A DNA stretch of 64,000 nt from Rudaeicoccus suwonensis (GTDB lineage: Bacteria > Actinomycetota > Actinomycetes > Actinomycetales > Dermatophilaceae), in contig NZ_VIVQ01000002.1 in the NCBI RefSeq assembly GCF_007829035.1, forward strand, positions 372,001 through 436,000, in the 5' to 3' direction. The position numbers and the translations under genes are program-made. Below the pieces are notes generated by a model that saw nothing but the letters and a program-made list of their open reading frames with translations, searched no databases and had not been told where the DNA came from. Below, one piece after another: positions 1 through 64,000 of this stretch; positions within the stretch are counted from its first letter, which is position 1; the number at the start of each line of letters is the position of its first letter.

Positions 1-147
1 TGGAGCGACGGTATGGCGGATCCCGGCGTCGCGGCCGTCGCGGTCGCCATAGGCCAAGCACCGATTGCCGCAGCGATCGTCGTCTTCGGTCACCGCGACC
101 ATGACCGCGAGACCCTCCGTGCCGCGGCTGCGATCCTCACCGAATGA
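1..147 (+). CDS. C-terminal end of an unidentified protein (partial)
   Basis: The first 48 codons of the window are open in frame 1 and end in TGA at 145-147. They have strong G/C at third positions, as real genes here do. The peptide ends AAAILTE and has a hydrophobic stretch (GQAPIAAAIVVF) followed by a charged HRDHDRET segment. The start lies outside the window. I cannot assign a family. It converges with the alpha-galactosidase gene and is separated from it by a strong hairpin, which fits a real gene end. Confidence 0.5.
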   Translation, partial: WSDGMADPGVAAVAVAIGQAPIAAAIVVFGHRDHDRETLRAAAAILTE

Positions 148-167
148 TCCTCTGCCACAACGGAATT

Positions 168-203
168 GGCCCGGCATACGCCGCGTATGGCGCATGCCGG
201 GCC
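168..203. terminator. bidirectional hairpin between convergent genes
   Basis: GGCCCGGCAT (168-177) pairs with ATGCCGGGCC (194-203), and an inner CGCC/GGCG pair extends the stem. It lies between the stop at 147 and the alpha-galactosidase gene end near 254, so it can serve both. No clear T-run follows. Confidence 0.6.
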
Positions 204-253
204 GGCCGCCGACTACTCAGACCCGATCGTCGACTCCCGACGAGGGGCGGACA

Positions 254-2442
254 TCAGGACTTGAAACCCACTGCGAAGACGTGGATCGCCGAATCGTTGG
301 GCAGGGTGATCTTGGCGACGGTCTTGCCCGCCAACAACGGGATCGAGTTGTAGAAGATCCGGTAGGCGTAGGCCTGGTGGCCAGGCCGGTCGGCGTGTAG
401 CGGCCCATGGTGCTGATCGCGACGGTGGCGCCCATGTCGGTGCCGTTCTCGAAGCTCCAGTTCGGAAAGCCGACGCTGGCCGACGACGTCGTGCCGTCGG
501 TGTAGGTCACTGTCACCGTGCCCGGCTGGTCGATCGCCGATCCGGACCCGAGGAAGGCCAACGCGCTCCCGCTGCCGGTGAGCGTGATGGTCTGCCCGTT
601 CGCCTGCACGTTGTCCGCCGTGCCTGCGGCGGCGCTGGGCCAGGTGAAGCTCACTCCGCCTGACGTGACCGTGGCTCCTGGCGTTGCACCCGCCGCGGCC
701 AGCAGCTCAGCTGAGAAACTGTTGTTCGACCCGTCGAAGTTGCCGACCGCGTAGTTCGAACTGTCAGTGATACCAATGTTGTTGAACGCCGACGCCAGCG
801 ACGGGTAGGCCCGGTTGGAGTAGATGTCGTCCTCCCCCGCGACGCTGGCTCGTGTCCCGTCGGACACGTAGCTCAGGCTTGCCGTCAGGATTGTCGTGTC
901 CGGTCCGGGTGGCGGGGTCGTCGCACCGGAGACGAAGAAGGCGACAGTCTGCGAGGCGCCCGGCTTCAGCCGACCGACCTTGCCCACAGTCGGCGCAACG
1001 CTCCAACCGGTCGGCACCGACAGCGTCATACTTCCCGAATTCACCGCACTGGGGCCGTTGTTCGTCACCGTCACCTTGATCGGCGTCTTCTTGCCCGTGG
1101 CCAGCGCGCCGTTGGCGAACGCCATACTCACCGCCGAGGCGAGCTTGCCGGTCGTGCCGCGATGCACGCGATACATCACCGTGCCGTGCGCCGGGACGAC
1201 CGCGGAGATCTGACCGTTGGTCGCGGTCTGGTGCCCGCTGACCAGATCGGTCAGCGTGAACGGACCGGCGCCCTTGAGGCCGGCGGTCAGCGCTGTGGTG
1301 CTGATCGTCTGCGAGGTGTTGCCGGAGTTGAACAGCACGACCGACGCGTCACCGCCGGCGAGCGGCTTGGTCAGCACGTTGTAGTTCTTGCCGCGTTGCA
1401 CGATGTGACCCTGCACGCCGAGGGAGTCCTGGTCGACGGCGATGATCCGCTTGTTCCCCAGGATGGCGAGCGCTTGCGGAGTCAACTTGGTCAGGTCGGT
1501 GCTGCTGATCAGCGGCGCGGACATCTCCGCCCACAACGACATCTGCGACTGCATCTCGGTCGTGCTCAGCCCGGAGTCACCGGTCAGCAGGAAGTCGGGG
1601 TCGTTCCAGTGACCAGGCCCGGCATACTTCCCGAGGCCCACGTTGTAGCTGTAGTTGTAATCGATCGCGTCCCACTTGGCGTCGCCCGACTCTTGGCCGA
1701 GCGCGGTGTCGGCGCCTTCACGCCAGAGGTTCGCGACCTTGCTCGCGTCCGAGATCGAAGACTGCCAGTCCGAGGTGCCCTGGAAGTACGCAGGCATCGA
1801 GTCGGAGAACACGATCTTGCGGCCGGTGGCCACGAGGTCGGCGCTGAACGTCTGATACTCCTTCTGATAGACCGCGAGCGCGCTTTGACCGCTCGCGACC
1901 GGCACATTGCAGCCGTCGAGCTTGACGTAGTCGACGCCCCACGACGCGAACGTGTCGGCGTCCTGCTTCTCGTGTCCCCACACGCCCGGATAGCCGCCGC
2001 ACGTCTGCGTGCCGGCGTCTTCATAGAGACCGAACTTGAGCCCAAGAGCGTGAATCTGCTTGCCCAGCCACGCCATTCCCTTCGGAAACAGCGTCGGGCT
2101 CGCCTGCAGCGTGCCGTTCGACGAGCGTGTCGGAGCCAGCCAGCAGTCGTCGACGGTGACAGTGTCGTAGCCCTTCTTCGCAAGACCACTGGTGACCAGC
2201 GCCTTCGCCTGGGCGAGGATCAGCTGCTGGCTGATGTTGCACTGGTAATACGACCAGTCGTTCCAGCCCATCGGCGGCGTCAGAGCCAACCCGTTGTAGG
2301 ACGGGGCCGGGTTGCCGGGCTTGACCGTCGTGGATCCTGCTGCGGGTGTCGCGGCTCGACTCGTCGCCATCGCGGGCGAGACGCCGGCGGCTCCCACGGT
2401 CACCATGACGGCCACCGTCAAAGAGGTCCTGCGTAACTGCAT
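254..2442 (-). CDS. secreted GH27 alpha-galactosidase, frameshifted near its C-terminus
   Basis: Glycoside hydrolase family 27 enzyme, expected to release terminal alpha-galactose outside the cell. An N-terminal signal peptide (MQLRRTSLTVAVMVTV...) precedes the start of the TIM barrel, TPPMGWNDWSYYQC. The nucleophile Asp lies in YVKLDGCN and the likely acid/base Asp in WREGAD. After the barrel comes a NEW3-type beta-sandwich and a C-terminal carbohydrate-binding-like domain. AGGAG lies 6 bases before the ATG at 2442. The original frame runs to 217 with an arginine/serine-rich tail. One base seems to be missing near 383-386: in the next frame the natural ending IFYNSIPLLAGK...HVFAVGFKS appears, with a stop at 254. 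The divergent LacI-type gene is the obvious regulator. Family assignment is firm; whether the shift is real or a sequencing error is open. Confidence 0.85.
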
Positions 2443-2574
2443 GACGTGCTCCTAGTGGTGCATCGATACGGGCTGACGCGGGCGCGCCAGCGGGGAGATC
2501 GGCCGACTCGTTTTGCGACCGCCTTCGCAGACTAGGGCAGATTCGGTGATCGACGTAGATTGCGAGAAGATTAT

Positions 2575-2651
2575 TTCGATCAAATTCGATCATCGCCGGC
2601 CCCCAACGAGCCTCGCTTCGTCATCCAGCACGGGCCGGTTAAAGTTCGATC
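2575..2651. promoter_or_regulatory. three phased TTCGATC repeats in a divergent promoter region
   Basis: TTCGATC occurs at 2575-2581, 2585-2591 and 2645-2651 in the gap between the alpha-galactosidase and the LacI-type regulator. Spacings of 10 and 60 bp keep the copies on one helix face. This suits operator sites for the neighbouring regulator, but binding is inferred. Confidence 0.45.
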
Positions 2652-2733
2652 CATCACGTATGCCGCAGCGCAGTCCCGCCACTGGTGGTCGCCGCGGCGC
2701 CACGCACGGTGTTCTTTCGAAGGAGGCCCCGAC

Positions 2734-3255
2734 ATGAAACGCGTCTCTCTGGCGGATGTGGCCCGCGCTGCCGGCGTCGGCAAGGCCACCGCATCGCGAG
2801 CGCTCTCGGGCAACGAGGAGGTCGGTATGGCGACCCGCGCCCGCATCCTCGACATCGCCGAATCGATGGGATACCAACCGAATCGGACCGCGCAGTCGCT
2901 GCGCACGGGACGTTTCAACGTCGTTGCGCTCTTCGTGCCACTGAGCGAGCCGTGGGTGGGCGAGGTGATCCGCGACTGCGCGATCACCGCATCCGCGGCC
3001 GGTCACCAGTTGCTGATCCAGGACAGCGCCGGCCTCGAGGCGATGACCTCACCGGCGGCCTACCTGCGCAGCCTTGCGGCGGACGGGTTGTGCGTCGTCG
3101 GCGCCAGCCATCGGGTGGCGGATGCTCTGACGACGACCCCCGTCATACCGACGCTGACATTGCTCACGGGTGACGACGAGGCGACCCCGACCGCTCAGGT
3201 CATCGATCAGGCAGTCGCGCGAATCTGCTCGGACGACGCGCACCGCCCAGCCTGA
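2734..3255 (+). CDS. short LacI-family transcriptional regulator
   Basis: The first ~55 residues are a textbook LacI helix-turn-helix and hinge (SLADVARAAGVGKATASRALSG, then GYQPNRTAQSLRTGRF). The following ~115 residues resemble only the beginning of the periplasmic-binding-protein-like effector domain. At 174 aa it is about half the usual ~340. There is no obvious frameshift continuation downstream, so it is either a naturally short form or a decayed gene. The start was chosen because AGGAGG lies 8 bases before the ATG at 2734. It is divergent from the alpha-galactosidase, so control of alpha-galactoside use is the likely job. Confidence 0.8.
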   Translation: MKRVSLADVARAAGVGKATASRALSGNEEVGMATRARILDIAESMGYQPNRTAQSLRTGRFNVVALFVPLSEPWVGEVIRDCAITASAAGHQLLIQDSAGLEAMTSPAAYLRSLAADGLCVVGASHRVADALTTTPVIPTLTLLTGDDEATPTAQVIDQAVARICSDDAHRPA

Positions 3256-3260
3256 CGATC

Positions 3261-3431
3261 TCACCCGACGGCCTCCCCCCGGATGACGACGAAGACGACG
3301 ACCGACATCAGGACGAGAAGCACCGCGAAGGCGATGAAGATCCAGGCATCGGACCTCGACAGCGGTTCGGCGAATTCATCGCGCAGGCCTGGAGCCCCCG
3401 GCGCCAGATAGCTGAACCACGTTGGTAACAC
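3261..3431 (-). CDS. possible small single-pass membrane protein
   Basis: A 56-codon frame starting at GTG 3431 ends with one membrane helix (WIFIAFAVLLVLMSVVVFVV) and a short RGEAVG tail. Nearly every codon of the last 40 ends in C or G, which is typical of genes here and argues against a chance frame. The ribosome site is weak and the start is uncertain. It lies between the LacI-type gene and the GntP permease, divergent from the latter. No family is recognised. Confidence 0.4.
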   Translation of the reverse strand: MLPTWFSYLAPGAPGLRDEFAEPLSRSDAWIFIAFAVLLVLMSVVVFVVIRGEAVG

Positions 3432-3616
3432 TGCAAACCCGGCCCGACGACAGGCCCGGCTGACTCCCTTGGGCAAGCCCCGCGAGGCAGGTGCCGGGCC
3501 ACCGCCGTCGCATAAGCCACTTGACCGGAGTGTGACCCTCGTCATACGTTTGGAATCGATTCCGGAACGGCGCGCCTCGCCGGCAGCGCAGTTCAATCCA
3601 TCGTGAGGACCCCTGC

Positions 3617-5068
3617 ATGAGTGCACATTCCTGGTATCTCCTGGCGCTGCTGGTGGCGTCGATCGTCGTCCTGGTGACGCTGATCAACTCGCGGCTGAAG
3701 TTCCACCCGTTCGTCGCACTGATGGTCGTGTCGGTCGCGGTCGGCATCTTCGCCGGCGAACCCGCGGCCAAGATCGGCTCCTCGATCGAGAGCGGCGCCG
3801 GCGGCATCCTCGGCAACGTGGGTGTGACACTCGCGCTGGGCGCGATGCTCGGCCGGTTGCTGTCGGACTCAGGTGCCACTGACCGGATCGCCACGGCGAT
3901 CGTGGACCGCTCATCGACGGCTGTGCTGCCATATGCGATGGGCGCCGCAGCCTTCGTCATCGGCGTGCCGATGTTCTTCGAAATCGGCCTGATCGTGTTG
4001 CTGCCGCTGGTGTTCAGCGTTGCGCAACGGGTTCGCGAGGAACGTCCCGAGGCAGGCTCGCCATACACGATGTTGGTCGTGCCGACGATCGCTGCTCTGG
4101 CAACACTGCACGGCATGGTGCCGCCACACCCTGGGCCGCTGGTCGCAGTCGACGGACTGCACGCCAACCTCGGCAAGACCATCGTGCTCGGCCTGCTGTG
4201 CGCCATCCCGACCGTCATCGTCTCCGGCCCGCTCTACGCCCGGTTCATCTCCCGTCGCGTCGAGATCGAGCCTGACGCAGCACTCGTGGCGCAGTTCACC
4301 ACCGCGGCGGCCGGCCCGACGAATGCACTCGCCGGCACTGGTGTGCCGGTGGGATCCGTGCATCGCAGCGTGGGCGAAGGCGAACCGAAGACCACCCGTC
4401 AGGCAAACATGGGCCTGGCCATCTGCGCGATTCTGATCCCCGTCGTGCTCATGTTGTTCCAGACGGTGGTGCAGGTCTGGTTCTCGCACGACAGCGACAT
4501 TTCCGACGTTGCGACGCTCGTCGGCACACCTGTCGTCGCGATGCTGATCGGCTTCCTGTTCGCTTTGTTCGCGCTGGGTTTCGGCACTGGCCAGGATGGC
4601 GAGACGCTGCGGCGCTCGGTGTCCGAGTCGCTGAAAGCCGTCGTCGGCATCCTGCTGATCATCGGTGGTGGCGGCGCGTTCAACGGCGTGCTCGAGACGA
4701 CCGGCATCGGCGGCGCGATCGCGTCGGCCGCGTCGCACACCAACGTGAATGTGATCGTGCTCGGCTGGCTGCTCGCGCTGCTGCTGTCCGCGTCCACCGG
4801 TTCCGCGACCGTCGGCATCGTCTCGGCCACCGGCATCGTCGCGCCGTTGGTGCATGACGGATCGTCCTGGCACACCTCGTTGGTCGTGCTGGCGATCGGA
4901 GCCGGTTCGATCGGTTTGAACTACGTCAACCACGCCGGCTTCTGGCTGGTCAAAGAATCCTTCGGTATGTCGATGACCAATGCCACCAAGGTGCACACCG
5001 CAGTGCAGACGCTGGTCAGTGTGGTGGCCTTCATCTGCATCCTGGTGCTGTCGATCTTCATCCACTAA
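3617..5068 (+). CDS. GntP-family gluconate/organic acid permease
   Basis: An integral membrane symporter of 483 aa, the usual GntP length, with 12-14 hydrophobic helices. GntP hallmarks seen include MLVVPTIAALATLHGMVPPHPGP around residue 160 and the conserved C-terminal segment SIGLNYVNHAGFWLVKE. Gluconate or a related sugar acid is the likely substrate; the exact one cannot be read from sequence. GAGGA lies about 8 bases before the ATG. No gluconate kinase is adjacent. It converges with the downstream oxidoreductase, and a hairpin separates them. Confidence 0.88.
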   Translation: MSAHSWYLLALLVASIVVLVTLINSRLKFHPFVALMVVSVAVGIFAGEPAAKIGSSIESGAGGILGNVGVTLALGAMLGRLLSDSGATDRIATAIVDRSSTAVLPYAMGAAAFVIGVPMFFEIGLIVLLPLVFSVAQRVREERPEAGSPYTMLVVPTIAALATLHGMVPPHPGPLVAVDGLHANLGKTIVLGLLCAIPTVIVSGPLYARFISRRVEIEPDAALVAQFTTAAAGPTNALAGTGVPVGSVHRSVGEGEPKTTRQANMGLAICAILIPVVLMLFQTVVQVWFSHDSDISDVATLVGTPVVAMLIGFLFALFALGFGTGQDGETLRRSVSESLKAVVGILLIIGGGGAFNGVLETTGIGGAIASAASHTNVNVIVLGWLLALLLSASTGSATVGIVSATGIVAPLVHDGSSWHTSLVVLAIGAGSIGLNYVNHAGFWLVKESFGMSMTNATKVHTAVQTLVSVVAFICILVLSIFIH

Positions 5069-5091
5069 CCGGCGCCGCACAGCCGCCGAAG

Positions 5092-5129
5092 GCTCGTCAT
5101 CGAGGTATCACGACACGTCGATGACGAGC
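5092..5129. terminator. hairpin between convergent genes
   Basis: GCTCGTCATCGA (5092-5103) pairs perfectly with TCGATGACGAGC (5118-5129) across a 14-nt loop. It overlaps the last codons of the minus-strand oxidoreductase and follows the permease stop by 24 nt. Confidence 0.6.
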
Positions 5130-6037
5130 TTTCCGTTGCTGTGGCCAGACCTGCTGCGCTCGAATGCCGTTGCCACATCGGCAAGTCCGAATCTTTCTGC
5201 GATGTCGATCCGCAGCCCACCACTCGCGGCCAGATCGGCCAACCACTGCAACTCCGCGCCGTCGGGACGCACCCAGATCCACAACCCGCCGTGCTGTTCG
5301 ACGGACGGATCCGCGATCGACGCGTGCCGACCGCCCGATGCAAGCACGGCCAGAGTGTCTTCGAGAACTCCACCGACCAGGTCCGCCACCGCATCGACAC
5401 CATCGGGCGCGATCTCACGAACGCGGTCGACGAGTCCATCGCCATACGCGACAGGTATGACGCCGAGATCGCGCAGCGCGTCGTGATTGCTCGGCGAGGC
5501 TGTGCCGATGACGGTCGTCGCGCCGAGCTCACGGGCCAGTTGGACGGCGAATCGGCCGACACCGCCCGCGGCCGCGTGCACGAGCACGGTGTCACCGGTC
5601 CCGACGTCGAGTCGGCGCATCACACGTAGGGCGGTCAGCCCGGCGAGTGGGAGGGCGGCGGCGCCAGCCCAGTCGAGCTCGGCGGGCTTGGTGGCGAGCG
5701 CCCGCACGGGCACGGTGACCAATTCGGCGAAGGTTCCGCCGTGCACCCAGTCCTTACGGGCATACGCCAGAACCTCGTCCCCAGAGGCGAATTCGGGCGT
5801 GTCAGGACCAACGGCACGTATGACGCCGGCGACATCCCAACCGGGCACGATCGGGAAGCTGGCCTCCATCATCCCGTCGAGGCCGCCTGCCATGAGCTTC
5901 CAGTCGACCGGATTGACACCGGCGGCACGGACCTCGACGAGCGCTTCGCCGGGGCCGACCTTGGGATCCGGCACGTCGCGGATCTGCAGAACGTCGTTGT
6001 CACCGAACTTGTCGTATGTCGCTGCACGCATATTCAT
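5108..6037 (-). CDS. NAD(P)H-dependent quinone oxidoreductase-like MDR protein
   Basis: Medium-chain dehydrogenase/reductase of 309 aa. The N-terminal GroES-like domain carries AAGVNPVDWKLMAG and PGWDVAGVI. The Rossmann part has the HAAAGGVGRFAVQLARELGA nucleotide-binding loop near residue 155, typical of NADPH-dependent zinc-free quinone reductases. No zinc-binding cysteines were seen. The ATG at 6037 lacks a good ribosome site, and a second ATG two codons later is possible. The substrate is unknown. Confidence 0.85.
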   Translation of the reverse strand: MNMRAATYDKFGDNDVLQIRDVPDPKVGPGEALVEVRAAGVNPVDWKLMAGGLDGMMEASFPIVPGWDVAGVIRAVGPDTPEFASGDEVLAYARKDWVHGGTFAELVTVPVRALATKPAELDWAGAAALPLAGLTALRVMRRLDVGTGDTVLVHAAAGGVGRFAVQLARELGATTVIGTASPSNHDALRDLGVIPVAYGDGLVDRVREIAPDGVDAVADLVGGVLEDTLAVLASGGRHASIADPSVEQHGGLWIWVRPDGAELQWLADLAASGGLRIDIAERFGLADVATAFERSRSGHSNGKLVIDVS

Positions 6038-6097
6038 GGCAAGGTGCTGCGCGGCCCCGGTATTCCGTGACGTGCGGCACCTCGTCGCGAGGCGACG

Positions 6098-6115
6098 CGT
6101 CCTCCCGGGAGGACG
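6098..6115. terminator. 18-bp perfect palindrome downstream of the isochorismatase-family gene
   Basis: CGTCCTCCCGGGAGGACG is self-complementary and abuts the stop of the isochorismatase-family gene at 6117 on the minus strand. It could act as a terminator or attenuator before the MDR gene. Confidence 0.4.
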
Positions 6116-6116
6116 G

Positions 6117-6740
6117 TCAGGCCGGCAGTGCTTCCACCACCGCTGTCGACTCCAGCGGGTGGGAGAACATCGGGTAGTCGTAGGTGATCGCGTTGTCGTG
6201 CTCCGCGGCCGAGGTGGCCGCCATACAGTCCGTCAAAGTGATGACGCGGTAACCATTTTCGTAGGCCGAGCGCATCGTCGACTCGACGCAGCAGTTGGTG
6301 AGGAAGCCGCCGAGGATCACCGTGTCGATGCCCTTGCTGCGCAGGATGAAGTCGAGGTTGGTGCTGGCGAAGGTGTCGAGGCCGCGTTTGCCTTCGATGA
6401 GTATGTCGCCGTCCGCGAGCGCGAGGTCGTCGACGATGTCGGCGCCCCACGTGCCTTTCACGAAGGCGTTGCCACCGACGACTCCGGCGAGGATGCCGTA
6501 GGGGTGTCGCGTGAGCTCGCCGAAACCGGGCGCGAAGGTGATCGGAGCGTGCATGATCGTGACACCCGCCGCGCGCGCTTTGTCAACAAACGCAACGGTG
6601 TTCGCGAGCATGCCGGTCTTGTCCATCACCGGCGCGACGGCGTCGTGCAGCACCCCACCGGGCGAGGTGAACTCGTTCTGAAACTCGATCAGGACCACCG
6701 CTGTGCGCGACGGGTCGAGGGTGAGCTGGTCTTCGGACAT
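6117..6740 (-). CDS. isochorismatase-family cysteine hydrolase
   Basis: A 207-aa cysteine hydrolase of the isochorismatase/nicotinamidase superfamily. The catalytic triad is visible: Asp/Glu region in VVLIEFQNEF, Lys in VKGTWGAD, and Cys in ILGGFLTNCCVEST with the cis-peptide loop. The start at 6740 was preferred over an upstream ATG because GGAGG sits 4-5 bases before it. Substrates of this superfamily vary widely, so none is proposed. It is co-oriented with the MDR gene, but the palindrome between them suggests separate transcripts. Confidence 0.85.
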   Translation of the reverse strand: MSEDQLTLDPSRTAVVLIEFQNEFTSPGGVLHDAVAPVMDKTGMLANTVAFVDKARAAGVTIMHAPITFAPGFGELTRHPYGILAGVVGGNAFVKGTWGADIVDDLALADGDILIEGKRGLDTFASTNLDFILRSKGIDTVILGGFLTNCCVESTMRSAYENGYRVITLTDCMAATSAAEHDNAITYDYPMFSHPLESTAVVEALPA

Positions 6741-6853
6741 GGGGACCTCCGTGCGGGTCGGTGCAGGAATGCGACAACGTCCATGCAACTCCGCAGCGGG
6801 CCTCACGACAAGAGGGTGCTTGACCGGTGGCGCTCGCACTCGCCGCTGATCGC

Positions 6854-8185
6854 TCAGATGTCGAGGATTCCGTCGACGGCTCTTTCCACGGGTGGCAGCG
6901 CCTTCGTGGCGATGTCCTCGTCCAAATATGCGCCGGCGTGCTTGTGAGCTACCGGAAAACCGTCGTCGGTGAACACCCGCATCGTGCGCCGCATGACAAC
7001 GCCGTCACGCACCGGATGACGGAAGGTCATCACCACGCGCGTCTCGGGCCAATCGCCTTCAACCGCTATGGCAAAGTCAGTCGGCTTACCCGGCCAGCGA
7101 AGAAGCGGATTCGGCTCGACGACAGGCGGTCCTTCGAAGCCCTGAAACATCTCGCGGAGAGCCTCGATGCTGTGGTCGATCTGCTGCTGCGGTGGGCGCG
7201 GGTGACGCGGAGCGAAGTGGGTGATATCGACGGCGTCGGCTGCCAGAACCGTGCGAACGCCACGGCTGCTGGTGACCGCGAAAACCGAAGCACCACAGTC
7301 GGGTTCAAATGGTCGCCATGCACCTTGGGTGACGCTGACCCACATCTCATCACCCACCTGCTGCAGGTCTGAGACGCGGCCCACACCGAGATCGACGCGC
7401 AGCACCTCCTCGCCCGTGTCCAGGTCGTGCGCTGCGAGGTTCGCGTGCCGATCAATGCGGTCGCCACCCGGGTCGGCACCGGCCCACCAAAGGCGGCCCA
7501 GCGCAGGCAAGCCATACCTGATGATCAGGTCGCGATCCTTGTTCAGCCAGATCCAAGCGTGCGGGCGATGACCGGTTGGGTCGGCTTCGGGAGTCTCACT
7601 TGCTTCAGTCGCCTCCATGCCCCGGGCAAGGAGCTCTTCGCGGGTGGCTGTGAAAGCCGAGATCGGAGGTCCGAAGCGCCACCGGACGGCGTCGGGTGTG
7701 TGCACGATGTGCGGTTCGCAGAAGAGCACCCACACGCGGCGATCGCGGGCTGTCACGGCAAAGACCGGCCTCTCGGTGACGATCTCGGTGCTAGTGCCGT
7801 CGGGATGGATCGCCACAAGACGGCCCGACGGCATCTTCGGCGGCCGATCCATCGGTGGCGCAGGGTCAAGATCTGAGCGGTCGACGAACCATGCGGTGTC
7901 CGGATCCGCGCCCGTCAACCACAGAGGCGCGTCCACCTCCGCCGTACGCACCGCGTCCAGCCGCGCCCACACGACCCGATTTCCTTCTCGGACAACGATT
8001 CCCACGCCGTCTCGTATGGCGATGTGGTCTCGCTCGTCGTCCACACGCGTCTCGGGCCAAGGCCATCCGACGGCAGTGAACGAGCCGTTTGCGGCCACGG
8101 CCACAGCAACCGGCCAGAAGGCGTCGACCAGCCAGGTGTGGTCTCCGCTGGGGACAATCCTTCCGGGGCGCAGGTATCGAGTCAC
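6854..8185 (-). CDS. hypothetical 443-aa protein, possibly beta-propeller
   Basis: Not recognised. The protein is soluble, with no signal peptide, is rich in Trp, Asp and Arg, and has many short alternating hydrophobic strands (VFAVTARDRRVWVLF, GDEMWVSVTQG, ASVFAVTSSRG) that would suit a beta-propeller. GTG at 8185 follows AAGGTG by 6 bases. Codon use is typical of the core genome here. It is the last native gene before the IS1380 copy. Confidence 0.7.
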   Translation of the reverse strand: MTRYLRPGRIVPSGDHTWLVDAFWPVAVAVAANGSFTAVGWPWPETRVDDERDHIAIRDGVGIVVREGNRVVWARLDAVRTAEVDAPLWLTGADPDTAWFVDRSDLDPAPPMDRPPKMPSGRLVAIHPDGTSTEIVTERPVFAVTARDRRVWVLFCEPHIVHTPDAVRWRFGPPISAFTATREELLARGMEATEASETPEADPTGHRPHAWIWLNKDRDLIIRYGLPALGRLWWAGADPGGDRIDRHANLAAHDLDTGEEVLRVDLGVGRVSDLQQVGDEMWVSVTQGAWRPFEPDCGASVFAVTSSRGVRTVLAADAVDITHFAPRHPRPPQQQIDHSIEALREMFQGFEGPPVVEPNPLLRWPGKPTDFAIAVEGDWPETRVVMTFRHPVRDGVVMRRTMRVFTDDGFPVAHKHAGAYLDEDIATKALPPVERAVDGILDI

Positions 8186-8312
8186 CCAAGCACCTTACGA
8201 GTCAGGGCAATCCAGGCGATAGTAGCTCTCTCAATTCCCGTGCTCCGCAACGCAATTCGGCATTTGACCTGAACTGGGTCGTTTGACTGCACACCTAAGC
8301 GGAGCCGCCTAG

Positions 8313-15972: not shown

Positions 15973-17124
15973 CTACAGCGCGACGATGCCTTCGGCGCCG
16001 ATGCCGTTGGGCACGGTGACCGAACCGGTCTTGGTCAGCGATGCGTGCGCGCCGATCGTGTAGACGTCCACGATGCCGTTGACGCCGGTCTGCACGTAGA
16101 GGTAGTGCCCATCAGGTGACACGGTCGCATCGACGGTGCCGGGGTCGGTGGCGGTGACGCCCTCGCTGGTCAGCTTGCCCGAGGACGAGGAGACGTAGCT
16201 CGACACGGTGTTGCTGCCGGCGTTGGAGACGAAGATGTCATTGCCCCAAGAGGCGACCCAGCACGGCGCCTTCTGACCGGTGGCGACGGTGTCCAGGGTG
16301 GTCGCCTGGCCATTGCGTGCAAGCTGGAACGAGACGACGTTGCCGGTTCCCGGCTCGCTGAGAACGAGGTGGCCTCGAGCGTCGTAGGCGAACCCGAAGG
16401 GCACCGCGCCCGGCAGGGAGGTCACGACCGGCTTGGTCGACGGCCCCCAGAACGCGAGCGGGAACGACTCTAGGGTGTTGCCACCGTTCTTGGTAGCGAC
16501 GATCAACGACTGGCCGTTGGGGGCGAAGCTCAACTGCCCTGGGGTTGAGACGAATTCGTTGGGCTGTCCCGGTGCGGACGTGTTGAGCTTCAGCTGACGG
16601 TTCCAGGACGGGACCGCGAAGAGCTCATTGCCCACGCGGACGTAGCCGGAGATCGATCCACCATTGCGTGCGTTGAGGACGAAGACGAGGTTTCCGCGGA
16701 CGGCGACGCTGACGGGGAACGTGCCCTCGGTGGGCACGACCTGCTCACGCACCAGGTGATCGCCGAAGACAGCGAAGGACGTCAAGGTGTTGCTGCCGGC
16801 GTTGACGGCATACAGCGTGTGAGACAGGGCGTCGTAGGACAAGGAGCCTTCGCTCGACAGGTGATCGGCGACTGCTCCGGACAGTGCGCCGCCGTTGCCG
16901 CCCGTGGGGTACGCCCCGACCTGGGTCAGGCCGCCGGACTTGGTGCGGTCGTAGGCGTAGACGGTGTTGCCAGTGGTGGAGTTGTTCTGGACGAACACGA
17001 TGCCGTGCGTCGCCGGCTGCGGTGCGTTGTGGTGAACGGTGGCGGCGTTGGCCGGTGCCACGGCGACGAGCCCGGTGGCTGCGATCGCTCCGACGGTGGA
17101 CGCAATCCTGGTGAAGGTCTTCAT
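15973..17124 (-). CDS. secreted lactonase-type beta-propeller protein
   Basis: A 383-aa secreted protein. The signal peptide is MKTFTRIASTVGAIAATGLV ending near APANA. The rest is repeated propeller blades (VAVRGNLVFVLN, LSFAPNGQSLIVATKNGG, DATVSPDGHYLYVQTG), as in the 6-phosphogluconolactonase/YncE-like group. In secreted form such proteins are often not enzymes, so no reaction is claimed. The ATG at 17124 is preceded by AAAGGAA; an upstream in-frame start would put charged residues before the signal. Confidence 0.75.
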   Translation of the reverse strand: MKTFTRIASTVGAIAATGLVAVAPANAATVHHNAPQPATHGIVFVQNNSTTGNTVYAYDRTKSGGLTQVGAYPTGGNGGALSGAVADHLSSEGSLSYDALSHTLYAVNAGSNTLTSFAVFGDHLVREQVVPTEGTFPVSVAVRGNLVFVLNARNGGSISGYVRVGNELFAVPSWNRQLKLNTSAPGQPNEFVSTPGQLSFAPNGQSLIVATKNGGNTLESFPLAFWGPSTKPVVTSLPGAVPFGFAYDARGHLVLSEPGTGNVVSFQLARNGQATTLDTVATGQKAPCWVASWGNDIFVSNAGSNTVSSYVSSSSGKLTSEGVTATDPGTVDATVSPDGHYLYVQTGVNGIVDVYTIGAHASLTKTGSVTVPNGIGAEGIVAL

Positions 17125-17373
17125 GACGTTTCCTTTGAGTTCGGGTGGGGAGGTGTGTGGGCCGCCGCCCTGAATCCGCATCGGATCTGACGGCGACATG
17201 ACAACAGCGTCGCCAGGTCCGCAGGTCTTACCCGCACAGATATAACGAAGGTCTTACGTGTGAACTCGAGCCGCCGATCGGCCTTGCAGGCGGGCTCTGC
17301 CTGTCCACCGCCGTTCTGCGACGGACCGGAAAAGCGGTCGCCGGTATGCCGATTCGGCTGAGACCCTGTCCAA

Positions 17374-18114
17374 ATGCGTTTCGTCACCTTGGCCGAGCGG
17401 CCCGATCTCGTCCCCGCGATGTGGCAGATGGGCAACAACTGGCCGACGTTCATGCAGCAGGACCGCGTCGGACGTGACGCCTTCGGCCAACTGCCTGCGG
17501 TCTTTCCCGAGTGGCAGCAACTGCTGCTGGACGACGATCGGATCGTCGGTCGGGTGAACGCAATCCCGTTCTCATGGGTCGGCACGGATGATGACCTGCC
17601 AGATGACGGATGGGCCGGCGTCATACAGCGCGGCTTCGCGGCCCGACGCGAAGGCGTGCCGCCCACGGCGATCTCATTGCTTGAAGCACGGCTTGTTCCG
17701 GCGCTGTTGGGAGCTGGTCATGCGCGGACCATGTTGGAAGAGATGGGCTCCCGGGTGATCGCAGCCGGGATGCGCGATCTGTTCGGGCCGGTGCGACCGA
17801 CCGGCAAGCATCGTGAACCGCATCGGGCGATGGATGACTACGCACGGGCGACCCGAGCTGACGGACTTCCCGTTGATCCGTGGTTGCGGTCCCATGTCCG
17901 GATGGGCGGGCGGATAGTGAAGGTAGCACCGACCTCGATGGCGATCGCCGGCTCACTCAGCGAGTGGCGGGATTGGACCGGTCTGGCCTTCGACGCGTCC
18001 GGGCCGACGGTGGTGCCGTTCGCGTGCAATCCGATCCACGTCGACCTCGAGCAAGATCACGCCGTGTATGTCGAACCGAACGTCTGGGTTCACCACGACC
18101 TACGCGGCCGGTGA
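17374..18114 (+). CDS. GNAT-like acetyltransferase-fold protein
   Basis: A 246-aa protein resembling actinobacterial GNAT-type transferases: an N-terminal MRFVTLAERPDLVPAMWQM strand-helix, DDDRIVGRVNAIPF as the central strands, and a helix with LLGAGHARTMLEEM in the position of the acetyl-CoA loop. The canonical Q/R-x-x-G-x-G/A is degenerate. The C-terminus has WVHHDLRGR. Substrate unknown. It is divergent from the propeller gene. Confidence 0.6.
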   Translation: MRFVTLAERPDLVPAMWQMGNNWPTFMQQDRVGRDAFGQLPAVFPEWQQLLLDDDRIVGRVNAIPFSWVGTDDDLPDDGWAGVIQRGFAARREGVPPTAISLLEARLVPALLGAGHARTMLEEMGSRVIAAGMRDLFGPVRPTGKHREPHRAMDDYARATRADGLPVDPWLRSHVRMGGRIVKVAPTSMAIAGSLSEWRDWTGLAFDASGPTVVPFACNPIHVDLEQDHAVYVEPNVWVHHDLRGR

Positions 18115-18215
18115 CCAAGACCGCGCAAACATGTGAACCGGTCAAAGTACGGCATCACGCCACAGCCACTCGTTGTCATCGTTGGGCCTGGGGCGTGCTC
18201 GCACAAGGAGGTCTC

Positions 18216-18722
18216 GTGCCCGTGTCGTTGAGTCCGCGGCGGCTTCGGTATTCCGACCACCTCATCGTGCTGGCAACCCTCTGCTTGTGTGTCGATCGAT
18301 TCGCCGATGTCGAAGTCTCTGGCGACGAGTCCGCAAGACCTGCAGATCTGACGAGTCTGCCTGCAGATTGGGCCCTCAGCCACTCGCAGCTGCTTCATGT
18401 GGCAGGGATCGAGATGGATCCGGACGACGAGGAAAACACCAGTCACTGGCTCAGTTCTTTCGTGATCTCAGAGCAGGAAGAGCCTCTCGTTCGAACTCTC
18501 GCCGATGCCATCGGACCGGACGTGCTTTTCGCGAGCCTGTGGGCCATCGGCCACGGCGCTCCGTCGAGCCGCCTTGACGAGGACGAATTCGGCGACCCAC
18601 TGCAGGAGGTGCTGCGATTTCCACTCGAGACCGACCGATTGGAAGGCATCCTGCAGTTCGACACGTCGTTCGACAAGATGCGGATGTTCGAATGGCTGCA
18701 GGAAATCTGCCACTTCCGATAG
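18216..18722 (+). CDS. hypothetical 168-aa acidic protein
   Basis: Not recognised. GTG 18216 follows AAGGAGG at the right spacing, which fixes this start over a much longer frame overlapping the previous gene. The protein is soluble and acidic (EMDPDDEENTSHWL, RLDEDEFGDPL) and ends FEWLQEICHFR. It follows the GNAT-like gene by about 100 nt and converges with the Fic locus. Confidence 0.6.
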   Translation: MPVSLSPRRLRYSDHLIVLATLCLCVDRFADVEVSGDESARPADLTSLPADWALSHSQLLHVAGIEMDPDDEENTSHWLSSFVISEQEEPLVRTLADAIGPDVLFASLWAIGHGAPSSRLDEDEFGDPLQEVLRFPLETDRLEGILQFDTSFDKMRMFEWLQEICHFR

Positions 18723-18814
18723 TGCGCGACCCCGTGGCAGGTGAGCAACATTGAGTGTTGTCGTGGGCCGAAGACCGAACCCGGTTTCAGGCTGAGGTTC
18801 CTCAGGTCCACGAC

Positions 18815-19415
18815 CTAGAAGTCGCCGACAATGCTGGCGAGATATTGCTGCAGGAGTTCGGCCAAAGGACCAGTGCGCGCGGCGATTGCCATCAGCCGCA
18901 CCTCCCGCAGCTGGTCGACCGGGATCGACGGCCAATCGAATCGGCGCCCGGTCGAGGCCGCCACCTTTTCCACGTAAATCGTTTGGGATCGTGTGTTGCC
19001 ATCGCGGAATGGGTGGATCGCTGACAGGGTGCCCCCAATGCTCGGCGAGCTGGTGGGCGAACTCCCGGTCCGGTAACCGTTGCAACTGCCCGTCCCGGTC
19101 CAATTGGCTGAACAGCTCCTGCAATTGATCACGGATGTACTCAGGGCGGCAGTACGCGATCCCAGTTCCGGAGGCTTGCATGTTGACGTCCTGGATCTGC
19201 CCGGCCCACAACACCACCGGCCCCAACAGCACCTGGTGGACGTGCGCCAAGTAGTCGAAATCGAACCGGTCCGGTAATTCCTCACCACCGAGCACACCGA
19301 TACCTGCGGAGGCGACGTCGTTCATCGCTTGGTCTAACCGGGCCGGGTCTTTGATGTTGAAGGTGTTGATCAGTAGCCCACCGGACCCGGGGTAGGTGTA
19401 CTTGTCGTCAATCAT
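18815..19415 (-). pseudogene. Fic-family toxin with a +1 frameshift
   Basis: Fic/AMPylase-type toxin. The N-terminal frame contains KYTYPGSGGLLINTFNI and LLGPVVLWAGQIQDV, typical of VbhT-like Fic proteins. The catalytic Fic motif HPFRDGNTRSQ appears only in the next frame. The switch falls in a run of five C (19032-19036; G on the coding strand); with four, the frame would read ...EHWGTLSAIHPFRDGN... and give a 199-aa protein ending at 18815. If intact, it would transfer AMP to a cellular target. The start overlaps the antitoxin stop (ATGA). The shift may be a sequencing error, real decay or a slippage site. Confidence 0.75.
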
Positions 19416-19618
19416 CCGTTCGCGTACTTGGCCGCGATCTGCTCCAACGCTTCCTCATACGACAACTCGCCCCGCAGAATCGCCTCGGTACGGCCCAGGG
19501 CTTCCGCGTCGGGGAAGTGCCCCGCCAACTGCTGCGACTTCTCCGCCAACGCCATCCACCGCTGCAGTTCCGCACCAGACAAGGTCTTGCGCTGTGCAGC
19601 GCTGATATGTGTCGTCAT
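19412..19618 (-). CDS. VbhA-like antitoxin for the Fic protein
   Basis: A 68-aa protein directly upstream of fic with a 4-nt overlap (ATGA). It is helical, with ALGRTEAILRGELSYEEALE and a final AAKYANG, like VbhA-family antitoxins, which place a glutamate in the Fic ATP site. The ATG at 19618 overlaps the stop of the upstream gene (TGATG). The inhibitory glutamate motif cannot be assigned with certainty. Confidence 0.65.
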   Translation of the reverse strand: MTTHISAAQRKTLSGAELQRWMALAEKSQQLAGHFPDAEALGRTEAILRGELSYEEALEQIAAKYANG

Positions 19619-19896
19619 CACTGGCTCACCCCATCCTTGGCCATCCACGCCTGGACATACTCCGCGATCGCGTCCCGCATCACTGACGACGCATCCCGAC
19701 CCTGCGCCGCGGCCAACCGGTCCACCTCATCACTCAGCGCCCGCGGCAACCGCACCTGCCGACGCGGCGACTGACCCGACCGGCCCTCAGCCGGATCCAA
19801 CCGCGGCCGGCCTGGGGACCCTGCGCGCGCAACTCGAGCCCGCACTACCTGCTCAAGCACTGCGCCAGGAGTGGTCGCAACCGTCTCGGAGACCAT
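19618..19896 (-). CDS. ribbon-helix-helix type DNA-binding protein
   Basis: A 92-aa protein, first gene of the Fic operon. The C-terminal half (RRQVRLPRALSDEVDRLA, then GRDASSVMRDAIAEYV) matches a CopG/Arc ribbon-helix-helix. It is likely the autorepressor of the operon. The N-terminal ~40 residues are proline/arginine-rich and the start could be further in. Upstream sequence (19897-20097) is AT-rich and contains no other gene. Confidence 0.6.
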   Translation of the reverse strand: MVSETVATTPGAVLEQVVRARVARAGSPGRPRLDPAEGRSGQSPRRQVRLPRALSDEVDRLAAAQGRDASSVMRDAIAEYVQAWMAKDGVSQ

Positions 19897-20097
19897 CCTT
19901 CATAGTGGACTACAGAAATATTCGCAAGGGCCAGTAACCCCCGGAATTACAGCAATCTAAGCAACTCTAGTAAACCGCCGATAGTTCACCTTATGTCAAG
20001 CTAGGTTTACATGTGGCGTTGCGAACGACATATTTACCTGTCACGCTTGAGCCATGATGCTCCTCCCCCTTCTCATCTGTAAGCAGTTGCGCCGGCC

Positions 20098-20691
20098 ATG
20101 AGCTGGACCGATGCCACCGGCCGCCACGAAGGCCACGTGAAGATGCTCTTCGCCGACGACAAGCTCGGCGGCGGGACCTACTCGGCCGCTGGCCTATCCG
20201 TCGACGGACCCGACGGTCGCACCATCCTGGACCCAGATGGTCGGCCACTGGAGTCACGTCCCGAAGCTGCCGTCATAGGGTGGCGCGTGGCCTGCAACCA
20301 CAGCAGCGCCACCCACCCGGGCCAGGCCAGCTGGGAAAGCCCGGTCGAGACCTGGATTTCACCGATCACGTGGCGGCGGGTCTACTCCCCGATTGAGGAA
20401 GACATCTTCGAGCGACGTATCTATGCACCGCTCGTCGACGACGGCAGTGTGTTCATCGGTGATCAAGAAGACCATGTATGGCGGGCGATCCACAATGAAT
20501 GGGCGGCACACCTCGAACCCGAAAACCACGACCTTGCCATCCGCAACACCATCGCGGCCATCGCCAACGCGCAGCAGCAGCTCACCCTCGACGTCTCCGC
20601 TGCTCGCGCTGTCGGCCTGTCCTGGGCCGCGATCGGCCGCGCCGCTGGCATGACCCGCCAAGCCGCCCGTGACCGCTGGGGCGCCCCATGA
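20098..20691 (+). CDS. hypothetical protein with C-terminal HTH-like helix
   Basis: A 197-aa protein of unknown family. Its end (ARAVGLSWAAIGRAAGMTRQ) reads as a helix-turn-helix, so DNA binding is plausible. The N-terminal half has HEGHVKMLFADD and repeated DPDGRP turns. No ribosome site precedes ATG 20098, so the start may be wrong or truncated. It overlaps the next gene by 4 nt (ATGA) and heads a three-gene unit. Confidence 0.55.
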   Translation: MSWTDATGRHEGHVKMLFADDKLGGGTYSAAGLSVDGPDGRTILDPDGRPLESRPEAAVIGWRVACNHSSATHPGQASWESPVETWISPITWRRVYSPIEEDIFERRIYAPLVDDGSVFIGDQEDHVWRAIHNEWAAHLEPENHDLAIRNTIAAIANAQQQLTLDVSAARAVGLSWAAIGRAAGMTRQAARDRWGAP

Positions 20692-21182
20692 AGTTCCGCG
20701 TGCGCGATGTAACTGTTGCCGCCGCGAGCATGGCGATCGGCGCTGTCGGCATCGCACCGTTCCTGGCGCACCACGACAGGACACGCGACGCTCTCGGAGC
20801 CTTCGTCATCTCACCCGGATTCGGCGGCCTGGCCGCTCTGATCACTGCCCTCGTGGCATTGAAGGTGGCCCGGGAACGGCTTGACGCCGACGCGACCACG
20901 GCAAATGAGCAGCGGGCGGCTGACGCCGACGCAGTAACCAGGCAGATCGAAGCCAACGAACGCGCTGCGGCCGACCAGCGGCTCCAGGATGAGCAGCAGC
21001 AGCTCCGCAACGACTCTCTCAACCGCTGGTGGCAGTTGGCGTTGTGGTTGGACAGGCAGATCGACAAGGGGAATTTCACGGTCGAGCAAACGTTGACGAC
21101 GCTAGAGACCCTTGAGCAGTCAGTGACAACCCCGGAGCAGAGTGTCATGGTGGAGTGTCTGACAACCCGAGTTATCCAGTAG
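20688..21182 (+). CDS. membrane-anchored coiled-coil protein
   Basis: A 164-aa protein with two hydrophobic segments in the first 65 residues (TVAAASMAIGAVGIAPFL and SPGFGGLAALITALVALKVA), followed by a charged, probably coiled-coil stretch (EANERAAADQRLQDEQQQLR) and a WWQLALWLDRQI segment. Function unknown. It is translationally coupled to the upstream gene and overlapped by the promoter-proximal region of the next. Confidence 0.6.
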   Translation: MKFRVRDVTVAAASMAIGAVGIAPFLAHHDRTRDALGAFVISPGFGGLAALITALVALKVARERLDADATTANEQRAADADAVTRQIEANERAAADQRLQDEQQQLRNDSLNRWWQLALWLDRQIDKGNFTVEQTLTTLETLEQSVTTPEQSVMVECLTTRVIQ

Positions 21183-21193
21183 GAGGTCGATCT

Positions 21194-21610
21194 GTGGCGA
21201 GGATTGCTCGTAGGAGCCTACGAACGTATGAATCCAGGGCGCGCCAAGCTTGGACCCCGACCCGGATCATTTTCGGTGTCGGTGCCGGGAAGAAGGACAT
21301 CAGTGTCATCGCCGACCCAGGCGATGTCATCACTGTCGACACTGGAGATGTCATCACCCTCGACAGTGGAGGTGTCATCACTGTCGACACTGGAGATGTC
21401 ACGCCCTTTGTCTTCAAGTCACAAAAGGCGACCTCCTTGGGCGTGCCGCGAAAGACGTCGTCTGGGGTATCACCGGTGTTGTCGAACATCGCGATCGAAC
21501 AGTCGCTGCCTGTTGAAACCCCTTCCGACGATGAAATCGACCGTGGCAAGGCCTTGATCGAACGCTTGCGCACGAACCGGTCGTCGCTCGAACGAGACAT
21601 AGTGAATTGA
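21194..21610 (+). CDS. small protein with tandem octapeptide repeats
   Basis: A 138-aa protein starting at GTG 21194, set by AGGAGG 7 bases upstream. Residues ~45-70 are three copies of D-V-I-T-V-D-T-G-like octapeptides encoded by 24-nt tandem repeats. The rest is basic at the N-terminus (RIARRSLRTYESRARQ) and ends in a charged helix. Function unknown; it is last in the three-gene unit. Confidence 0.55.
   Translation: MARIARRSLRTYESRARQAWTPTRIIFGVGAGKKDISVIADPGDVITVDTGDVITLDSGGVITVDTGDVTPFVFKSQKATSLGVPRKTSSGVSPVLSNIAIEQSLPVETPSDDEIDRGKALIERLRTNRSSLERDIVN
21323..21400 (+). repeat. 24-nt in-frame tandem repeat, about 3.2 copies
   Basis: Units begin at 21323, 21347 and 21371, with a partial copy at 21395. 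The core is GATGTCATCAC-Y-STCGACA, differing at a few bases. Such in-frame repeats can gain or lose units by slippage. Confidence 0.8.
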
Positions 21611-21764
21611 GCTCTTCGAACCGCGCGTGGAGCAGCGCGGCGGGTGGGTCAGGCGCCGGCTGGAACGCTTCATAGATCCCTGGCCGTGCATGGGTCAGGC
21701 GGATATGCACAGCCCGGTCCCTGACACCGGCATCGCTTCGCTTGCCGTGCCAGGATCACCCCTC

Positions 21765-22400
21765 GTGAGCACTAACGACGCCGCCCTGATTGCCATGCTC
21801 GACGAGGAGAACGACCTCGCCGAGGACCTGGTGCTGACCGTCACCTGCCGGGAGTCGCGTTTCGCGCGGCATGACACCTCGCTGCTGCGGTGGTTCACCG
21901 CGCACCTGGCCACCGAAACCCTCACCGAGGAAGATGGAGCGGATCCGGTCGTGACCGACGTTGCCGACGCCGAGGTGGTGCTGGTCAGCCTCCAGGACGG
22001 TCTCGCGGCGGCGTTCTTGGAGGCCGACGGGATCGACGGTGACATCTCCACTCCCCTGGAGCACCTACGACACCGAGGCGACGACACCACCATGGCCAGG
22101 CAACTACCTGGGATGAGTCACGTGCTGATCCTCGACCAGATCGAGGTGCCCGAGCAGCTGCGCGGCCGCGGCTACGGCACAACCATGATCCGCGAGATCG
22201 TCGACCACTTCGACTACCTCCTGCCGGCCACCGTCGTGCTGGCGTGGCCCTCCCCCACCAACCTCGACGACCTGGACCCCTTCACCGCCCGAGCAGCGGT
22301 AGGGCGAATGGAAACCGTGCTGGACAACGTGGGTATGCAGCGGCTAGACGACTCCCCCTTCTGGTGCGCCACCCTGACGCAACTGCACGCAGTCGAATAG
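21765..22400 (+). CDS. GNAT-fold N-acetyltransferase-like protein
   Basis: A 211-aa protein whose residues ~120-150 (HVLILDQIEVPEQLRGRGYG, then TTMIREIVDHF) contain the GNAT acetyl-CoA motif Q/R-x-x-G-x-G. The N-terminal half is acidic and unmatched. GTG 21765 follows AGGA by about 8 bases; the longer in-frame extension looks non-coding. The substrate is unknown. Confidence 0.6.
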   Translation: MSTNDAALIAMLDEENDLAEDLVLTVTCRESRFARHDTSLLRWFTAHLATETLTEEDGADPVVTDVADAEVVLVSLQDGLAAAFLEADGIDGDISTPLEHLRHRGDDTTMARQLPGMSHVLILDQIEVPEQLRGRGYGTTMIREIVDHFDYLLPATVVLAWPSPTNLDDLDPFTARAAVGRMETVLDNVGMQRLDDSPFWCATLTQLHAVE

Positions 22401-22688
22401 TCGTCGCCACTCGACCGATTCCGCCAGCGTCAGCCAAAGATGAGCCGTCCATCGGCGTCATGACTCGCTGGGCGCAGCGCCTTGTATCAGAAGCCGGGGA
22501 TCGTCTCATCCTTTAGCAGCGCTACGCGCGTCGGAGTTGCGCGGCGCGGCCATCCACGCTGTCTCTGCGAATCGCCACATCACGGTCATGCCACGAGGAC
22601 TCACGGTCGGTCATACCGCCACCTGCCTCGATCCACGGTACTTACTGAAGTAACGGCGATAGCACCCCGGGGATTGCGCCGATATATT

Positions 22689-25600
22689 TCAGCCGGTCGC
22701 AAACGAGCTTTGGCAAGTTCCATACGCATTGGCGACGTCACTTACTGTGCCGATAGCATCCGCGACATCGCTTGCGAAACCTAGAAATGAGGCGAATCCG
22801 GCGGCATTGAGGTTGCCTGCTGCCGTTGAGATTGCCGAGACTGCGTTAAGTGTGGACGATGCGGTACCTGGGATGCTTACGGCGGCTTGCGACCCCGCGA
22901 GGTTTTCGGCCGCGTTGAAGCACGTCAGGTACCCCTTTATTGCTTGGCATGATGTTGCGTCAACAGACCCACACGCGTTTGTGGCTGCTTGTACGACTTG
23001 CCCGTAGCCTTGTGCGACGGTCGACCAAGGCGTTGCGGATCCGTCGCAATTCGGGCTGACAAGGTCGGCTGCGGAGTCGGAAACTGTTGCCGCTCCGGCA
23101 GTGGAGTAGTACTCGTCTGCGTCAACCGCGCCGCAAACATGGGATGTGGACAGTAGGGAAGAAGCGGTCGTTATGGTCCAACCCGACCATCCTGTTAGCG
23201 CTGGGACAGGACCGTATGCCCCGTTAGGATCTCCCCAATACACGTCGTATGCCTCTACTGCGCAGCCCGCAGTGTTGGTCCACATCGACTGCCAGTCGCA
23301 TGCCTCGACGGCACGAGTCGACATGTTTGTGATAGACCCTGTAATTTCTAGACCCCCGATGTTGACACTGGCACCGACCGAGCCGTTATTGAGGTTCGCG
23401 TTGAACATCTTGATGACCTGCCCGGGAATGTCATATACCGTGACCGCAGTGTTCGCTCCGGTTATAGTGACGTTGTCGAGTTCAGTCGAAGATCCGTCAA
23501 ACAACAGGCCGCCGTATTTGAGTTCGAAGTTGCTTCCAGCGATGGAACCACCAGGATCAACCTCTATACCTTCTGTGCCGCCTGGGTTTCCTGTGCCAGT
23601 TGTTCCACCGACGGAGTTGTCGTCTCCTGATGTATAGACGATCGGGTTGTCCGACGAACCGTTAATGGACAGCGAACCTCCAGACTGCACATCGAAGCCA
23701 GCTGGATGTCCTGCGTCGGTACATGGCTGACACCAGCCATTGTAGTAACCCTTGATCACCGACCCGGCATCTATCGACACCTGAGCCCCCTGGGTGATAT
23801 CAACTTCATCTCCCCACGCATTGCTGATGCTCAACAATGCCAGTGGAAGTTCCGACGTATTGATGTTCCATGCGCCACTCAATCCGCCCGCCACCCCGAA
23901 GGCGTTGATCGCATTCCCAACCGCTTGGTTGCCGGATAACTGGTTCTGAAGGAGATCCGGCCCCTCAATCTCATACGCGATTCCTGCAAAATCGTCCACG
24001 GTGTTGTTTGTCACTATGGGCGCGACTGCCGTCTCGTTTGGCTCCGGTAGCACGGTAATTCCAACCGTGGCCAATGGTGAGGTGGTGCTGTAATTGAAAC
24101 TTTCCGGAATGCTGGCGACAGTCGTGCCGGTTATCGCTACGGATTCGTTGGATTGAGAGAATATTTGCCCCTCATAAACCGTTGAGTGCGTGATCGCGAG
24201 TGAGCCGCCCTGATTGTAAATTTGCCCGTATTTCAAGTTCAAGGACGTCGCGGCAAATTCGCTACCGGTTTCGAGGAGAATACCGTCGCCAGTGTTTCCA
24301 ATACCCGAGGTAGAAGGGGCACCGGTACCGGTTGTCCCGCCCACTGTATTGTCGTCTACGGCGGTGAGAGTGATCGGCCCGGATGCGTCACCGTTGAAGT
24401 TCAACGAGCCTCCTGCTTGGACATCGAAGTATCCATAATTCCCACCGCCGACACACAGGTAAGACCAGCCGGTGGGGTAGGACTTCATTACGACACCGGG
24501 TGCGATATTGACTGTCGCCTGCGGTAGTACGGATAAAGATTGAAACGACCAGTTGCCCGAGTTGACGGGCAGGAGCGCGGTAGGGATTCCTGCAGGGCTG
24601 ATGTTCCAGATACCGTTAAGTCCCCCCGACAGCCCGAGTGCATTGATGGCGTTCCCCGAAGCGGCGTTTCCTGTCACGTCACTTTGTTGCATTGACGGTT
24701 CAGAGACTGAGTATGCGATGCTGTCGACGTTACTCACTGTATTGTTGGTCACCGTGGCGGTATCTGCGGCATCGGTTGAAGCGATAACTTGAATCCCAGG
24801 TCCCTGGGCTGAGGAGTTGCATCCGCCGAACGTTGATGGTGCGTAAGAGACCGTTGTCCCGGTGACGGTGACGGGTTGGTCGCTTTGCGAGGCAATGTCA
24901 CCGTCGTAGACGACGGAGTTGGATACCGCCAAAGTGCCACCATCGTTGGACAAGGACTCGTACTTCAAGGTGGTTCGGCTCAAATTCGCTTCGCTGCTTG
25001 GTGCGACCAGATCAATTGCTGGGGCGAGTGAGGAGGCGATTGGTTGTCCTGACCCGGTGGTCCCTCCAACACTGTCGTCGTCTACGGACGTGATGACTAC
25101 GGGCGAGGGATCGGATCCGATGGCGTTCAGCGATCCGCCGGCATCAACGGTGACCGCCGACATCCACCCGGGTTCGTATTTGACTGTGGTGCCTGCTGTG
25201 AGGTTAAGCGTGGCTCCTTGCAGGACTTCTATGTCTCCTGCGCCTCCCCACGCAGGAGAGTATGTTCCCAACGCGAGTAACGGCAGGGTCGATGGAGTGA
25301 GTGTCCATACGCCGCTCAGCCCTGATGAGATGCCAATCGCATTAAGTGCATTGTTGCTGGCGGTGTCACCGGATACGTCGGCTTGCAGGAGGGCGGGCTC
25401 GGTTATTTCGTACGCAACGCCGGTCACGCCCGTGACGGAGTCATTCGTGATGACTGGGGTGACAGCGTTTTGTGTGGCTGCCGTGATGCTGATTCCAACG
25501 GTGCCGTTCGTGGCCGGGTCCGATGCATAGTTGATGGTGGTCGGGGTGTAGGCGACCGAGGTGGCGGTGATTTCCACCGGCTGGTCCGTGTCCGATGAGA

Positions 25601-27533
25601 CGGTCCCGTCGTAGATGGACGAGCCGGTTACGGATAGTGCGCCGAAATCGTTGCTGATTCCGGCATACCTGAGGCGCAGGTCTGAGATGTCGATGACTGC
25701 TGTCGAGCTCGTCGTGTCGATGGCTGGGCTGTTCGACGCTGCGGGGTCGCCCGAACCTGTGGTTCCACCTGTGGTGTTGTCGTCGATCGAGGTCATCACC
25801 GCTGGGCTGCCACCGGTACCCGACACGGTCAGGGTCGCATCGGCGGAGACGCCGATTGGTACTTGTGAGTTGGACGTGTATTTGACGATCGTTCCCGCTG
25901 TGATGGTCAGGGATGCACCGGGTGCAATCTGCAGTCCTGCGGGGTCGATGATGTAGACGCCGGCACATGCTGGCCCCCATACCATGCTGCCTGTCAGAGT
26001 GCCCGAGAGGTGTTTCTGTGCGACATAGCTTCCAGGAGTACAGGGGGCTGTGTAGGTGAATTGATCGACGGGGACGATCGCGCTGGTGCCTGCCGTGGTC
26101 GTGACCGTGATGTTGACCGGAGAGGCTTTGGTCGCTGGAGGTGCTGTGACGGTTAGTTCCGTGTTCGAGACCGTGGTCAGCCCGGTGCCGGCAGTTTGTC
26201 CGAACATGACCTTCGAGGCTGCATTCAGGTTGGTGCCCGTGATCGTCACGGTAGTGCCGCCTGCAACAGGTCCAGATGCTGGGGAGATTTGCGTGATTGC
26301 TGGCGCTGCGGCACTTACAGTGAGCGTGAGGCTGCGTGAGGCGGATGTACCGGCCGAGTCACTCGCTGTAACGGTAAATGCACTGTTACCGGGTGTTGTG
26401 GGCGTTCCAGTAATGACACCAGTCACGGGATTGATGGTCAATCCGGTGGGAAGCGTTCCGTTCGTGAGTTTCCAGTTGAATGCCCCTGTCCCTCCGGTGG
26501 CGGTCAGACCTGCGCTGTAAACCGTTCCGACGGTGGCAGCGGGCAGCGCCCCGGTAGTGATTGTGATTGGACCGGGAGGAGCGGCATAAGTGAATTGATC
26601 GTGGGTGGAGATCGCAGATGTGCCTCCGATTGTGGTCACTTGGACGTTGACCTCGCTCCCGGTGGTCACGCGGGGAGAGATGACCTTCAACTGAGTTGGA
26701 GACACGACACTGATGCCTGACGCTGCGGTGGTGCCGAAACGGACTGTTGAAGCTCCAGTGAGGTTGGTTCCGTTGATTGTCACTGCCGAACCGCCAGAAG
26801 CCGGACCTGAGGAGGGCGCAACCCCTGTCACCGTCGGCGCTGGGACTCCAGTCACCGCTCGGACGGCACTGATAGCTGCGGATGCTGTAGTGCTTACAGG
26901 GACGTCAATCCGAAATAACCACCGTCCTGGGGACGGTGTCGCAAAAGTTGCTGTCCACCCTCCTGTCGACGACGTAGTACCTCGTGCAAGCGTGGTCCAC
27001 GTCGATGACCCGTAGGGTGCTCGCTGCACCCAAACAGGGCGAGTCGTATGCCCACTTCCAGTTTTTACATTGACCGGAACCCGGATGACCGTGCCGACGG
27101 CTGTCGAGATTGATGCGGTTTGCCACCCTGTGATTGTCGTCGCCGCTCCCTTGATCCCCACGATGGCACGGGTGGGCGAGAGATATCCAGCCGCCGTGGT
27201 GGTCGCCGGGACGTAAAGGCGATAAGCCCACCTAGCGACAGAGGGAACGGTCACACTGGCGATATATGAGCCCCCAGCGGCTGTGGTCCCGTTCGCGATC
27301 GTCGTCCAAGACGATGACCCGTACTGTGCCCGCTGAACCTGGATGCTGCGGGCCGAGTAGCCCTCTCCTGTCTTTACTTTCACCGGAAAATTGAAGGTAT
27401 AACCGGCCGGTGCTGACGAACTAGTCGTCGACCAGCCCGACACACTCGTGGAGACCAGAGCCGATGCTGGAGCCACCAGACCAAGAGATATCAGCAGAAA
27501 AGCAACTACGGTCACCAGAACACGTCTGCACAT
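22689..27533 (-). CDS. 1614-aa secreted TIG/Ig and beta-solenoid-like repeat protein
   Basis: Very large exported protein. A signal peptide (residues 1-26) precedes two Ig-like repeats (about 30-125 and 134-228, each with QRA-x-YGSS-x-WTT), a TIG/IPT domain (232-315), a putative-Ig He_PIG domain (322-406) and a second TIG (411-495). Then come four ~240-aa repeats, each marked by DD-x-x-GGTTG-x-G near residues 584, 818, 1060 and 1304. Periodic short strands and T/S/G/N-rich composition suit a right-handed beta-helix. No LPxTG or membrane anchor is seen at the C-terminus. Adhesion or matrix binding is a guess. Codons are less GC-biased than in neighbours, suggesting transfer. Confidence 0.8.
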   Translation of the reverse strand: MCRRVLVTVVAFLLISLGLVAPASALVSTSVSGWSTTSSSAPAGYTFNFPVKVKTGEGYSARSIQVQRAQYGSSSWTTIANGTTAAGGSYIASVTVPSVARWAYRLYVPATTTAAGYLSPTRAIVGIKGAATTITGWQTASISTAVGTVIRVPVNVKTGSGHTTRPVWVQRAPYGSSTWTTLARGTTSSTGGWTATFATPSPGRWLFRIDVPVSTTASAAISAVRAVTGVPAPTVTGVAPSSGPASGGSAVTINGTNLTGASTVRFGTTAASGISVVSPTQLKVISPRVTTGSEVNVQVTTIGGTSAISTHDQFTYAAPPGPITITTGALPAATVGTVYSAGLTATGGTGAFNWKLTNGTLPTGLTINPVTGVITGTPTTPGNSAFTVTASDSAGTSASRSLTLTVSAAAPAITQISPASGPVAGGTTVTITGTNLNAASKVMFGQTAGTGLTTVSNTELTVTAPPATKASPVNITVTTTAGTSAIVPVDQFTYTAPCTPGSYVAQKHLSGTLTGSMVWGPACAGVYIIDPAGLQIAPGASLTITAGTIVKYTSNSQVPIGVSADATLTVSGTGGSPAVMTSIDDNTTGGTTGSGDPAASNSPAIDTTSSTAVIDISDLRLRYAGISNDFGALSVTGSSIYDGTVSSDTDQPVEITATSVAYTPTTINYASDPATNGTVGISITAATQNAVTPVITNDSVTGVTGVAYEITEPALLQADVSGDTASNNALNAIGISSGLSGVWTLTPSTLPLLALGTYSPAWGGAGDIEVLQGATLNLTAGTTVKYEPGWMSAVTVDAGGSLNAIGSDPSPVVITSVDDDSVGGTTGSGQPIASSLAPAIDLVAPSSEANLSRTTLKYESLSNDGGTLAVSNSVVYDGDIASQSDQPVTVTGTTVSYAPSTFGGCNSSAQGPGIQVIASTDAADTATVTNNTVSNVDSIAYSVSEPSMQQSDVTGNAASGNAINALGLSGGLNGIWNISPAGIPTALLPVNSGNWSFQSLSVLPQATVNIAPGVVMKSYPTGWSYLCVGGGNYGYFDVQAGGSLNFNGDASGPITLTAVDDNTVGGTTGTGAPSTSGIGNTGDGILLETGSEFAATSLNLKYGQIYNQGGSLAITHSTVYEGQIFSQSNESVAITGTTVASIPESFNYSTTSPLATVGITVLPEPNETAVAPIVTNNTVDDFAGIAYEIEGPDLLQNQLSGNQAVGNAINAFGVAGGLSGAWNINTSELPLALLSISNAWGDEVDITQGAQVSIDAGSVIKGYYNGWCQPCTDAGHPAGFDVQSGGSLSINGSSDNPIVYTSGDDNSVGGTTGTGNPGGTEGIEVDPGGSIAGSNFELKYGGLLFDGSSTELDNVTITGANTAVTVYDIPGQVIKMFNANLNNGSVGASVNIGGLEITGSITNMSTRAVEACDWQSMWTNTAGCAVEAYDVYWGDPNGAYGPVPALTGWSGWTITTASSLLSTSHVCGAVDADEYYSTAGAATVSDSAADLVSPNCDGSATPWSTVAQGYGQVVQAATNACGSVDATSCQAIKGYLTCFNAAENLAGSQAAVSIPGTASSTLNAVSAISTAAGNLNAAGFASFLGFASDVADAIGTVSDVANAYGTCQSSFATG

Positions 27534-27860
27534 CAGGCTTCCCCTGCCTACATAGCCAGCATCGTGCTCACAGAACTACCCAGTCGCCGACAGCACCCGT
27601 GGCAGGCGAAAACCAGTCATGGGTAGTGGTCGAACCGTTGGTGCCTAAGACCTGATCGTGGCCGTCCAAGAGCGCTCGACGACGCCGAGGTGTTCATATT
27701 CTGGCGGGTCACTCACGCCATGGGCAGCGCCAACGCAAACGTGGGCGGTACGAGTGTTTGCCCTCTGAGCTCAGGGAACGTTGCTCTCGGCTAGAGCCGC
27801 AACAAACCTCGGGCATTGAGGACGATGAATCCCTGATCGATTGGTGCCATCATCGGGGGT
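27534..27860. other. 327-bp divergent intergenic region
   Basis: Shared upstream region of the giant secreted protein (minus) and the XRE regulator (plus). A GGGGAAG site precedes the giant gene. I saw no gene, long repeat or clear operator here. Confidence 0.5.
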
Positions 27861-28646
27861 GTGGGCAACGAGGGGTTGGGGGGTTTGCTGCGTGAGCTGC
27901 GGACACAGGATGGGCTGCGCCAAGAGGACGTAGCCACGACCCTGAACATCAGCAGGTCGTCCCTGGCGAACATGGAGGCTGGTCGGCACGTCGTCACCAC
28001 TGACATCCAAGCCCGGTTACGTGTCGCATATCCGGCGTGGGCTCCGGCCCTAACCAGTGGCCGCTTCATCGCATCGGCGGTGAGTGACAACTCCAGCTTC
28101 GTCGTAGACAACCTGACGATCGCTTACATCTTCCAAGAATCCCGTTCCCCCAGCGAGATCATTCAAATCCGAAAGGTGCGAGCAGTCCGCGCTGGAGCAG
28201 AGCGGTATTCACTCGGCCTGAAACGCACGGACGGGCAGAGCCTGACCGCCGACACTGGGATCTTGTGGGGCGGGTTCCTCGACGACGTCCCCAGTAACGG
28301 TTCCGGTGAGCTGGTGACAACCGTCAACTTTGGTCGCCCCCTGCGGCATGGGGAAACACACGAGTTCGCGGTGCGATCCTGGGTTGAACGAGACGCCGAA
28401 CCATCGTGCGATCTCTTCTTGACGATGACCCGACCCACTAAGACCGCGTCGCTGCACCTAGTGTTCGCAGGAAAACGCGCACCAGGCCAGGCGTGGTCCT
28501 ACGGCCCGATCCCACCCGATTCCGACCCACTGTCCAGCACCGATCCCGCGGCCAACCTGCTGGAAGCCACCCCCGACGGGAACTTCTCCACCGCGTTCGA
28601 AGCGCTCAAACCAGCACAGCAGTTCGGCGTGTCGTGGGCGTGGTGA
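27861..28646 (+). CDS. XRE-type helix-turn-helix regulator
   Basis: A 261-aa protein starting at GTG 27861. The first ~60 residues are an XRE/Cro helix-turn-helix (LRQEDVATTLNISRSSLANM). The remaining ~190 residues are soluble and unmatched, with WSYGPIPPDSDPL late in the chain, perhaps a sensing domain. It is divergent from the giant secreted protein, and regulation of that gene is plausible but unproven. Confidence 0.75.
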   Translation: MGNEGLGGLLRELRTQDGLRQEDVATTLNISRSSLANMEAGRHVVTTDIQARLRVAYPAWAPALTSGRFIASAVSDNSSFVVDNLTIAYIFQESRSPSEIIQIRKVRAVRAGAERYSLGLKRTDGQSLTADTGILWGGFLDDVPSNGSGELVTTVNFGRPLRHGETHEFAVRSWVERDAEPSCDLFLTMTRPTKTASLHLVFAGKRAPGQAWSYGPIPPDSDPLSSTDPAANLLEATPDGNFSTAFEALKPAQQFGVSWAW

Positions 28647-28884
28647 GGCAGTAAACCCTGATGCCGCGCGGGTTGGCAGTATGCCTCGCGCAGATATCGG
28701 TAGGCGGGAAGAATCGTCGGCGTGCTCCACGTGGGGGTGCATCACCGCGAAAGGCTCGTCATCATGCGCGCAGATACCCAGTGGCGTCGCCTGTTCACAG
28801 CAACCGCAGCAGCGTTTTTCTTGGCGATCGCGGTCATCGGAGGGGACTGCCCCAGGTTTGGTTGATACTCGGGGTTGATGGTTC

Positions 28885-29805
28885 TCAGGCCGCGTCTGCG
28901 GCCGCGTAGATCATTTCAAACTCGACTGGGGTGAGCTTGCCCAGGGCTCGCTGACGACGCCGGCGGTTGTACTTTGTTTCGATCCAGGCCACGATCGCGA
29001 GGCGTAGTTCCTCCCGCGTGTCCCAGCGGCGGGTGTTCAGGACGTTCTTCTGCAGCAGCGAGAAGAACGACTCCATCGCGGCATTGTCGCTGCTGGACCC
29101 GACACGGCCCATCGAGCCGCGTAGGCCGTTGTTTTTCAGCAGCCGGAGCACCTTCTTCGACCTGAACTGGCTGCCCCTGTCCGAGTGCACGATCGTGTTC
29201 TCGGGCGAGCGCAGCGCGATCGCGTTGCGCAACGCTGCGGCCGCGAGGCCCGACTTCATGCGCGAGTCGATGGAGTACCCGACGATCTTGTTGGAGTAGC
29301 AGTCCTTGACCGCGCATAAGTAGAGCTTGCCCTCGCGGGTGGGGTGCTCGCAGACGTCGGTCAGCCAGATCTGGTTCGGCCTGTGTGCGGCACCGACGAA
29401 GTCGTGACGGACCCGGCCGTGATCGCCGACGGTCGCGAGCAGGTCATCGTGCACAGCGGGGCCGGGCTTGCCCGATGCGCCCCGCCGGCGGTGGTGGGAG
29501 GCGAACACGCCTGCGGTCGAGCACAATCGCCACACACGGTTCTCGGATGCCGCGATACCGGCGTCGGCGAGCTCGTCGGCGATGAACCGGTAGCCCAGGG
29601 TGGGATCGTCCTGATGGATCTGGTGGATCACGTCGATGACGTGCGCGTCGTCCCAATCACGCTGAGACACTGGGTCTTTGAGCCACTTGTAGTACCCCTG
29701 GGTGGAGAGGTCGAGCACCCTGCACGCCACCGCGACCGGCACCCTGACCCTTGAGTCGGGGGCACCGGTCGCGGCCACCTCACGGACGAGCGGGAAGACT
29801 ATTTT
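28885..29805 (-). CDS. IS3-family transposase OrfB
   Basis: Integrase-core (rve) transposase with DDE residues: Asp in NQIWLTDVCEHPT, Asp in TIVHSDRGSQF and Glu in NAAMESFFSLLQK. Helix-turn-helix 21-like sequence precedes the core. The frame is open to about 29805, before the OrfA stop, so a -1 shift at an A-run (TTTT at 29802-29805 on the plus strand) would give the OrfAB fusion usual in IS3. GTG 29778 is the first stand-alone start. No inactivating change was seen. Confidence 0.85.
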   Translation of the reverse strand, partial: KIVFPLVREVAATGAPDSRVRVPVAVACRVLDLSTQGYYKWLKDPVSQRDWDDAHVIDVIHQIHQDDPTLGYRFIADELADAGIAASENRVWRLCSTAGVFASHHRRRGASGKPGPAVHDDLLATVGDHGRVRHDFVGAAHRPNQIWLTDVCEHPTREGKLYLCAVKDCYSNKIVGYSIDSRMKSGLAAAALRNAIALRSPENTIVHSDRGSQFRSKKVLRLLKNNGLRGSMGRVGSSSDNAAMESFFSLLQKNVLNTRRWDTREELRLAIVAWIETKYNRRRRQRALGKLTPVEFEMIYAAADAA

Positions 29806-30086
29806 CCCGGCAGGTTCGCCTGCGATAGATAGGCCGCTGCACGGCGTAGGACCTCGTTCTCCTGCTCCAGGAGCCGGATCCGCTTGTTCGCCTCACGCAA
29901 CTCGGACCGGTCGATCTCGGTCAGACCAGGACGGTTGCCGTCCTGGATGTCGGCCTTCTTCATCCAGTTCGACAAGCAGCCTTCGGAGATCCCGAAGTCC
30001 TTCGCGATCTGCTTCAACGGAGCATCACCCTTGCCAGCGACAGCCACGACATCGTCGCGGAACTCCTTGGGGTAGGGCTTGGGCAT
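29799..30086 (-). CDS. IS3-family transposase OrfA
   Basis: A 95-aa protein with an N-terminal helix-turn-helix (PYPKEFRDDVVAVA, then LKQIAKDFGISEGCLSNWMK) and a leucine-zipper-like tail (ELREANKRIRLLEQENEVLR). It binds the IS ends and pairs with OrfB. Full length. Confidence 0.85.
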   Translation of the reverse strand: MPKPYPKEFRDDVVAVAGKGDAPLKQIAKDFGISEGCLSNWMKKADIQDGNRPGLTEIDRSELREANKRIRLLEQENEVLRRAAAYLSQANLPGK

Positions 30087-30120
30087 AGTGACATCCTTCC
30101 AGCGAGGAAATCCTCACAGG

Positions 30121-30954
30121 TCAGGTGTCAACCAAAGTCTGGGCAGACCCAGTGCTCTGCGCCATGAAGGTGTCGTCGTGCCCGGGCGGGGCCGCAGCTG
30201 CCGCAGCCAGGGTGGCCCGCAACTGGATCCACCGCGTCAACGCGCAGGCGGTGCAGGTGAGGGTGTGCTGGCCGCGTGGGAGGACGACGGTGTGCCCGTG
30301 TCCTTCTTGGTCGGTTTTGCTGACCGGGATCACCCAATGGAACCCGTCATGGGCGTGCCAGGAAAAGTCTGCGATGCGGGCGTCGACGAGTTCGGAGCGG
30401 CGCCGGCCACCGACGAACCCCGCCAGCAACAAGGCGGTGTCGCGGGTGGCGATCACCCCGCGTGGCCACGTCGTCGACGCGGTCGCGGTCAACATCAGCC
30501 GCAGATCCGGCAACGACAACGGTTGCGCCTGACCTGGCATCGCGGTCTGCCGGGCGGGAGCCTGACGACGCCGCGCACCAGCCAGGGCGTTCCGCACCAC
30601 CTCATCCGCCCCCGGTGGTGGCAAACGGTGGGCGCGGTGGACGGCGTCGATCGCCGCGACCCACCGTTGCAGCGTCGCGGCCGCGTGCGGTTTCGACCTG
30701 CCGTGCTCCACCGTAGTGCCGTACTGCGCCACGTATTCCGCGACCTGAATCGGCGCCGCCGGCAACGAGCTCGTCCCCTGCTGGGCGCACCAGGCCTCCC
30801 AGCGACGCCAATCGGCGGCATACGCCCGCCGGGTCCGCTCCGACCGAGAGTCCCCGACCAACCCGGTCAGGCGCTCTGACAGCACAGGAGTGTCCGGGAC
30901 CGGCGACAACACTGGAATCACCCGTCCCGGATGTTCCGGATTCGACAACCTCAT
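30121..30954 (-). pseudogene. tyrosine recombinase truncated by the IS3 copy
   Basis: The N-terminal SAM-like core-binding domain (RTRRAYAADWRRWEAWC) and the start of the catalytic domain are present, with the first catalytic Arg in FVGGRRRSELVDARIADF and the Lys in VSKTDQEG. The H-x-x-R box and nucleophilic Tyr are missing: the frame enters the IS3 end and stops after LVDT, which is IS sequence. The missing part was not found on the far side of the IS. ATG 30954 overlaps the upstream gene stop by 4 nt. It is almost certainly inactive. Confidence 0.8.
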
Positions 30955-32129
30955 GGCTGACTGCACATGGCCAGGAAGCGGTCTGTCAGCCGTGCTACCA
31001 CCGCGTCGACGTCGGACGTGAGTTCTGCGGTGGTCGCCTGGGTGGTGCGTCTGAAGTCCTGGTCCGTCAGGATCGGCATCATGGTCCATCCGGGATCGAT
31101 CGCTTTGGCACCGGCCAGGCCGGTAGCTGCGACGCCCAACGACCACGACCCGTGGAACTGCCGAATGCGCGCCCACGCAGCGGCCCCGGCCACGACGATT
31201 CGCACGCCCTGCACCAGATGGTCAGGAAAGAGGGTCTTCTGCTGCCCATCCTTCTTCGACAGACGCGAGTGATACGCCCATACTCCCCCGTCGTGCCGCA
31301 CCCCGAATTCCGCGGTGCCATCCAGGCGCGACCGTTGCTTCTCATCATCCGTGAGTCCGGCGAGTTGGTCGTCGTCGCCGAGCGACGCATATGACGCCAG
31401 CACGCACCCAGCCCCGCGGACGCGGAAAGCAGTTAGGTAGGAGGACAGCATGAGTTCGCTGGTCTGGACTCCGGCGCATCCAGCCAGATACACCGTGTGG
31501 GCTAGTTCGCGGTCAGCGTCGGCTGCTACTGCCGCACTCGAGGCTCCCAGAGGGATCGCGACCGCGAAGAAATGCGCGTTGCGTCCTTCCTCGGTCGCAA
31601 GAGGGTCGTGGGCGATGAGGTCGTTCAGGCGACGGTCGGCGACCTCGAGGTCTGCTGCTCGGCTGGCGTGGTGTCCCCGCACTTCACTGTCGGACAGGTA
31701 GCGCTTCGTCGCGTGACCGCGGCCGAGGTACTTCCCGTCGACCATGTGTGGTGCGGCCGGGCTGACCGGCACCTCGACCACCACGTACCCCAGCTGCGGG
31801 TCGTCCTGCTCGTCGGCCGGGATGAAGCGTGGTGTCACCGGTAGCGGTGGCTGGCACTGGGTGAGCGCGATCTGCTCAATCCGCTCCACCACCCCGGCCT
31901 CAACCTGAAACGGTGCCAGGGCGAAGGATCGGGCGGCTTTGTCCTCGCTGATCCCGAAGACCACGGTGCCGCCGTCCAAGGCGAACTGCGCCAGATCCCG
32001 TGCCAGTTCCTTGTTGGTGCCTCGGGAGGACCCCTCCACGATCACCTTGGCCTCGCGGTAGTGGTTCTCCTCGAAGTCCCCACGAGCGATCGCAGCTCTC
32101 AGATCGGCCTCAGAGGCGTACATCGACAT
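30951..32129 (-). CDS. AlbA_2 (Schlafen-type) domain protein
   Basis: A 392-aa protein. Residues ~10-130 match the AlbA_2/Schlafen domain: EENHYREAKVIVEGSS, then NKELARDLAQFALDGGTVVFGI. The C-terminal ~250 residues are unmatched. AlbA_2 proteins occur in regulators and phage-defence genes; the role here is unknown. ATG 32129 has no clear ribosome site, and a second ATG lies two codons on. It is coupled to the truncated recombinase by an ATGA overlap, so the pair once formed a mobile or defence operon. Confidence 0.7.
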   Translation of the reverse strand: MSMYASEADLRAAIARGDFEENHYREAKVIVEGSSRGTNKELARDLAQFALDGGTVVFGISEDKAARSFALAPFQVEAGVVERIEQIALTQCQPPLPVTPRFIPADEQDDPQLGYVVVEVPVSPAAPHMVDGKYLGRGHATKRYLSDSEVRGHHASRAADLEVADRRLNDLIAHDPLATEEGRNAHFFAVAIPLGASSAAVAADADRELAHTVYLAGCAGVQTSELMLSSYLTAFRVRGAGCVLASYASLGDDDQLAGLTDDEKQRSRLDGTAEFGVRHDGGVWAYHSRLSKKDGQQKTLFPDHLVQGVRIVVAGAAAWARIRQFHGSWSLGVAATGLAGAKAIDPGWTMMPILTDQDFRRTTQATTAELTSDVDAVVARLTDRFLAMCSQP

Positions 32130-32204
32130 GAAACGAGCATACGACCACAATCGGGATAAGTACGATTATCGAGAGTAACCGTCGGGGCTCGTAGGGTCGG
32201 ATTT

Positions 32205-32426
32205 TCAAATACCACGAGGTAAATTCGTGCAGACGGAAAACCGCACAAAATATCCCCCGTGCTCCTCAAATAACCAATCAAGACTCGGCGGCAGCTCCGC
32301 CAAAAACAACGATCTCTGATTAGCGTTCCCACTCGGCTGAGATTCGAAAAACATGGCATCACGCGCGTTGAGGGCTCGAGTTTCGACCGCCTCACGGCTG
32401 GCACCGACGGTCTCACGGTCAGGCAT
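32205..32426 (-). CDS. small hypothetical protein coupled to the upstream gene
   Basis: A 73-codon frame from ATG 32426, overlapping the upstream gene's stop by 8 nt (ATGCCTGA). It ends LPPSLDWLFEEHGGYFVRFSVC followed by TNLPRGI. Codons are plausible but less GC-biased than in core genes. The overlap and aromatic-rich end make it a likely gene. No family recognised. Confidence 0.45.
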   Translation of the reverse strand: MPDRETVGASREAVETRALNARDAMFFESQPSGNANQRSLFLAELPPSLDWLFEEHGGYFVRFSVCTNLPRGI

Positions 32427-33072
32427 TAAGCGGATTGGCACCGCCACCATTTTCTGCTACGCCGTGCGCGATGTTAAGGGCTTTCTGGCATTCCACTGTG
32501 GGAATACGACTGAACTGGCTGAATTTGTAGTTGGGCCTAGCGTAACTACGCCATGCCATTCCAGCCAATAATTGCCAAAGGTTTTTGGTGGGCCAGGAAA
32601 AGGTGAAATGCGCCGCCGCATCAAGCTTGGAAAGCGTGACATCGAGACCATAGGTGGTCGGGGTCACGACGATCGCGGAACCGTCGCAGTTGCTCGTGGG
32701 ATACCGGGCCTGAGTTAATGCTGCGAACTCGACGCGACGCTCGAGAACGTTGATAAGTAGTGGGCCGAAACAGTCTTCTCCACGCTCCGTCGCCGTGCGC
32801 CCTACGGTGATGCGGGCCAGTTCGGTGCGGACCTCGGCGATTGAAGCGACTCGCTGCTCGCAAGATATGTCGGCGAGGTACCGGTTGAGGACATGCGCGA
32901 AGATCGCAGCCTCTCCCGTGTGGTACGCCGAGAAATAAGCGTTGATGCCATTGCGATGTGCTGTGAATTCGAAGTCGTTGAACGCACCCCTCGACGTCAG
33001 GTCTATCGTGACCTTGGAGCCGTCTCGTTGTGCGACCGCGTAAATCGGGAGTGCTTGTTGTTCTGTACTCAT
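32419..33072 (-). CDS. hypothetical 217-aa protein
   Basis: Not recognised. AAGGAGGGTC directly before ATG 33072 fixes the start (MSTEQQALPIYAVAQRDG). The protein is soluble, with FNDFEFTAHRNGINAYFSAY and late FSWPTKNLWQLLAGMAWRSY; no membrane helix or signal. GC and codon bias are lower than in core genes. It forms a two-gene unit with the small frame downstream, between the AlbA_2 gene and the ISL3 copy. Confidence 0.6.
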   Translation of the reverse strand: MSTEQQALPIYAVAQRDGSKVTIDLTSRGAFNDFEFTAHRNGINAYFSAYHTGEAAIFAHVLNRYLADISCEQRVASIAEVRTELARITVGRTATERGEDCFGPLLINVLERRVEFAALTQARYPTSNCDGSAIVVTPTTYGLDVTLSKLDAAAHFTFSWPTKNLWQLLAGMAWRSYARPNYKFSQFSRIPTVECQKALNIAHGVAENGGGANPLNA

Positions 33073-33335
33073 GACCCTCCTTGATCTCGCTTCTTGTGTG
33101 GCTTCTGCCTCGGAAAGGCGTGTCCAAGATGTGCCATGTGGTGGATGGTCGTGATGACCGATGAAAGATCGAGGTGCTGACGTACCGGCCTGCCAGGTTC
33201 CACGAGGACGTCCGATCTGACCGATTTCCGCACAGTTGCCGGCTGAGATCAGCGATGCGCGCCGCACTCCGCAGACGGCAACTTGCCGCATCAACAATTT
33301 CGCGATGAGAGCGATCGCCGTTTCCACCGTAATCG

Positions 33336-34841
33336 GGCTCTTCATACCTGCGGTGGGGGTAGGTGTTCGGGGTGGGTGAGTCCGCCGCCGATGAGGAGCA
33401 TGCGTAGCCGGTAGTTGTGACGGTTGCGGAAGCCTCGGGCGACGCGGCGGTGGAGTTCGATGAGGCCGTTGATCGCTTCGGTGCCTCCGTTGTTGGCGCG
33501 GCCGGTGGTGAAGTAGGCCAGGAATGCTTCTTTCCACCGGTTGAGGGTCTTGCCGAGACGGCGGATCTCGGGGATCGGGCAGTTGGGGAAGGAGTCGAGG
33601 ATTTTGGTGGCGATGGTGCGTCCGGTAGCCAGGTCTTCGGCGGCGTAGGCGCTACGCAGTTGCTGGGCGGCTTGCCATGCGATGGACACTTCTTCGTGTG
33701 CCTCGTGCGCGTTGATGGCCGCGGTCAAGCGGGCTTTCTGCTTGTCGGTCAACCGGTCGGGGTTACAGCGCAGGATGGTCATGATCGAGTAGAGCGGGTC
33801 ACCTTTGCGGCCGCGGTGTCCGAGGGTGTCGTGCTGCACCCGGCGGCGCACGTCATCGACGGCGTCAGTACCAAGCTTGACGACGTGGAAAGCGTCCAAT
33901 ACGGCTGTAGCGTCTTCTAATTCGTCATCGATTGCGTTCTTGTACCCCTGGAACGGGTCGAGCGTGGCGACCTTGATGTGGTCCCGGAACGTGTGGTTGC
34001 GGGCCTTGAGCCAGTCGGCGTACACGACCCCGGATCGGCCGGGTACCAGGTCCAGCAGCCTGGCCCGGACGCGCCACTGTCCTTTGTTCTTCCCGGAGGT
34101 GACCTGGTGGCGGGTCAGGTCGACCATCCCGGTCAGCTCTTTGGGTCCCCGCTTGATGGTGGATACGTGGTGCCAGATGTGCTCGTCCACGCCTAAGGTC
34201 CTCACGCCGTTGAACCGGGTCGGGTCCGCGTCCATCGCTTCCAACAGCGGCTTGATCGCCGACCAGACGGTGCGCCAGGTCGTGCCCAACTGCCGCGCGA
34301 TGCCCTGCACGGAGGCGTTCTCGCGGCGGATCAGGCGGATCGCCCACCAGCACGCCCGAGTGGTCAGCAGCGCCCGCGGCGCGGCGACCCGATCGTCCTG
34401 CTCAGTGAAACCCTTCGTCCCGCAGGAAGGTTCGCTACAAGACCACGTCCGCTTACGCCATCGAACTCGCACCGGCCGCCCGAACGACGGCGCATCGATC
34501 AGTTCGTGAACCCGACGGCCATGACTCTCGGCGACCACCCCACAGGCGGCACAGCCCATCAGCCCAGCCGGTGATTCGACCGTCACGATCAGCCCGTAGT
34601 CACGTTCGCCGACATCGGTCACGTGCAGGCCAGGTAAGCCGACCAATAGGTCGCACCGGGCGCAACACGAGCCAGCAGAGCATGCGCGGGCACACCCGCA
34701 CCCCGTAGGGTCAGACATCGTCGAGGTCCTTGAGATCAGAAGAGGTAGAAGACCTTCCGATCCTCAGGGACCTCGACCCTTCACCAGCTCAAGCCACCCC
34801 TCGGCTCGTCGCGCTCACCCCCACCCCAAATACGAAGAGCC
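33336..34841 (-). mobile_element. ISL3-family insertion sequence with 8-bp target duplication
   Basis: Terminal inverted repeats begin GGCTCTTC at both ends (33336 rightward; 34841 on the complement) and continue with similarity through GGTGGGGGT. The 8-bp word CGTAATCG flanks it on both sides (33328-33335 and 34842-34849), as expected for ISL3. This marks a complete, probably recent insertion. Confidence 0.92.
33342..34718 (-). CDS. ISL3-family transposase
   Basis: A 458-aa transposase. An N-terminal zinc-finger-like cysteine cluster (CGCARACSAGSCCARC; CAACG) is followed by a helix-turn-helix (VQGIARQLGTTWRTVWSAIK). The DDE core includes Asp in RTLGVDEHIW and Asp in VATLDPFQGYKNA, with the Glu in NNGGTEAINGLIE. 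It is full length with no disruption, filling the element. Confidence 0.9.
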   Translation of the reverse strand: MSDPTGCGCARACSAGSCCARCDLLVGLPGLHVTDVGERDYGLIVTVESPAGLMGCAACGVVAESHGRRVHELIDAPSFGRPVRVRWRKRTWSCSEPSCGTKGFTEQDDRVAAPRALLTTRACWWAIRLIRRENASVQGIARQLGTTWRTVWSAIKPLLEAMDADPTRFNGVRTLGVDEHIWHHVSTIKRGPKELTGMVDLTRHQVTSGKNKGQWRVRARLLDLVPGRSGVVYADWLKARNHTFRDHIKVATLDPFQGYKNAIDDELEDATAVLDAFHVVKLGTDAVDDVRRRVQHDTLGHRGRKGDPLYSIMTILRCNPDRLTDKQKARLTAAINAHEAHEEVSIAWQAAQQLRSAYAAEDLATGRTIATKILDSFPNCPIPEIRRLGKTLNRWKEAFLAYFTTGRANNGGTEAINGLIELHRRVARGFRNRHNYRLRMLLIGGGLTHPEHLPPPQV

Positions 34842-34982
34842 CGTAATCGGCAGACGCGGAAGTTCATTTCTCAATAATAAAATCCGTATTGACACAACGT
34901 TAAATAGGTGGCGAGCGCCTTGTGCGACAGCGACGAATTATCTAACCGCAATGCGCTGTCTTCGCTGCATCTCGACACTGGG

Positions 34983-37900
34983 CTAGAAGTTTTGAGCCAT
35001 ATTCGTGAAGCGACTGTAGTGACCCTGGAACGCGACGGTGATCGTGTCAGTGGGGCCGTTTCGGTGCTTGGCCACGATCAAATCTGCCTCGCCCGCACGC
35101 TCGGACTCTCGGTCGTAGGAATCTTCACGATGCAGCAGGATCACCATGTCGGCATCCTGCTCGATGCTGTTGTGCGCAGCGATGCCGTTGGCGATGAAAT
35201 TGTGCGACCCGACCACCGTGGCGTCGAAGACTTCCTCGATCCCGTCGACCTCAATCGACACCACGGTGTCCCAGAAGATGTCGTTGACGCAGAGGAGTTC
35301 CAACTCCGCACTGTCGAGCACCTGTGCGACTTGGCCGAGACGCTCGCGCGACGGCGAATGCTTCCACAAGGCCGACCCGCAAAACTGCGTTCCCATCGCG
35401 GCGGCGAACTCACGATGCGTCATACCTCGCTCGGCCATGACGCCCTTGACCGTGTCCCACACCTGGGTCGGCACGGTGTCGACATTGGTGTTGGCGGTGA
35501 CCTCACGAACGATCGCGAGCAACCGAGCGGCATTCTGCGCACGGTCACCAAAGACACCGATCTCCTGAAGAAACCTGCGCTGGCTGTCGGCGCCAGAAAT
35601 GTCGATCGTGTAGCCGTCGCGGTAGCCCGCCTTGCGAGTCACCTTGGTGCGCGTCGAGATGCCGAAACGCAGCAGCAGCAGGCTCAGGTCGTCCACCAGC
35701 CGACGCGATGTGGACGCGTAGTAGATCCGACCGCCGCGGCCGGTCTTGTTCACCGTCACCGACCCGTCTGTCGCCCAGATGTGTTTGAGGAACAATGCGA
35801 TCTGCCTCTTTGAGGCGTGAAACAGCGATTCTGGAACGAACTTTTCGTGACTGCGCAAACCGAAAAGGCCCAACTCGTCCAGCCACTCGGCGATCGGGTT
35901 GCGCACCCCGTGGCCACGCTGGAACGGAGCTCGCAACCGCAGCGTCGACACCCGGGCGGCCGCATAGTCATCGCGCACCGCAGCGACTCCGAATCCGACC
36001 AACGCCGCCTTGGTCACAGCAGCGAGATTTTGTTCGTCGATGCTGGCGTAACGGATCGGCTGCCGTCGAACGAACGACCCGTCGCCGATCATGTGCGCCA
36101 GCAGGATCAGTTTCTCGTCCGAATCCCACGGCTCATGCAGCTGTGGCGCCGGCACGTGGCGTGGCACAGCAAGCCGCTCACCTGTGCGCAAATCGCCCAG
36201 TGCAGCCCACCCGCCATACGTGAGAAAGCGGTGATTCTCGGTGGCGCGCACCGTCTTGCCGGACGCCAGCGCCATCTTGAAAACCGGCCGCACCCCCGTG
36301 CGGAAGGCATGGGTCAGTGGGCGCACGACATACCGCAACGAGTCGTCCAGAGCCCAGATCGGCACCTCAGTCTCACCGGACGCCGCCAATTCGCCGATCG
36401 ACACCTCGGCACCGGTGTCCGCCCTCAACAATCGCGTGTCGGCAGTGAGGCAACCGGATTCGCGAAGGTCGGACATCTGCGGACGCTTGTCGGTGCGCTG
36501 CTCCGGACCACGGTTCAACTGCGAGATAGCGATGACCGGAACGTTGAGTTCCTTTGCGAGCAGCTTCAGCGCACGCGAGAATTCCGACACCTCCTGCTGA
36601 CGGGACTCCACGCGTTTTCCGGAGGTCATCAGCTGCAGGTAGTCGATGATGACGAGCTTGAGGTTGTTGCGCTCTTTGAGCCGCCGACACTTGGAGCGGA
36701 TCTCCATCAGCGACATGTTCGGCGAATCGTCAATGAACAGAGGCGCATCCGCGACTTTGCCCATCGTGGTCGCCAGTCTGGTCCAGTCTTCGTCGCGCAT
36801 CGTGCCCTTGCGCATGTGCTGCAATTGAATGCCACCTTCGGCGGACAAAAGGCGCATTGAAATTTCGGACTTGCTCATTTCGAGCGAGAAGATGGCGCTC
36901 GCCATACCTGCCTTGATCGAGCACGCACGCGCAATGTCGAGGCCGATCGTCGAGTTGTGGGTCGGGATCATCGCCCGGCTCGCGAGATACAGATGCGAGT
37001 CGTTGTCGACCTGCACGCAACGCACCGGCACCGACGGAATCGGCCGGACGTCGACGATGAATTGCGAGTTGCGGCGCTGGAAGGTGCGCGAACGCAATTC
37101 TTTGTGCAGCAGCTTCTTCCGGTCGAGCCAGAAGACATCTTCGTCCGTCGAGAACGTCATTGTGTACGCCGTCGACGACTCCTCCGAGCGCCCGTTGACC
37201 CGCTTTCGCGAGGCACCGAACCGCAGCCCCAAGGACGCCAAGAGGTCCTGCACATCATCACGAAGCCGCGGACTCGTGGTTGTGAACTGCACGCAGCCAC
37301 TCGCGGTCACTGTGCCGTCCGTATCCAGCAGACCGGCAAGCAGCGCCCACCGCTGATCGGCACTGGCGCGCAGGTACGACACCGGTATGTGCTTGTTGCC
37401 GAGCACCCCAAGCGTCCGCAGCCGCCCCCGCACCGAGCCGTGCCGGTCGTGGCACGCCTGGCATCGACGCATCCCGGACGAGGGCGCGCCGCAGTCAGGG
37501 CAGCTGGGTGCGACGGCGTACCCGATCCCCTTTGCCCGTCCGCCACAGCTGCGACCACATGTGCGCACCTGAGAGGTCTGAGGGACGAAGTCCGCACCAC
37601 AGACGACGCAAAGCCGTGACGCGACTGCCTCGGTGGGAAGTCGCAGGGAGTACCTCATCGTCGCCTTGGTCTTGGTGACCCTGACGCCCTGGCTCTCCAA
37701 CAACATGACCATCTGGTCATCGGCACTGGTGATCGTCGCCTGGTCGGTCGTGCCGTCCCCGAGCCATGCCCCGAGAACATATGGCGGCACCAGCGCGTCA
37801 ATCTGCGGCAACTGCAACGGCTCGGTCAACCGGACGCTGTGATTGAGCCGGGCCTCCTTGGTGCTCGTGCGGAGGGTGGCTGCGATTTCGGCGGTCGTGC

Positions 37901-38879
37901 GAACGGCGGGCTTGATCCGCTGCGTCCTAACGCTCGCCAGGCTGCAGCGAGCTTGTTGTTCGGACCGTCTGCTGGCCCGGGTATCCGTCAGCCACTGATG
38001 CTGCTCGTCAGCGACGATCACGGTGCCATCCGCGAATTCGACCTCGTAGCAAGGGCGCTCGTGCATCACGTCGGTCGCGGCGACTACGGTCGTCGGGCGT
38101 CCATCGGCTCCGATCAGCTGGTCGCCGACGTGCACGTCACCCATGGTCGTCCAACCCGTGGGCGTCGGGAGCGGGGTGTCCAGCGCGAGGGCCTTGCCGA
38201 CGGCAGGCCTCGCCGCAATGACAATCATCTGTCCCGGGTGCAAACCGTTGGTCAATGTGTCCAAATCCGTGAATCCGGTCGGCACACCGGTCATTTGACC
38301 GTTGTTGCCACTGGCGGCATCGATCTCGTCGGCGGTCTCGGCGATGATGTCGCCGAGCCGGACGTAGTCCTCGGTCTCCTTGCCGGCCGTCACTCCGAAG
38401 ATCTCGGCTTGCGCCGCGTTGATGACGTCGACAACGTCGCCGCCGCCGTCGGCATACCCCATCTGCACGATGCGGGTGCCGGCGTCGACGAGCCGGCGCA
38501 GCACAGCACGCTCGGCGACGATCTCGGCGTAGAAACCGGCGTTCGCCGCGGTCGGAACGCCCTGGATCAGCTCGTGCAGGTAGGCCTGCCCGCCGACACG
38601 CTGAAGCTCACCGCGTTTGGTGAGCTCGTCGGCGACGGTGATCGCGTCAGCGGGCTCGCCGCGGCCGTAGAGGTCGATGATCGCTTCGTAGATGAGTTCG
38701 TGGGCCGGCCGGTAAAAGTCGCGGCCGTCGACAGACTCCGTCGCTGCAGCGATCGCATCCTTGGACAGCAGCATCCCGCCGAGCACGGACTGCTCTGCCT
38801 GGACGTCCTGCGGGGGCAGCATGCCACCTCCGCGGCGGCTGTCGTCCTCGTAGTCGCCGGGGAACTCAGCGATCGCCAC
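34983..38879 (-). CDS. dnaB: replicative DNA helicase DnaB containing two inteins
   Basis: A 1298-aa precursor. The extein parts total about 457 aa, the normal DnaB length: N-terminal domain (PPQDVQAEQSVLGGMLLSKD), RecA-like ATPase with Walker A ARPAVGK-S split by intein 1, Walker B LVIIDYLQLM, and SDLRESG-SIEQDAD split by intein 2. After splicing it unwinds DNA at the replication fork. GTG 38879 was chosen because AGGAGG lies 6 bases upstream and the usual VAIAEFPGDY start follows. The long upstream gap contains a DnaA-box array. The gene is isolated from rplI by secreted-protein genes and a MATE exporter. Confidence 0.95.
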   Translation of the reverse strand: MAIAEFPGDYEDDSRRGGGMLPPQDVQAEQSVLGGMLLSKDAIAAATESVDGRDFYRPAHELIYEAIIDLYGRGEPADAITVADELTKRGELQRVGGQAYLHELIQGVPTAANAGFYAEIVAERAVLRRLVDAGTRIVQMGYADGGGDVVDVINAAQAEIFGVTAGKETEDYVRLGDIIAETADEIDAASGNNGQMTGVPTGFTDLDTLTNGLHPGQMIVIAARPAVGKALALDTPLPTPTGWTTMGDVHVGDQLIGADGRPTTVVAATDVMHERPCYEVEFADGTVIVADEQHQWLTDTRASRRSEQQARCSLASVRTQRIKPAVRTTAEIAATLRTSTKEARLNHSVRLTEPLQLPQIDALVPPYVLGAWLGDGTTDQATITSADDQMVMLLESQGVRVTKTKATMRYSLRLPTEAVASRLCVVCGADFVPQTSQVRTCGRSCGGRAKGIGYAVAPSCPDCGAPSSGMRRCQACHDRHGSVRGRLRTLGVLGNKHIPVSYLRASADQRWALLAGLLDTDGTVTASGCVQFTTTSPRLRDDVQDLLASLGLRFGASRKRVNGRSEESSTAYTMTFSTDEDVFWLDRKKLLHKELRSRTFQRRNSQFIVDVRPIPSVPVRCVQVDNDSHLYLASRAMIPTHNSTIGLDIARACSIKAGMASAIFSLEMSKSEISMRLLSAEGGIQLQHMRKGTMRDEDWTRLATTMGKVADAPLFIDDSPNMSLMEIRSKCRRLKERNNLKLVIIDYLQLMTSGKRVESRQQEVSEFSRALKLLAKELNVPVIAISQLNRGPEQRTDKRPQMSDLRESGCLTADTRLLRADTGAEVSIGELAASGETEVPIWALDDSLRYVVRPLTHAFRTGVRPVFKMALASGKTVRATENHRFLTYGGWAALGDLRTGERLAVPRHVPAPQLHEPWDSDEKLILLAHMIGDGSFVRRQPIRYASIDEQNLAAVTKAALVGFGVAAVRDDYAAARVSTLRLRAPFQRGHGVRNPIAEWLDELGLFGLRSHEKFVPESLFHASKRQIALFLKHIWATDGSVTVNKTGRGGRIYYASTSRRLVDDLSLLLLRFGISTRTKVTRKAGYRDGYTIDISGADSQRRFLQEIGVFGDRAQNAARLLAIVREVTANTNVDTVPTQVWDTVKGVMAERGMTHREFAAAMGTQFCGSALWKHSPSRERLGQVAQVLDSAELELLCVNDIFWDTVVSIEVDGIEEVFDATVVGSHNFIANGIAAHNSIEQDADMVILLHREDSYDRESERAGEADLIVAKHRNGPTDTITVAFQGHYSRFTNMAQNF
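35169..36452 (-). other. DnaB intein 2 (428 aa), class 1
   Basis: Inserted after SDLRESG. It starts with Cys1 (CLTADTRLL), has the block B TxxH in RATENHRF and ends IAAHN before Ser+1, so standard class 1 splicing is expected. LAGLIDADG-type motifs are LLAHMIGDGSF and FLKHIWATDGSV. A helix-turn-helix-like stretch (MAERGMTHREFAAAMG) near the end may help the endonuclease bind DNA. Confidence 0.88.
36954..38192 (-). other. DnaB intein 1 (413 aa), class 3-like, in the Walker A loop
   Basis: Inserted between Lys and Ser of the P-loop. It begins with Ala (ALALDTPLPTPTGW), not Cys/Ser. It has the W-C-T set that defines class 3 inteins: Trp in DEQHQWLTD (intein residue 67), Cys in VRCVQVDND (392) and Thr in MIPTHN (411), then Asn413 and Ser+1. 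Two LAGLIDADG-type motifs (VLGAWLGDGTT and ALLAGLLDTDGTV) indicate a homing endonuclease. Between them lie four paired-cysteine knuckles (residues ~195-251). Confidence 0.85.
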
Positions 38880-39011
38880 GCATGCCCTCCTGGAGCCTGG
38901 ATTCGAACATGTGTCGATTGCATCACCAGGCACTGACAAGGCCACATCGACACCGAAAGCGCCACGCTAGATCCCGGCATCGCGACGCGCCAAACGTATG
39001 CCGCAGGGCCA

Positions 39012-39087
39012 TGTGGACAAGCTGCGGACAACGTGTGGACAGGTACCTCATGCAGTGTGCACACCCTGGGGACAATCCTGTGGATAG
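39012..39087. promoter_or_regulatory. array of DnaA-box-like 9-mers upstream of dnaB
   Basis: The 406-bp gap 38880-39285 has no gene. It contains TGTGGACAA (39012-39020, exact complement of the actinobacterial box TTGTCCACA), TGCGGACAA (39023), TGTGGACAG (39034), TGGGGACAA (39067) and TGTGGATAG (39079), all in one orientation at spacings of 11, 11, 33 and 12 bp. TTACCCACA at 39182-39190 is a further near match. DnaA control of dnaB, or DnaA titration, is inferred. Confidence 0.65.
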
Positions 39088-39285
39088 CGCGCGGCCGACT
39101 CGATGATGGGGTCGCTGACCTGCGGAAACACCATCCAATGAGTGTGGAGGAAAGAAACTTTGCCAGTCCGGCGGCCCGGAGTTACCCACAGGTCGTCCGG
39201 TCAATTGTCAAGTCACTCGTACCTGTCGGCGTGGCGCTGGACGCTCAGTTCACACCAGGTGTGTGGTGCCAGTTCGGTGCGTGGT

Positions 39286-40197
39286 TTATCGGACGAGGCG
39301 GTTGGTGGCTTGCAGGACTTGTAGGGCTTGGGCGGGTCCGGTGATGGTGGCGGTGCCGGGCAGGTTGGCCCAGTCCTGGTCGTCGACGGAGAACTGTCCG
39401 GAGTACACGACGGTGGCGCGGGTGGTGACGGTGCCGGGGTGGGTGTAGGTGTGGACCAGGTCCCCGCCTGGGTATCCGCCGCCGGTGCTGGTGGCGGGGC
39501 CGAGGGTGGTGCCGTCGCCGAGGGTGATGGTGGTGGTGTGGAAGACGGGTCGGATCCGCACGGTGTGTCCCAGCAGGGTGGTGGTGCGGACTTGCCCGGG
39601 GCCGTACCCGCCTGCGGGGAAGGTGGCGGTGAAGTAGGTGGGCAGGTTGACCAGGGTCCGGTTGCCCACCGGTTCGATCCTGATGACTGGTGCGGTGAAG
39701 GGGGTGCGGTCGAATTCGGACTGGATCATCGCCAGGGTGAGTCGTGGTTTGTCGATGGTGTTCGGGACCAGGTTCGGGTAGCAGGTCTCACCACCGGCTT
39801 GCCAGTCTCCGTGCGCGTTGGCGGGCAGGACGGTGCGGAACCGGATCCGCACCAACGGCCCGGTCGCGTTCGGCATGCCATCACAGGAGGTGTAGGCCTT
39901 GGTGCACGCGGCGACGTCTTCACCGCCGATGTTCGCCGGGCACGCCAGCACGGTTTGGTACTCCAACGGCACCGTCCGCACGACGGTCCTCTTCCCGTCT
40001 TTCACCCGAGCCCGTTTCTCCGTCGGCAGATCCCGCGTCTGCCTTTCAGAAAGACCGATCTTTGCACCGTCACCACCGGTGGTCCCACACACGCCGAGTC
40101 CACACTTGCCAGTCCGCTCGACGGCCTGAGCGATCTCCGTGCCGCTGCAGCACACGGCGATGAGTGCTGTGACCACTCCGATCGCCCGTAATTTCAT
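39286..40197 (-). CDS. secreted hypothetical protein with PKD-like C-terminus
   Basis: A 303-aa protein with a signal peptide (MKLRAIGVVTALIAVCCSG). Cysteines in CPANIGGEDVAACTKAYTSC suggest disulfides outside the cell. Near the C-terminus, HTYTHPGTVTTRATVVYSG looks like a PKD-type beta-sandwich. Function unknown. ATG 40197 overlaps the DUF6318 gene stop by 4 nt, so the two are co-translated; such pairs are common in related actinobacteria. Confidence 0.7.
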   Translation of the reverse strand: MKLRAIGVVTALIAVCCSGTEIAQAVERTGKCGLGVCGTTGGDGAKIGLSERQTRDLPTEKRARVKDGKRTVVRTVPLEYQTVLACPANIGGEDVAACTKAYTSCDGMPNATGPLVRIRFRTVLPANAHGDWQAGGETCYPNLVPNTIDKPRLTLAMIQSEFDRTPFTAPVIRIEPVGNRTLVNLPTYFTATFPAGGYGPGQVRTTTLLGHTVRIRPVFHTTTITLGDGTTLGPATSTGGGYPGGDLVHTYTHPGTVTTRATVVYSGQFSVDDQDWANLPGTATITGPAQALQVLQATNRLVR

Positions 40198-40811
40198 GTG
40201 AGATCCGCGTCCTGGTCGATCTTGATCGCGGAGCATTTCCAGCCTGTTTCTGTCCAACTGAGATAGAAAACGAGACCCAAGTTCTTTTCAAATGGATACT
40301 TGTTCACGACCACATCTTTGGCGTTCAGCACGTTTATGGCGTTCTGGTCAACCACCGCCTCGATAACCATCCCTGACTCGAACGGCAGCCGCGCTGCGTA
40401 GTGAAAACTCGCGGCTGGAGCGGAATTACGTTCTCCGTCCTTTTGAAGGCTTGCCACATTCCCTTCGTAGTTCGCGCAGGTCTTGCAGGAATCGAGCGCC
40501 AGAGGCTCGAGCACACCGGTCCTGGGACGGAGGCCGGTCTCGTTGATGAGGTCGACGTAGTGCTTTGCGAACGCCTTCGCTCCGGCCTCGGTGTGCTGAC
40601 GGGCGGCTTCTGGCACGCCAGGCGCGCCCGCAGCCGTTCCACTCGAACTCGGTGACGCTGACGCGCTCGCCGAGGGGCTTGTCGCCTTCGACGCGGCCGT
40701 GATCACCGGCACCGACGAACCGGCCGTCTCGCTCGAGGACCCTCCACAACCAGCGACCCCGACCAGGCCGACGATCGCGACACCAGCCATCACGACACGT
40801 GACGAAACCAT
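40194..40811 (-). CDS. DUF6318-family lipoprotein
   Basis: A 205-aa lipoprotein with the lipobox LVGVAGC near residue 22, then a Ser/Ala/Pro-rich linker. The folded part carries the DUF6318 pattern: PEAARQHTEAGAKAFAKHYV and LDSCKTCANYEGN. It may be a small SnoaL-like surface domain; no function is known. ATG 40811 is preferred over GTG 40817 because AGGAGG sits 6 bases before it. Confidence 0.75.
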   Translation of the reverse strand: MVSSRVVMAGVAIVGLVGVAGCGGSSSETAGSSVPVITAASKATSPSASASASPSSSGTAAGAPGVPEAARQHTEAGAKAFAKHYVDLINETGLRPRTGVLEPLALDSCKTCANYEGNVASLQKDGERNSAPAASFHYAARLPFESGMVIEAVVDQNAINVLNAKDVVVNKYPFEKNLGLVFYLSWTETGWKCSAIKIDQDADLT

Positions 40812-40958
40812 GCACACCCTCCTGAGAAATTCCTGAGTCCTCAGTATTGTGCGCGATCACCGCCCCGAACGCGACCCCAACATCCCAAGACTGTGCACAA
40901 CGCGGAGCCGCACGTCGACCGACCAGCCCACGTCCGCGACCACGCCCCGGCATACAAA

Positions 40959-40997
40959 ACGGCTCCGGCCACCCCTCAACGGGGCAGCCGGAGCCGT
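40959..40997 (-). terminator. intrinsic terminator of the NlpC/P60 gene
   Basis: ACGGCTCCGGC pairs with GCCGGAGCCGT; on the minus strand the stem is followed by TTTTGTATG, a T-run, 36 nt after the stop at 41033. Confidence 0.85.
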
Positions 40998-41032
40998 CAT
41001 ACGGAACCGAGCGGTGGGCTACGCGGCGGACC

Positions 41033-42109
41033 TCAGCGCAACGTGCCGTAACTGGACGGAGTGGTCCAGATCGTCTGGATCTGAACATCCTGACCGGGAC
41101 GCGGGGACGCGATCATCATGTTGTTCCCGAGGTAGATGCCGACGTGGTAGGCCGGGTATCCGAAGAACACCAGGTCACCCGGCTGCGGGTTGTTCGTCGA
41201 GCGCATGTAGGCCTGCTGAGCGCTGGCCGTGCGCGGGATGTAGAGCCCCGCCTGGGCGTAGACGTATGACGTCAGACCCGAGCAGTCGAAGCCCTGCGAC
41301 GGGGTGGAGCCACCCCATACATAAGGAATCCCGAGGTACTGCTTGGCGATCGCGACAACCGCACCGATACCCGTCTGATTGCCCACCGGCGTCGGGTTCG
41401 GCGTCGGCACCGGATTGTTCGACGTCCCGCACGGGAACCCACCCAGGGCGCTCCATGTGGCTGCGTCGACGGCCCCACTGACCGGGATGCCCTTGTCGTA
41501 CTGGAATGCCTTCACGGCTGCCAGCGTGAGCGGGCCGAAGACACCGTCGGTGGTGAGGCCACCCAACCGTTGCTGCGCGGTCTGCACGAGGGTGCCCTCC
41601 GCGCCGTACCGCAGCACCGACACCGAGCAACTCGGAGTCGGCGTGGGAGTCGGTGTGTTGGACCCACCCGGGAAGCCGCCGAGTGCCGCCCAGGTGAGCG
41701 GGCCGACGATGCCGTCCTGTGTCAGACCCTTGCTGCCCTGGAATGCAAGCACTCGCGCCTGCGTCAGCGGCCCCCAGATGCCGTCGGTCGTGAGACCGCC
41801 GACCCGCTGCTGCACGACCTTGACCAGTGACCCTGTGTCGCCGTAGCTGAGATAGACCACGTTCTGGTTGACTGCCGCCGCTCGCACAGACGCGGAAACA
41901 TGGCTGCCGCCGGATTTCGCAGCAGTGCTGTGTCCCGACCCGGGAGCGGCGTATGCCGGTGCCGACGCCATCAGGCTTGCCGCGGTCGCCGGCAAGCTGA
42001 GCACGGAGCCGGTCAGCACAAGACCTTTTCGTGACGTCACGGCAGGCGCGAGCTTGGCCGTCAGACCCGGCCTTGCTCTGCGGTGTCGTGGAGTTGTAAT
42101 CGTGGTCAT
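41033..42109 (-). CDS. secreted NlpC/P60 peptidoglycan hydrolase with two PG-binding domains
   Basis: A 358-aa cell-wall hydrolase. A signal peptide ends near APAYA. Two peptidoglycan-binding type 1 domains follow (VQQRVGGLTTDGIWGPLTQA and AQQRLGGLTTDGVFGPLTLA), with Thr/Pro linkers, then an NlpC/P60 endopeptidase with catalytic Cys in GFDCSGLTSYVYA and His in YHVGIYLGNN. The family cuts D-Glu-DAP type bonds in stem peptides. GAGAGGG precedes the start, and a GTAACT/AGTTAC inverted repeat lies 13-34 nt upstream. Confidence 0.9.
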   Translation of the reverse strand: MTTITTPRHRRARPGLTAKLAPAVTSRKGLVLTGSVLSLPATAASLMASAPAYAAPGSGHSTAAKSGGSHVSASVRAAAVNQNVVYLSYGDTGSLVKVVQQRVGGLTTDGIWGPLTQARVLAFQGSKGLTQDGIVGPLTWAALGGFPGGSNTPTPTPTPSCSVSVLRYGAEGTLVQTAQQRLGGLTTDGVFGPLTLAAVKAFQYDKGIPVSGAVDAATWSALGGFPCGTSNNPVPTPNPTPVGNQTGIGAVVAIAKQYLGIPYVWGGSTPSQGFDCSGLTSYVYAQAGLYIPRTASAQQAYMRSTNNPQPGDLVFFGYPAYHVGIYLGNNMMIASPRPGQDVQIQTIWTTPSSYGTLR

Positions 42110-42783
42110 CGGACCCTCTCGGTAACTCGTTCCGTGTAGTTACGCGCATGTTGGGGATGCCGATCATCACCGGCACCTCCGGGTCGCCTGCTCCTTCCCC
42201 GAAGAGGCGTCTGCACGATGAAGCACTATGCCGTTGACTACCTACGTAGTGAAAGACGCGATTTGTGAGCAGGGATGGGCCAAGGCGTCTCGTGGGGCTA
42301 ATGTGACTGGTGGGGCAATCGGTTCGCTATGTATGACGATGCCGGGTTCCCGCGTCGTTCCGGCAAATTCGAGGGTTTGGCCAGATCTGTTACCACGCCG
42401 AGGAGCGTTGACGTTCGAACGACACGCCGAATGAAAGTTTTTCTCGCAAGAGTCTCAGATAGTGAGATCGGTTCGGATTTCTGTCGCACCGTTCGCCGAA
42501 CCCACTGTGTGTCATCGTACCTGCTGATCGCCGAAGGGCGTTGAAAATGCTGCGGATTCACAGCTGGGGGTCTCTTGGTGGCAAGACGGTCGTCCAGTCC
42601 GGCCGGCTCTCGCGCCAGGTGAGAACTGTGTCTGCAGGTCCTGTAGTGACCTGCTTCCACCGCCAGAGTGCTCCGCGGCCACGACTCATCCGACGATGAC
42701 GGCCATGAGGCTGCACCTCCGCGGCAGCACGACGGACGTCGGCCGGGGTCCGACGTACGGCTCCTGTCCTACAGTGACCAGCG
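42110..42783. other. 674-bp divergent intergenic region
   Basis: Leader region of the NlpC/P60 gene (minus) and promoter region of the MATE gene (plus). The inverted repeat GTAACT (42122-42127) / AGTTAC (42138-42143) lies in the NlpC leader. The stretch 42230-42560 is less GC-rich than its surroundings and holds no convincing gene. I looked for a c-di-AMP (ydaO) riboswitch, common before such genes, and could not match its conserved core. Confidence 0.5.
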
Positions 42784-44154
42784 ATGCCCACCGCACAGCC
42801 ACCCGGCGCAACAACCGACGATTCCCCGCCGACCGGCATCCACCGCGAGATCCTCCGCCTGGCCGTACCCGCCTTCCTCGCCCTCGTGGCCGAGCCGCTG
42901 TTCCTGATGGCCGATTCGGCGATCGTCGGACATCTCGGCGTCAACGAGCTCGCCGGCCTCGGGGTCGCCAGCGCCGCACTGCTTACCGCCGCAAACATCT
43001 ACGTCTTCCTGGCGTACGGCACGACCGCACTCGTCGCCCGACAACTCGGTGCCGGCCGCCAGGCCGATGCCATCAGCGCGGGCGTCGACGGCATCTGGCT
43101 GTCCATCGCCCTAGGCCTTGTCACCACGGTCGTCGTCGCCATCGCAGCCAGACCGATCTGCGACGTCTTCGGTGCCGGTGCTGCCGCCGCCGACCAGGCC
43201 ACCACCTACCTGCGGATCAGCGCGTTCGGCATCCCCGGGATGCTGGTCATCCTCGCGGCCACCGGAATACTCCGCGGCTTCCAGGACACCCGGACCCCGC
43301 TGCTGGCCGCCACCATCGGTTTCACGTGCAACATCGTGCTCAACTTCCTCCTGGTGTATGCCGCAGGTCTTGGCATCGCCGGGTCTGCACTCGGCACGGT
43401 CATCGCGCAGACCGGGATGGCACTCGGTCTCATCTGGGTGGTGCTGCGCAGGGCTCGGCGACTGGGCGCATCGCTGCACCCGCATCCGGGACGCGTCCTG
43501 GCAGCAGCCGTCTTCGGCATACCCCTGCTGGTCCGCACCCTCGCCTTGCGCGCCGCGATCCTGATGACTGCGTGGGTCGCCGCCGATCTGGGCGACGTGC
43601 CGCTTGCTGCCCATCAGGTGGCGATGACGATCTTCGGCTTCCTGGCGTTCGCCCTCGACGCCCTGGCCATCGCGGCGCAGGCGTTCACCGGCAAGGCACT
43701 CGGCGCGAACGACATTGCCGGCACCCGCGCAGCAACCCGGCTGATGCTCTGGTGGGGATGGTGGATGGGCGTCGTCGTAGCCGTGCTGCTGATCGGCACG
43801 CACCGTCTGCTGCCGTTGATCTTCAGCAGCGATCCCACAGTGCGACATGCGTTGGGAGCCGCGCTGCTGGTCGTGGCGGCGATCCAGCCCGTCGCCGGCT
43901 TGGTCTTTGTCCTTGACGGGGTGCTCATCGGAGCCGGCGACGGCCGCGCGCTGGCGTATCTGCAAGTCGCCGTCACGGTTGTCTTCGTGCCGATCCTGTG
44001 GGTGGTGCATGCACATGCGGCGGTCTTGCGCTCCGACGGTGCGTCATACGCACTCGTGGTTCTGTGGTGTGCTTTCGGTGCGCTCATGGTGCTGCGGCTG
44101 ATCGCTCTTGGCTGGCGGGCGCGCGGCGACCGCTGGCTCGTCACCGGCGCCTGA
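42784..44154 (+). CDS. MATE-family multidrug/metabolite exporter (DinF-like)
   Basis: A 456-aa transporter with 12 membrane helices in two homologous halves. Family marks include PLFLMADSAIVGHLGVNELAG near residue 40 and the paired segment PLAAHQVAMTIFGFL in the second half. It exports cations or drugs using Na+ or H+ gradients; the substrate is unknown. ATG 42784 has no ribosome site, but TACAGT lies about 8 nt upstream, so a leaderless message is possible. It is convergent with rplI. Confidence 0.88.
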   Translation: MPTAQPPGATTDDSPPTGIHREILRLAVPAFLALVAEPLFLMADSAIVGHLGVNELAGLGVASAALLTAANIYVFLAYGTTALVARQLGAGRQADAISAGVDGIWLSIALGLVTTVVVAIAARPICDVFGAGAAAADQATTYLRISAFGIPGMLVILAATGILRGFQDTRTPLLAATIGFTCNIVLNFLLVYAAGLGIAGSALGTVIAQTGMALGLIWVVLRRARRLGASLHPHPGRVLAAAVFGIPLLVRTLALRAAILMTAWVAADLGDVPLAAHQVAMTIFGFLAFALDALAIAAQAFTGKALGANDIAGTRAATRLMLWWGWWMGVVVAVLLIGTHRLLPLIFSSDPTVRHALGAALLVVAAIQPVAGLVFVLDGVLIGAGDGRALAYLQVAVTVVFVPILWVVHAHAAVLRSDGASYALVVLWCAFGALMVLRLIALGWRARGDRWLVTGA

Positions 44155-44222
44155 CCCGGCACTTCCAGGCAGGCTCCTCGTCGAACGCGATGAGGGTACA
44201 TGGAACCGCTGCGTCTCCCCGC

Positions 44223-44332
44223 GATATTCGACACCAGGGCGCCTATCGCCACCACCACCACAAATATCCGCCGCCCCGGCCCCGCACATTCGACACCAGG
44301 GCGCCGATAACCGCCCCACCGTCGAATATCAG
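44223..44332. repeat. pair of REP-like palindromic units (locus A)
   Basis: Two ~48-bp units, starting at 44223 and 44285, share ATTCGACACCAGGGCGCC; the second closes with GTCGAATATC. They match the pair at 56663-56771 in layout and ends. They lie between the convergent MATE and rplI genes. Confidence 0.7.
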
Positions 44333-44353
44333 CCGGCTCGCCAATCCCACGCG

Positions 44354-44393
44354 CGACGGCGCCCCACGGACGAATGTCCGTGGGGCGCCGTCG
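44354..44393. terminator. 18-bp perfect hairpin ending the rpsF-rplI operon
   Basis: CGACGGCGCCCCACGGAC (44354-44371) is exactly complementary to 44376-44393 with a GAAT loop, 20 nt after the rplI stop. Confidence 0.8.
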
Positions 44394-44412
44394 ACGAGCG
44401 AACTGTCAGTGA

Positions 44413-44862
44413 CTACTTCGCAGCAACCACGTCGAGCTTGAGGGTGGCCTCGACCTCGGGGTGCAGCCGAACGTGCACCTCGTGGTTTCCGGTCGACCGG
44501 ATCGGCGTCGCGACCTGGATCGTGCGGCGGTCGATCGAGCCGGCACCGGCCTCCTTGACCGCGTCAGCGATCTCGGCGGTGGTGACAGCACCGAACAGAC
44601 GCCCGGTGGCACCGGAACGAGCTGTGACGGTGACCGACTTGGCCTCGAGGGTGCCCTTGAGGGACTGCGCGTGTTCCAGCGACTTCACGGCGCGCGTGGC
44701 GCGAGCCTTGATGATCGCGTCGACCTGCTTCTGGCCGCCCTTGGTCCACGGCGTGGCCAGGTTGCGGGGCAGCAGGTAGTTGCGGGCGTAGCCGTCCTTG
44801 ACGTCGACGACGTCACCGGGCGCACCGAGGCTGGGCACCTCGTGGGTCAGAATGATCTTCAT
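44413..44862 (-). CDS. rplI: 50S ribosomal protein bL9
   Basis: A 149-aa protein with the bL9 N-terminus [20 protein letters not shown] and [16 protein letters not shown], which bind 23S rRNA, and the long central helix plus C-terminal domain ending KLDVVAAK. Full length. Last gene of rpsF-ssb-rpsR-rplI; a strong hairpin follows. Confidence 0.97.
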
Positions 44863-44885
44863 CAGCGTTTCTCCTTGTCGCCGGC

Positions 44886-45122
44886 TCAGCGAGCCGAGCT
44901 GGAGTAGGGCAGCAGGGCCATTTCGCGGGCGTTCTTGACCGCGGTGGCGATCAGACGCTGCTCCTGCACGGACACACCGGTCACCCGGCGAGCACGGATC
45001 TTGCCGCGGTCGCTGATGAACTTGCGCAGCAGCGCGGTGTCCTTGTAGTCGATTGCTTCGACCTTCGCCGCCTTCAGCGGGTTGGCCTTCTTCTTGGGCT
45101 TGCGCACAACGGGCTTGGCCAT
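44886..45122 (-). CDS. rpsR: 30S ribosomal protein bS18
   Basis: A 78-aa protein. [19 protein letters not shown] and [20 protein letters not shown] are the bS18 signature; it pairs with S6 on the small subunit. The start at 45122 ([13 protein letters not shown]) follows AAGGAGAG. No zinc-binding cysteines are present, so this is the C-minus form. Confidence 0.96.
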
Positions 45123-45236
45123 CGTGGTGCTCTCCTTAGATTGTGATGAGAGCCCGAGCACCGCTCGGGATGGGGTGATTCGAAGGTGCCGCCTCGCTCG
45201 TGAACCACGGGCGTGGCGTTGTTACGGGGTGCCGAC

Positions 45237-45836
45237 TCAGAACGGAGGCTCGTCGTAGGACGGGCCGGTGCTCCAGCCGCCGGCGTTGCCGCCGGACTGC
45301 GGAGCCTGCTGGCCCCCGCCCTGACTGCCGGCGTTCTGGCTGCCACCGGATGGCCCACCGGTCGCCCACGGGTCGGACTGCTGTCCGCCGCCGTAGCCAC
45401 CTTGCTGACCACCGGAGTACTGGCCGCCTTGGCCGCCGCCACCGAAACCGCCCTGACCGCCGCCGCGCTGGGTCTTGTTGACCTTCGCGGTGGCATAGCG
45501 CAGCGACGGACCGACCTCGTCGACGTCGAGCTCCATCGTGGTGCGCTTCTGGCCGGTCTCCTTGTCATCCCACGAGCGGGACTTCAGCCGGCCGGACACG
45601 ATCACGCGCGAGCCACGGGTGAGCGACTCGGCGACGTTCTCCGCCGCCTCGCGCCACACCGAGCAGCGCATGAACAGCGTCTCGCCGTCCTTCCACTCGT
45701 TGGACTGGCGATCCATGAATCGCGGTGTCGATGCCACCGTGAAGTTGGCAACCGCGGCCCCGGACGGTGTGAACCGCAGTTCCGGGTCCTGGGTCAGGTT
45801 GCCGATGATCGTGACAACGGTGTCGCCTGCAGCCAT
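45237..45836 (-). CDS. ssb: single-stranded DNA-binding protein
   Basis: A 199-aa SSB. The OB fold spans residues 1-110 ([38 protein letters not shown]). A Gly/Gln-rich linker leads to the conserved acidic tip DEPPF, which recruits replication and repair proteins. It lies between rpsF and rpsR, as in most bacteria. Confidence 0.97.
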
Positions 45837-45861
45837 GTCGGGTATCCCCTAGATCGTTGGA

Positions 45862-46149
45862 TCAGGCATCCACGCGCAACAGCTTGGTGCGCATGATCGA
45901 CTCGTTGAGGGTCAGCTGACGGTCGAGCTCCTTGGCGGTAGCCGACTCGGCAGTCATCGTCACAACGGCATAGATGCCCTCGGACTTCTTCTTGATGTCA
46001 TAGGCCAGACGGCGACGTCCCCAGATGTCCAGGTTGTCGACGGTTCCGCCGTCCTTGGTGACGACCTTGAGGAACTTGTCCAGCGTCGGCTGGACAGTGC
46101 GCTCGTCAAGCTCGGGGTCGATGATGATCATCAGTTCGTACTGACGCAT
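45862..46149 (-). CDS. rpsF: 30S ribosomal protein bS6
   Basis: A 95-aa protein with [20 protein letters not shown] and [18 protein letters not shown], hallmarks of bS6. AAAGGAGGTG precedes the ATG. It is first in the operon; the 209-bp leader upstream holds a DnaA box and no gene. Confidence 0.97.
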
Positions 46150-46292
46150 GCGTTAACCCACCTCCTTTGGTCTCAAGCGGTCACGGTCTTTCCGTGACAG
46201 GAGGGTTGCAGCGTTGTTCGCGCCCGCCTGCCGGTCATCACCTGGTTGGCCTGACCGACACTCTGCCCGGAGGCACTGACAACGTGCAGAAG

Positions 46293-46301
46293 TTATCCAC
46301 A
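46293..46301. promoter_or_regulatory. consensus DnaA box upstream of rpsF
   Basis: TTATCCACA matches the classical DnaA box exactly, 144 nt upstream of the rpsF ATG. It is a single site here. Confidence 0.5.
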
Positions 46302-46358
46302 CATCGGCACAGCAGACATCGAACCCGGGTGAGTTTATCCGCGATCGAGTCGTCGGCG

Positions 46359-47696
46359 TTAATCGGCCAGAGCGGGGACGTACGTCGCGCCGGAACGAGG
46401 GGGCGCCGGTTGGTACGGATTCAACGGATCCCGTGGAAGATCGTCGGCGGACTCCCACGAGGCCCAGGCGATGCCGACATACGCCACCATCCGCAGGACG
46501 ACGAAGAAGCTGTATGCCGCACCCGGCAGCGCCTTCGCCGGATTCGACGGTCCGGCGATGTACATGAACACCATCGCGAAATACACGATCTCGACACCGG
46601 CCCACATCAGATGGTCGCGCCACCGGGTCGCGGTGAGGGCCAGCAACGGCAGCACCCACAGACAGCACTGCACCGACACCGACTTGCCGGTCAGCATCAC
46701 GATGACCAGCAGCGTCAGCGCCAGGGGCGCCAGGCGGGTCCGCTCGACCGGCCGCCCGGAGAGATAGAGCCCGGTCAACACGGCGGCGACCCAACCCAGG
46801 ATGGCGATGATCGACAGCGCCGCCGACCCAATGGTCCCTCCGGCGATCTGCACGAGATACCCCAGCGAGCCGTATCCTGCGCCCTGGTGCCACCACGAGC
46901 TGTATGGCGCAAACGGGTTGCCGCCCAGACCGTACGCGAGCGCGATACACAGAACGATCGCGCCTGCTGCACCCGCGAGGAGGCGCACGATCGCGTCATG
47001 CGCCCGGTCGCGCTGGGCGATGAGCACCATCGCGAGCAAGATCACCAGCGGATACGTGCGTGCCATGGTGGCGGCACCGATGAGCACTCCTGCAGCGACG
47101 GGGTGCCGGCGCGCCCACGCCGCCATACCGAGCGTCGCAAGTGCCACACCGAGGACGTCGAACGACAACAGGGACGCGGTGATCAGCACCGGGCTGAGCG
47201 CCACATGCGCGGCCAGCCACGGGGTGCCGCGCAACATCGACGCGGTGGCGATGGTGGTCGCGGCGATGAGCAGCACGATGATGACCGCGCTGATCGCGAA
47301 GTAGATCTGCTGCTCCGACAGCGAACTACCGCTCGGGGTCAGCTGTTTGACGATCCACGACAGCACCGCGGTCAGCACCGGTTGAGTGCCGCCCTGCCCG
47401 AACGAACTCCACGGCGTGCCACCGTGCGGGCCCTCCGCGCCGACGGGCAAGTCGCTGTAACACTCCCGCCACAGTGCGCCGGTGCCGCCCCAGCCCGAGC
47501 GGATGCAGTGGTTCTTCTGCGCCACACCGAGCGCAACCATGACCGACGCCAGCGCCGACAACACCGCTGCGGCATACGTCCAACCGCGGCGGCCGACCGC
47601 AGCAAACCGGCCCACCGGACCACCGACGATCTGCGAGGCGACGAGGGCGGGTTCTTCGCCGCGGCTGGGCGTTGTCAGGCGGGTCTGCGCGGGCAC
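46359..47696 (-). CDS. GT87-family membrane glycosyltransferase
   Basis: A polytopic protein of 445 aa with about ten helices, like GT87 polyprenyl-phosphate-mannose transferases. The early SDLPVGAEGPHGGTPWSSFG loop after helix 1 holds polar residues typical of GT-C enzymes; LIGAATMARTYPLVILLAMV is a conserved core helix. It probably adds mannose to wall lipoglycans or proteins outside the membrane. GTG 47696 was chosen 10 nt after the PBP stop; the two genes form an operon. Confidence 0.78.
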   Translation of the reverse strand: MPAQTRLTTPSRGEEPALVASQIVGGPVGRFAAVGRRGWTYAAAVLSALASVMVALGVAQKNHCIRSGWGGTGALWRECYSDLPVGAEGPHGGTPWSSFGQGGTQPVLTAVLSWIVKQLTPSGSSLSEQQIYFAISAVIIVLLIAATTIATASMLRGTPWLAAHVALSPVLITASLLSFDVLGVALATLGMAAWARRHPVAAGVLIGAATMARTYPLVILLAMVLIAQRDRAHDAIVRLLAGAAGAIVLCIALAYGLGGNPFAPYSSWWHQGAGYGSLGYLVQIAGGTIGSAALSIIAILGWVAAVLTGLYLSGRPVERTRLAPLALTLLVIVMLTGKSVSVQCCLWVLPLLALTATRWRDHLMWAGVEIVYFAMVFMYIAGPSNPAKALPGAAYSFFVVLRMVAYVGIAWASWESADDLPRDPLNPYQPAPPRSGATYVPALAD

Positions 47697-47706
47697 GGCT
47701 GCGAGC

Positions 47707-49974
47707 TTAACCCGCTCCCACCAGTGGTTGGCTGAGTCCGCCGCCGTCGCTGTCGGCCCCCTCCACCGACCCACCCGGTGCCTCGGTGTGCGACGGAGTC
47801 GGAGCCGTGCGCGATGGCGTCGGGATGGTCCTGCTCGGTGTCGGCACCGTCTTGCTCGGCCCCGGGTTCGGCGGCGCCGAGGTGGTCACCGACGGCTGGG
47901 ACTGCGTCGGACTCGGCGACGAAGCAGTCGTCGACGGTGGTGCCGTGCTGGCCGGCGAGGAGAAGGTCGTAGCCGGCGAGACCGTCGTGCTGTTCGGCAA
48001 CTGCGCGACCGGCTGACCCTTCAGTGCGGCCCGCATGAAGTCCAGCCAGATGGTCGCCGGAACGTCGCCGCCGTAGAACGACTGACCTGCCTGCGCCAGG
48101 GGGGTCGTGCCGTTTCCGGCATACATGCCGACCGAGGTGGTCAGCTGGTCGGGCGTAAACCCGGTGAACCACGCCGAGAGGTAGTTGTTGGTCGTCCCGG
48201 TCTTGCCGGCGGCCGGCCGGCCCAATTGCCCAGCGGTCTGCTGCGCGGTCGCTCCGGGGTCAGTCAGCACGTGCGACGCGGCATCGGCGATGTTGTTGGC
48301 GACCCCAGAACTGATCACCTGCTGGGTCTGCGGGTGGGCGGTGTAGGAGTAGTCGCCTTCGACACTGCTCACCGACTGGATGAAGTACGGCGTTGCCTTC
48401 TTTCCGCCGGTGCTGACCGTGTTGTAGGCGTTGGCCATGTCGATGACGCGAACCGCTGCGATGCCCAGGATGTCGTTGACCTGAGGGTCGTTCATGCCCG
48501 GATCGGTCGACGGAATGCCCAACTGCTCTGCCGCAGCGAGAGTCTTGCCGCTACCGAGGTTCTGGTTGAGTTGCAGGAAGACCGTGTTCACCGAGTACGC
48601 GAGCGCCTTGGTCAGCGTGATGTTGCCGAACTGCTCGTTGTTGTCGTTGGTGAACTTCTGCTTACCGATCACCAGCGGCGAGGCGCCGTTGTAGGTCTGA
48701 TTCAGGGTGAAACCGTCTTGCAGCGCCGCCGCCAGCCCGAAGATTTTGAAACTCGAGCCGCCCTGCATGGTGGAGATGGTCGCGGAGTCCTGTGTGGCGG
48801 CCGGGTCGGAGCCGCCGTACATGGCGACGACTGCGCCGTCCGGCTTCTCCGCGATCAGGCCGGTGCGGATCTCGTCCAGCCACACCTGCTCAGAGGAGAC
48901 ATTGTTGTTGACCGCAGCGACCGCGGCATCCTGGTCGGGCTTGCTGATCGTCGTGGTGATCCGTAGTCCACCACGGTCGATGTCCGGTTGCGACAGGCCG
49001 AGCTTGTTCTGCAACTCGTTGCGGACGGCGTTGACGATGTACCCGTTGGTGCCGGTGTTCTGCTGCACCGGCTGATACGTCTTGAACGTCGGGAACTGCT
49101 GCTGGTTGCGGACGGCCTGGGTCATCCAGCCTTCCTTGACCATGCCGTCGAGCACGTAGACCATTCGCGCATTCGCACGCTCGGCATTCGCCTCGCCGTA
49201 CTGCGGATCGTAAATGGCGGGTGCGTTGATCACCGAGGCGAGGAAGGCGCCCTGACTGTCGTTCAACTGCTCGACGTTGACGCCGAAATACGCCTGCGAT
49301 GCGGCCTGTATGCCGTAGGCCCCGCGGCCGAAGTAGATGTTGTTGAGGTAGTCCTGCAGGATCTCGGTCTTGGAGTACTTCCGGTCGATCTTCAGCGCGA
49401 TCATGATCTCTTTGAGCTTGCGCGAGACCGACCTGTCCTGCGTGAGGAAGTAGTTCTTGACGTACTGCTGGGTGATCGTCGAACCGCCTTGTTCGCCGCC
49501 GCCACTGAGCGTCACGAAGGTCGCACGCAGGGTGCCGGTGATCGACACACCGGAGTTCTTGTAGAAGTTGCGGTCCTCCGCGGCGAGGAATTCGTACTGC
49601 ACGGTCTTGGGAACCTGGCTGAGCTGGACATCCTGGCGGTTCACCGTGCTGAATCTGCCCAACTCGGTCTTGCCGTCGCTGTAGTAGATGATCGACACCT
49701 GCTTGCCGGCGTCCGCCTGCGGCTGCGGGATCGTGGTGCGCAGATACATCACCACGAGGGCCAGGAATCCCAGCACACAGAGGGTGAACAGGCCCAAGAT
49801 CGTCCGCACGACGACCTTGAAGATCAGGCCGTGCTCCTTCTTGGGCTTGCCCCGGCCGAAGAACCGCCGGGTGCGGACTCCACTGCCGCCGTTGCCGGAA
49901 CGTCCCGAGCCACCGCGAGAGGTGGAGCCGCCGGCGGGCTTTCTGCGGCGCGCAGCACGCGTCTGATCAGTCAC
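47707..49974 (-). CDS. class A penicillin-binding protein (PonA type)
   Basis: A 755-aa bifunctional wall synthase. Basic cytoplasmic tail, one membrane helix (residues ~50-78), then a GT51 transglycosylase with AAEDRNFYKNSG and QGGSTITQQYVKN. The transpeptidase has the three motifs: SSFK (active Ser), SVN and KTGTT. The Pro/Ser/Thr-rich tail after ~660 is typical of actinobacteria. It polymerises and cross-links peptidoglycan. GTG 49974 has a weak ribosome site. Divergent from the PadR gene. Confidence 0.93.
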   Translation of the reverse strand: MTDQTRAARRRKPAGGSTSRGGSGRSGNGGSGVRTRRFFGRGKPKKEHGLIFKVVVRTILGLFTLCVLGFLALVVMYLRTTIPQPQADAGKQVSIIYYSDGKTELGRFSTVNRQDVQLSQVPKTVQYEFLAAEDRNFYKNSGVSITGTLRATFVTLSGGGEQGGSTITQQYVKNYFLTQDRSVSRKLKEIMIALKIDRKYSKTEILQDYLNNIYFGRGAYGIQAASQAYFGVNVEQLNDSQGAFLASVINAPAIYDPQYGEANAERANARMVYVLDGMVKEGWMTQAVRNQQQFPTFKTYQPVQQNTGTNGYIVNAVRNELQNKLGLSQPDIDRGGLRITTTISKPDQDAAVAAVNNNVSSEQVWLDEIRTGLIAEKPDGAVVAMYGGSDPAATQDSATISTMQGGSSFKIFGLAAALQDGFTLNQTYNGASPLVIGKQKFTNDNNEQFGNITLTKALAYSVNTVFLQLNQNLGSGKTLAAAEQLGIPSTDPGMNDPQVNDILGIAAVRVIDMANAYNTVSTGGKKATPYFIQSVSSVEGDYSYTAHPQTQQVISSGVANNIADAASHVLTDPGATAQQTAGQLGRPAAGKTGTTNNYLSAWFTGFTPDQLTTSVGMYAGNGTTPLAQAGQSFYGGDVPATIWLDFMRAALKGQPVAQLPNSTTVSPATTFSSPASTAPPSTTASSPSPTQSQPSVTTSAPPNPGPSKTVPTPSRTIPTPSRTAPTPSHTEAPGGSVEGADSDGGGLSQPLVGAG

Positions 49975-50040
49975 CGGTGAAGGTTAACGCGGGATGCCCG
50001 ACATACGGGAACTCTCGCAGCCAACTCCCAAGTTCACGAC

Positions 50041-50063
50041 CGATGTATCGATTCGATACATCG
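50041..50063. promoter_or_regulatory. PadR-type operator
   Basis: CGATGTATCG-ATT-CGATACATCG is a perfect 10-bp inverted repeat holding the ATGT...ACAT half-sites of PadR regulators, 55 nt before the padR ATG. Autoregulation is the natural reading. Confidence 0.75.
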
Positions 50064-50117
50064 TTCGTGTACAGTTCTCGCGAACCTGACGTCGACGCAT
50101 GCCTGAGGAGGTCGCCT

Positions 50118-50741
50118 ATGTCCCGACGCGGCGCCATCCTCGAGCTCGCCGTCCTGGGGTTGCTGCACGACCAGCCGCTACACGGTTACGAGCTGCGCAA
50201 GCGGCTTGCAGGCGTGCTCGGTGCCTTCCGTGCCGTGTCCTTCGGCTCGCTCTACCCGTGCCTCAAGGGTCTGGTCGAGCGTGGCTGGATCAGCGAGTCG
50301 GAGGCTGACAGTTCAGCTCGACAGACCGGTCTGGCCGGCAAGCGCAGCCGGATCACCTATGAGCTGACCGCGGAAGGCAAGGAGCAGTTCCAGACGCTCA
50401 TGGCCCAGACGGGTCCCGCCTCCTGGGAGGACGAGACCTTCGATGTCCACTTCGCATTCTTCGGACGTGCCAGCAGCGACGTGCGGCTGCGCATTCTGGA
50501 GGGTCGACGAAGCCGGCTCGAGGAGCGTCTCGACATCGCGCGGGAGCACTCGCGCGAGCGTCGCGAGCGCACCGACAGCTACACCGCAGAACTGCACCGT
50601 CACGGGCTCGAATCCACCGAACGTGAAGTGCGCTGGCTCTCCGAACTGATCGAGACAGAGCGATCGGCATACGGCAGCAATCCGACACATCCGCATCACC
50701 CTCACGACCCGGCGACCACCGTCGGGGATGACAAGGAGTAA
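50118..50741 (+). CDS. PadR-family transcriptional regulator
   Basis: A 207-aa regulator. N-terminal winged helix [20 protein letters not shown] with [18 protein letters not shown], then the [14 protein letters not shown] wing, followed by a long helical C-terminal domain (PadR_C). ATG 50118 follows GAGGAGG. Only 4 nt separate its stop from the ino1 start, so it probably controls inositol synthesis and itself through the operator upstream. Confidence 0.9.
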
Positions 50742-50745
50742 CACC

Positions 50746-51825
50746 ATGGGATCCATCCGCGTCGCCATCGTCGGCGTCGGCAACTGCGCGAGCTCGCTCG
50801 TACAGGGCGTCGAGTACTACAAGGACGCATCGCCCGAGGGCACCGTTCCTGGCCTGATGCACGTGAAGTTCGGCGAATACCACGTCAACGACGTGCAGTT
50901 CGTCGCGGCATTCGACGTCGATGACAAGAAGGTCGGCAAGGACCTCGCCGAGGCGATCAACTCCAGCGAGAACAACACCATCAAGATCGCGGACGTGCCC
51001 ACGACCGGCGTCGAGGTGCAGCGTGGCCACACCCTGGACGGCCTCGGCAAGTACTACAAGCTGACGATCGACGAGTCGGCCGCCGAGCCGGTCGACGTCG
51101 TGCAGGCACTCAAGGACGCCAAGGTCGACGTGCTCGTCTCCTACCTGCCGGTGGGTTCGGAGCAGGCCGACAAGTACTACGCCCAGTGCGCCATCGACGC
51201 GGGCGTCGCCTTCGTCAACGCGCTGCCGGTGTTCATCGCCTCCGACCCGGAGTGGGCGGCCAAGTTCGAAGCGGCCGGTGTGCCGATCATCGGTGACGAC
51301 ATCAAGAGCCAGGTCGGTGCCACGATCACCCACCGCGTGATGGCGAAGCTGTTCGAGGACCGCGGCGTCGTGCTCGACCGCACCTACCAGCTGAACGTCG
51401 GCGGCAACATGGACTTCAAGAACATGCTGGAGCGCGAGCGCCTCGAGTCCAAGAAGATCTCCAAGACCCAGGCCGTGACCTCCAACCTGGAGCACGACAT
51501 GGGCGCCCGCAACGTGCACATCGGCCCGTCGGACTACGTGCAGTGGCTGGACGACCGCAAGTGGGCGTACGTGCGCCTCGAAGGCCGTGCCTTCGGTGAC
51601 GTGCCGCTCAACCTGGAGTACAAGCTCGAGGTCTGGGACTCCCCGAACTCCGCAGGCATCATCATCGACGCCATCCGTGCGGCGAAGATCGCCAAGGACC
51701 GCGGCATCGGCGGCCCGCTGCTGTCGGCATCGTCATACCTGATGAAGTCCCCGCCGGAGCAGCGTCGTGACGAGATCGGTCGCGCCAAGCTCGAAGCCTT
51801 CATCGACGGCACCGAAGCACGCTGA
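50746..51825 (+). CDS. ino1: inositol-3-phosphate synthase
   Basis: A 359-aa enzyme converting glucose 6-phosphate to inositol 1-phosphate with NAD, the first step to phosphatidylinositol and mycothiol. The NAD loop is [16 protein letters not shown]. The active-site segments [31 protein letters not shown] and [15 protein letters not shown] are as in actinobacterial Ino1. AAGGAG precedes ATG 50746. In an operon with the PadR gene; a terminator follows. Confidence 0.95.
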
Positions 51826-51846
51826 CCTCGACACCTCGAAACATCG

Positions 51847-51887
51847 ACGGGCGGCCGCTCACCTCTTGCAGGTGGGCGGCCGCCCGT
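51847..51887. terminator. bidirectional intrinsic terminator after ino1
   Basis: ACGGGCGGCCGC pairs exactly with GCGGCCGCCCGT (51876-51887), followed by TTTCG. It lies between ino1 and the convergent stress-protein gene. Confidence 0.85.
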
Positions 51888-51960
51888 TTCGTCGGTCCCG
51901 CGAGGTATGACGATCCGCTCGCCTCTCGCCACCCCCGACGACGGCGGCGGTAGTGCCGGC

Positions 51961-52824
51961 TCAGCGGACGATCGCGACGGCGCTCTTGGCGTGATGCAGC
52001 ACGCCATGGCTGACCGAGCCGAGCAGCAGGCCTCCGAAGCCGCCGCGGCCACGTGAGCCTGTGACGATCAGGTCCGCGCCGTCAGCGGCCTTGAGCAGCG
52101 CGTCGGCGGGCAATCCCTCGACCAGGACTGTGTCGACGCTGAGGTCGGGGTAGGTCTCGCGCAGCGTGGCCGCAGCGCGCTGGAGTGTCTCGGCTGCCTG
52201 CTTCTTGATGTCCTGCAGCAGGGTGTCGCCGTGGCTGTAGTCCACGGGCATGAGGCCGTCCGCGATGGGATCGCGCCATACGGTGACGAGGGTCAGCTTG
52301 CCCTTGGACCGGACGGCGACGCCGGCGGCGAAGTCGACGGCGTCCTGCGAACCCTCGGAACCGTCGAGGCCGACCACAACCGCCTGGCCGTTCCGGGCGC
52401 CGATGTCGGCGCCGCGCCGGATCACCACGACCGGGCAGTGCGCGTGCGCGGTGATCTCGTAGGACACCGAACCGAGCAGCGCGGACAGGAGCTGGCCGCG
52501 GCCACGGCTGCCGACGACCACGAGTTCTGCGTCCTTGGAGAACTCGACCACGGCACGGGCGGTGTCACCGGTGGTGCCGTGCGCGGTGACGTCCTTGACG
52601 CCGAGTTCACGGGCCTTGGCCGCACCCTCTTCGGCGATCGCCTGGGCGGACTCGGTGAACATCTCAGCCGGAAGTGGGGCCGCGTAGTTCGCGTCGCCGA
52701 GCATCGACGGAAGCCCCGCGACGCTGACGACCGCCAGCGGGACATCGCGCGCGATGGCGGCGCGGGCGGCCCAGGTGAGGGCGCCTTCGCAGTCGTGTCC
52801 GGAACTGTAGGAAAGGACGATCAC
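51961..52824 (-). CDS. tandem universal stress protein
   Basis: Two UspA domains of ~140 aa each. The ATP-binding G-x2-G-x9-G-S/T pattern is in VVGSRGRGQLLSALLGSVSY and TGSRGRGGFGGLLLGSVSHG. Such proteins respond to hypoxia or stress in actinobacteria. GTG 52824 was chosen because GGAGG lies 5 bases before it; the ATG at 52836 would place that site inside the gene. A palindromic operator lies 38-60 nt upstream. Confidence 0.9.
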   Translation of the reverse strand: MIVLSYSSGHDCEGALTWAARAAIARDVPLAVVSVAGLPSMLGDANYAAPLPAEMFTESAQAIAEEGAAKARELGVKDVTAHGTTGDTARAVVEFSKDAELVVVGSRGRGQLLSALLGSVSYEITAHAHCPVVVIRRGADIGARNGQAVVVGLDGSEGSQDAVDFAAGVAVRSKGKLTLVTVWRDPIADGLMPVDYSHGDTLLQDIKKQAAETLQRAAATLRETYPDLSVDTVLVEGLPADALLKAADGADLIVTGSRGRGGFGGLLLGSVSHGVLHHAKSAVAIVR

Positions 52825-52861
52825 GGCAACCTCCATAGCGTGGAACCGATCCATCTGCAGG

Positions 52862-52884
52862 ATCTACTACAAATTGTAGTAGAT
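52862..52884. promoter_or_regulatory. BlaI/MecI-like palindromic operator
   Basis: ATCTACTACAA-A-TTGTAGTAGAT is a perfect 11-bp inverted repeat with one central base. TACTACA...TGTAGTA are the half-sites recognised by BlaI/MecI-family repressors. It sits just upstream of the stress-protein start in an otherwise GC-rich area. Confidence 0.6.
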
Positions 52885-52993
52885 AAAGTTTACCGCCGTG
52901 TCCGGCTCCGTCGAGACGCGGTCAGGTGATGACCGTCGTGCCTGGGTCGCCGGTGTCGTCAGGGTCGCGGTCTCCCCAGGCTGACGCTGTCAT

Positions 52994-53041
52994 CGATTTC
53001 TCCCAGTGACGTCGAGATCTCGACGTCACTGGGAGAAATCG
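52994..53041. repeat. 48-bp perfect palindrome
   Basis: 24-bp arms meet without a spacer at 53017/53018; the left arm begins CGATTTCTCCCAGTGAC. It contains the stop codon of the Nudix-like gene (53026-53028). It could be its terminator, though no T-run follows. Confidence 0.85.
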
Positions 53042-53559
53042 TTGGCACGGCTGCGGTTGATGGGCTGGAGGTGGCGCTCGACGATCGGCCACCAGTGTCG
53101 GGCGGCGAGATCCGAACGCGCGCTCACACCATCCACCCACATGCCGCCGGCGGTCGGCGTGACGTCGGATTGGGGCGCAAAGACCGGCACGTGGGCATGC
53201 GGCACCGGATGCGGATAGCTCGCGTCGGGCGTGGGAACCACATTGCGCACGAAGCCGACGCAGCGCAGCGGCAACGACGTGCCGCACACCTCGCGACACA
53301 GCGCTTCGAGCCCCTGCTCGGTCGTCATACGTGCGCCTGTGGGGCCGAGAAAGAGCGTGGGCAAGTCCAAGCCCTTCGCGGTCTCCACACAGAAGAACTC
53401 GGCGCCACGAGCAGCGTCGGCGTTCGCGCGGACCAGCAACAACCGCACGATGATCGCGTGGTCAGGAGGCCGGCAGTCCTCCCCGGCCCAGACCTCGGCA
53501 GTGCTGCCGGGAGGCAGCCACGCTGCGTCGGGGGTGCTGGCGATCAGGTCACATTCCAT
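53026..53559 (-). CDS. Nudix-like hypothetical protein
   Basis: A 177-aa protein. ADAARGAEFFCVETAKGLDLP and TEQGLEALCREVCGTSLPLR resemble a Nudix fold with a degenerate box: the RE pair is present but the following E-E is replaced. It may be catalytically inactive or unrelated. The start at 53559 avoids an arginine-rich extension into the divergent gene. Confidence 0.55.
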   Translation of the reverse strand: MECDLIASTPDAAWLPPGSTAEVWAGEDCRPPDHAIIVRLLLVRANADAARGAEFFCVETAKGLDLPTLFLGPTGARMTTEQGLEALCREVCGTSLPLRCVGFVRNVVPTPDASYPHPVPHAHVPVFAPQSDVTPTAGGMWVDGVSARSDLAARHWWPIVERHLQPINRSRANDFSQ

Positions 53560-53656
53560 TCGGCCAGCATCACCGTGCCGGTTGACCGGCGGGCGCATGA
53601 CACGCCGCTCGGCGGTCGGCGGCGGCCTGGATCGGACAGTGTGCGAGCCTGCGGGC

Positions 53657-54040
53657 ATGACCGACATCGCGTCCGCTCTGCGAGACCTCTTGGGCAGCGA
53701 CGAGCCGCTCGATGCAGCACTTGATCGCCATTTCGCGCCTGGCTACCGCCAGCGCACCGACGGCGTGTGGGACGACAGGGCGGGTTTCGCCGAGCACATC
53801 GGGCATCTTCGAACGATCGTCGCCGCGGTCGACGTCGAGGTGCTCGACGAGTTCGTCGATGGTCGAAGATATGCCGACCGGCACATCGTGACGGTGACCA
53901 AACGCGACGGTAGCCGCGTCATACAGGAGGTCTATCTGTTCGGGCAGCAAGACGAGAGCGGACGTTTCGAGCGGATTGAAGAGGTCACAATGATGCTCGC
54001 CGGGGACGAAGGGGACCGCGGAATGGGCAGCGCCAAGTAG
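53657..54040 (+). CDS. SnoaL/NTF2-like protein
   Basis: A 127-aa cone-fold protein: ALRDLLGSDEPLDAALDRHF, FAEHIGHLRTIVAAVDVEVL and RYADRHIVTVTKRDGSRV suit the SnoaL-like NTF2 superfamily. Members bind small ligands or act as isomerases; no ligand is implied. Divergent from the Nudix-like gene. Confidence 0.7.
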   Translation: MTDIASALRDLLGSDEPLDAALDRHFAPGYRQRTDGVWDDRAGFAEHIGHLRTIVAAVDVEVLDEFVDGRRYADRHIVTVTKRDGSRVIQEVYLFGQQDESGRFERIEEVTMMLAGDEGDRGMGSAK

Positions 54041-54146
54041 TCCACAGGCATGGCCCAGGTGGCGCCTACCAACAAGCGGGCCAGAGCCATGGCCTGAGCG
54101 GCTATCGTCGCGAGGAAAGGCTCCTTCCAGCACCGCGAGGTTCGCC

Positions 54147-55073
54147 ATGACCGCAGACACATTCACGCTGACCAGCCACGACGGCACGGAGATCTTCGTG
54201 CGCCGATGGCTGACGGAGGCCGCTCCGAAGGCCGTCGTGCAGATCGCACACGGTATGGCCGAACACAGTCAGCGCTATGCCCGGCTGGCCGGTGAACTCA
54301 CCGCGGCGGGGTACGCCGTGTATGCCGAAGACCATCGCGGTCACGGTGAGACCACCACGGCGCAGGACGCCGGATACCTCGGCGACAACGACGGATTCGC
54401 TTGTGTCGTGGGCGATCTCGCGGCAGTTCAGGCACGCGCGGAGTCGGAGAATCCCGGGTTGCCGGTGTTCCTGATCGGTCACAGCATGGGCTCGTTCCTC
54501 GCCCGGGCCTACGCCATACAGCACGGTGAATCTCTCACGGGACTGGTGCTGTCCGGGACCGCCGGCGACCCCGGCCTGCTCGGCCGGGTCGGCACCGCCA
54601 TCGCCAAGACCGAGTGCCGGGTGCGAGGTCGGCGGGCGCGCAGCCCGTTGATGACCCGGCTGACGTTCGGGCAGTACAACGCGGCATTCAAACCGGCGCG
54701 CACCGAGTTCGACTGGCTGTCCCGTGACGAGAGCGAGGTCGACGCGTATGTCGCAGACCCTGCGTGCGGCCAGGTGTTCACAGCCGGCTTCTACGCGGAT
54801 CTGCTGCCGGCACTCGCCAGGATCAACAACGACGCCGAGGTCGCTGCCATCCCGGCGGCGCTGCCGGTCATGGTCATCTCCGGCGACAAGGATCCGGTCG
54901 GCGCCAACGGCAAGGGAGTGCGCGCCGTCGCCGACCAGTTGCGTCACGCCGGCATCCGGGACCTCACACTGCGGCTGTATCCGGGCGCTCGACATGAGCT
55001 GTTCAACGAAACCAACCGTGACGAAGTGGGCGCCGACGTGATCGCCTGGCTCGACGAACGGGTGATGTCGTGA
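54147..55073 (+). CDS. alpha/beta hydrolase, monoacylglycerol-lipase-like
   Basis: A 308-aa serine hydrolase. Oxyanion region VVQIAHGMAEHSQRY, nucleophile in FLIGHSMGSFLA, Asp in VISGDKDPVG and His in GARHELFNE complete the triad. The HGMAEHSxRY start is typical of monoacylglycerol lipase/lysophospholipase (Hydrolase_4). Its TGA overlaps the ligase ATG, so released fatty acids may pass to the acyl-CoA ligase. Confidence 0.88.
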   Translation: MTADTFTLTSHDGTEIFVRRWLTEAAPKAVVQIAHGMAEHSQRYARLAGELTAAGYAVYAEDHRGHGETTTAQDAGYLGDNDGFACVVGDLAAVQARAESENPGLPVFLIGHSMGSFLARAYAIQHGESLTGLVLSGTAGDPGLLGRVGTAIAKTECRVRGRRARSPLMTRLTFGQYNAAFKPARTEFDWLSRDESEVDAYVADPACGQVFTAGFYADLLPALARINNDAEVAAIPAALPVMVISGDKDPVGANGKGVRAVADQLRHAGIRDLTLRLYPGARHELFNETNRDEVGADVIAWLDERVMS

Positions 55074-56644
55074 TGGCGTCCGCGGCCATCGACCCCGCCG
55101 CTCCATTGCTGCGCAGCAATACCGTCTCGGACGTGCTGCGCCGCAGCGCCGCCACCTTCGGCCCACGGATCGCCGTGCGCTTCGAGGATCGGACATGGAC
55201 ATATGCCGCTCTCGACGCGGCCGTCACCAGAGTTGCGGCATACCTGCACTCGCTCGGCCTGCACAAGGGAACGCGGGTCGCGGCGCTCGGCAGGAACTCC
55301 GACGCCTATCTCATCGGCTACCTGGCCTGCGCCCGCAGCGGCTTGGTGCATGTGCCGCTCAACTACAACCTGATCGGCCGCGAACTCACGTATCTGATCG
55401 AGCAGTCCGGTGCGGCTGCCGTGCTGGTCGACCCGAGTCTGCGTGACCACCTGGACGCCGTGCCTACGCTGCCGGGTCACCTCATCGCGCTGCGGGATAC
55501 GCCCGGATCGCTCGTAGAGATCGCCGAATCGGTCGATGCACCAATGGATTTCGCGGTCGACATCGACGATCTCGACGTGGCCCAGTTGCTCTACACCTCC
55601 GGCACCACGTCGGCTCCCAAGGGCGCGATCATGACGCATCGGGCGCTGGTGAGCGAGTACATCTCCTGCCTGGCGGCACTGGATTTCCGTGCAGACGACG
55701 AGCCGTTGCACGTCATGCCGCTCTACCACTCCGCTCAGATGCACGTCTTCGTGCTGCCTGCGCTCATGGTCGGTGCGACCAACACGATCCTCGAAGTTCC
55801 CGAGCCAGGCGACGTCCTTCGCCGTCTGGCGAATGACGGTCACCGATCCTTCTTCGCAGCCCCGACCCTCTGGGTCGGTATGGCGAATCACCCCTCGTTC
55901 GAGCAGCTTTCGTTCGACGGTTTGGCCAAGGCCTACTACGGCGCCTCGATCATGCCGGTGCCTGTGCTGCACAAGTGGCAGCGCAAGGCGCCCACGGTGG
56001 GGTTCTACAACTGCTTCGGTCAGTCGGAGGTCGCACCACTGACATGCGTGCTGCGTCCCGAGGACCACGCGGACAGGCCGGATTCGTGCGGTCGGCCGGT
56101 GCTCTTCGTCGAGGCACGCGTGGTCGACGGCAACGGCGTCGAGGTGGCCGACGACGAGCCGGGCGAGATCATCTACCGCTCGCCGCAGCTGTGTTCGGGC
56201 TACTGGGAAAAACCGCAGGAGTCGGCAGAGGCGTTCCGGGACGGCTGGTTCCACTCGGGTGACCTGGTGAGGCGGGATGCCGAGGGATTCCTGTTCGTCG
56301 TCGACCGCATCAAGGACGTCATCAACACCGGCGGCGTGCTGGTCGCCTCCCGCGAGGTCGAGGATGCGCTCTACACGCATCCGTCGGTCGCGGAGGTCGC
56401 CGTCGTCGGCATACCTGACGAGAAGTGGGGCGAGAAGATCACGGCCTTCGTGGTCTTGCGCAGCGTCAGCGACGGCGTGCCAGGCGCCCCGGTCGATCAG
56501 TCAGCCGAACTGCTGGCGCACGCCCGGACCCAATTGGCGCCGTTCAAGGTGCCCAAGGAGGTCGTCTTCATCGATGATCTGCCGAGGAACGCCTCCGGCA
56601 AGATCCTCAAACGCGACCTGCGGGACACAGCAACCGAGGCCTGA
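55073..56644 (+). CDS. acyl-CoA synthetase (class I AMP-forming)
   Basis: A 523-aa ANL-superfamily ligase that activates a carboxylic, probably fatty, acid to its CoA ester. Core motifs: LLYTSGTTSAPKGAIMTH (P-loop), GFYNCFGQSEVAPL, GWFHSGDLV, the hinge RIKDVINTGG, and catalytic Lys in PRNASGKILKRDLR. It overlaps the lipase gene (TGATG). Chain length preference cannot be read. Confidence 0.9.
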   Translation: MASAAIDPAAPLLRSNTVSDVLRRSAATFGPRIAVRFEDRTWTYAALDAAVTRVAAYLHSLGLHKGTRVAALGRNSDAYLIGYLACARSGLVHVPLNYNLIGRELTYLIEQSGAAAVLVDPSLRDHLDAVPTLPGHLIALRDTPGSLVEIAESVDAPMDFAVDIDDLDVAQLLYTSGTTSAPKGAIMTHRALVSEYISCLAALDFRADDEPLHVMPLYHSAQMHVFVLPALMVGATNTILEVPEPGDVLRRLANDGHRSFFAAPTLWVGMANHPSFEQLSFDGLAKAYYGASIMPVPVLHKWQRKAPTVGFYNCFGQSEVAPLTCVLRPEDHADRPDSCGRPVLFVEARVVDGNGVEVADDEPGEIIYRSPQLCSGYWEKPQESAEAFRDGWFHSGDLVRRDAEGFLFVVDRIKDVINTGGVLVASREVEDALYTHPSVAEVAVVGIPDEKWGEKITAFVVLRSVSDGVPGAPVDQSAELLAHARTQLAPFKVPKEVVFIDDLPRNASGKILKRDLRDTATEA

Positions 56645-56662
56645 ACGCGCTGCAACACCAAC

Positions 56663-56771
56663 GAAATTCGACGCTGAGGCTGCTATCACCGCCATACCGT
56701 CGAATATCGCAACAGGAGACTCAGCGAAATTCGACGCTGGGGCCGCTGTTGCCGCCCCAGCGTCGAATTTT
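56663..56771. repeat. pair of REP-like palindromic units (locus B)
   Basis: Units begin at 56663 and 56726 with GAAATTCGACGCTG and close with CGTCGAAT. The second is a near-perfect hairpin (AAATTCGACGCTGGGGC versus its complement). They lie between the convergent ligase and esterase genes, as in locus A. Confidence 0.75.
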
Positions 56772-56803
56772 GCCCGGCGGAGAGCCGGGCGGATTCCCGA
56801 ACG

Positions 56804-57622
56804 TCAGCCGACCTCGCTGCTGAACACCGGGTAGTACGCGTTCGCCTGGCCGTCGGCGGTCGGGTGATACGACTCGCTGATGTCGGTGAAGTTGAGCGAG
56901 TGCAGCCACGGGTCGCTGTCGCAGATCTCGTGACCGGAGAAGGCAGACCGGACATCGGCATACGTGAAGCCGGCATTCTCGGCCGCGGTCTGGATCACCG
57001 AGTCGAGCACGTCGATACCACCGTCGATGGCCGTGCGCGAAGTCTGGCTCAGCCCGATGCAGTCCTGCGACAGGTCGTAGAACTCGGGGTAGCCCAGCAC
57101 CACCACCTGCGCGTTGGGCGCGTCCGCGGCGATGTCGTTGTAGACCGCGGCCAGCTTCGCCGGCAGGTTGGTCCGGGCGTCGGCCTCGGCGGCGTTGATC
57201 TCGTTGACGCAGGTGGTCGTGCCGTCGAGGGTGCAGTCCTCCATGATCCCGCTGAAGTTCTCGTCGTTGCCGCCGATCGTGATGCTCACCAGGGTCGTAC
57301 TGCTCGACAGCGCCGACAGTTGGTTGGCGATGACGTCGGAGGTCGTCGCGCCGGAGCAGGCGACCGAGGTGTATGACGCAGGCGAGTTCGCCGCCGCCCA
57401 CAGTGCCGAGTACGCATTGGGGCTGCGGTCGCAACTGCCGCTGGACGAGATGTAGTCGCCGGAGCCGACACCGGCGGAGTACGAGTCACCGAGCGCGACA
57501 TAGTTGGCGCCGCTCGCCGATGCGCTGACCGCCGGAACCAGTGCGAACGCTGCCGCCGTCGCACCCACCGCGAGCTTCGCTGCGAGACGCACGGCCGAGC
57601 GATTCTTGCCAAGACCTGACAT
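56804..57622 (-). CDS. secreted SGNH/GDSL-type esterase
   Basis: A 272-aa secreted lipase/esterase. A signal peptide ends near SASASGA. Block I YVALGDSYSAGVG holds the Ser, block III SITIGGNDENF the Asn, and block V SYHPTADGQ the His, as in Streptomyces SGNH lipases. Cysteine pairs suggest disulfides. AGGAG precedes ATG 57622 by about 8 bases. Confidence 0.9.
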   Translation of the reverse strand: MSGLGKNRSAVRLAAKLAVGATAAAFALVPAVSASASGANYVALGDSYSAGVGSGDYISSSGSCDRSPNAYSALWAAANSPASYTSVACSGATTSDVIANQLSALSSSTTLVSITIGGNDENFSGIMEDCTLDGTTTCVNEINAAEADARTNLPAKLAAVYNDIAADAPNAQVVVLGYPEFYDLSQDCIGLSQTSRTAIDGGIDVLDSVIQTAAENAGFTYADVRSAFSGHEICDSDPWLHSLNFTDISESYHPTADGQANAYYPVFSSEVG

Positions 57623-57763
57623 GGAGGGACTCCTGGGAGAGGGAATGTGCCGTCTCGCAGTCAAGCCCTGCGTGTGTCACCAGTGGAAGAGTTCCTACCA
57701 AGCCGAAAACAGCGGCATACCAAGAATTTACCTGCGTCACCGGGGCGATTCCTGCGGTTCGCC

Positions 57764-58471
57764 TCACAGTTGCAGGTCGTCCCCATGGCGTCTGCCGAAC
57801 TTCTCCTGAAGGAACCGATGGTTGGCCAGCAACGGCTCGCTGCCGAGTCGACCGGCATGCGTCATACGTTCGCTGACTGCACGCAGCAGCAGGTCGAGTT
57901 CGTCGGTGACCAGCTGATGACCGGTCTTGCCGTCCGCCAGCACCGTCGTGTCGGCCGTGCCGGGCGCCAAGGCGAGGAAGGACTTCAACGCCTCCGGGCC
58001 GAAATCGCTGCGAATCTGGTCGATCTCGAAGACCTCGGCGGCATCTGCGTTGCGCTCACCGAGGTAGGTCGACGCCTCGCCGCAGCGCTCGTCCAGGCGC
58101 AGCGCCTGCTCACGCAGGTCCTGCGGCAACCGCGGATCAGCAGCAAGCTCGGCCAGGCTGCGCGCGACCGTCGACGCCGGCTTGGTCAGGTCGACAACCG
58201 GCCGCGGCGGGTCCTGCTGCTGGGGCTGCCAGACGGGTTCGACGTAGTCGTAGTCGGGCGACGGGCCACCCACGTAACCGCCATGGCCCCGACCGTGGAC
58301 GTGCGACCGGTTGTGGTGACCGATGCGCCCGCCACGAGCGCGGAAGACCCCGGATCCGACCAGCATCGCCAGGACGATCACAACCGCGAAGAACTCCGGC
58401 AGGTGCAACGCGCCGAAGATCACCCACATCGCAACGACAACCAACCACCAGGACTGGCGATATCGACGCAT
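57764..58471 (-). CDS. hypothetical membrane protein with cytoplasmic helical domain
   Basis: A 235-aa protein. Two hydrophobic segments (WWLVVVAMWVIFGALHLP, FFAVVIVLAMLVGSGVF) are followed by a Gly/His-rich stretch (GHHNRSHVHGRGHGGYVGG) and a ~140-aa helical domain (STVARSLAELAADPRLPQDL; LVTDELDLLLRAVSERMT). Function unknown. ATG 58471 follows GAGGAG by about 7 bases. Confidence 0.65.
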   Translation of the reverse strand: MRRYRQSWWLVVVAMWVIFGALHLPEFFAVVIVLAMLVGSGVFRARGGRIGHHNRSHVHGRGHGGYVGGPSPDYDYVEPVWQPQQQDPPRPVVDLTKPASTVARSLAELAADPRLPQDLREQALRLDERCGEASTYLGERNADAAEVFEIDQIRSDFGPEALKSFLALAPGTADTTVLADGKTGHQLVTDELDLLLRAVSERMTHAGRLGSEPLLANHRFLQEKFGRRHGDDLQL

Positions 58472-58667
58472 GTCAAGACTCCTCGCTGAACGAACCGCTG
58501 TGCTACAAGCAACTTGCACCCGAAGGCATACGTATGACGACGCGGGTCGCGCGTCGGCTCCACGGTACGACCGGTCACCGGTAGGTCGCCTGTGCCGAAT
58601 GTCATGACGCACCACGGACAATCGCCACGGGTCGCGCCGGGTGCACGCAACCACGGGGTGGCCCACC

Positions 58668-58702
58668 GCGTCATACAGGTGACACACGATTGCGTCATAC
58701 AG
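58668..58702 (+). repeat. direct repeat GCGTCATACAG, two copies 24 bp apart
   Basis: Copies at 58668-58678 and 58692-58702, just upstream of the lipoprotein gene. Both contain the CGTCATAC word that is over-represented throughout the window. Confidence 0.6.
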
Positions 58703-58737
58703 ACTGTGCGACGACAACGCGAGCTGGAGGGGGCCGG

Positions 58738-59439
58738 ATGAATCGCAGCGGGAGGGTACTCGGCGCGGCCATGGTGGCCGGTGTCTTGATCGCCGGATGC
58801 AGTTCGGCCAGTGGTGCCGCATCGACGACGCCGTCACTCACCTCTATGCCGAACACCATCGTGACGAGCCCCAACCGATTGACATCAACGACACGCGACG
58901 GCAGCTCGACAAGTTCCAGCACCGGGTCGTCGACAGCCCACAGCGCCGCCTCCGCCACCATCACGAGGTCCACCGTGACCGCGGTCGGGACCCCCTCCGC
59001 CGACCACTCGGGCACCACACCGGCGCGATCGCCCTCTCGCCCACCGGCACCGACTCCGACTCCGACCGCTGGTGGTGGCGGTGGCGGATCAGTCTCGACC
59101 GCTGCAGCATCCGCGATCGCCGTCAAGGCGTGCGGATCCGGCTATCACGTTGTGGCCCAGGCGCCTGTCCGGGCCGCGAGCGGGAAGGTCTGGGGAATGG
59201 TCTTCTTCGCCCTCGGCAGCCGCGGGTGCGTCGTGACCGTCAAGACCTCGATGGTCGGAGTGAAGACGCCCATGTCGGCTTCTGTGCAGAACCCACGGCA
59301 CCATCACGAGCACCACGCCGATTCCGCGCTGTATGTCGTCGTGACGTTCCGCGCTGCCAAAGGCTCGTTCGTGTTCAGCGGGACGATCAGCGACGGCCAC
59401 GGTCAGACCGCAACGGGTTCCGGCCGCGAGATCGGCTGA
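58738..59439 (+). CDS. hypothetical lipoprotein
   Basis: A 233-aa protein with lipobox VLIAGC at residue 20, a Ser/Thr/Pro-rich linker to ~120, and a small C-terminal domain (AIAVKACGSGYHVVAQAPVR; YVVVTFRAAKGSFVFSG) that looks like a beta-sandwich. GGAGGGGG precedes ATG 58738. No function known. Confidence 0.7.
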   Translation: MNRSGRVLGAAMVAGVLIAGCSSASGAASTTPSLTSMPNTIVTSPNRLTSTTRDGSSTSSSTGSSTAHSAASATITRSTVTAVGTPSADHSGTTPARSPSRPPAPTPTPTAGGGGGGSVSTAAASAIAVKACGSGYHVVAQAPVRAASGKVWGMVFFALGSRGCVVTVKTSMVGVKTPMSASVQNPRHHHEHHADSALYVVVTFRAAKGSFVFSGTISDGHGQTATGSGREIG

Positions 59440-59467
59440 GCGTCACGCCTGCAACGCTCGCCGAGAC

Positions 59468-60976
59468 CTACCCCTGACCGGCCTCCGGCTGCTCGCCCCA
59501 CCAGCGCTGCAGCTCCTCGCGCGCGGCGTCCTCGCCGACCGGACCGGCATCCAGGCGGAATGCCAGCAGGTGTTTGTAGGCACGGCCCAGCACGGGCCCG
59601 GGCGTGATGCCCAGCGTCCCGGCGATCTGGTTGCCATCCAGTTCGGGCCGCACGGCTGCGAGTTCCTCCTGCTCCTGCAAAGCAGCGATGCGCACCTCGA
59701 GGTCGTCATACGTTCGCGCCAGGGCGGCGGCCTTGCGCCGGTTGCGCGTGGTGCAGTCCGAGCGGGTCAGCAGGTGCAGTCGTGACAACATCGGCCCGGC
59801 GTCGGTGACATAGCGGCGCACGGCCGAGTCGGTCCACTCGCCTCCGCCATATCCGTGGAAGCGCAGGTGCAACTCGGTCAGCCTCGCCACGTCGGCGGTC
59901 GTCGCCTTGTCGAAACGCAACGCCCGCATACGCTTGCGCACGAGTTTCGCCCCCACGACCTCGTGGTGGTGGAAGGAAACTCCCCCGCCGGGCTCGAAGG
60001 CACGCGTCGCGGGCTTGCCCACGTCGTGCAACAGCGCGGCCAGGCGCAGCACCAGGTCCGGTCCGGGGACGGTCGCCGGCGATTCGAGGCCGGGCACCGA
60101 CCTCTCGCCCTCGAGAGCCATTGCCTGCTCGAGCACGGTGAGTGAGTGCTCGTAGACGTCCTTGTGCGGGTTGTGCTCGTCGACCTCCAGTTGCAGGGCC
60201 GGCAGCTCCGGCAGCACGTATGACGCAAGGCCGGTCTCCACGAGCAGTGTCAGACCGGCACGCGGCGCCGCCGACAACATCAGCTTGACCAGCTCGTCCC
60301 GCACCCGCTCGGCCGAGATGATCTCGATGGACCCGGCCATCTCACGCATCGCCTCGCGCACCCGCGGGTCGACCGTGAACCCCAGCTGCGCGGCGAACCG
60401 GGCCGCACGCATCATCCGCAGCGGGTCGTCGCCGAAAGACTCCGACGGCGCGGCCGGCGTCATGAGAGTGCGGTCGGCGAGCGCGGCCAGTCCACCGTGC
60501 GGGTCGACGAATTCCAGCGTCGGCAGCCGTAGCGCCATCGCGTTGACGCTGAAATCGCGCCGCAGCAGGTCGTCCTCCAGCGAGTCACCGAAGGACACCA
60601 CCGGCTTGCGTGACTGCCGGTCGTAGACATCGGAGCGGTAGGTCGTGATCTCGACCTGCAGGCCGTCGCGTCGGGCGCCGATCGTGCCGAAGGCCCGCCC
60701 GACATCCCACGTCGCCGACGCCCACGGCTTCAGCAGGGCCTCGGTCTCCTCCGGCGACGCAGATGTCGTCAGATCGATGTCCGCCGACGTCCGCGCGAGA
60801 AAGGCGTCACGCACCGGACCACCGACGAGCGCGATTTCGTGCCCTGCGTCGGCGAAGACCTCGCCGAGGTGCTGCAGCATCGGCAGCACGGGCGCGAGGT
60901 GCTGCACCGCGCGACGCTGCAATTCGGCATACGAGCGTGCAGCGGAGTCTTCAGGTGACCGGGGGGACTTCCACAC
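59468..60976 (-). CDS. cca: CCA tRNA nucleotidyltransferase
   Basis: A 502-aa enzyme that adds CCA to tRNA 3' ends. The head has the pol-beta-type motif LVGGPVRDAFLARTSADIDL and RRDFSVNAMALRLP; the body has DDPLRMMRAARFAAQLGF. A C-terminal HD domain (AALLHDVGKPATR) is present, as in actinobacterial forms. GTG 60976 has no ribosome site, but TAATCT lies ~10 nt upstream, consistent with a leaderless transcript. Divergent from the Nudix gene, as is usual near mviN. Confidence 0.92.
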   Translation of the reverse strand: MWKSPRSPEDSAARSYAELQRRAVQHLAPVLPMLQHLGEVFADAGHEIALVGGPVRDAFLARTSADIDLTTSASPEETEALLKPWASATWDVGRAFGTIGARRDGLQVEITTYRSDVYDRQSRKPVVSFGDSLEDDLLRRDFSVNAMALRLPTLEFVDPHGGLAALADRTLMTPAAPSESFGDDPLRMMRAARFAAQLGFTVDPRVREAMREMAGSIEIISAERVRDELVKLMLSAAPRAGLTLLVETGLASYVLPELPALQLEVDEHNPHKDVYEHSLTVLEQAMALEGERSVPGLESPATVPGPDLVLRLAALLHDVGKPATRAFEPGGGVSFHHHEVVGAKLVRKRMRALRFDKATTADVARLTELHLRFHGYGGGEWTDSAVRRYVTDAGPMLSRLHLLTRSDCTTRNRRKAAALARTYDDLEVRIAALQEQEELAAVRPELDGNQIAGTLGITPGPVLGRAYKHLLAFRLDAGPVGEDAAREELQRWWGEQPEAGQG

Positions 60977-61100
60977 AACCGCAAGATTAGGCGAGGTGGC
61001 CGCGCCACCCCGAATCACCGGCAACCGCCACGAGTGCGCAACCACACAAAATCCAGCCGACGGCGCTGGTGTTCGCACACTGCGTGGTTACAGTGTTGAG

Positions 61101-61586
61101 ATGAGCCTTCATCCCGCCCGCACCAGCCGCCCCGTGCGGCGGCTGCCGGCGCAGGAGGAGGTCTCCGCGGGTGGGGTCATCATCGACGTGGCGGGGGGCT
61201 TCGCGTGGATTGCCCTCATCGCCCGGCACAATCGTGCGGGGCGCCTGGAATGGTGTCTGCCCAAAGGCCACGTCGAGCCCGGCGAAACGCTGGTGGAGAC
61301 CGCGGTCCGTGAGGTCGAAGAAGAAACAGGCATCATCGGTCGTGCCCTGTTGACGCTCGGCACAATCGACTACTGGTTCAGCACCCCCCAGTTCCGGATT
61401 CACAAGCGGGTGCATCACTACCTGTTGGAGGCACTCGGTGGCGAGATCAGCATCGAAGGCGACCCCGACCACGAGGCCGTCGACGCGCGCTGGTTCCGGC
61501 TGGACCGAGTGCATGGGCGGCTGACCTTCCCCAATGAACGTCGCATCGCCCAGACCGCCTGGCAGCACCTCGCCGGCACCGGCTGA
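61101..61586 (+). CDS. Nudix hydrolase
   Basis: A 161-aa enzyme with a complete Nudix box (GHVEPGETLVETAVREVEEE, then TGI). The SAGGVIIDV start and WCLPKGHVE suggest an MutT-type nucleoside-diphosphate hydrolase. TACAGT about 10 nt before ATG 61101 suggests a leaderless start. Its end overlaps the DUF6049 gene start. Confidence 0.9.
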   Translation: MSLHPARTSRPVRRLPAQEEVSAGGVIIDVAGGFAWIALIARHNRAGRLEWCLPKGHVEPGETLVETAVREVEEETGIIGRALLTLGTIDYWFSTPQFRIHKRVHHYLLEALGGEISIEGDPDHEAVDARWFRLDRVHGRLTFPNERRIAQTAWQHLAGTG

Positions 61587-64000
61587 CCCTGCCCACCGCC
61601 ACCGCCACCGTCACCGCACCGCGCGGTATGCCGCGGCGATCTTCGTCTGTGCGCTGTTCGCCTTCGTCACCGCCTGGTCCGGTATGGCGCAAGCGGCCTC
61701 CCTGCACACGGTCGCAGCGAGCGCGGCGGCAGCCTCGCCCAGCACGTCGGTGACGATCAGCCTTTCGCCGACCAGTCCGATCCTGACGTCGGACAAGAAG
61801 GCCGTCACCGTCAGCGGCACCATCACCAACACCGGTTCCGCCACGATCACGGCCCCGGTCGTGCACATCGCGCTCGGATCGCGACTGCTGGACACCATGA
61901 CGTCGGTGCGCAATTGGGCATCGGGCAGCCTCGACATACCAGTGCAGGATGTGGCGACCGCGACCGTCCCGCAGCTACCGGGCGACTCGACGTCCGCATT
62001 CGACGCGACCATCCCGGCGGACAAGCTCGACCTCGGCTACTCACTCGCCTCGCTGCCCCTCACGATCACCGTCACCGACGGCAGCGGACAGTCGGCGTCG
62101 GCGATCCGTGGCAGCGTTCGCACGACGCTGTCGATCGCAGGAGGAAGGGTGAGTTCGCCACTGAAGCTGGACATCGTCATACCTCTCACCCTGCCAGCTG
62201 ATCCCGCGCTTTTCGGACCGACCGGCACCGCGCGAACAACCGCCTGGATCAATGCGATCGGGCCAGACTCGGCCCTGCAGCAGACGCTGACCGAGTTCCA
62301 GGGACTGCCCGTGACCTGGGTGGTGGATCCGGAGATCCTCGATCCCCCGGCCGCCGCCGACAACAATCTGCCGACCCCCGCGGTGACGACCGGCTCGGCG
62401 TCGGCGTCGGCGTCTTCCGGCCAGGAGTCGTCGGCATCCTCCAGCAGCTCCTCCTCCAGTCCGAGCGCGTCGTCACCGGTCCCGACGCCGACGAGCACTG
62501 CCGACGGTTCGAGCAACCTCACCTCCGGCAACGCCGCTTCGTCGAGCGCAGGTGCAAGCGGGAACCCCAGCAGCTCAAGCAGTTCCGCCAGCGGCTCATC
62601 GAGCAGTTCCGAGACGCCGACACCCGCCCCCACCACTCCGGCCGAACAGCTGGCGGCCGTTGTCGCCAACGCAACCTCGCGGTTCGCCGAACTCACCCAC
62701 GGGCAGAACGTCTGGTGGCTGCCGTATGACGACCCCGACCTCACGGCACTGTCCGCGACAGGCGGCAGCGGATCCGCGCTGATCAACCGGGATCTCTCCG
62801 TCGCGCTACCGGCTCAGCTGAGCGCCATCAGCGCCCGCCGTGCGCTTTGGCCCGTCGGCGACATGTCCGCTTCGCAGCTGTCGAGGATCGCCGTCACCTG
62901 GACTCGCACCAGCACCAGTGCACCGGTCGAGGTGCTGCCGACCCGTGCGGTGGCCACTCCGCAGCAGTCGCAGATCTCGGGCGCCTACCGGCTGGCCGGC
63001 ACGTCCGGTCTGCTCACGTATGACGAAACTCTGTCGCGCACCTTTTCCGCTGGTGGCGGCGATGAGGGACTACGCACCCAACTGTTGCTCGCGCAACTGA
63101 TGGCCACGTATCAGACGTCTCCGGAATCAGCTCGCTCAGTGACACTCGTCGTTCCACGCACCGGTGGGATGCCCAGTTCGGCGCTCGCCGCCGAGGTCGC
63201 AGCGCTCGAACGCGCATCGTGGGTGTCGGTGCGCGATGACACCGAGACGACGACCGCGCTCGCGGCCGCTCCGACCACGTCGTTGCTGGGCAAACCGACC
63301 GCCGGCACGGCCTTCCCACCGGTCACCGCCACGTCCGTCAACGGCACCACCTTGCACCAACTGGGCACGGCGGCCGATCAGCTGAGTTCGCTCAGCTCGA
63401 TCCTGGTCGATGCGCAGGACGAGGTCTCCGACCGGGCACGCGCGCTCGACGTGGTCGGGTCGACCCGGTGGCGCGGGCAGGCAAGCGCTCTGAGCACCAC
63501 TCAGAAGACCGCCGACGCCGCCATGACCGCGCTTGTCGGTCAGGTCACGGTCAACCCGTCCGACATCAACTTCTTCACCGACTCCGGCCAGATCACCGTC
63601 ACGGTCGCCAACGGCCTGAACGTCCCCGTGCACGATCTCACCCTGACGCTGCTTCCACGCCGCTATCAGCTGCTGATCTCCCACAATTCCAAAACCATTG
63701 AAATCGAAGCGAACTCGCGCACGTCGACGCGCTTCGGCCTCAAGGCCGTCGGGGCCGGCACCGTCCGCGTCGACGCCACACTCACCGGGCCGCAGGGTCA
63801 GGACCTCGGTCCGGCTGTACCCGCCCAGTTGCGCATCAACGTGCAGCCCACGTCATCCTGGATGATCATCGGCGGGCTTGCGGTCATCGCGATCGCGGTG
63901 CTGATCTTCGGGCTCCGCAAGGCACTGCGACGGGGGCCGCGCACCCCGACTCCGCTCGGCGCAGGTGACGAGGCGACACCGGAGGACGCGATCGTCGACA
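61534..64000 (+). CDS. DUF6049-family membrane-anchored protein (partial)
   Basis: Open frame from ATG 61534 to the window edge (>820 aa). N-terminal His/Arg repeats lead to a signal/anchor (YAAAIFVCALFAFVTAW), then a long extracellular region beginning VTISLSPTSPILTSDKKAV. A Ser-rich low-complexity stretch lies around 62400-62620. Near the end, MIIGGLAVIAIAVLIFGL is a C-terminal membrane helix, so the gene is close to complete. DUF6049 proteins sit between the Nudix gene and murJ (mviN) in actinobacteria. The start overlaps the Nudix gene by 53 nt and is the only in-frame ATG there. Confidence 0.8.
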   Translation, partial: MNVASPRPPGSTSPAPADPAHRHRHRHRTARYAAAIFVCALFAFVTAWSGMAQAASLHTVAASAAAASPSTSVTISLSPTSPILTSDKKAVTVSGTITNTGSATITAPVVHIALGSRLLDTMTSVRNWASGSLDIPVQDVATATVPQLPGDSTSAFDATIPADKLDLGYSLASLPLTITVTDGSGQSASAIRGSVRTTLSIAGGRVSSPLKLDIVIPLTLPADPALFGPTGTARTTAWINAIGPDSALQQTLTEFQGLPVTWVVDPEILDPPAAADNNLPTPAVTTGSASASASSGQESSASSSSSSSSPSASSPVPTPTSTADGSSNLTSGNAASSSAGASGNPSSSSSSASGSSSSSETPTPAPTTPAEQLAAVVANATSRFAELTHGQNVWWLPYDDPDLTALSATGGSGSALINRDLSVALPAQLSAISARRALWPVGDMSASQLSRIAVTWTRTSTSAPVEVLPTRAVATPQQSQISGAYRLAGTSGLLTYDETLSRTFSAGGGDEGLRTQLLLAQLMATYQTSPESARSVTLVVPRTGGMPSSALAAEVAALERASWVSVRDDTETTTALAAAPTTSLLGKPTAGTAFPPVTATSVNGTTLHQLGTAADQLSSLSSILVDAQDEVSDRARALDVVGSTRWRGQASALSTTQKTADAAMTALVGQVTVNPSDINFFTDSGQITVTVANGLNVPVHDLTLTLLPRRYQLLISHNSKTIEIEANSRTSTRFGLKAVGAGTVRVDATLTGPQGQDLGPAVPAQLRINVQPTSSWMIIGGLAVIAIAVLIFGLRKALRRGPRTPTPLGAGDEATPEDAIVD

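Follow-up and report, generated by a model that had tools for sequence, protein, structure and literature searches.

In the genome of Rudaeicoccus suwonensis, positions 38964–39190 of the window (the whole 64-kb stretch of DNA analysed here, C2:372001–436000) probably form a regulated promoter of the replicative helicase gene dnaB, most likely activated by a row of DnaA, so that helicase supply would follow active DnaA. The DnaA boxes of this array (C2:411012) are conserved among relatives in presence and orientation, lie on a helical lattice and keep a fixed register with a conserved promoter. Because the row stays in helical step with the promoter across many actinobacteria, the initiator probably controls the amount of helicase. 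The initial annotation had offered three options, i.e., DnaA control of helicase supply, a titration site or part of an origin-related region; the first fits best, considering the conserved phasing and the DnaA binding published for mycobacteria (available text of PMC7738170).

The Predicted dnaB Promoter and Its DnaA-Box Array

The GTG start codon of dnaB was placed at 38879 on the basis of an adjacent upstream AGGAGG and alignment with relatives, the closest named ones by DnaB being Flexivirga and Leekyejoonella. The number of inteins in dnaB varies among relatives, going by match lengths. A standard sigma-70 consensus scan found no dnaB promoter, and promoters of the TANNNT type are usually missed by such scans. 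The −10 element (Table 1) was predicted from its pattern and from conservation across relatives, and the same pattern places the predicted transcription start at about 38957. In most of the 81 loci for which a −10 candidate was identified, TTG-N17/18-TANNNT lies between the array and dnaB. The array begins directly upstream of the −35 element, and about 59 bp separate the centre of its nearest box from the predicted start. No RNA families were found in the 64-kb window.

Table 1. Features of the dnaB gene and its upstream region (window coordinates).
Feature	Position	Strand	Remarks
dnaB, replicative helicase, two inteins	34983..38879	−	TIGR00665 DnaB, 509.9 bits (cut-off 385.25); NF005852, 1270.1 bits (NCBIfam)
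Predicted −10, TAGCGT	38964..38969	−	TANNNT conserved in register with boxes, 81 non-redundant loci
Predicted −35, TTGGCG	38988..38993	−	Spacer 18; TTG at 17–18 nt from −10 seen in nearly all relatives
DnaA box TTGTCCACA	39012..39020	−	Exact actinobacterial box; lattice slot 4, 51 bp from −10
DnaA box TTGTCCGCA	39023..39031	−	Slot 5
DnaA box CTGTCCACA	39034..39042	−	Slot 6
Weak DnaA-box-like site GTGTGCACA	39056..39064	−	Two mismatches; slot 8, same 11-bp lattice
DnaA box TTGTCCCCA	39067..39075	−	Slot 9
DnaA box CTATCCACA	39079..39087	−	Slot 10
Conserved element GCAGGTC	39117..39123	−	154 bp from −10; in 28 loci
Degenerate inverted half-box pair TCCAC-N5-TTGGA	39134..39148	−	TCCAC-N5-GTGGA in relatives
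A/T-rich patch AAAGTTTCTTTC	39150..39161	−	Conserved in relatives by alignment
Outer box TTACCCACA	39182..39190	+	Opposite to array; same box and orientation in L013, L019, L048, L051 and others

As the initial annotation had described, five 9-mers, one of them exact, run in a single direction with start-to-start spacings of 11, 11, 33 and 12 bp; all five are on the minus strand and point to dnaB. The near match that it had listed at 39182 is also present, but on the opposite strand, and is kept in near relatives. The exact box TTGTCCACA is the high-affinity box given for M. tuberculosis and S. coelicolor (PMC4285127, Table 1). When strict boxes are defined as having at most one mismatch to TTGTCCACA or TTATCCACA, their background in the host genome is 0.13–0.16 per kb. 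A cluster scan covering 2.8 Mb (73%) of the 3.83-Mb genome ranked the dnaB region at the top, with six strict boxes in 200 bp, and oriC second, with four in its best 200 bp. The Poisson odds of four further same-strand boxes inside 76 bp are about 3e-11. Lone one-mismatch boxes occur in the window at the expected frequency (4 found vs. 3.84 expected), which indicates that the non-random part is the clustering.

Conservation and Helical Phasing Across Actinobacteria

The dnaB loci sampled were from the family and order of R. suwonensis together with named genomes of Dermatophilaceae, other Micrococcales, Nocardia, Rhodococcus, Mycobacterium and relatives, Actinomycetospora, and Quadrisphaera. 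Loci with dissimilar upstream sequence were kept as 86 non-redundant loci. Conservation of the array in relatives, which the initial annotation had proposed as a check, is evident: at least two strict boxes occur within 500 bp upstream of dnaB in 82 of the 86 loci, compared with 1% of dinucleotide shuffles, and the mean number of strict boxes in these 500 bp is 3.77 (shuffles 0.15). Control stretches gave 0.0 boxes in the first 500 bp of the dnaB gene body and a mean of 0.29 farther upstream. Across the 86 loci, 272 boxes are oriented with dnaB and 52 against it.

Kocuria rosea (L084) has no boxes upstream of dnaB, and no close box pair was found near dnaB in G054, G147, and G206, genomes that are called Streptomyces-like solely on the basis of 93–97% identity to an approximate Streptomyces-type DnaB query. 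G206 carries a single exact TTGTCCACA 403 bp from its DnaB match; of two Streptomyces-like genomes compared, it is the one with such an upstream box. The array is absent or reduced in these genomes and in one Kocuria, so the control does not extend to every member of the class.

Distances between boxes of the same direction show a period of about 10.75–11 bp (R = 0.72), and the boxes fit a lattice of about 10.95 bp in fixed register with the TTG-N17/18-TANNNT promoter. For box-to-(−10) distances, R is 0.82 (N = 238), and random promoter shifts applied per locus never exceeded 0.29, in phase statistics that ignore kinship among loci. The lattice distances are 39–40, 51–52, 61–62, 73, 84, 95, 106, 117, 128, and 171 bp. 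Slots 3–11 and 15 are occupied, slots 1–2 (the core promoter) are empty, and half-turn positions are essentially free of boxes. Slot 9 is the most occupied; in 57% of loci, slot 8 is filled by a site that matches at 7 or more of the 9 positions. The phase is the same in Dermatophilaceae/Micrococcales (R 0.84, phase 7.27) and in Mycobacteriales (R 0.83, phase 7.33). The helical phasing that the initial annotation had put forward against chance is thus real and conserved across relatives, and the lack of conservation that the annotation had named as refuting its reading was not seen. Several boxes, conservation in relatives and a fixed promoter geometry, by which a DnaA-regulated promoter is recognized, were all found at dnaB.

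Elements Upstream of the Array

In the group to which R. suwonensis belongs, the elements upstream of the array follow one order, namely the outer opposite box, the A/T patch, the inverted half-boxes, and GCAGGTC. In the 28 loci that contain it, GCAGGTC lies about 132, 143, 154, 165, or 176 bp from the −10 element, i.e., in whole-turn steps, with a best period that is loosely defined in this small set (R 0.77–0.80 for 10.9–11.5 bp). Since related promoters share history, this spacing serves as an independent argument: distances that vary by whole turns suggest that insertions and deletions relative to the promoter are tolerated mainly in whole helical turns, which shared ancestry alone would not explain. 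The exact palindrome TCCAC-N5-GTGGA was identified in 20 of 45 non-mycobacterial loci and in none of the shuffles.

Mycobacteriales have, in place of this module, two ACACGCC copies 26–27 bp apart, and at least one copy is present in 35 of 36 loci. In most of these loci (e.g., L064, L067, and L110) the copies keep fixed distances from the dnaB −10 element, one at about 188 bp and the other at about 214 bp. Their GACAC core resembles the motif of WhiA, a possible partner. Of 36 Mycobacteriales loci, 33 retain GACACGCC, but the group of R. suwonensis shows no conservation of GACAC, and a search of literature titles found no link between WhiA and dnaB.

It is conceivable, though on the unlikely side, that the whole region acts as a composite switch, in which a DnaA filament in promoter register would work with a second module (A/T patch, inverted half-boxes, and GCAGGTC) whole turns away. 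An actinobacterial partner protein, of whatever class, would load or reset DnaA there, and one site would both set helicase supply and feed back on initiation.

The Replication Origin and Other DnaA-Box Sites

Checked against the dnaA–dnaN gap and the GC-skew switch, the suggestion that the array lies in an origin-related region did not hold. The dnaA open frame is at C2:455435, followed by a box cluster at C2:459118–459700, with boxes from 459118 to 459563, and then dnaN, and cumulative GC skew reaches its minimum at 455 kb of C2. This cluster in the dnaA–dnaN gap is oriC, and its location 48 kb from the dnaB array, together with the skew minimum, indicates that the array is not the origin. 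The array region has an A+T content of 38.5% vs. 34.2% for the contig, with one 12-bp patch and no long A/T-rich stretch that could serve as an unwinding element. Translations inspected by eye suggest TetR-like and MFS-transporter-like genes between dnaA and the oriC boxes (C2:457012–459198).

At dnaA of the same genome, the predicted −10 element is at C2:455383, and boxes at 455426 and 455438 are downstream of the predicted start and reversed, a layout that suits the known self-repression of DnaA.

A third DnaA-box cluster, with three strict boxes and two TCCAC-N5-GTGGA palindromes, was found outside the window at C2:516829–516961, just downstream of crgA (517102–517578, minus strand; CrgA NCBIfam match below cut-off). 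Downstream of crgA, a similar palindrome also occurs in genome G008, at 82 bp, and in genome G022, at about 1 kb. We take Rv0011c of M. tuberculosis to be crgA, and on this assumption the cluster looks like the same site as the DnaA site Rv0010c–Rv0011c. The latter is under selection in drug-resistant strains and has no obvious counterpart elsewhere, according to the available text of PMC7738170. Same-direction pairs of DnaA-box-like 9-mers, 28–29 bp apart, occur at C1:187279, 576454, 917395, and 1687304 and at C2:267128 and 318822; some of these six pairs have similar flanks, as if they were parts of dispersed repeats.

The initial annotation had also pointed to an exact TTATCCACA at 46293 upstream of rpsF. 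This box exists but is isolated, and its membership in the system is unsupported: none of the 55 relatives for which sequence upstream of rpsF was available carries TTATCCACA there. A different site, TAGTCCACA, is located at −24/−26 before rpsF in 15 of the 55 loci (Nocardia and Rhodococcus; L044, L045, L060, L068, and others) and is perhaps shared by descent without functioning as a DnaA site.

Comparison With Known Systems

In M. tuberculosis, IDAP-seq with purified DnaA recovered five regions, one of them upstream of dnaB, and ChIP-seq in M. smegmatis located DnaA at homologous regions including that upstream of dnaB (available text of PMC7738170). The same text reports that the M. tuberculosis DnaA variant I282T binds less upstream of dnaB and uniquely under-expresses dnaB (PMC7738170); this under-expression could be indirect. 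The mycobacterial site (Rv0057/dnaB) is similar to that of the window in gene, initiator, and upstream position, and the Mycolicibacterium and Mycobacteroides loci have related boxes on the same lattice. It differs in that the window has more boxes and the GCAGGTC module, whereas Mycobacteriales have repeated ACACGCC. Box geometry, promoter register, and spread to other actinobacteria do not form part of the available text of PMC7738170. In the distant phylum of Caulobacter crescentus, dnaB belongs to the DnaA regulon, with predicted upstream boxes and expression that responds to DnaA (Hottes et al., 2005, as cited in the available text of PMC8203912 and PMC7738170); the comparison with the window covers the presence of DnaA boxes upstream of dnaB.

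Similar to the window array, datA, DARS, and other non-oriC clusters have several boxes outside oriC; these are able to modulate DnaA, as those of the array may also do. The known clusters lack a promoter tie in helical register. Autoregulation of dnaA likewise places boxes at a replication-gene promoter in this genome, although these are downstream of the predicted start and reversed. In the literature searched, which covered few subscription journals, we found no conserved phased geometry, multi-order spread, or extra elements of this kind. DnaA binding at dnaB is already known in mycobacteria, and the precise geometry appears to be previously undescribed.

Alternative Interpretations

The probability is negligible that the array is a random grouping where TCCACA-like words happen to be abundant. 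The frequency of one-mismatch boxes in the window is indeed that expected by chance, but clustering, orientation, phase, and conservation in relatives argue against this interpretation, the last having already refuted it. It is also highly improbable that the array belongs to the origin or serves as a second DNA-opening site. Unidirectional boxes with an 11-bp spacing occur in E. coli oriC as well, and there is a small A/T-rich patch at 39150; however, a separate oriC cluster occupies the dnaA–dnaN gap at the GC-skew minimum, and the modest A+T excess of the array region includes no long A/T-rich stretch.

A datA- or DARS-like site for titration or inactivation/reactivation of DnaA, for which the place before dnaB would be secondary, seems unlikely as the main role. 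Such a cluster near oriC would be copied soon after initiation and would then absorb or reset DnaA. The array is the densest box cluster in the part of the genome scanned and is 48 kb from oriC, and the inverted half-boxes and conserved GCAGGTC upstream would fit a structured nucleoprotein complex. Titration, however, does not need a constant helical register relative to the dnaB promoter, and this register is the strongest signal. In nearly all of the loci, the array is retained at dnaB. No IHF/Fis-type site was identified, although the conserved GCAGGTC may serve a helper protein. Titration is possible as a second role beside control of the dnaB promoter. We consider repression of dnaB from the array similarly unlikely. 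DnaA represses dnaA in many bacteria, and some relatives have a box adjoining the −35 element (distance 39–41 from −10), but the core promoter itself is free of boxes, and in M. tuberculosis the DnaA mutant that binds the site less has less dnaB mRNA rather than more (available text of PMC7738170). The location of the boxes upstream of, rather than over, the core promoter, the helical register, and these mycobacterial data together favour activation.

Proposed Mechanism and Implications

For the preferred activated dnaB promoter, we propose that DnaA binds head-to-tail on same-orientation boxes 11 bp, or one helical turn, apart. This one-turn spacing would place all protomers on one face of the DNA, directed at the promoter. 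DnaA would then presumably bind in R. suwonensis as an activator rather than a repressor, contacting RNA polymerase and most likely aiding it in starting dnaB transcription. The supply of DnaB would track the amount of active (ATP-)DnaA, which also fires oriC. The opposite layouts at dnaA and dnaB would allow DnaA to reduce its own production and at the same time to increase helicase synthesis.

Little is known of how actinobacteria, M. tuberculosis among them, match helicase supply to the time at which replication is initiated. The strict, conserved geometry between DnaA boxes and the dnaB promoter makes the link between supply and initiation directly testable, and the array provides a natural yardstick for the assembly of a DnaA row on double-stranded DNA.
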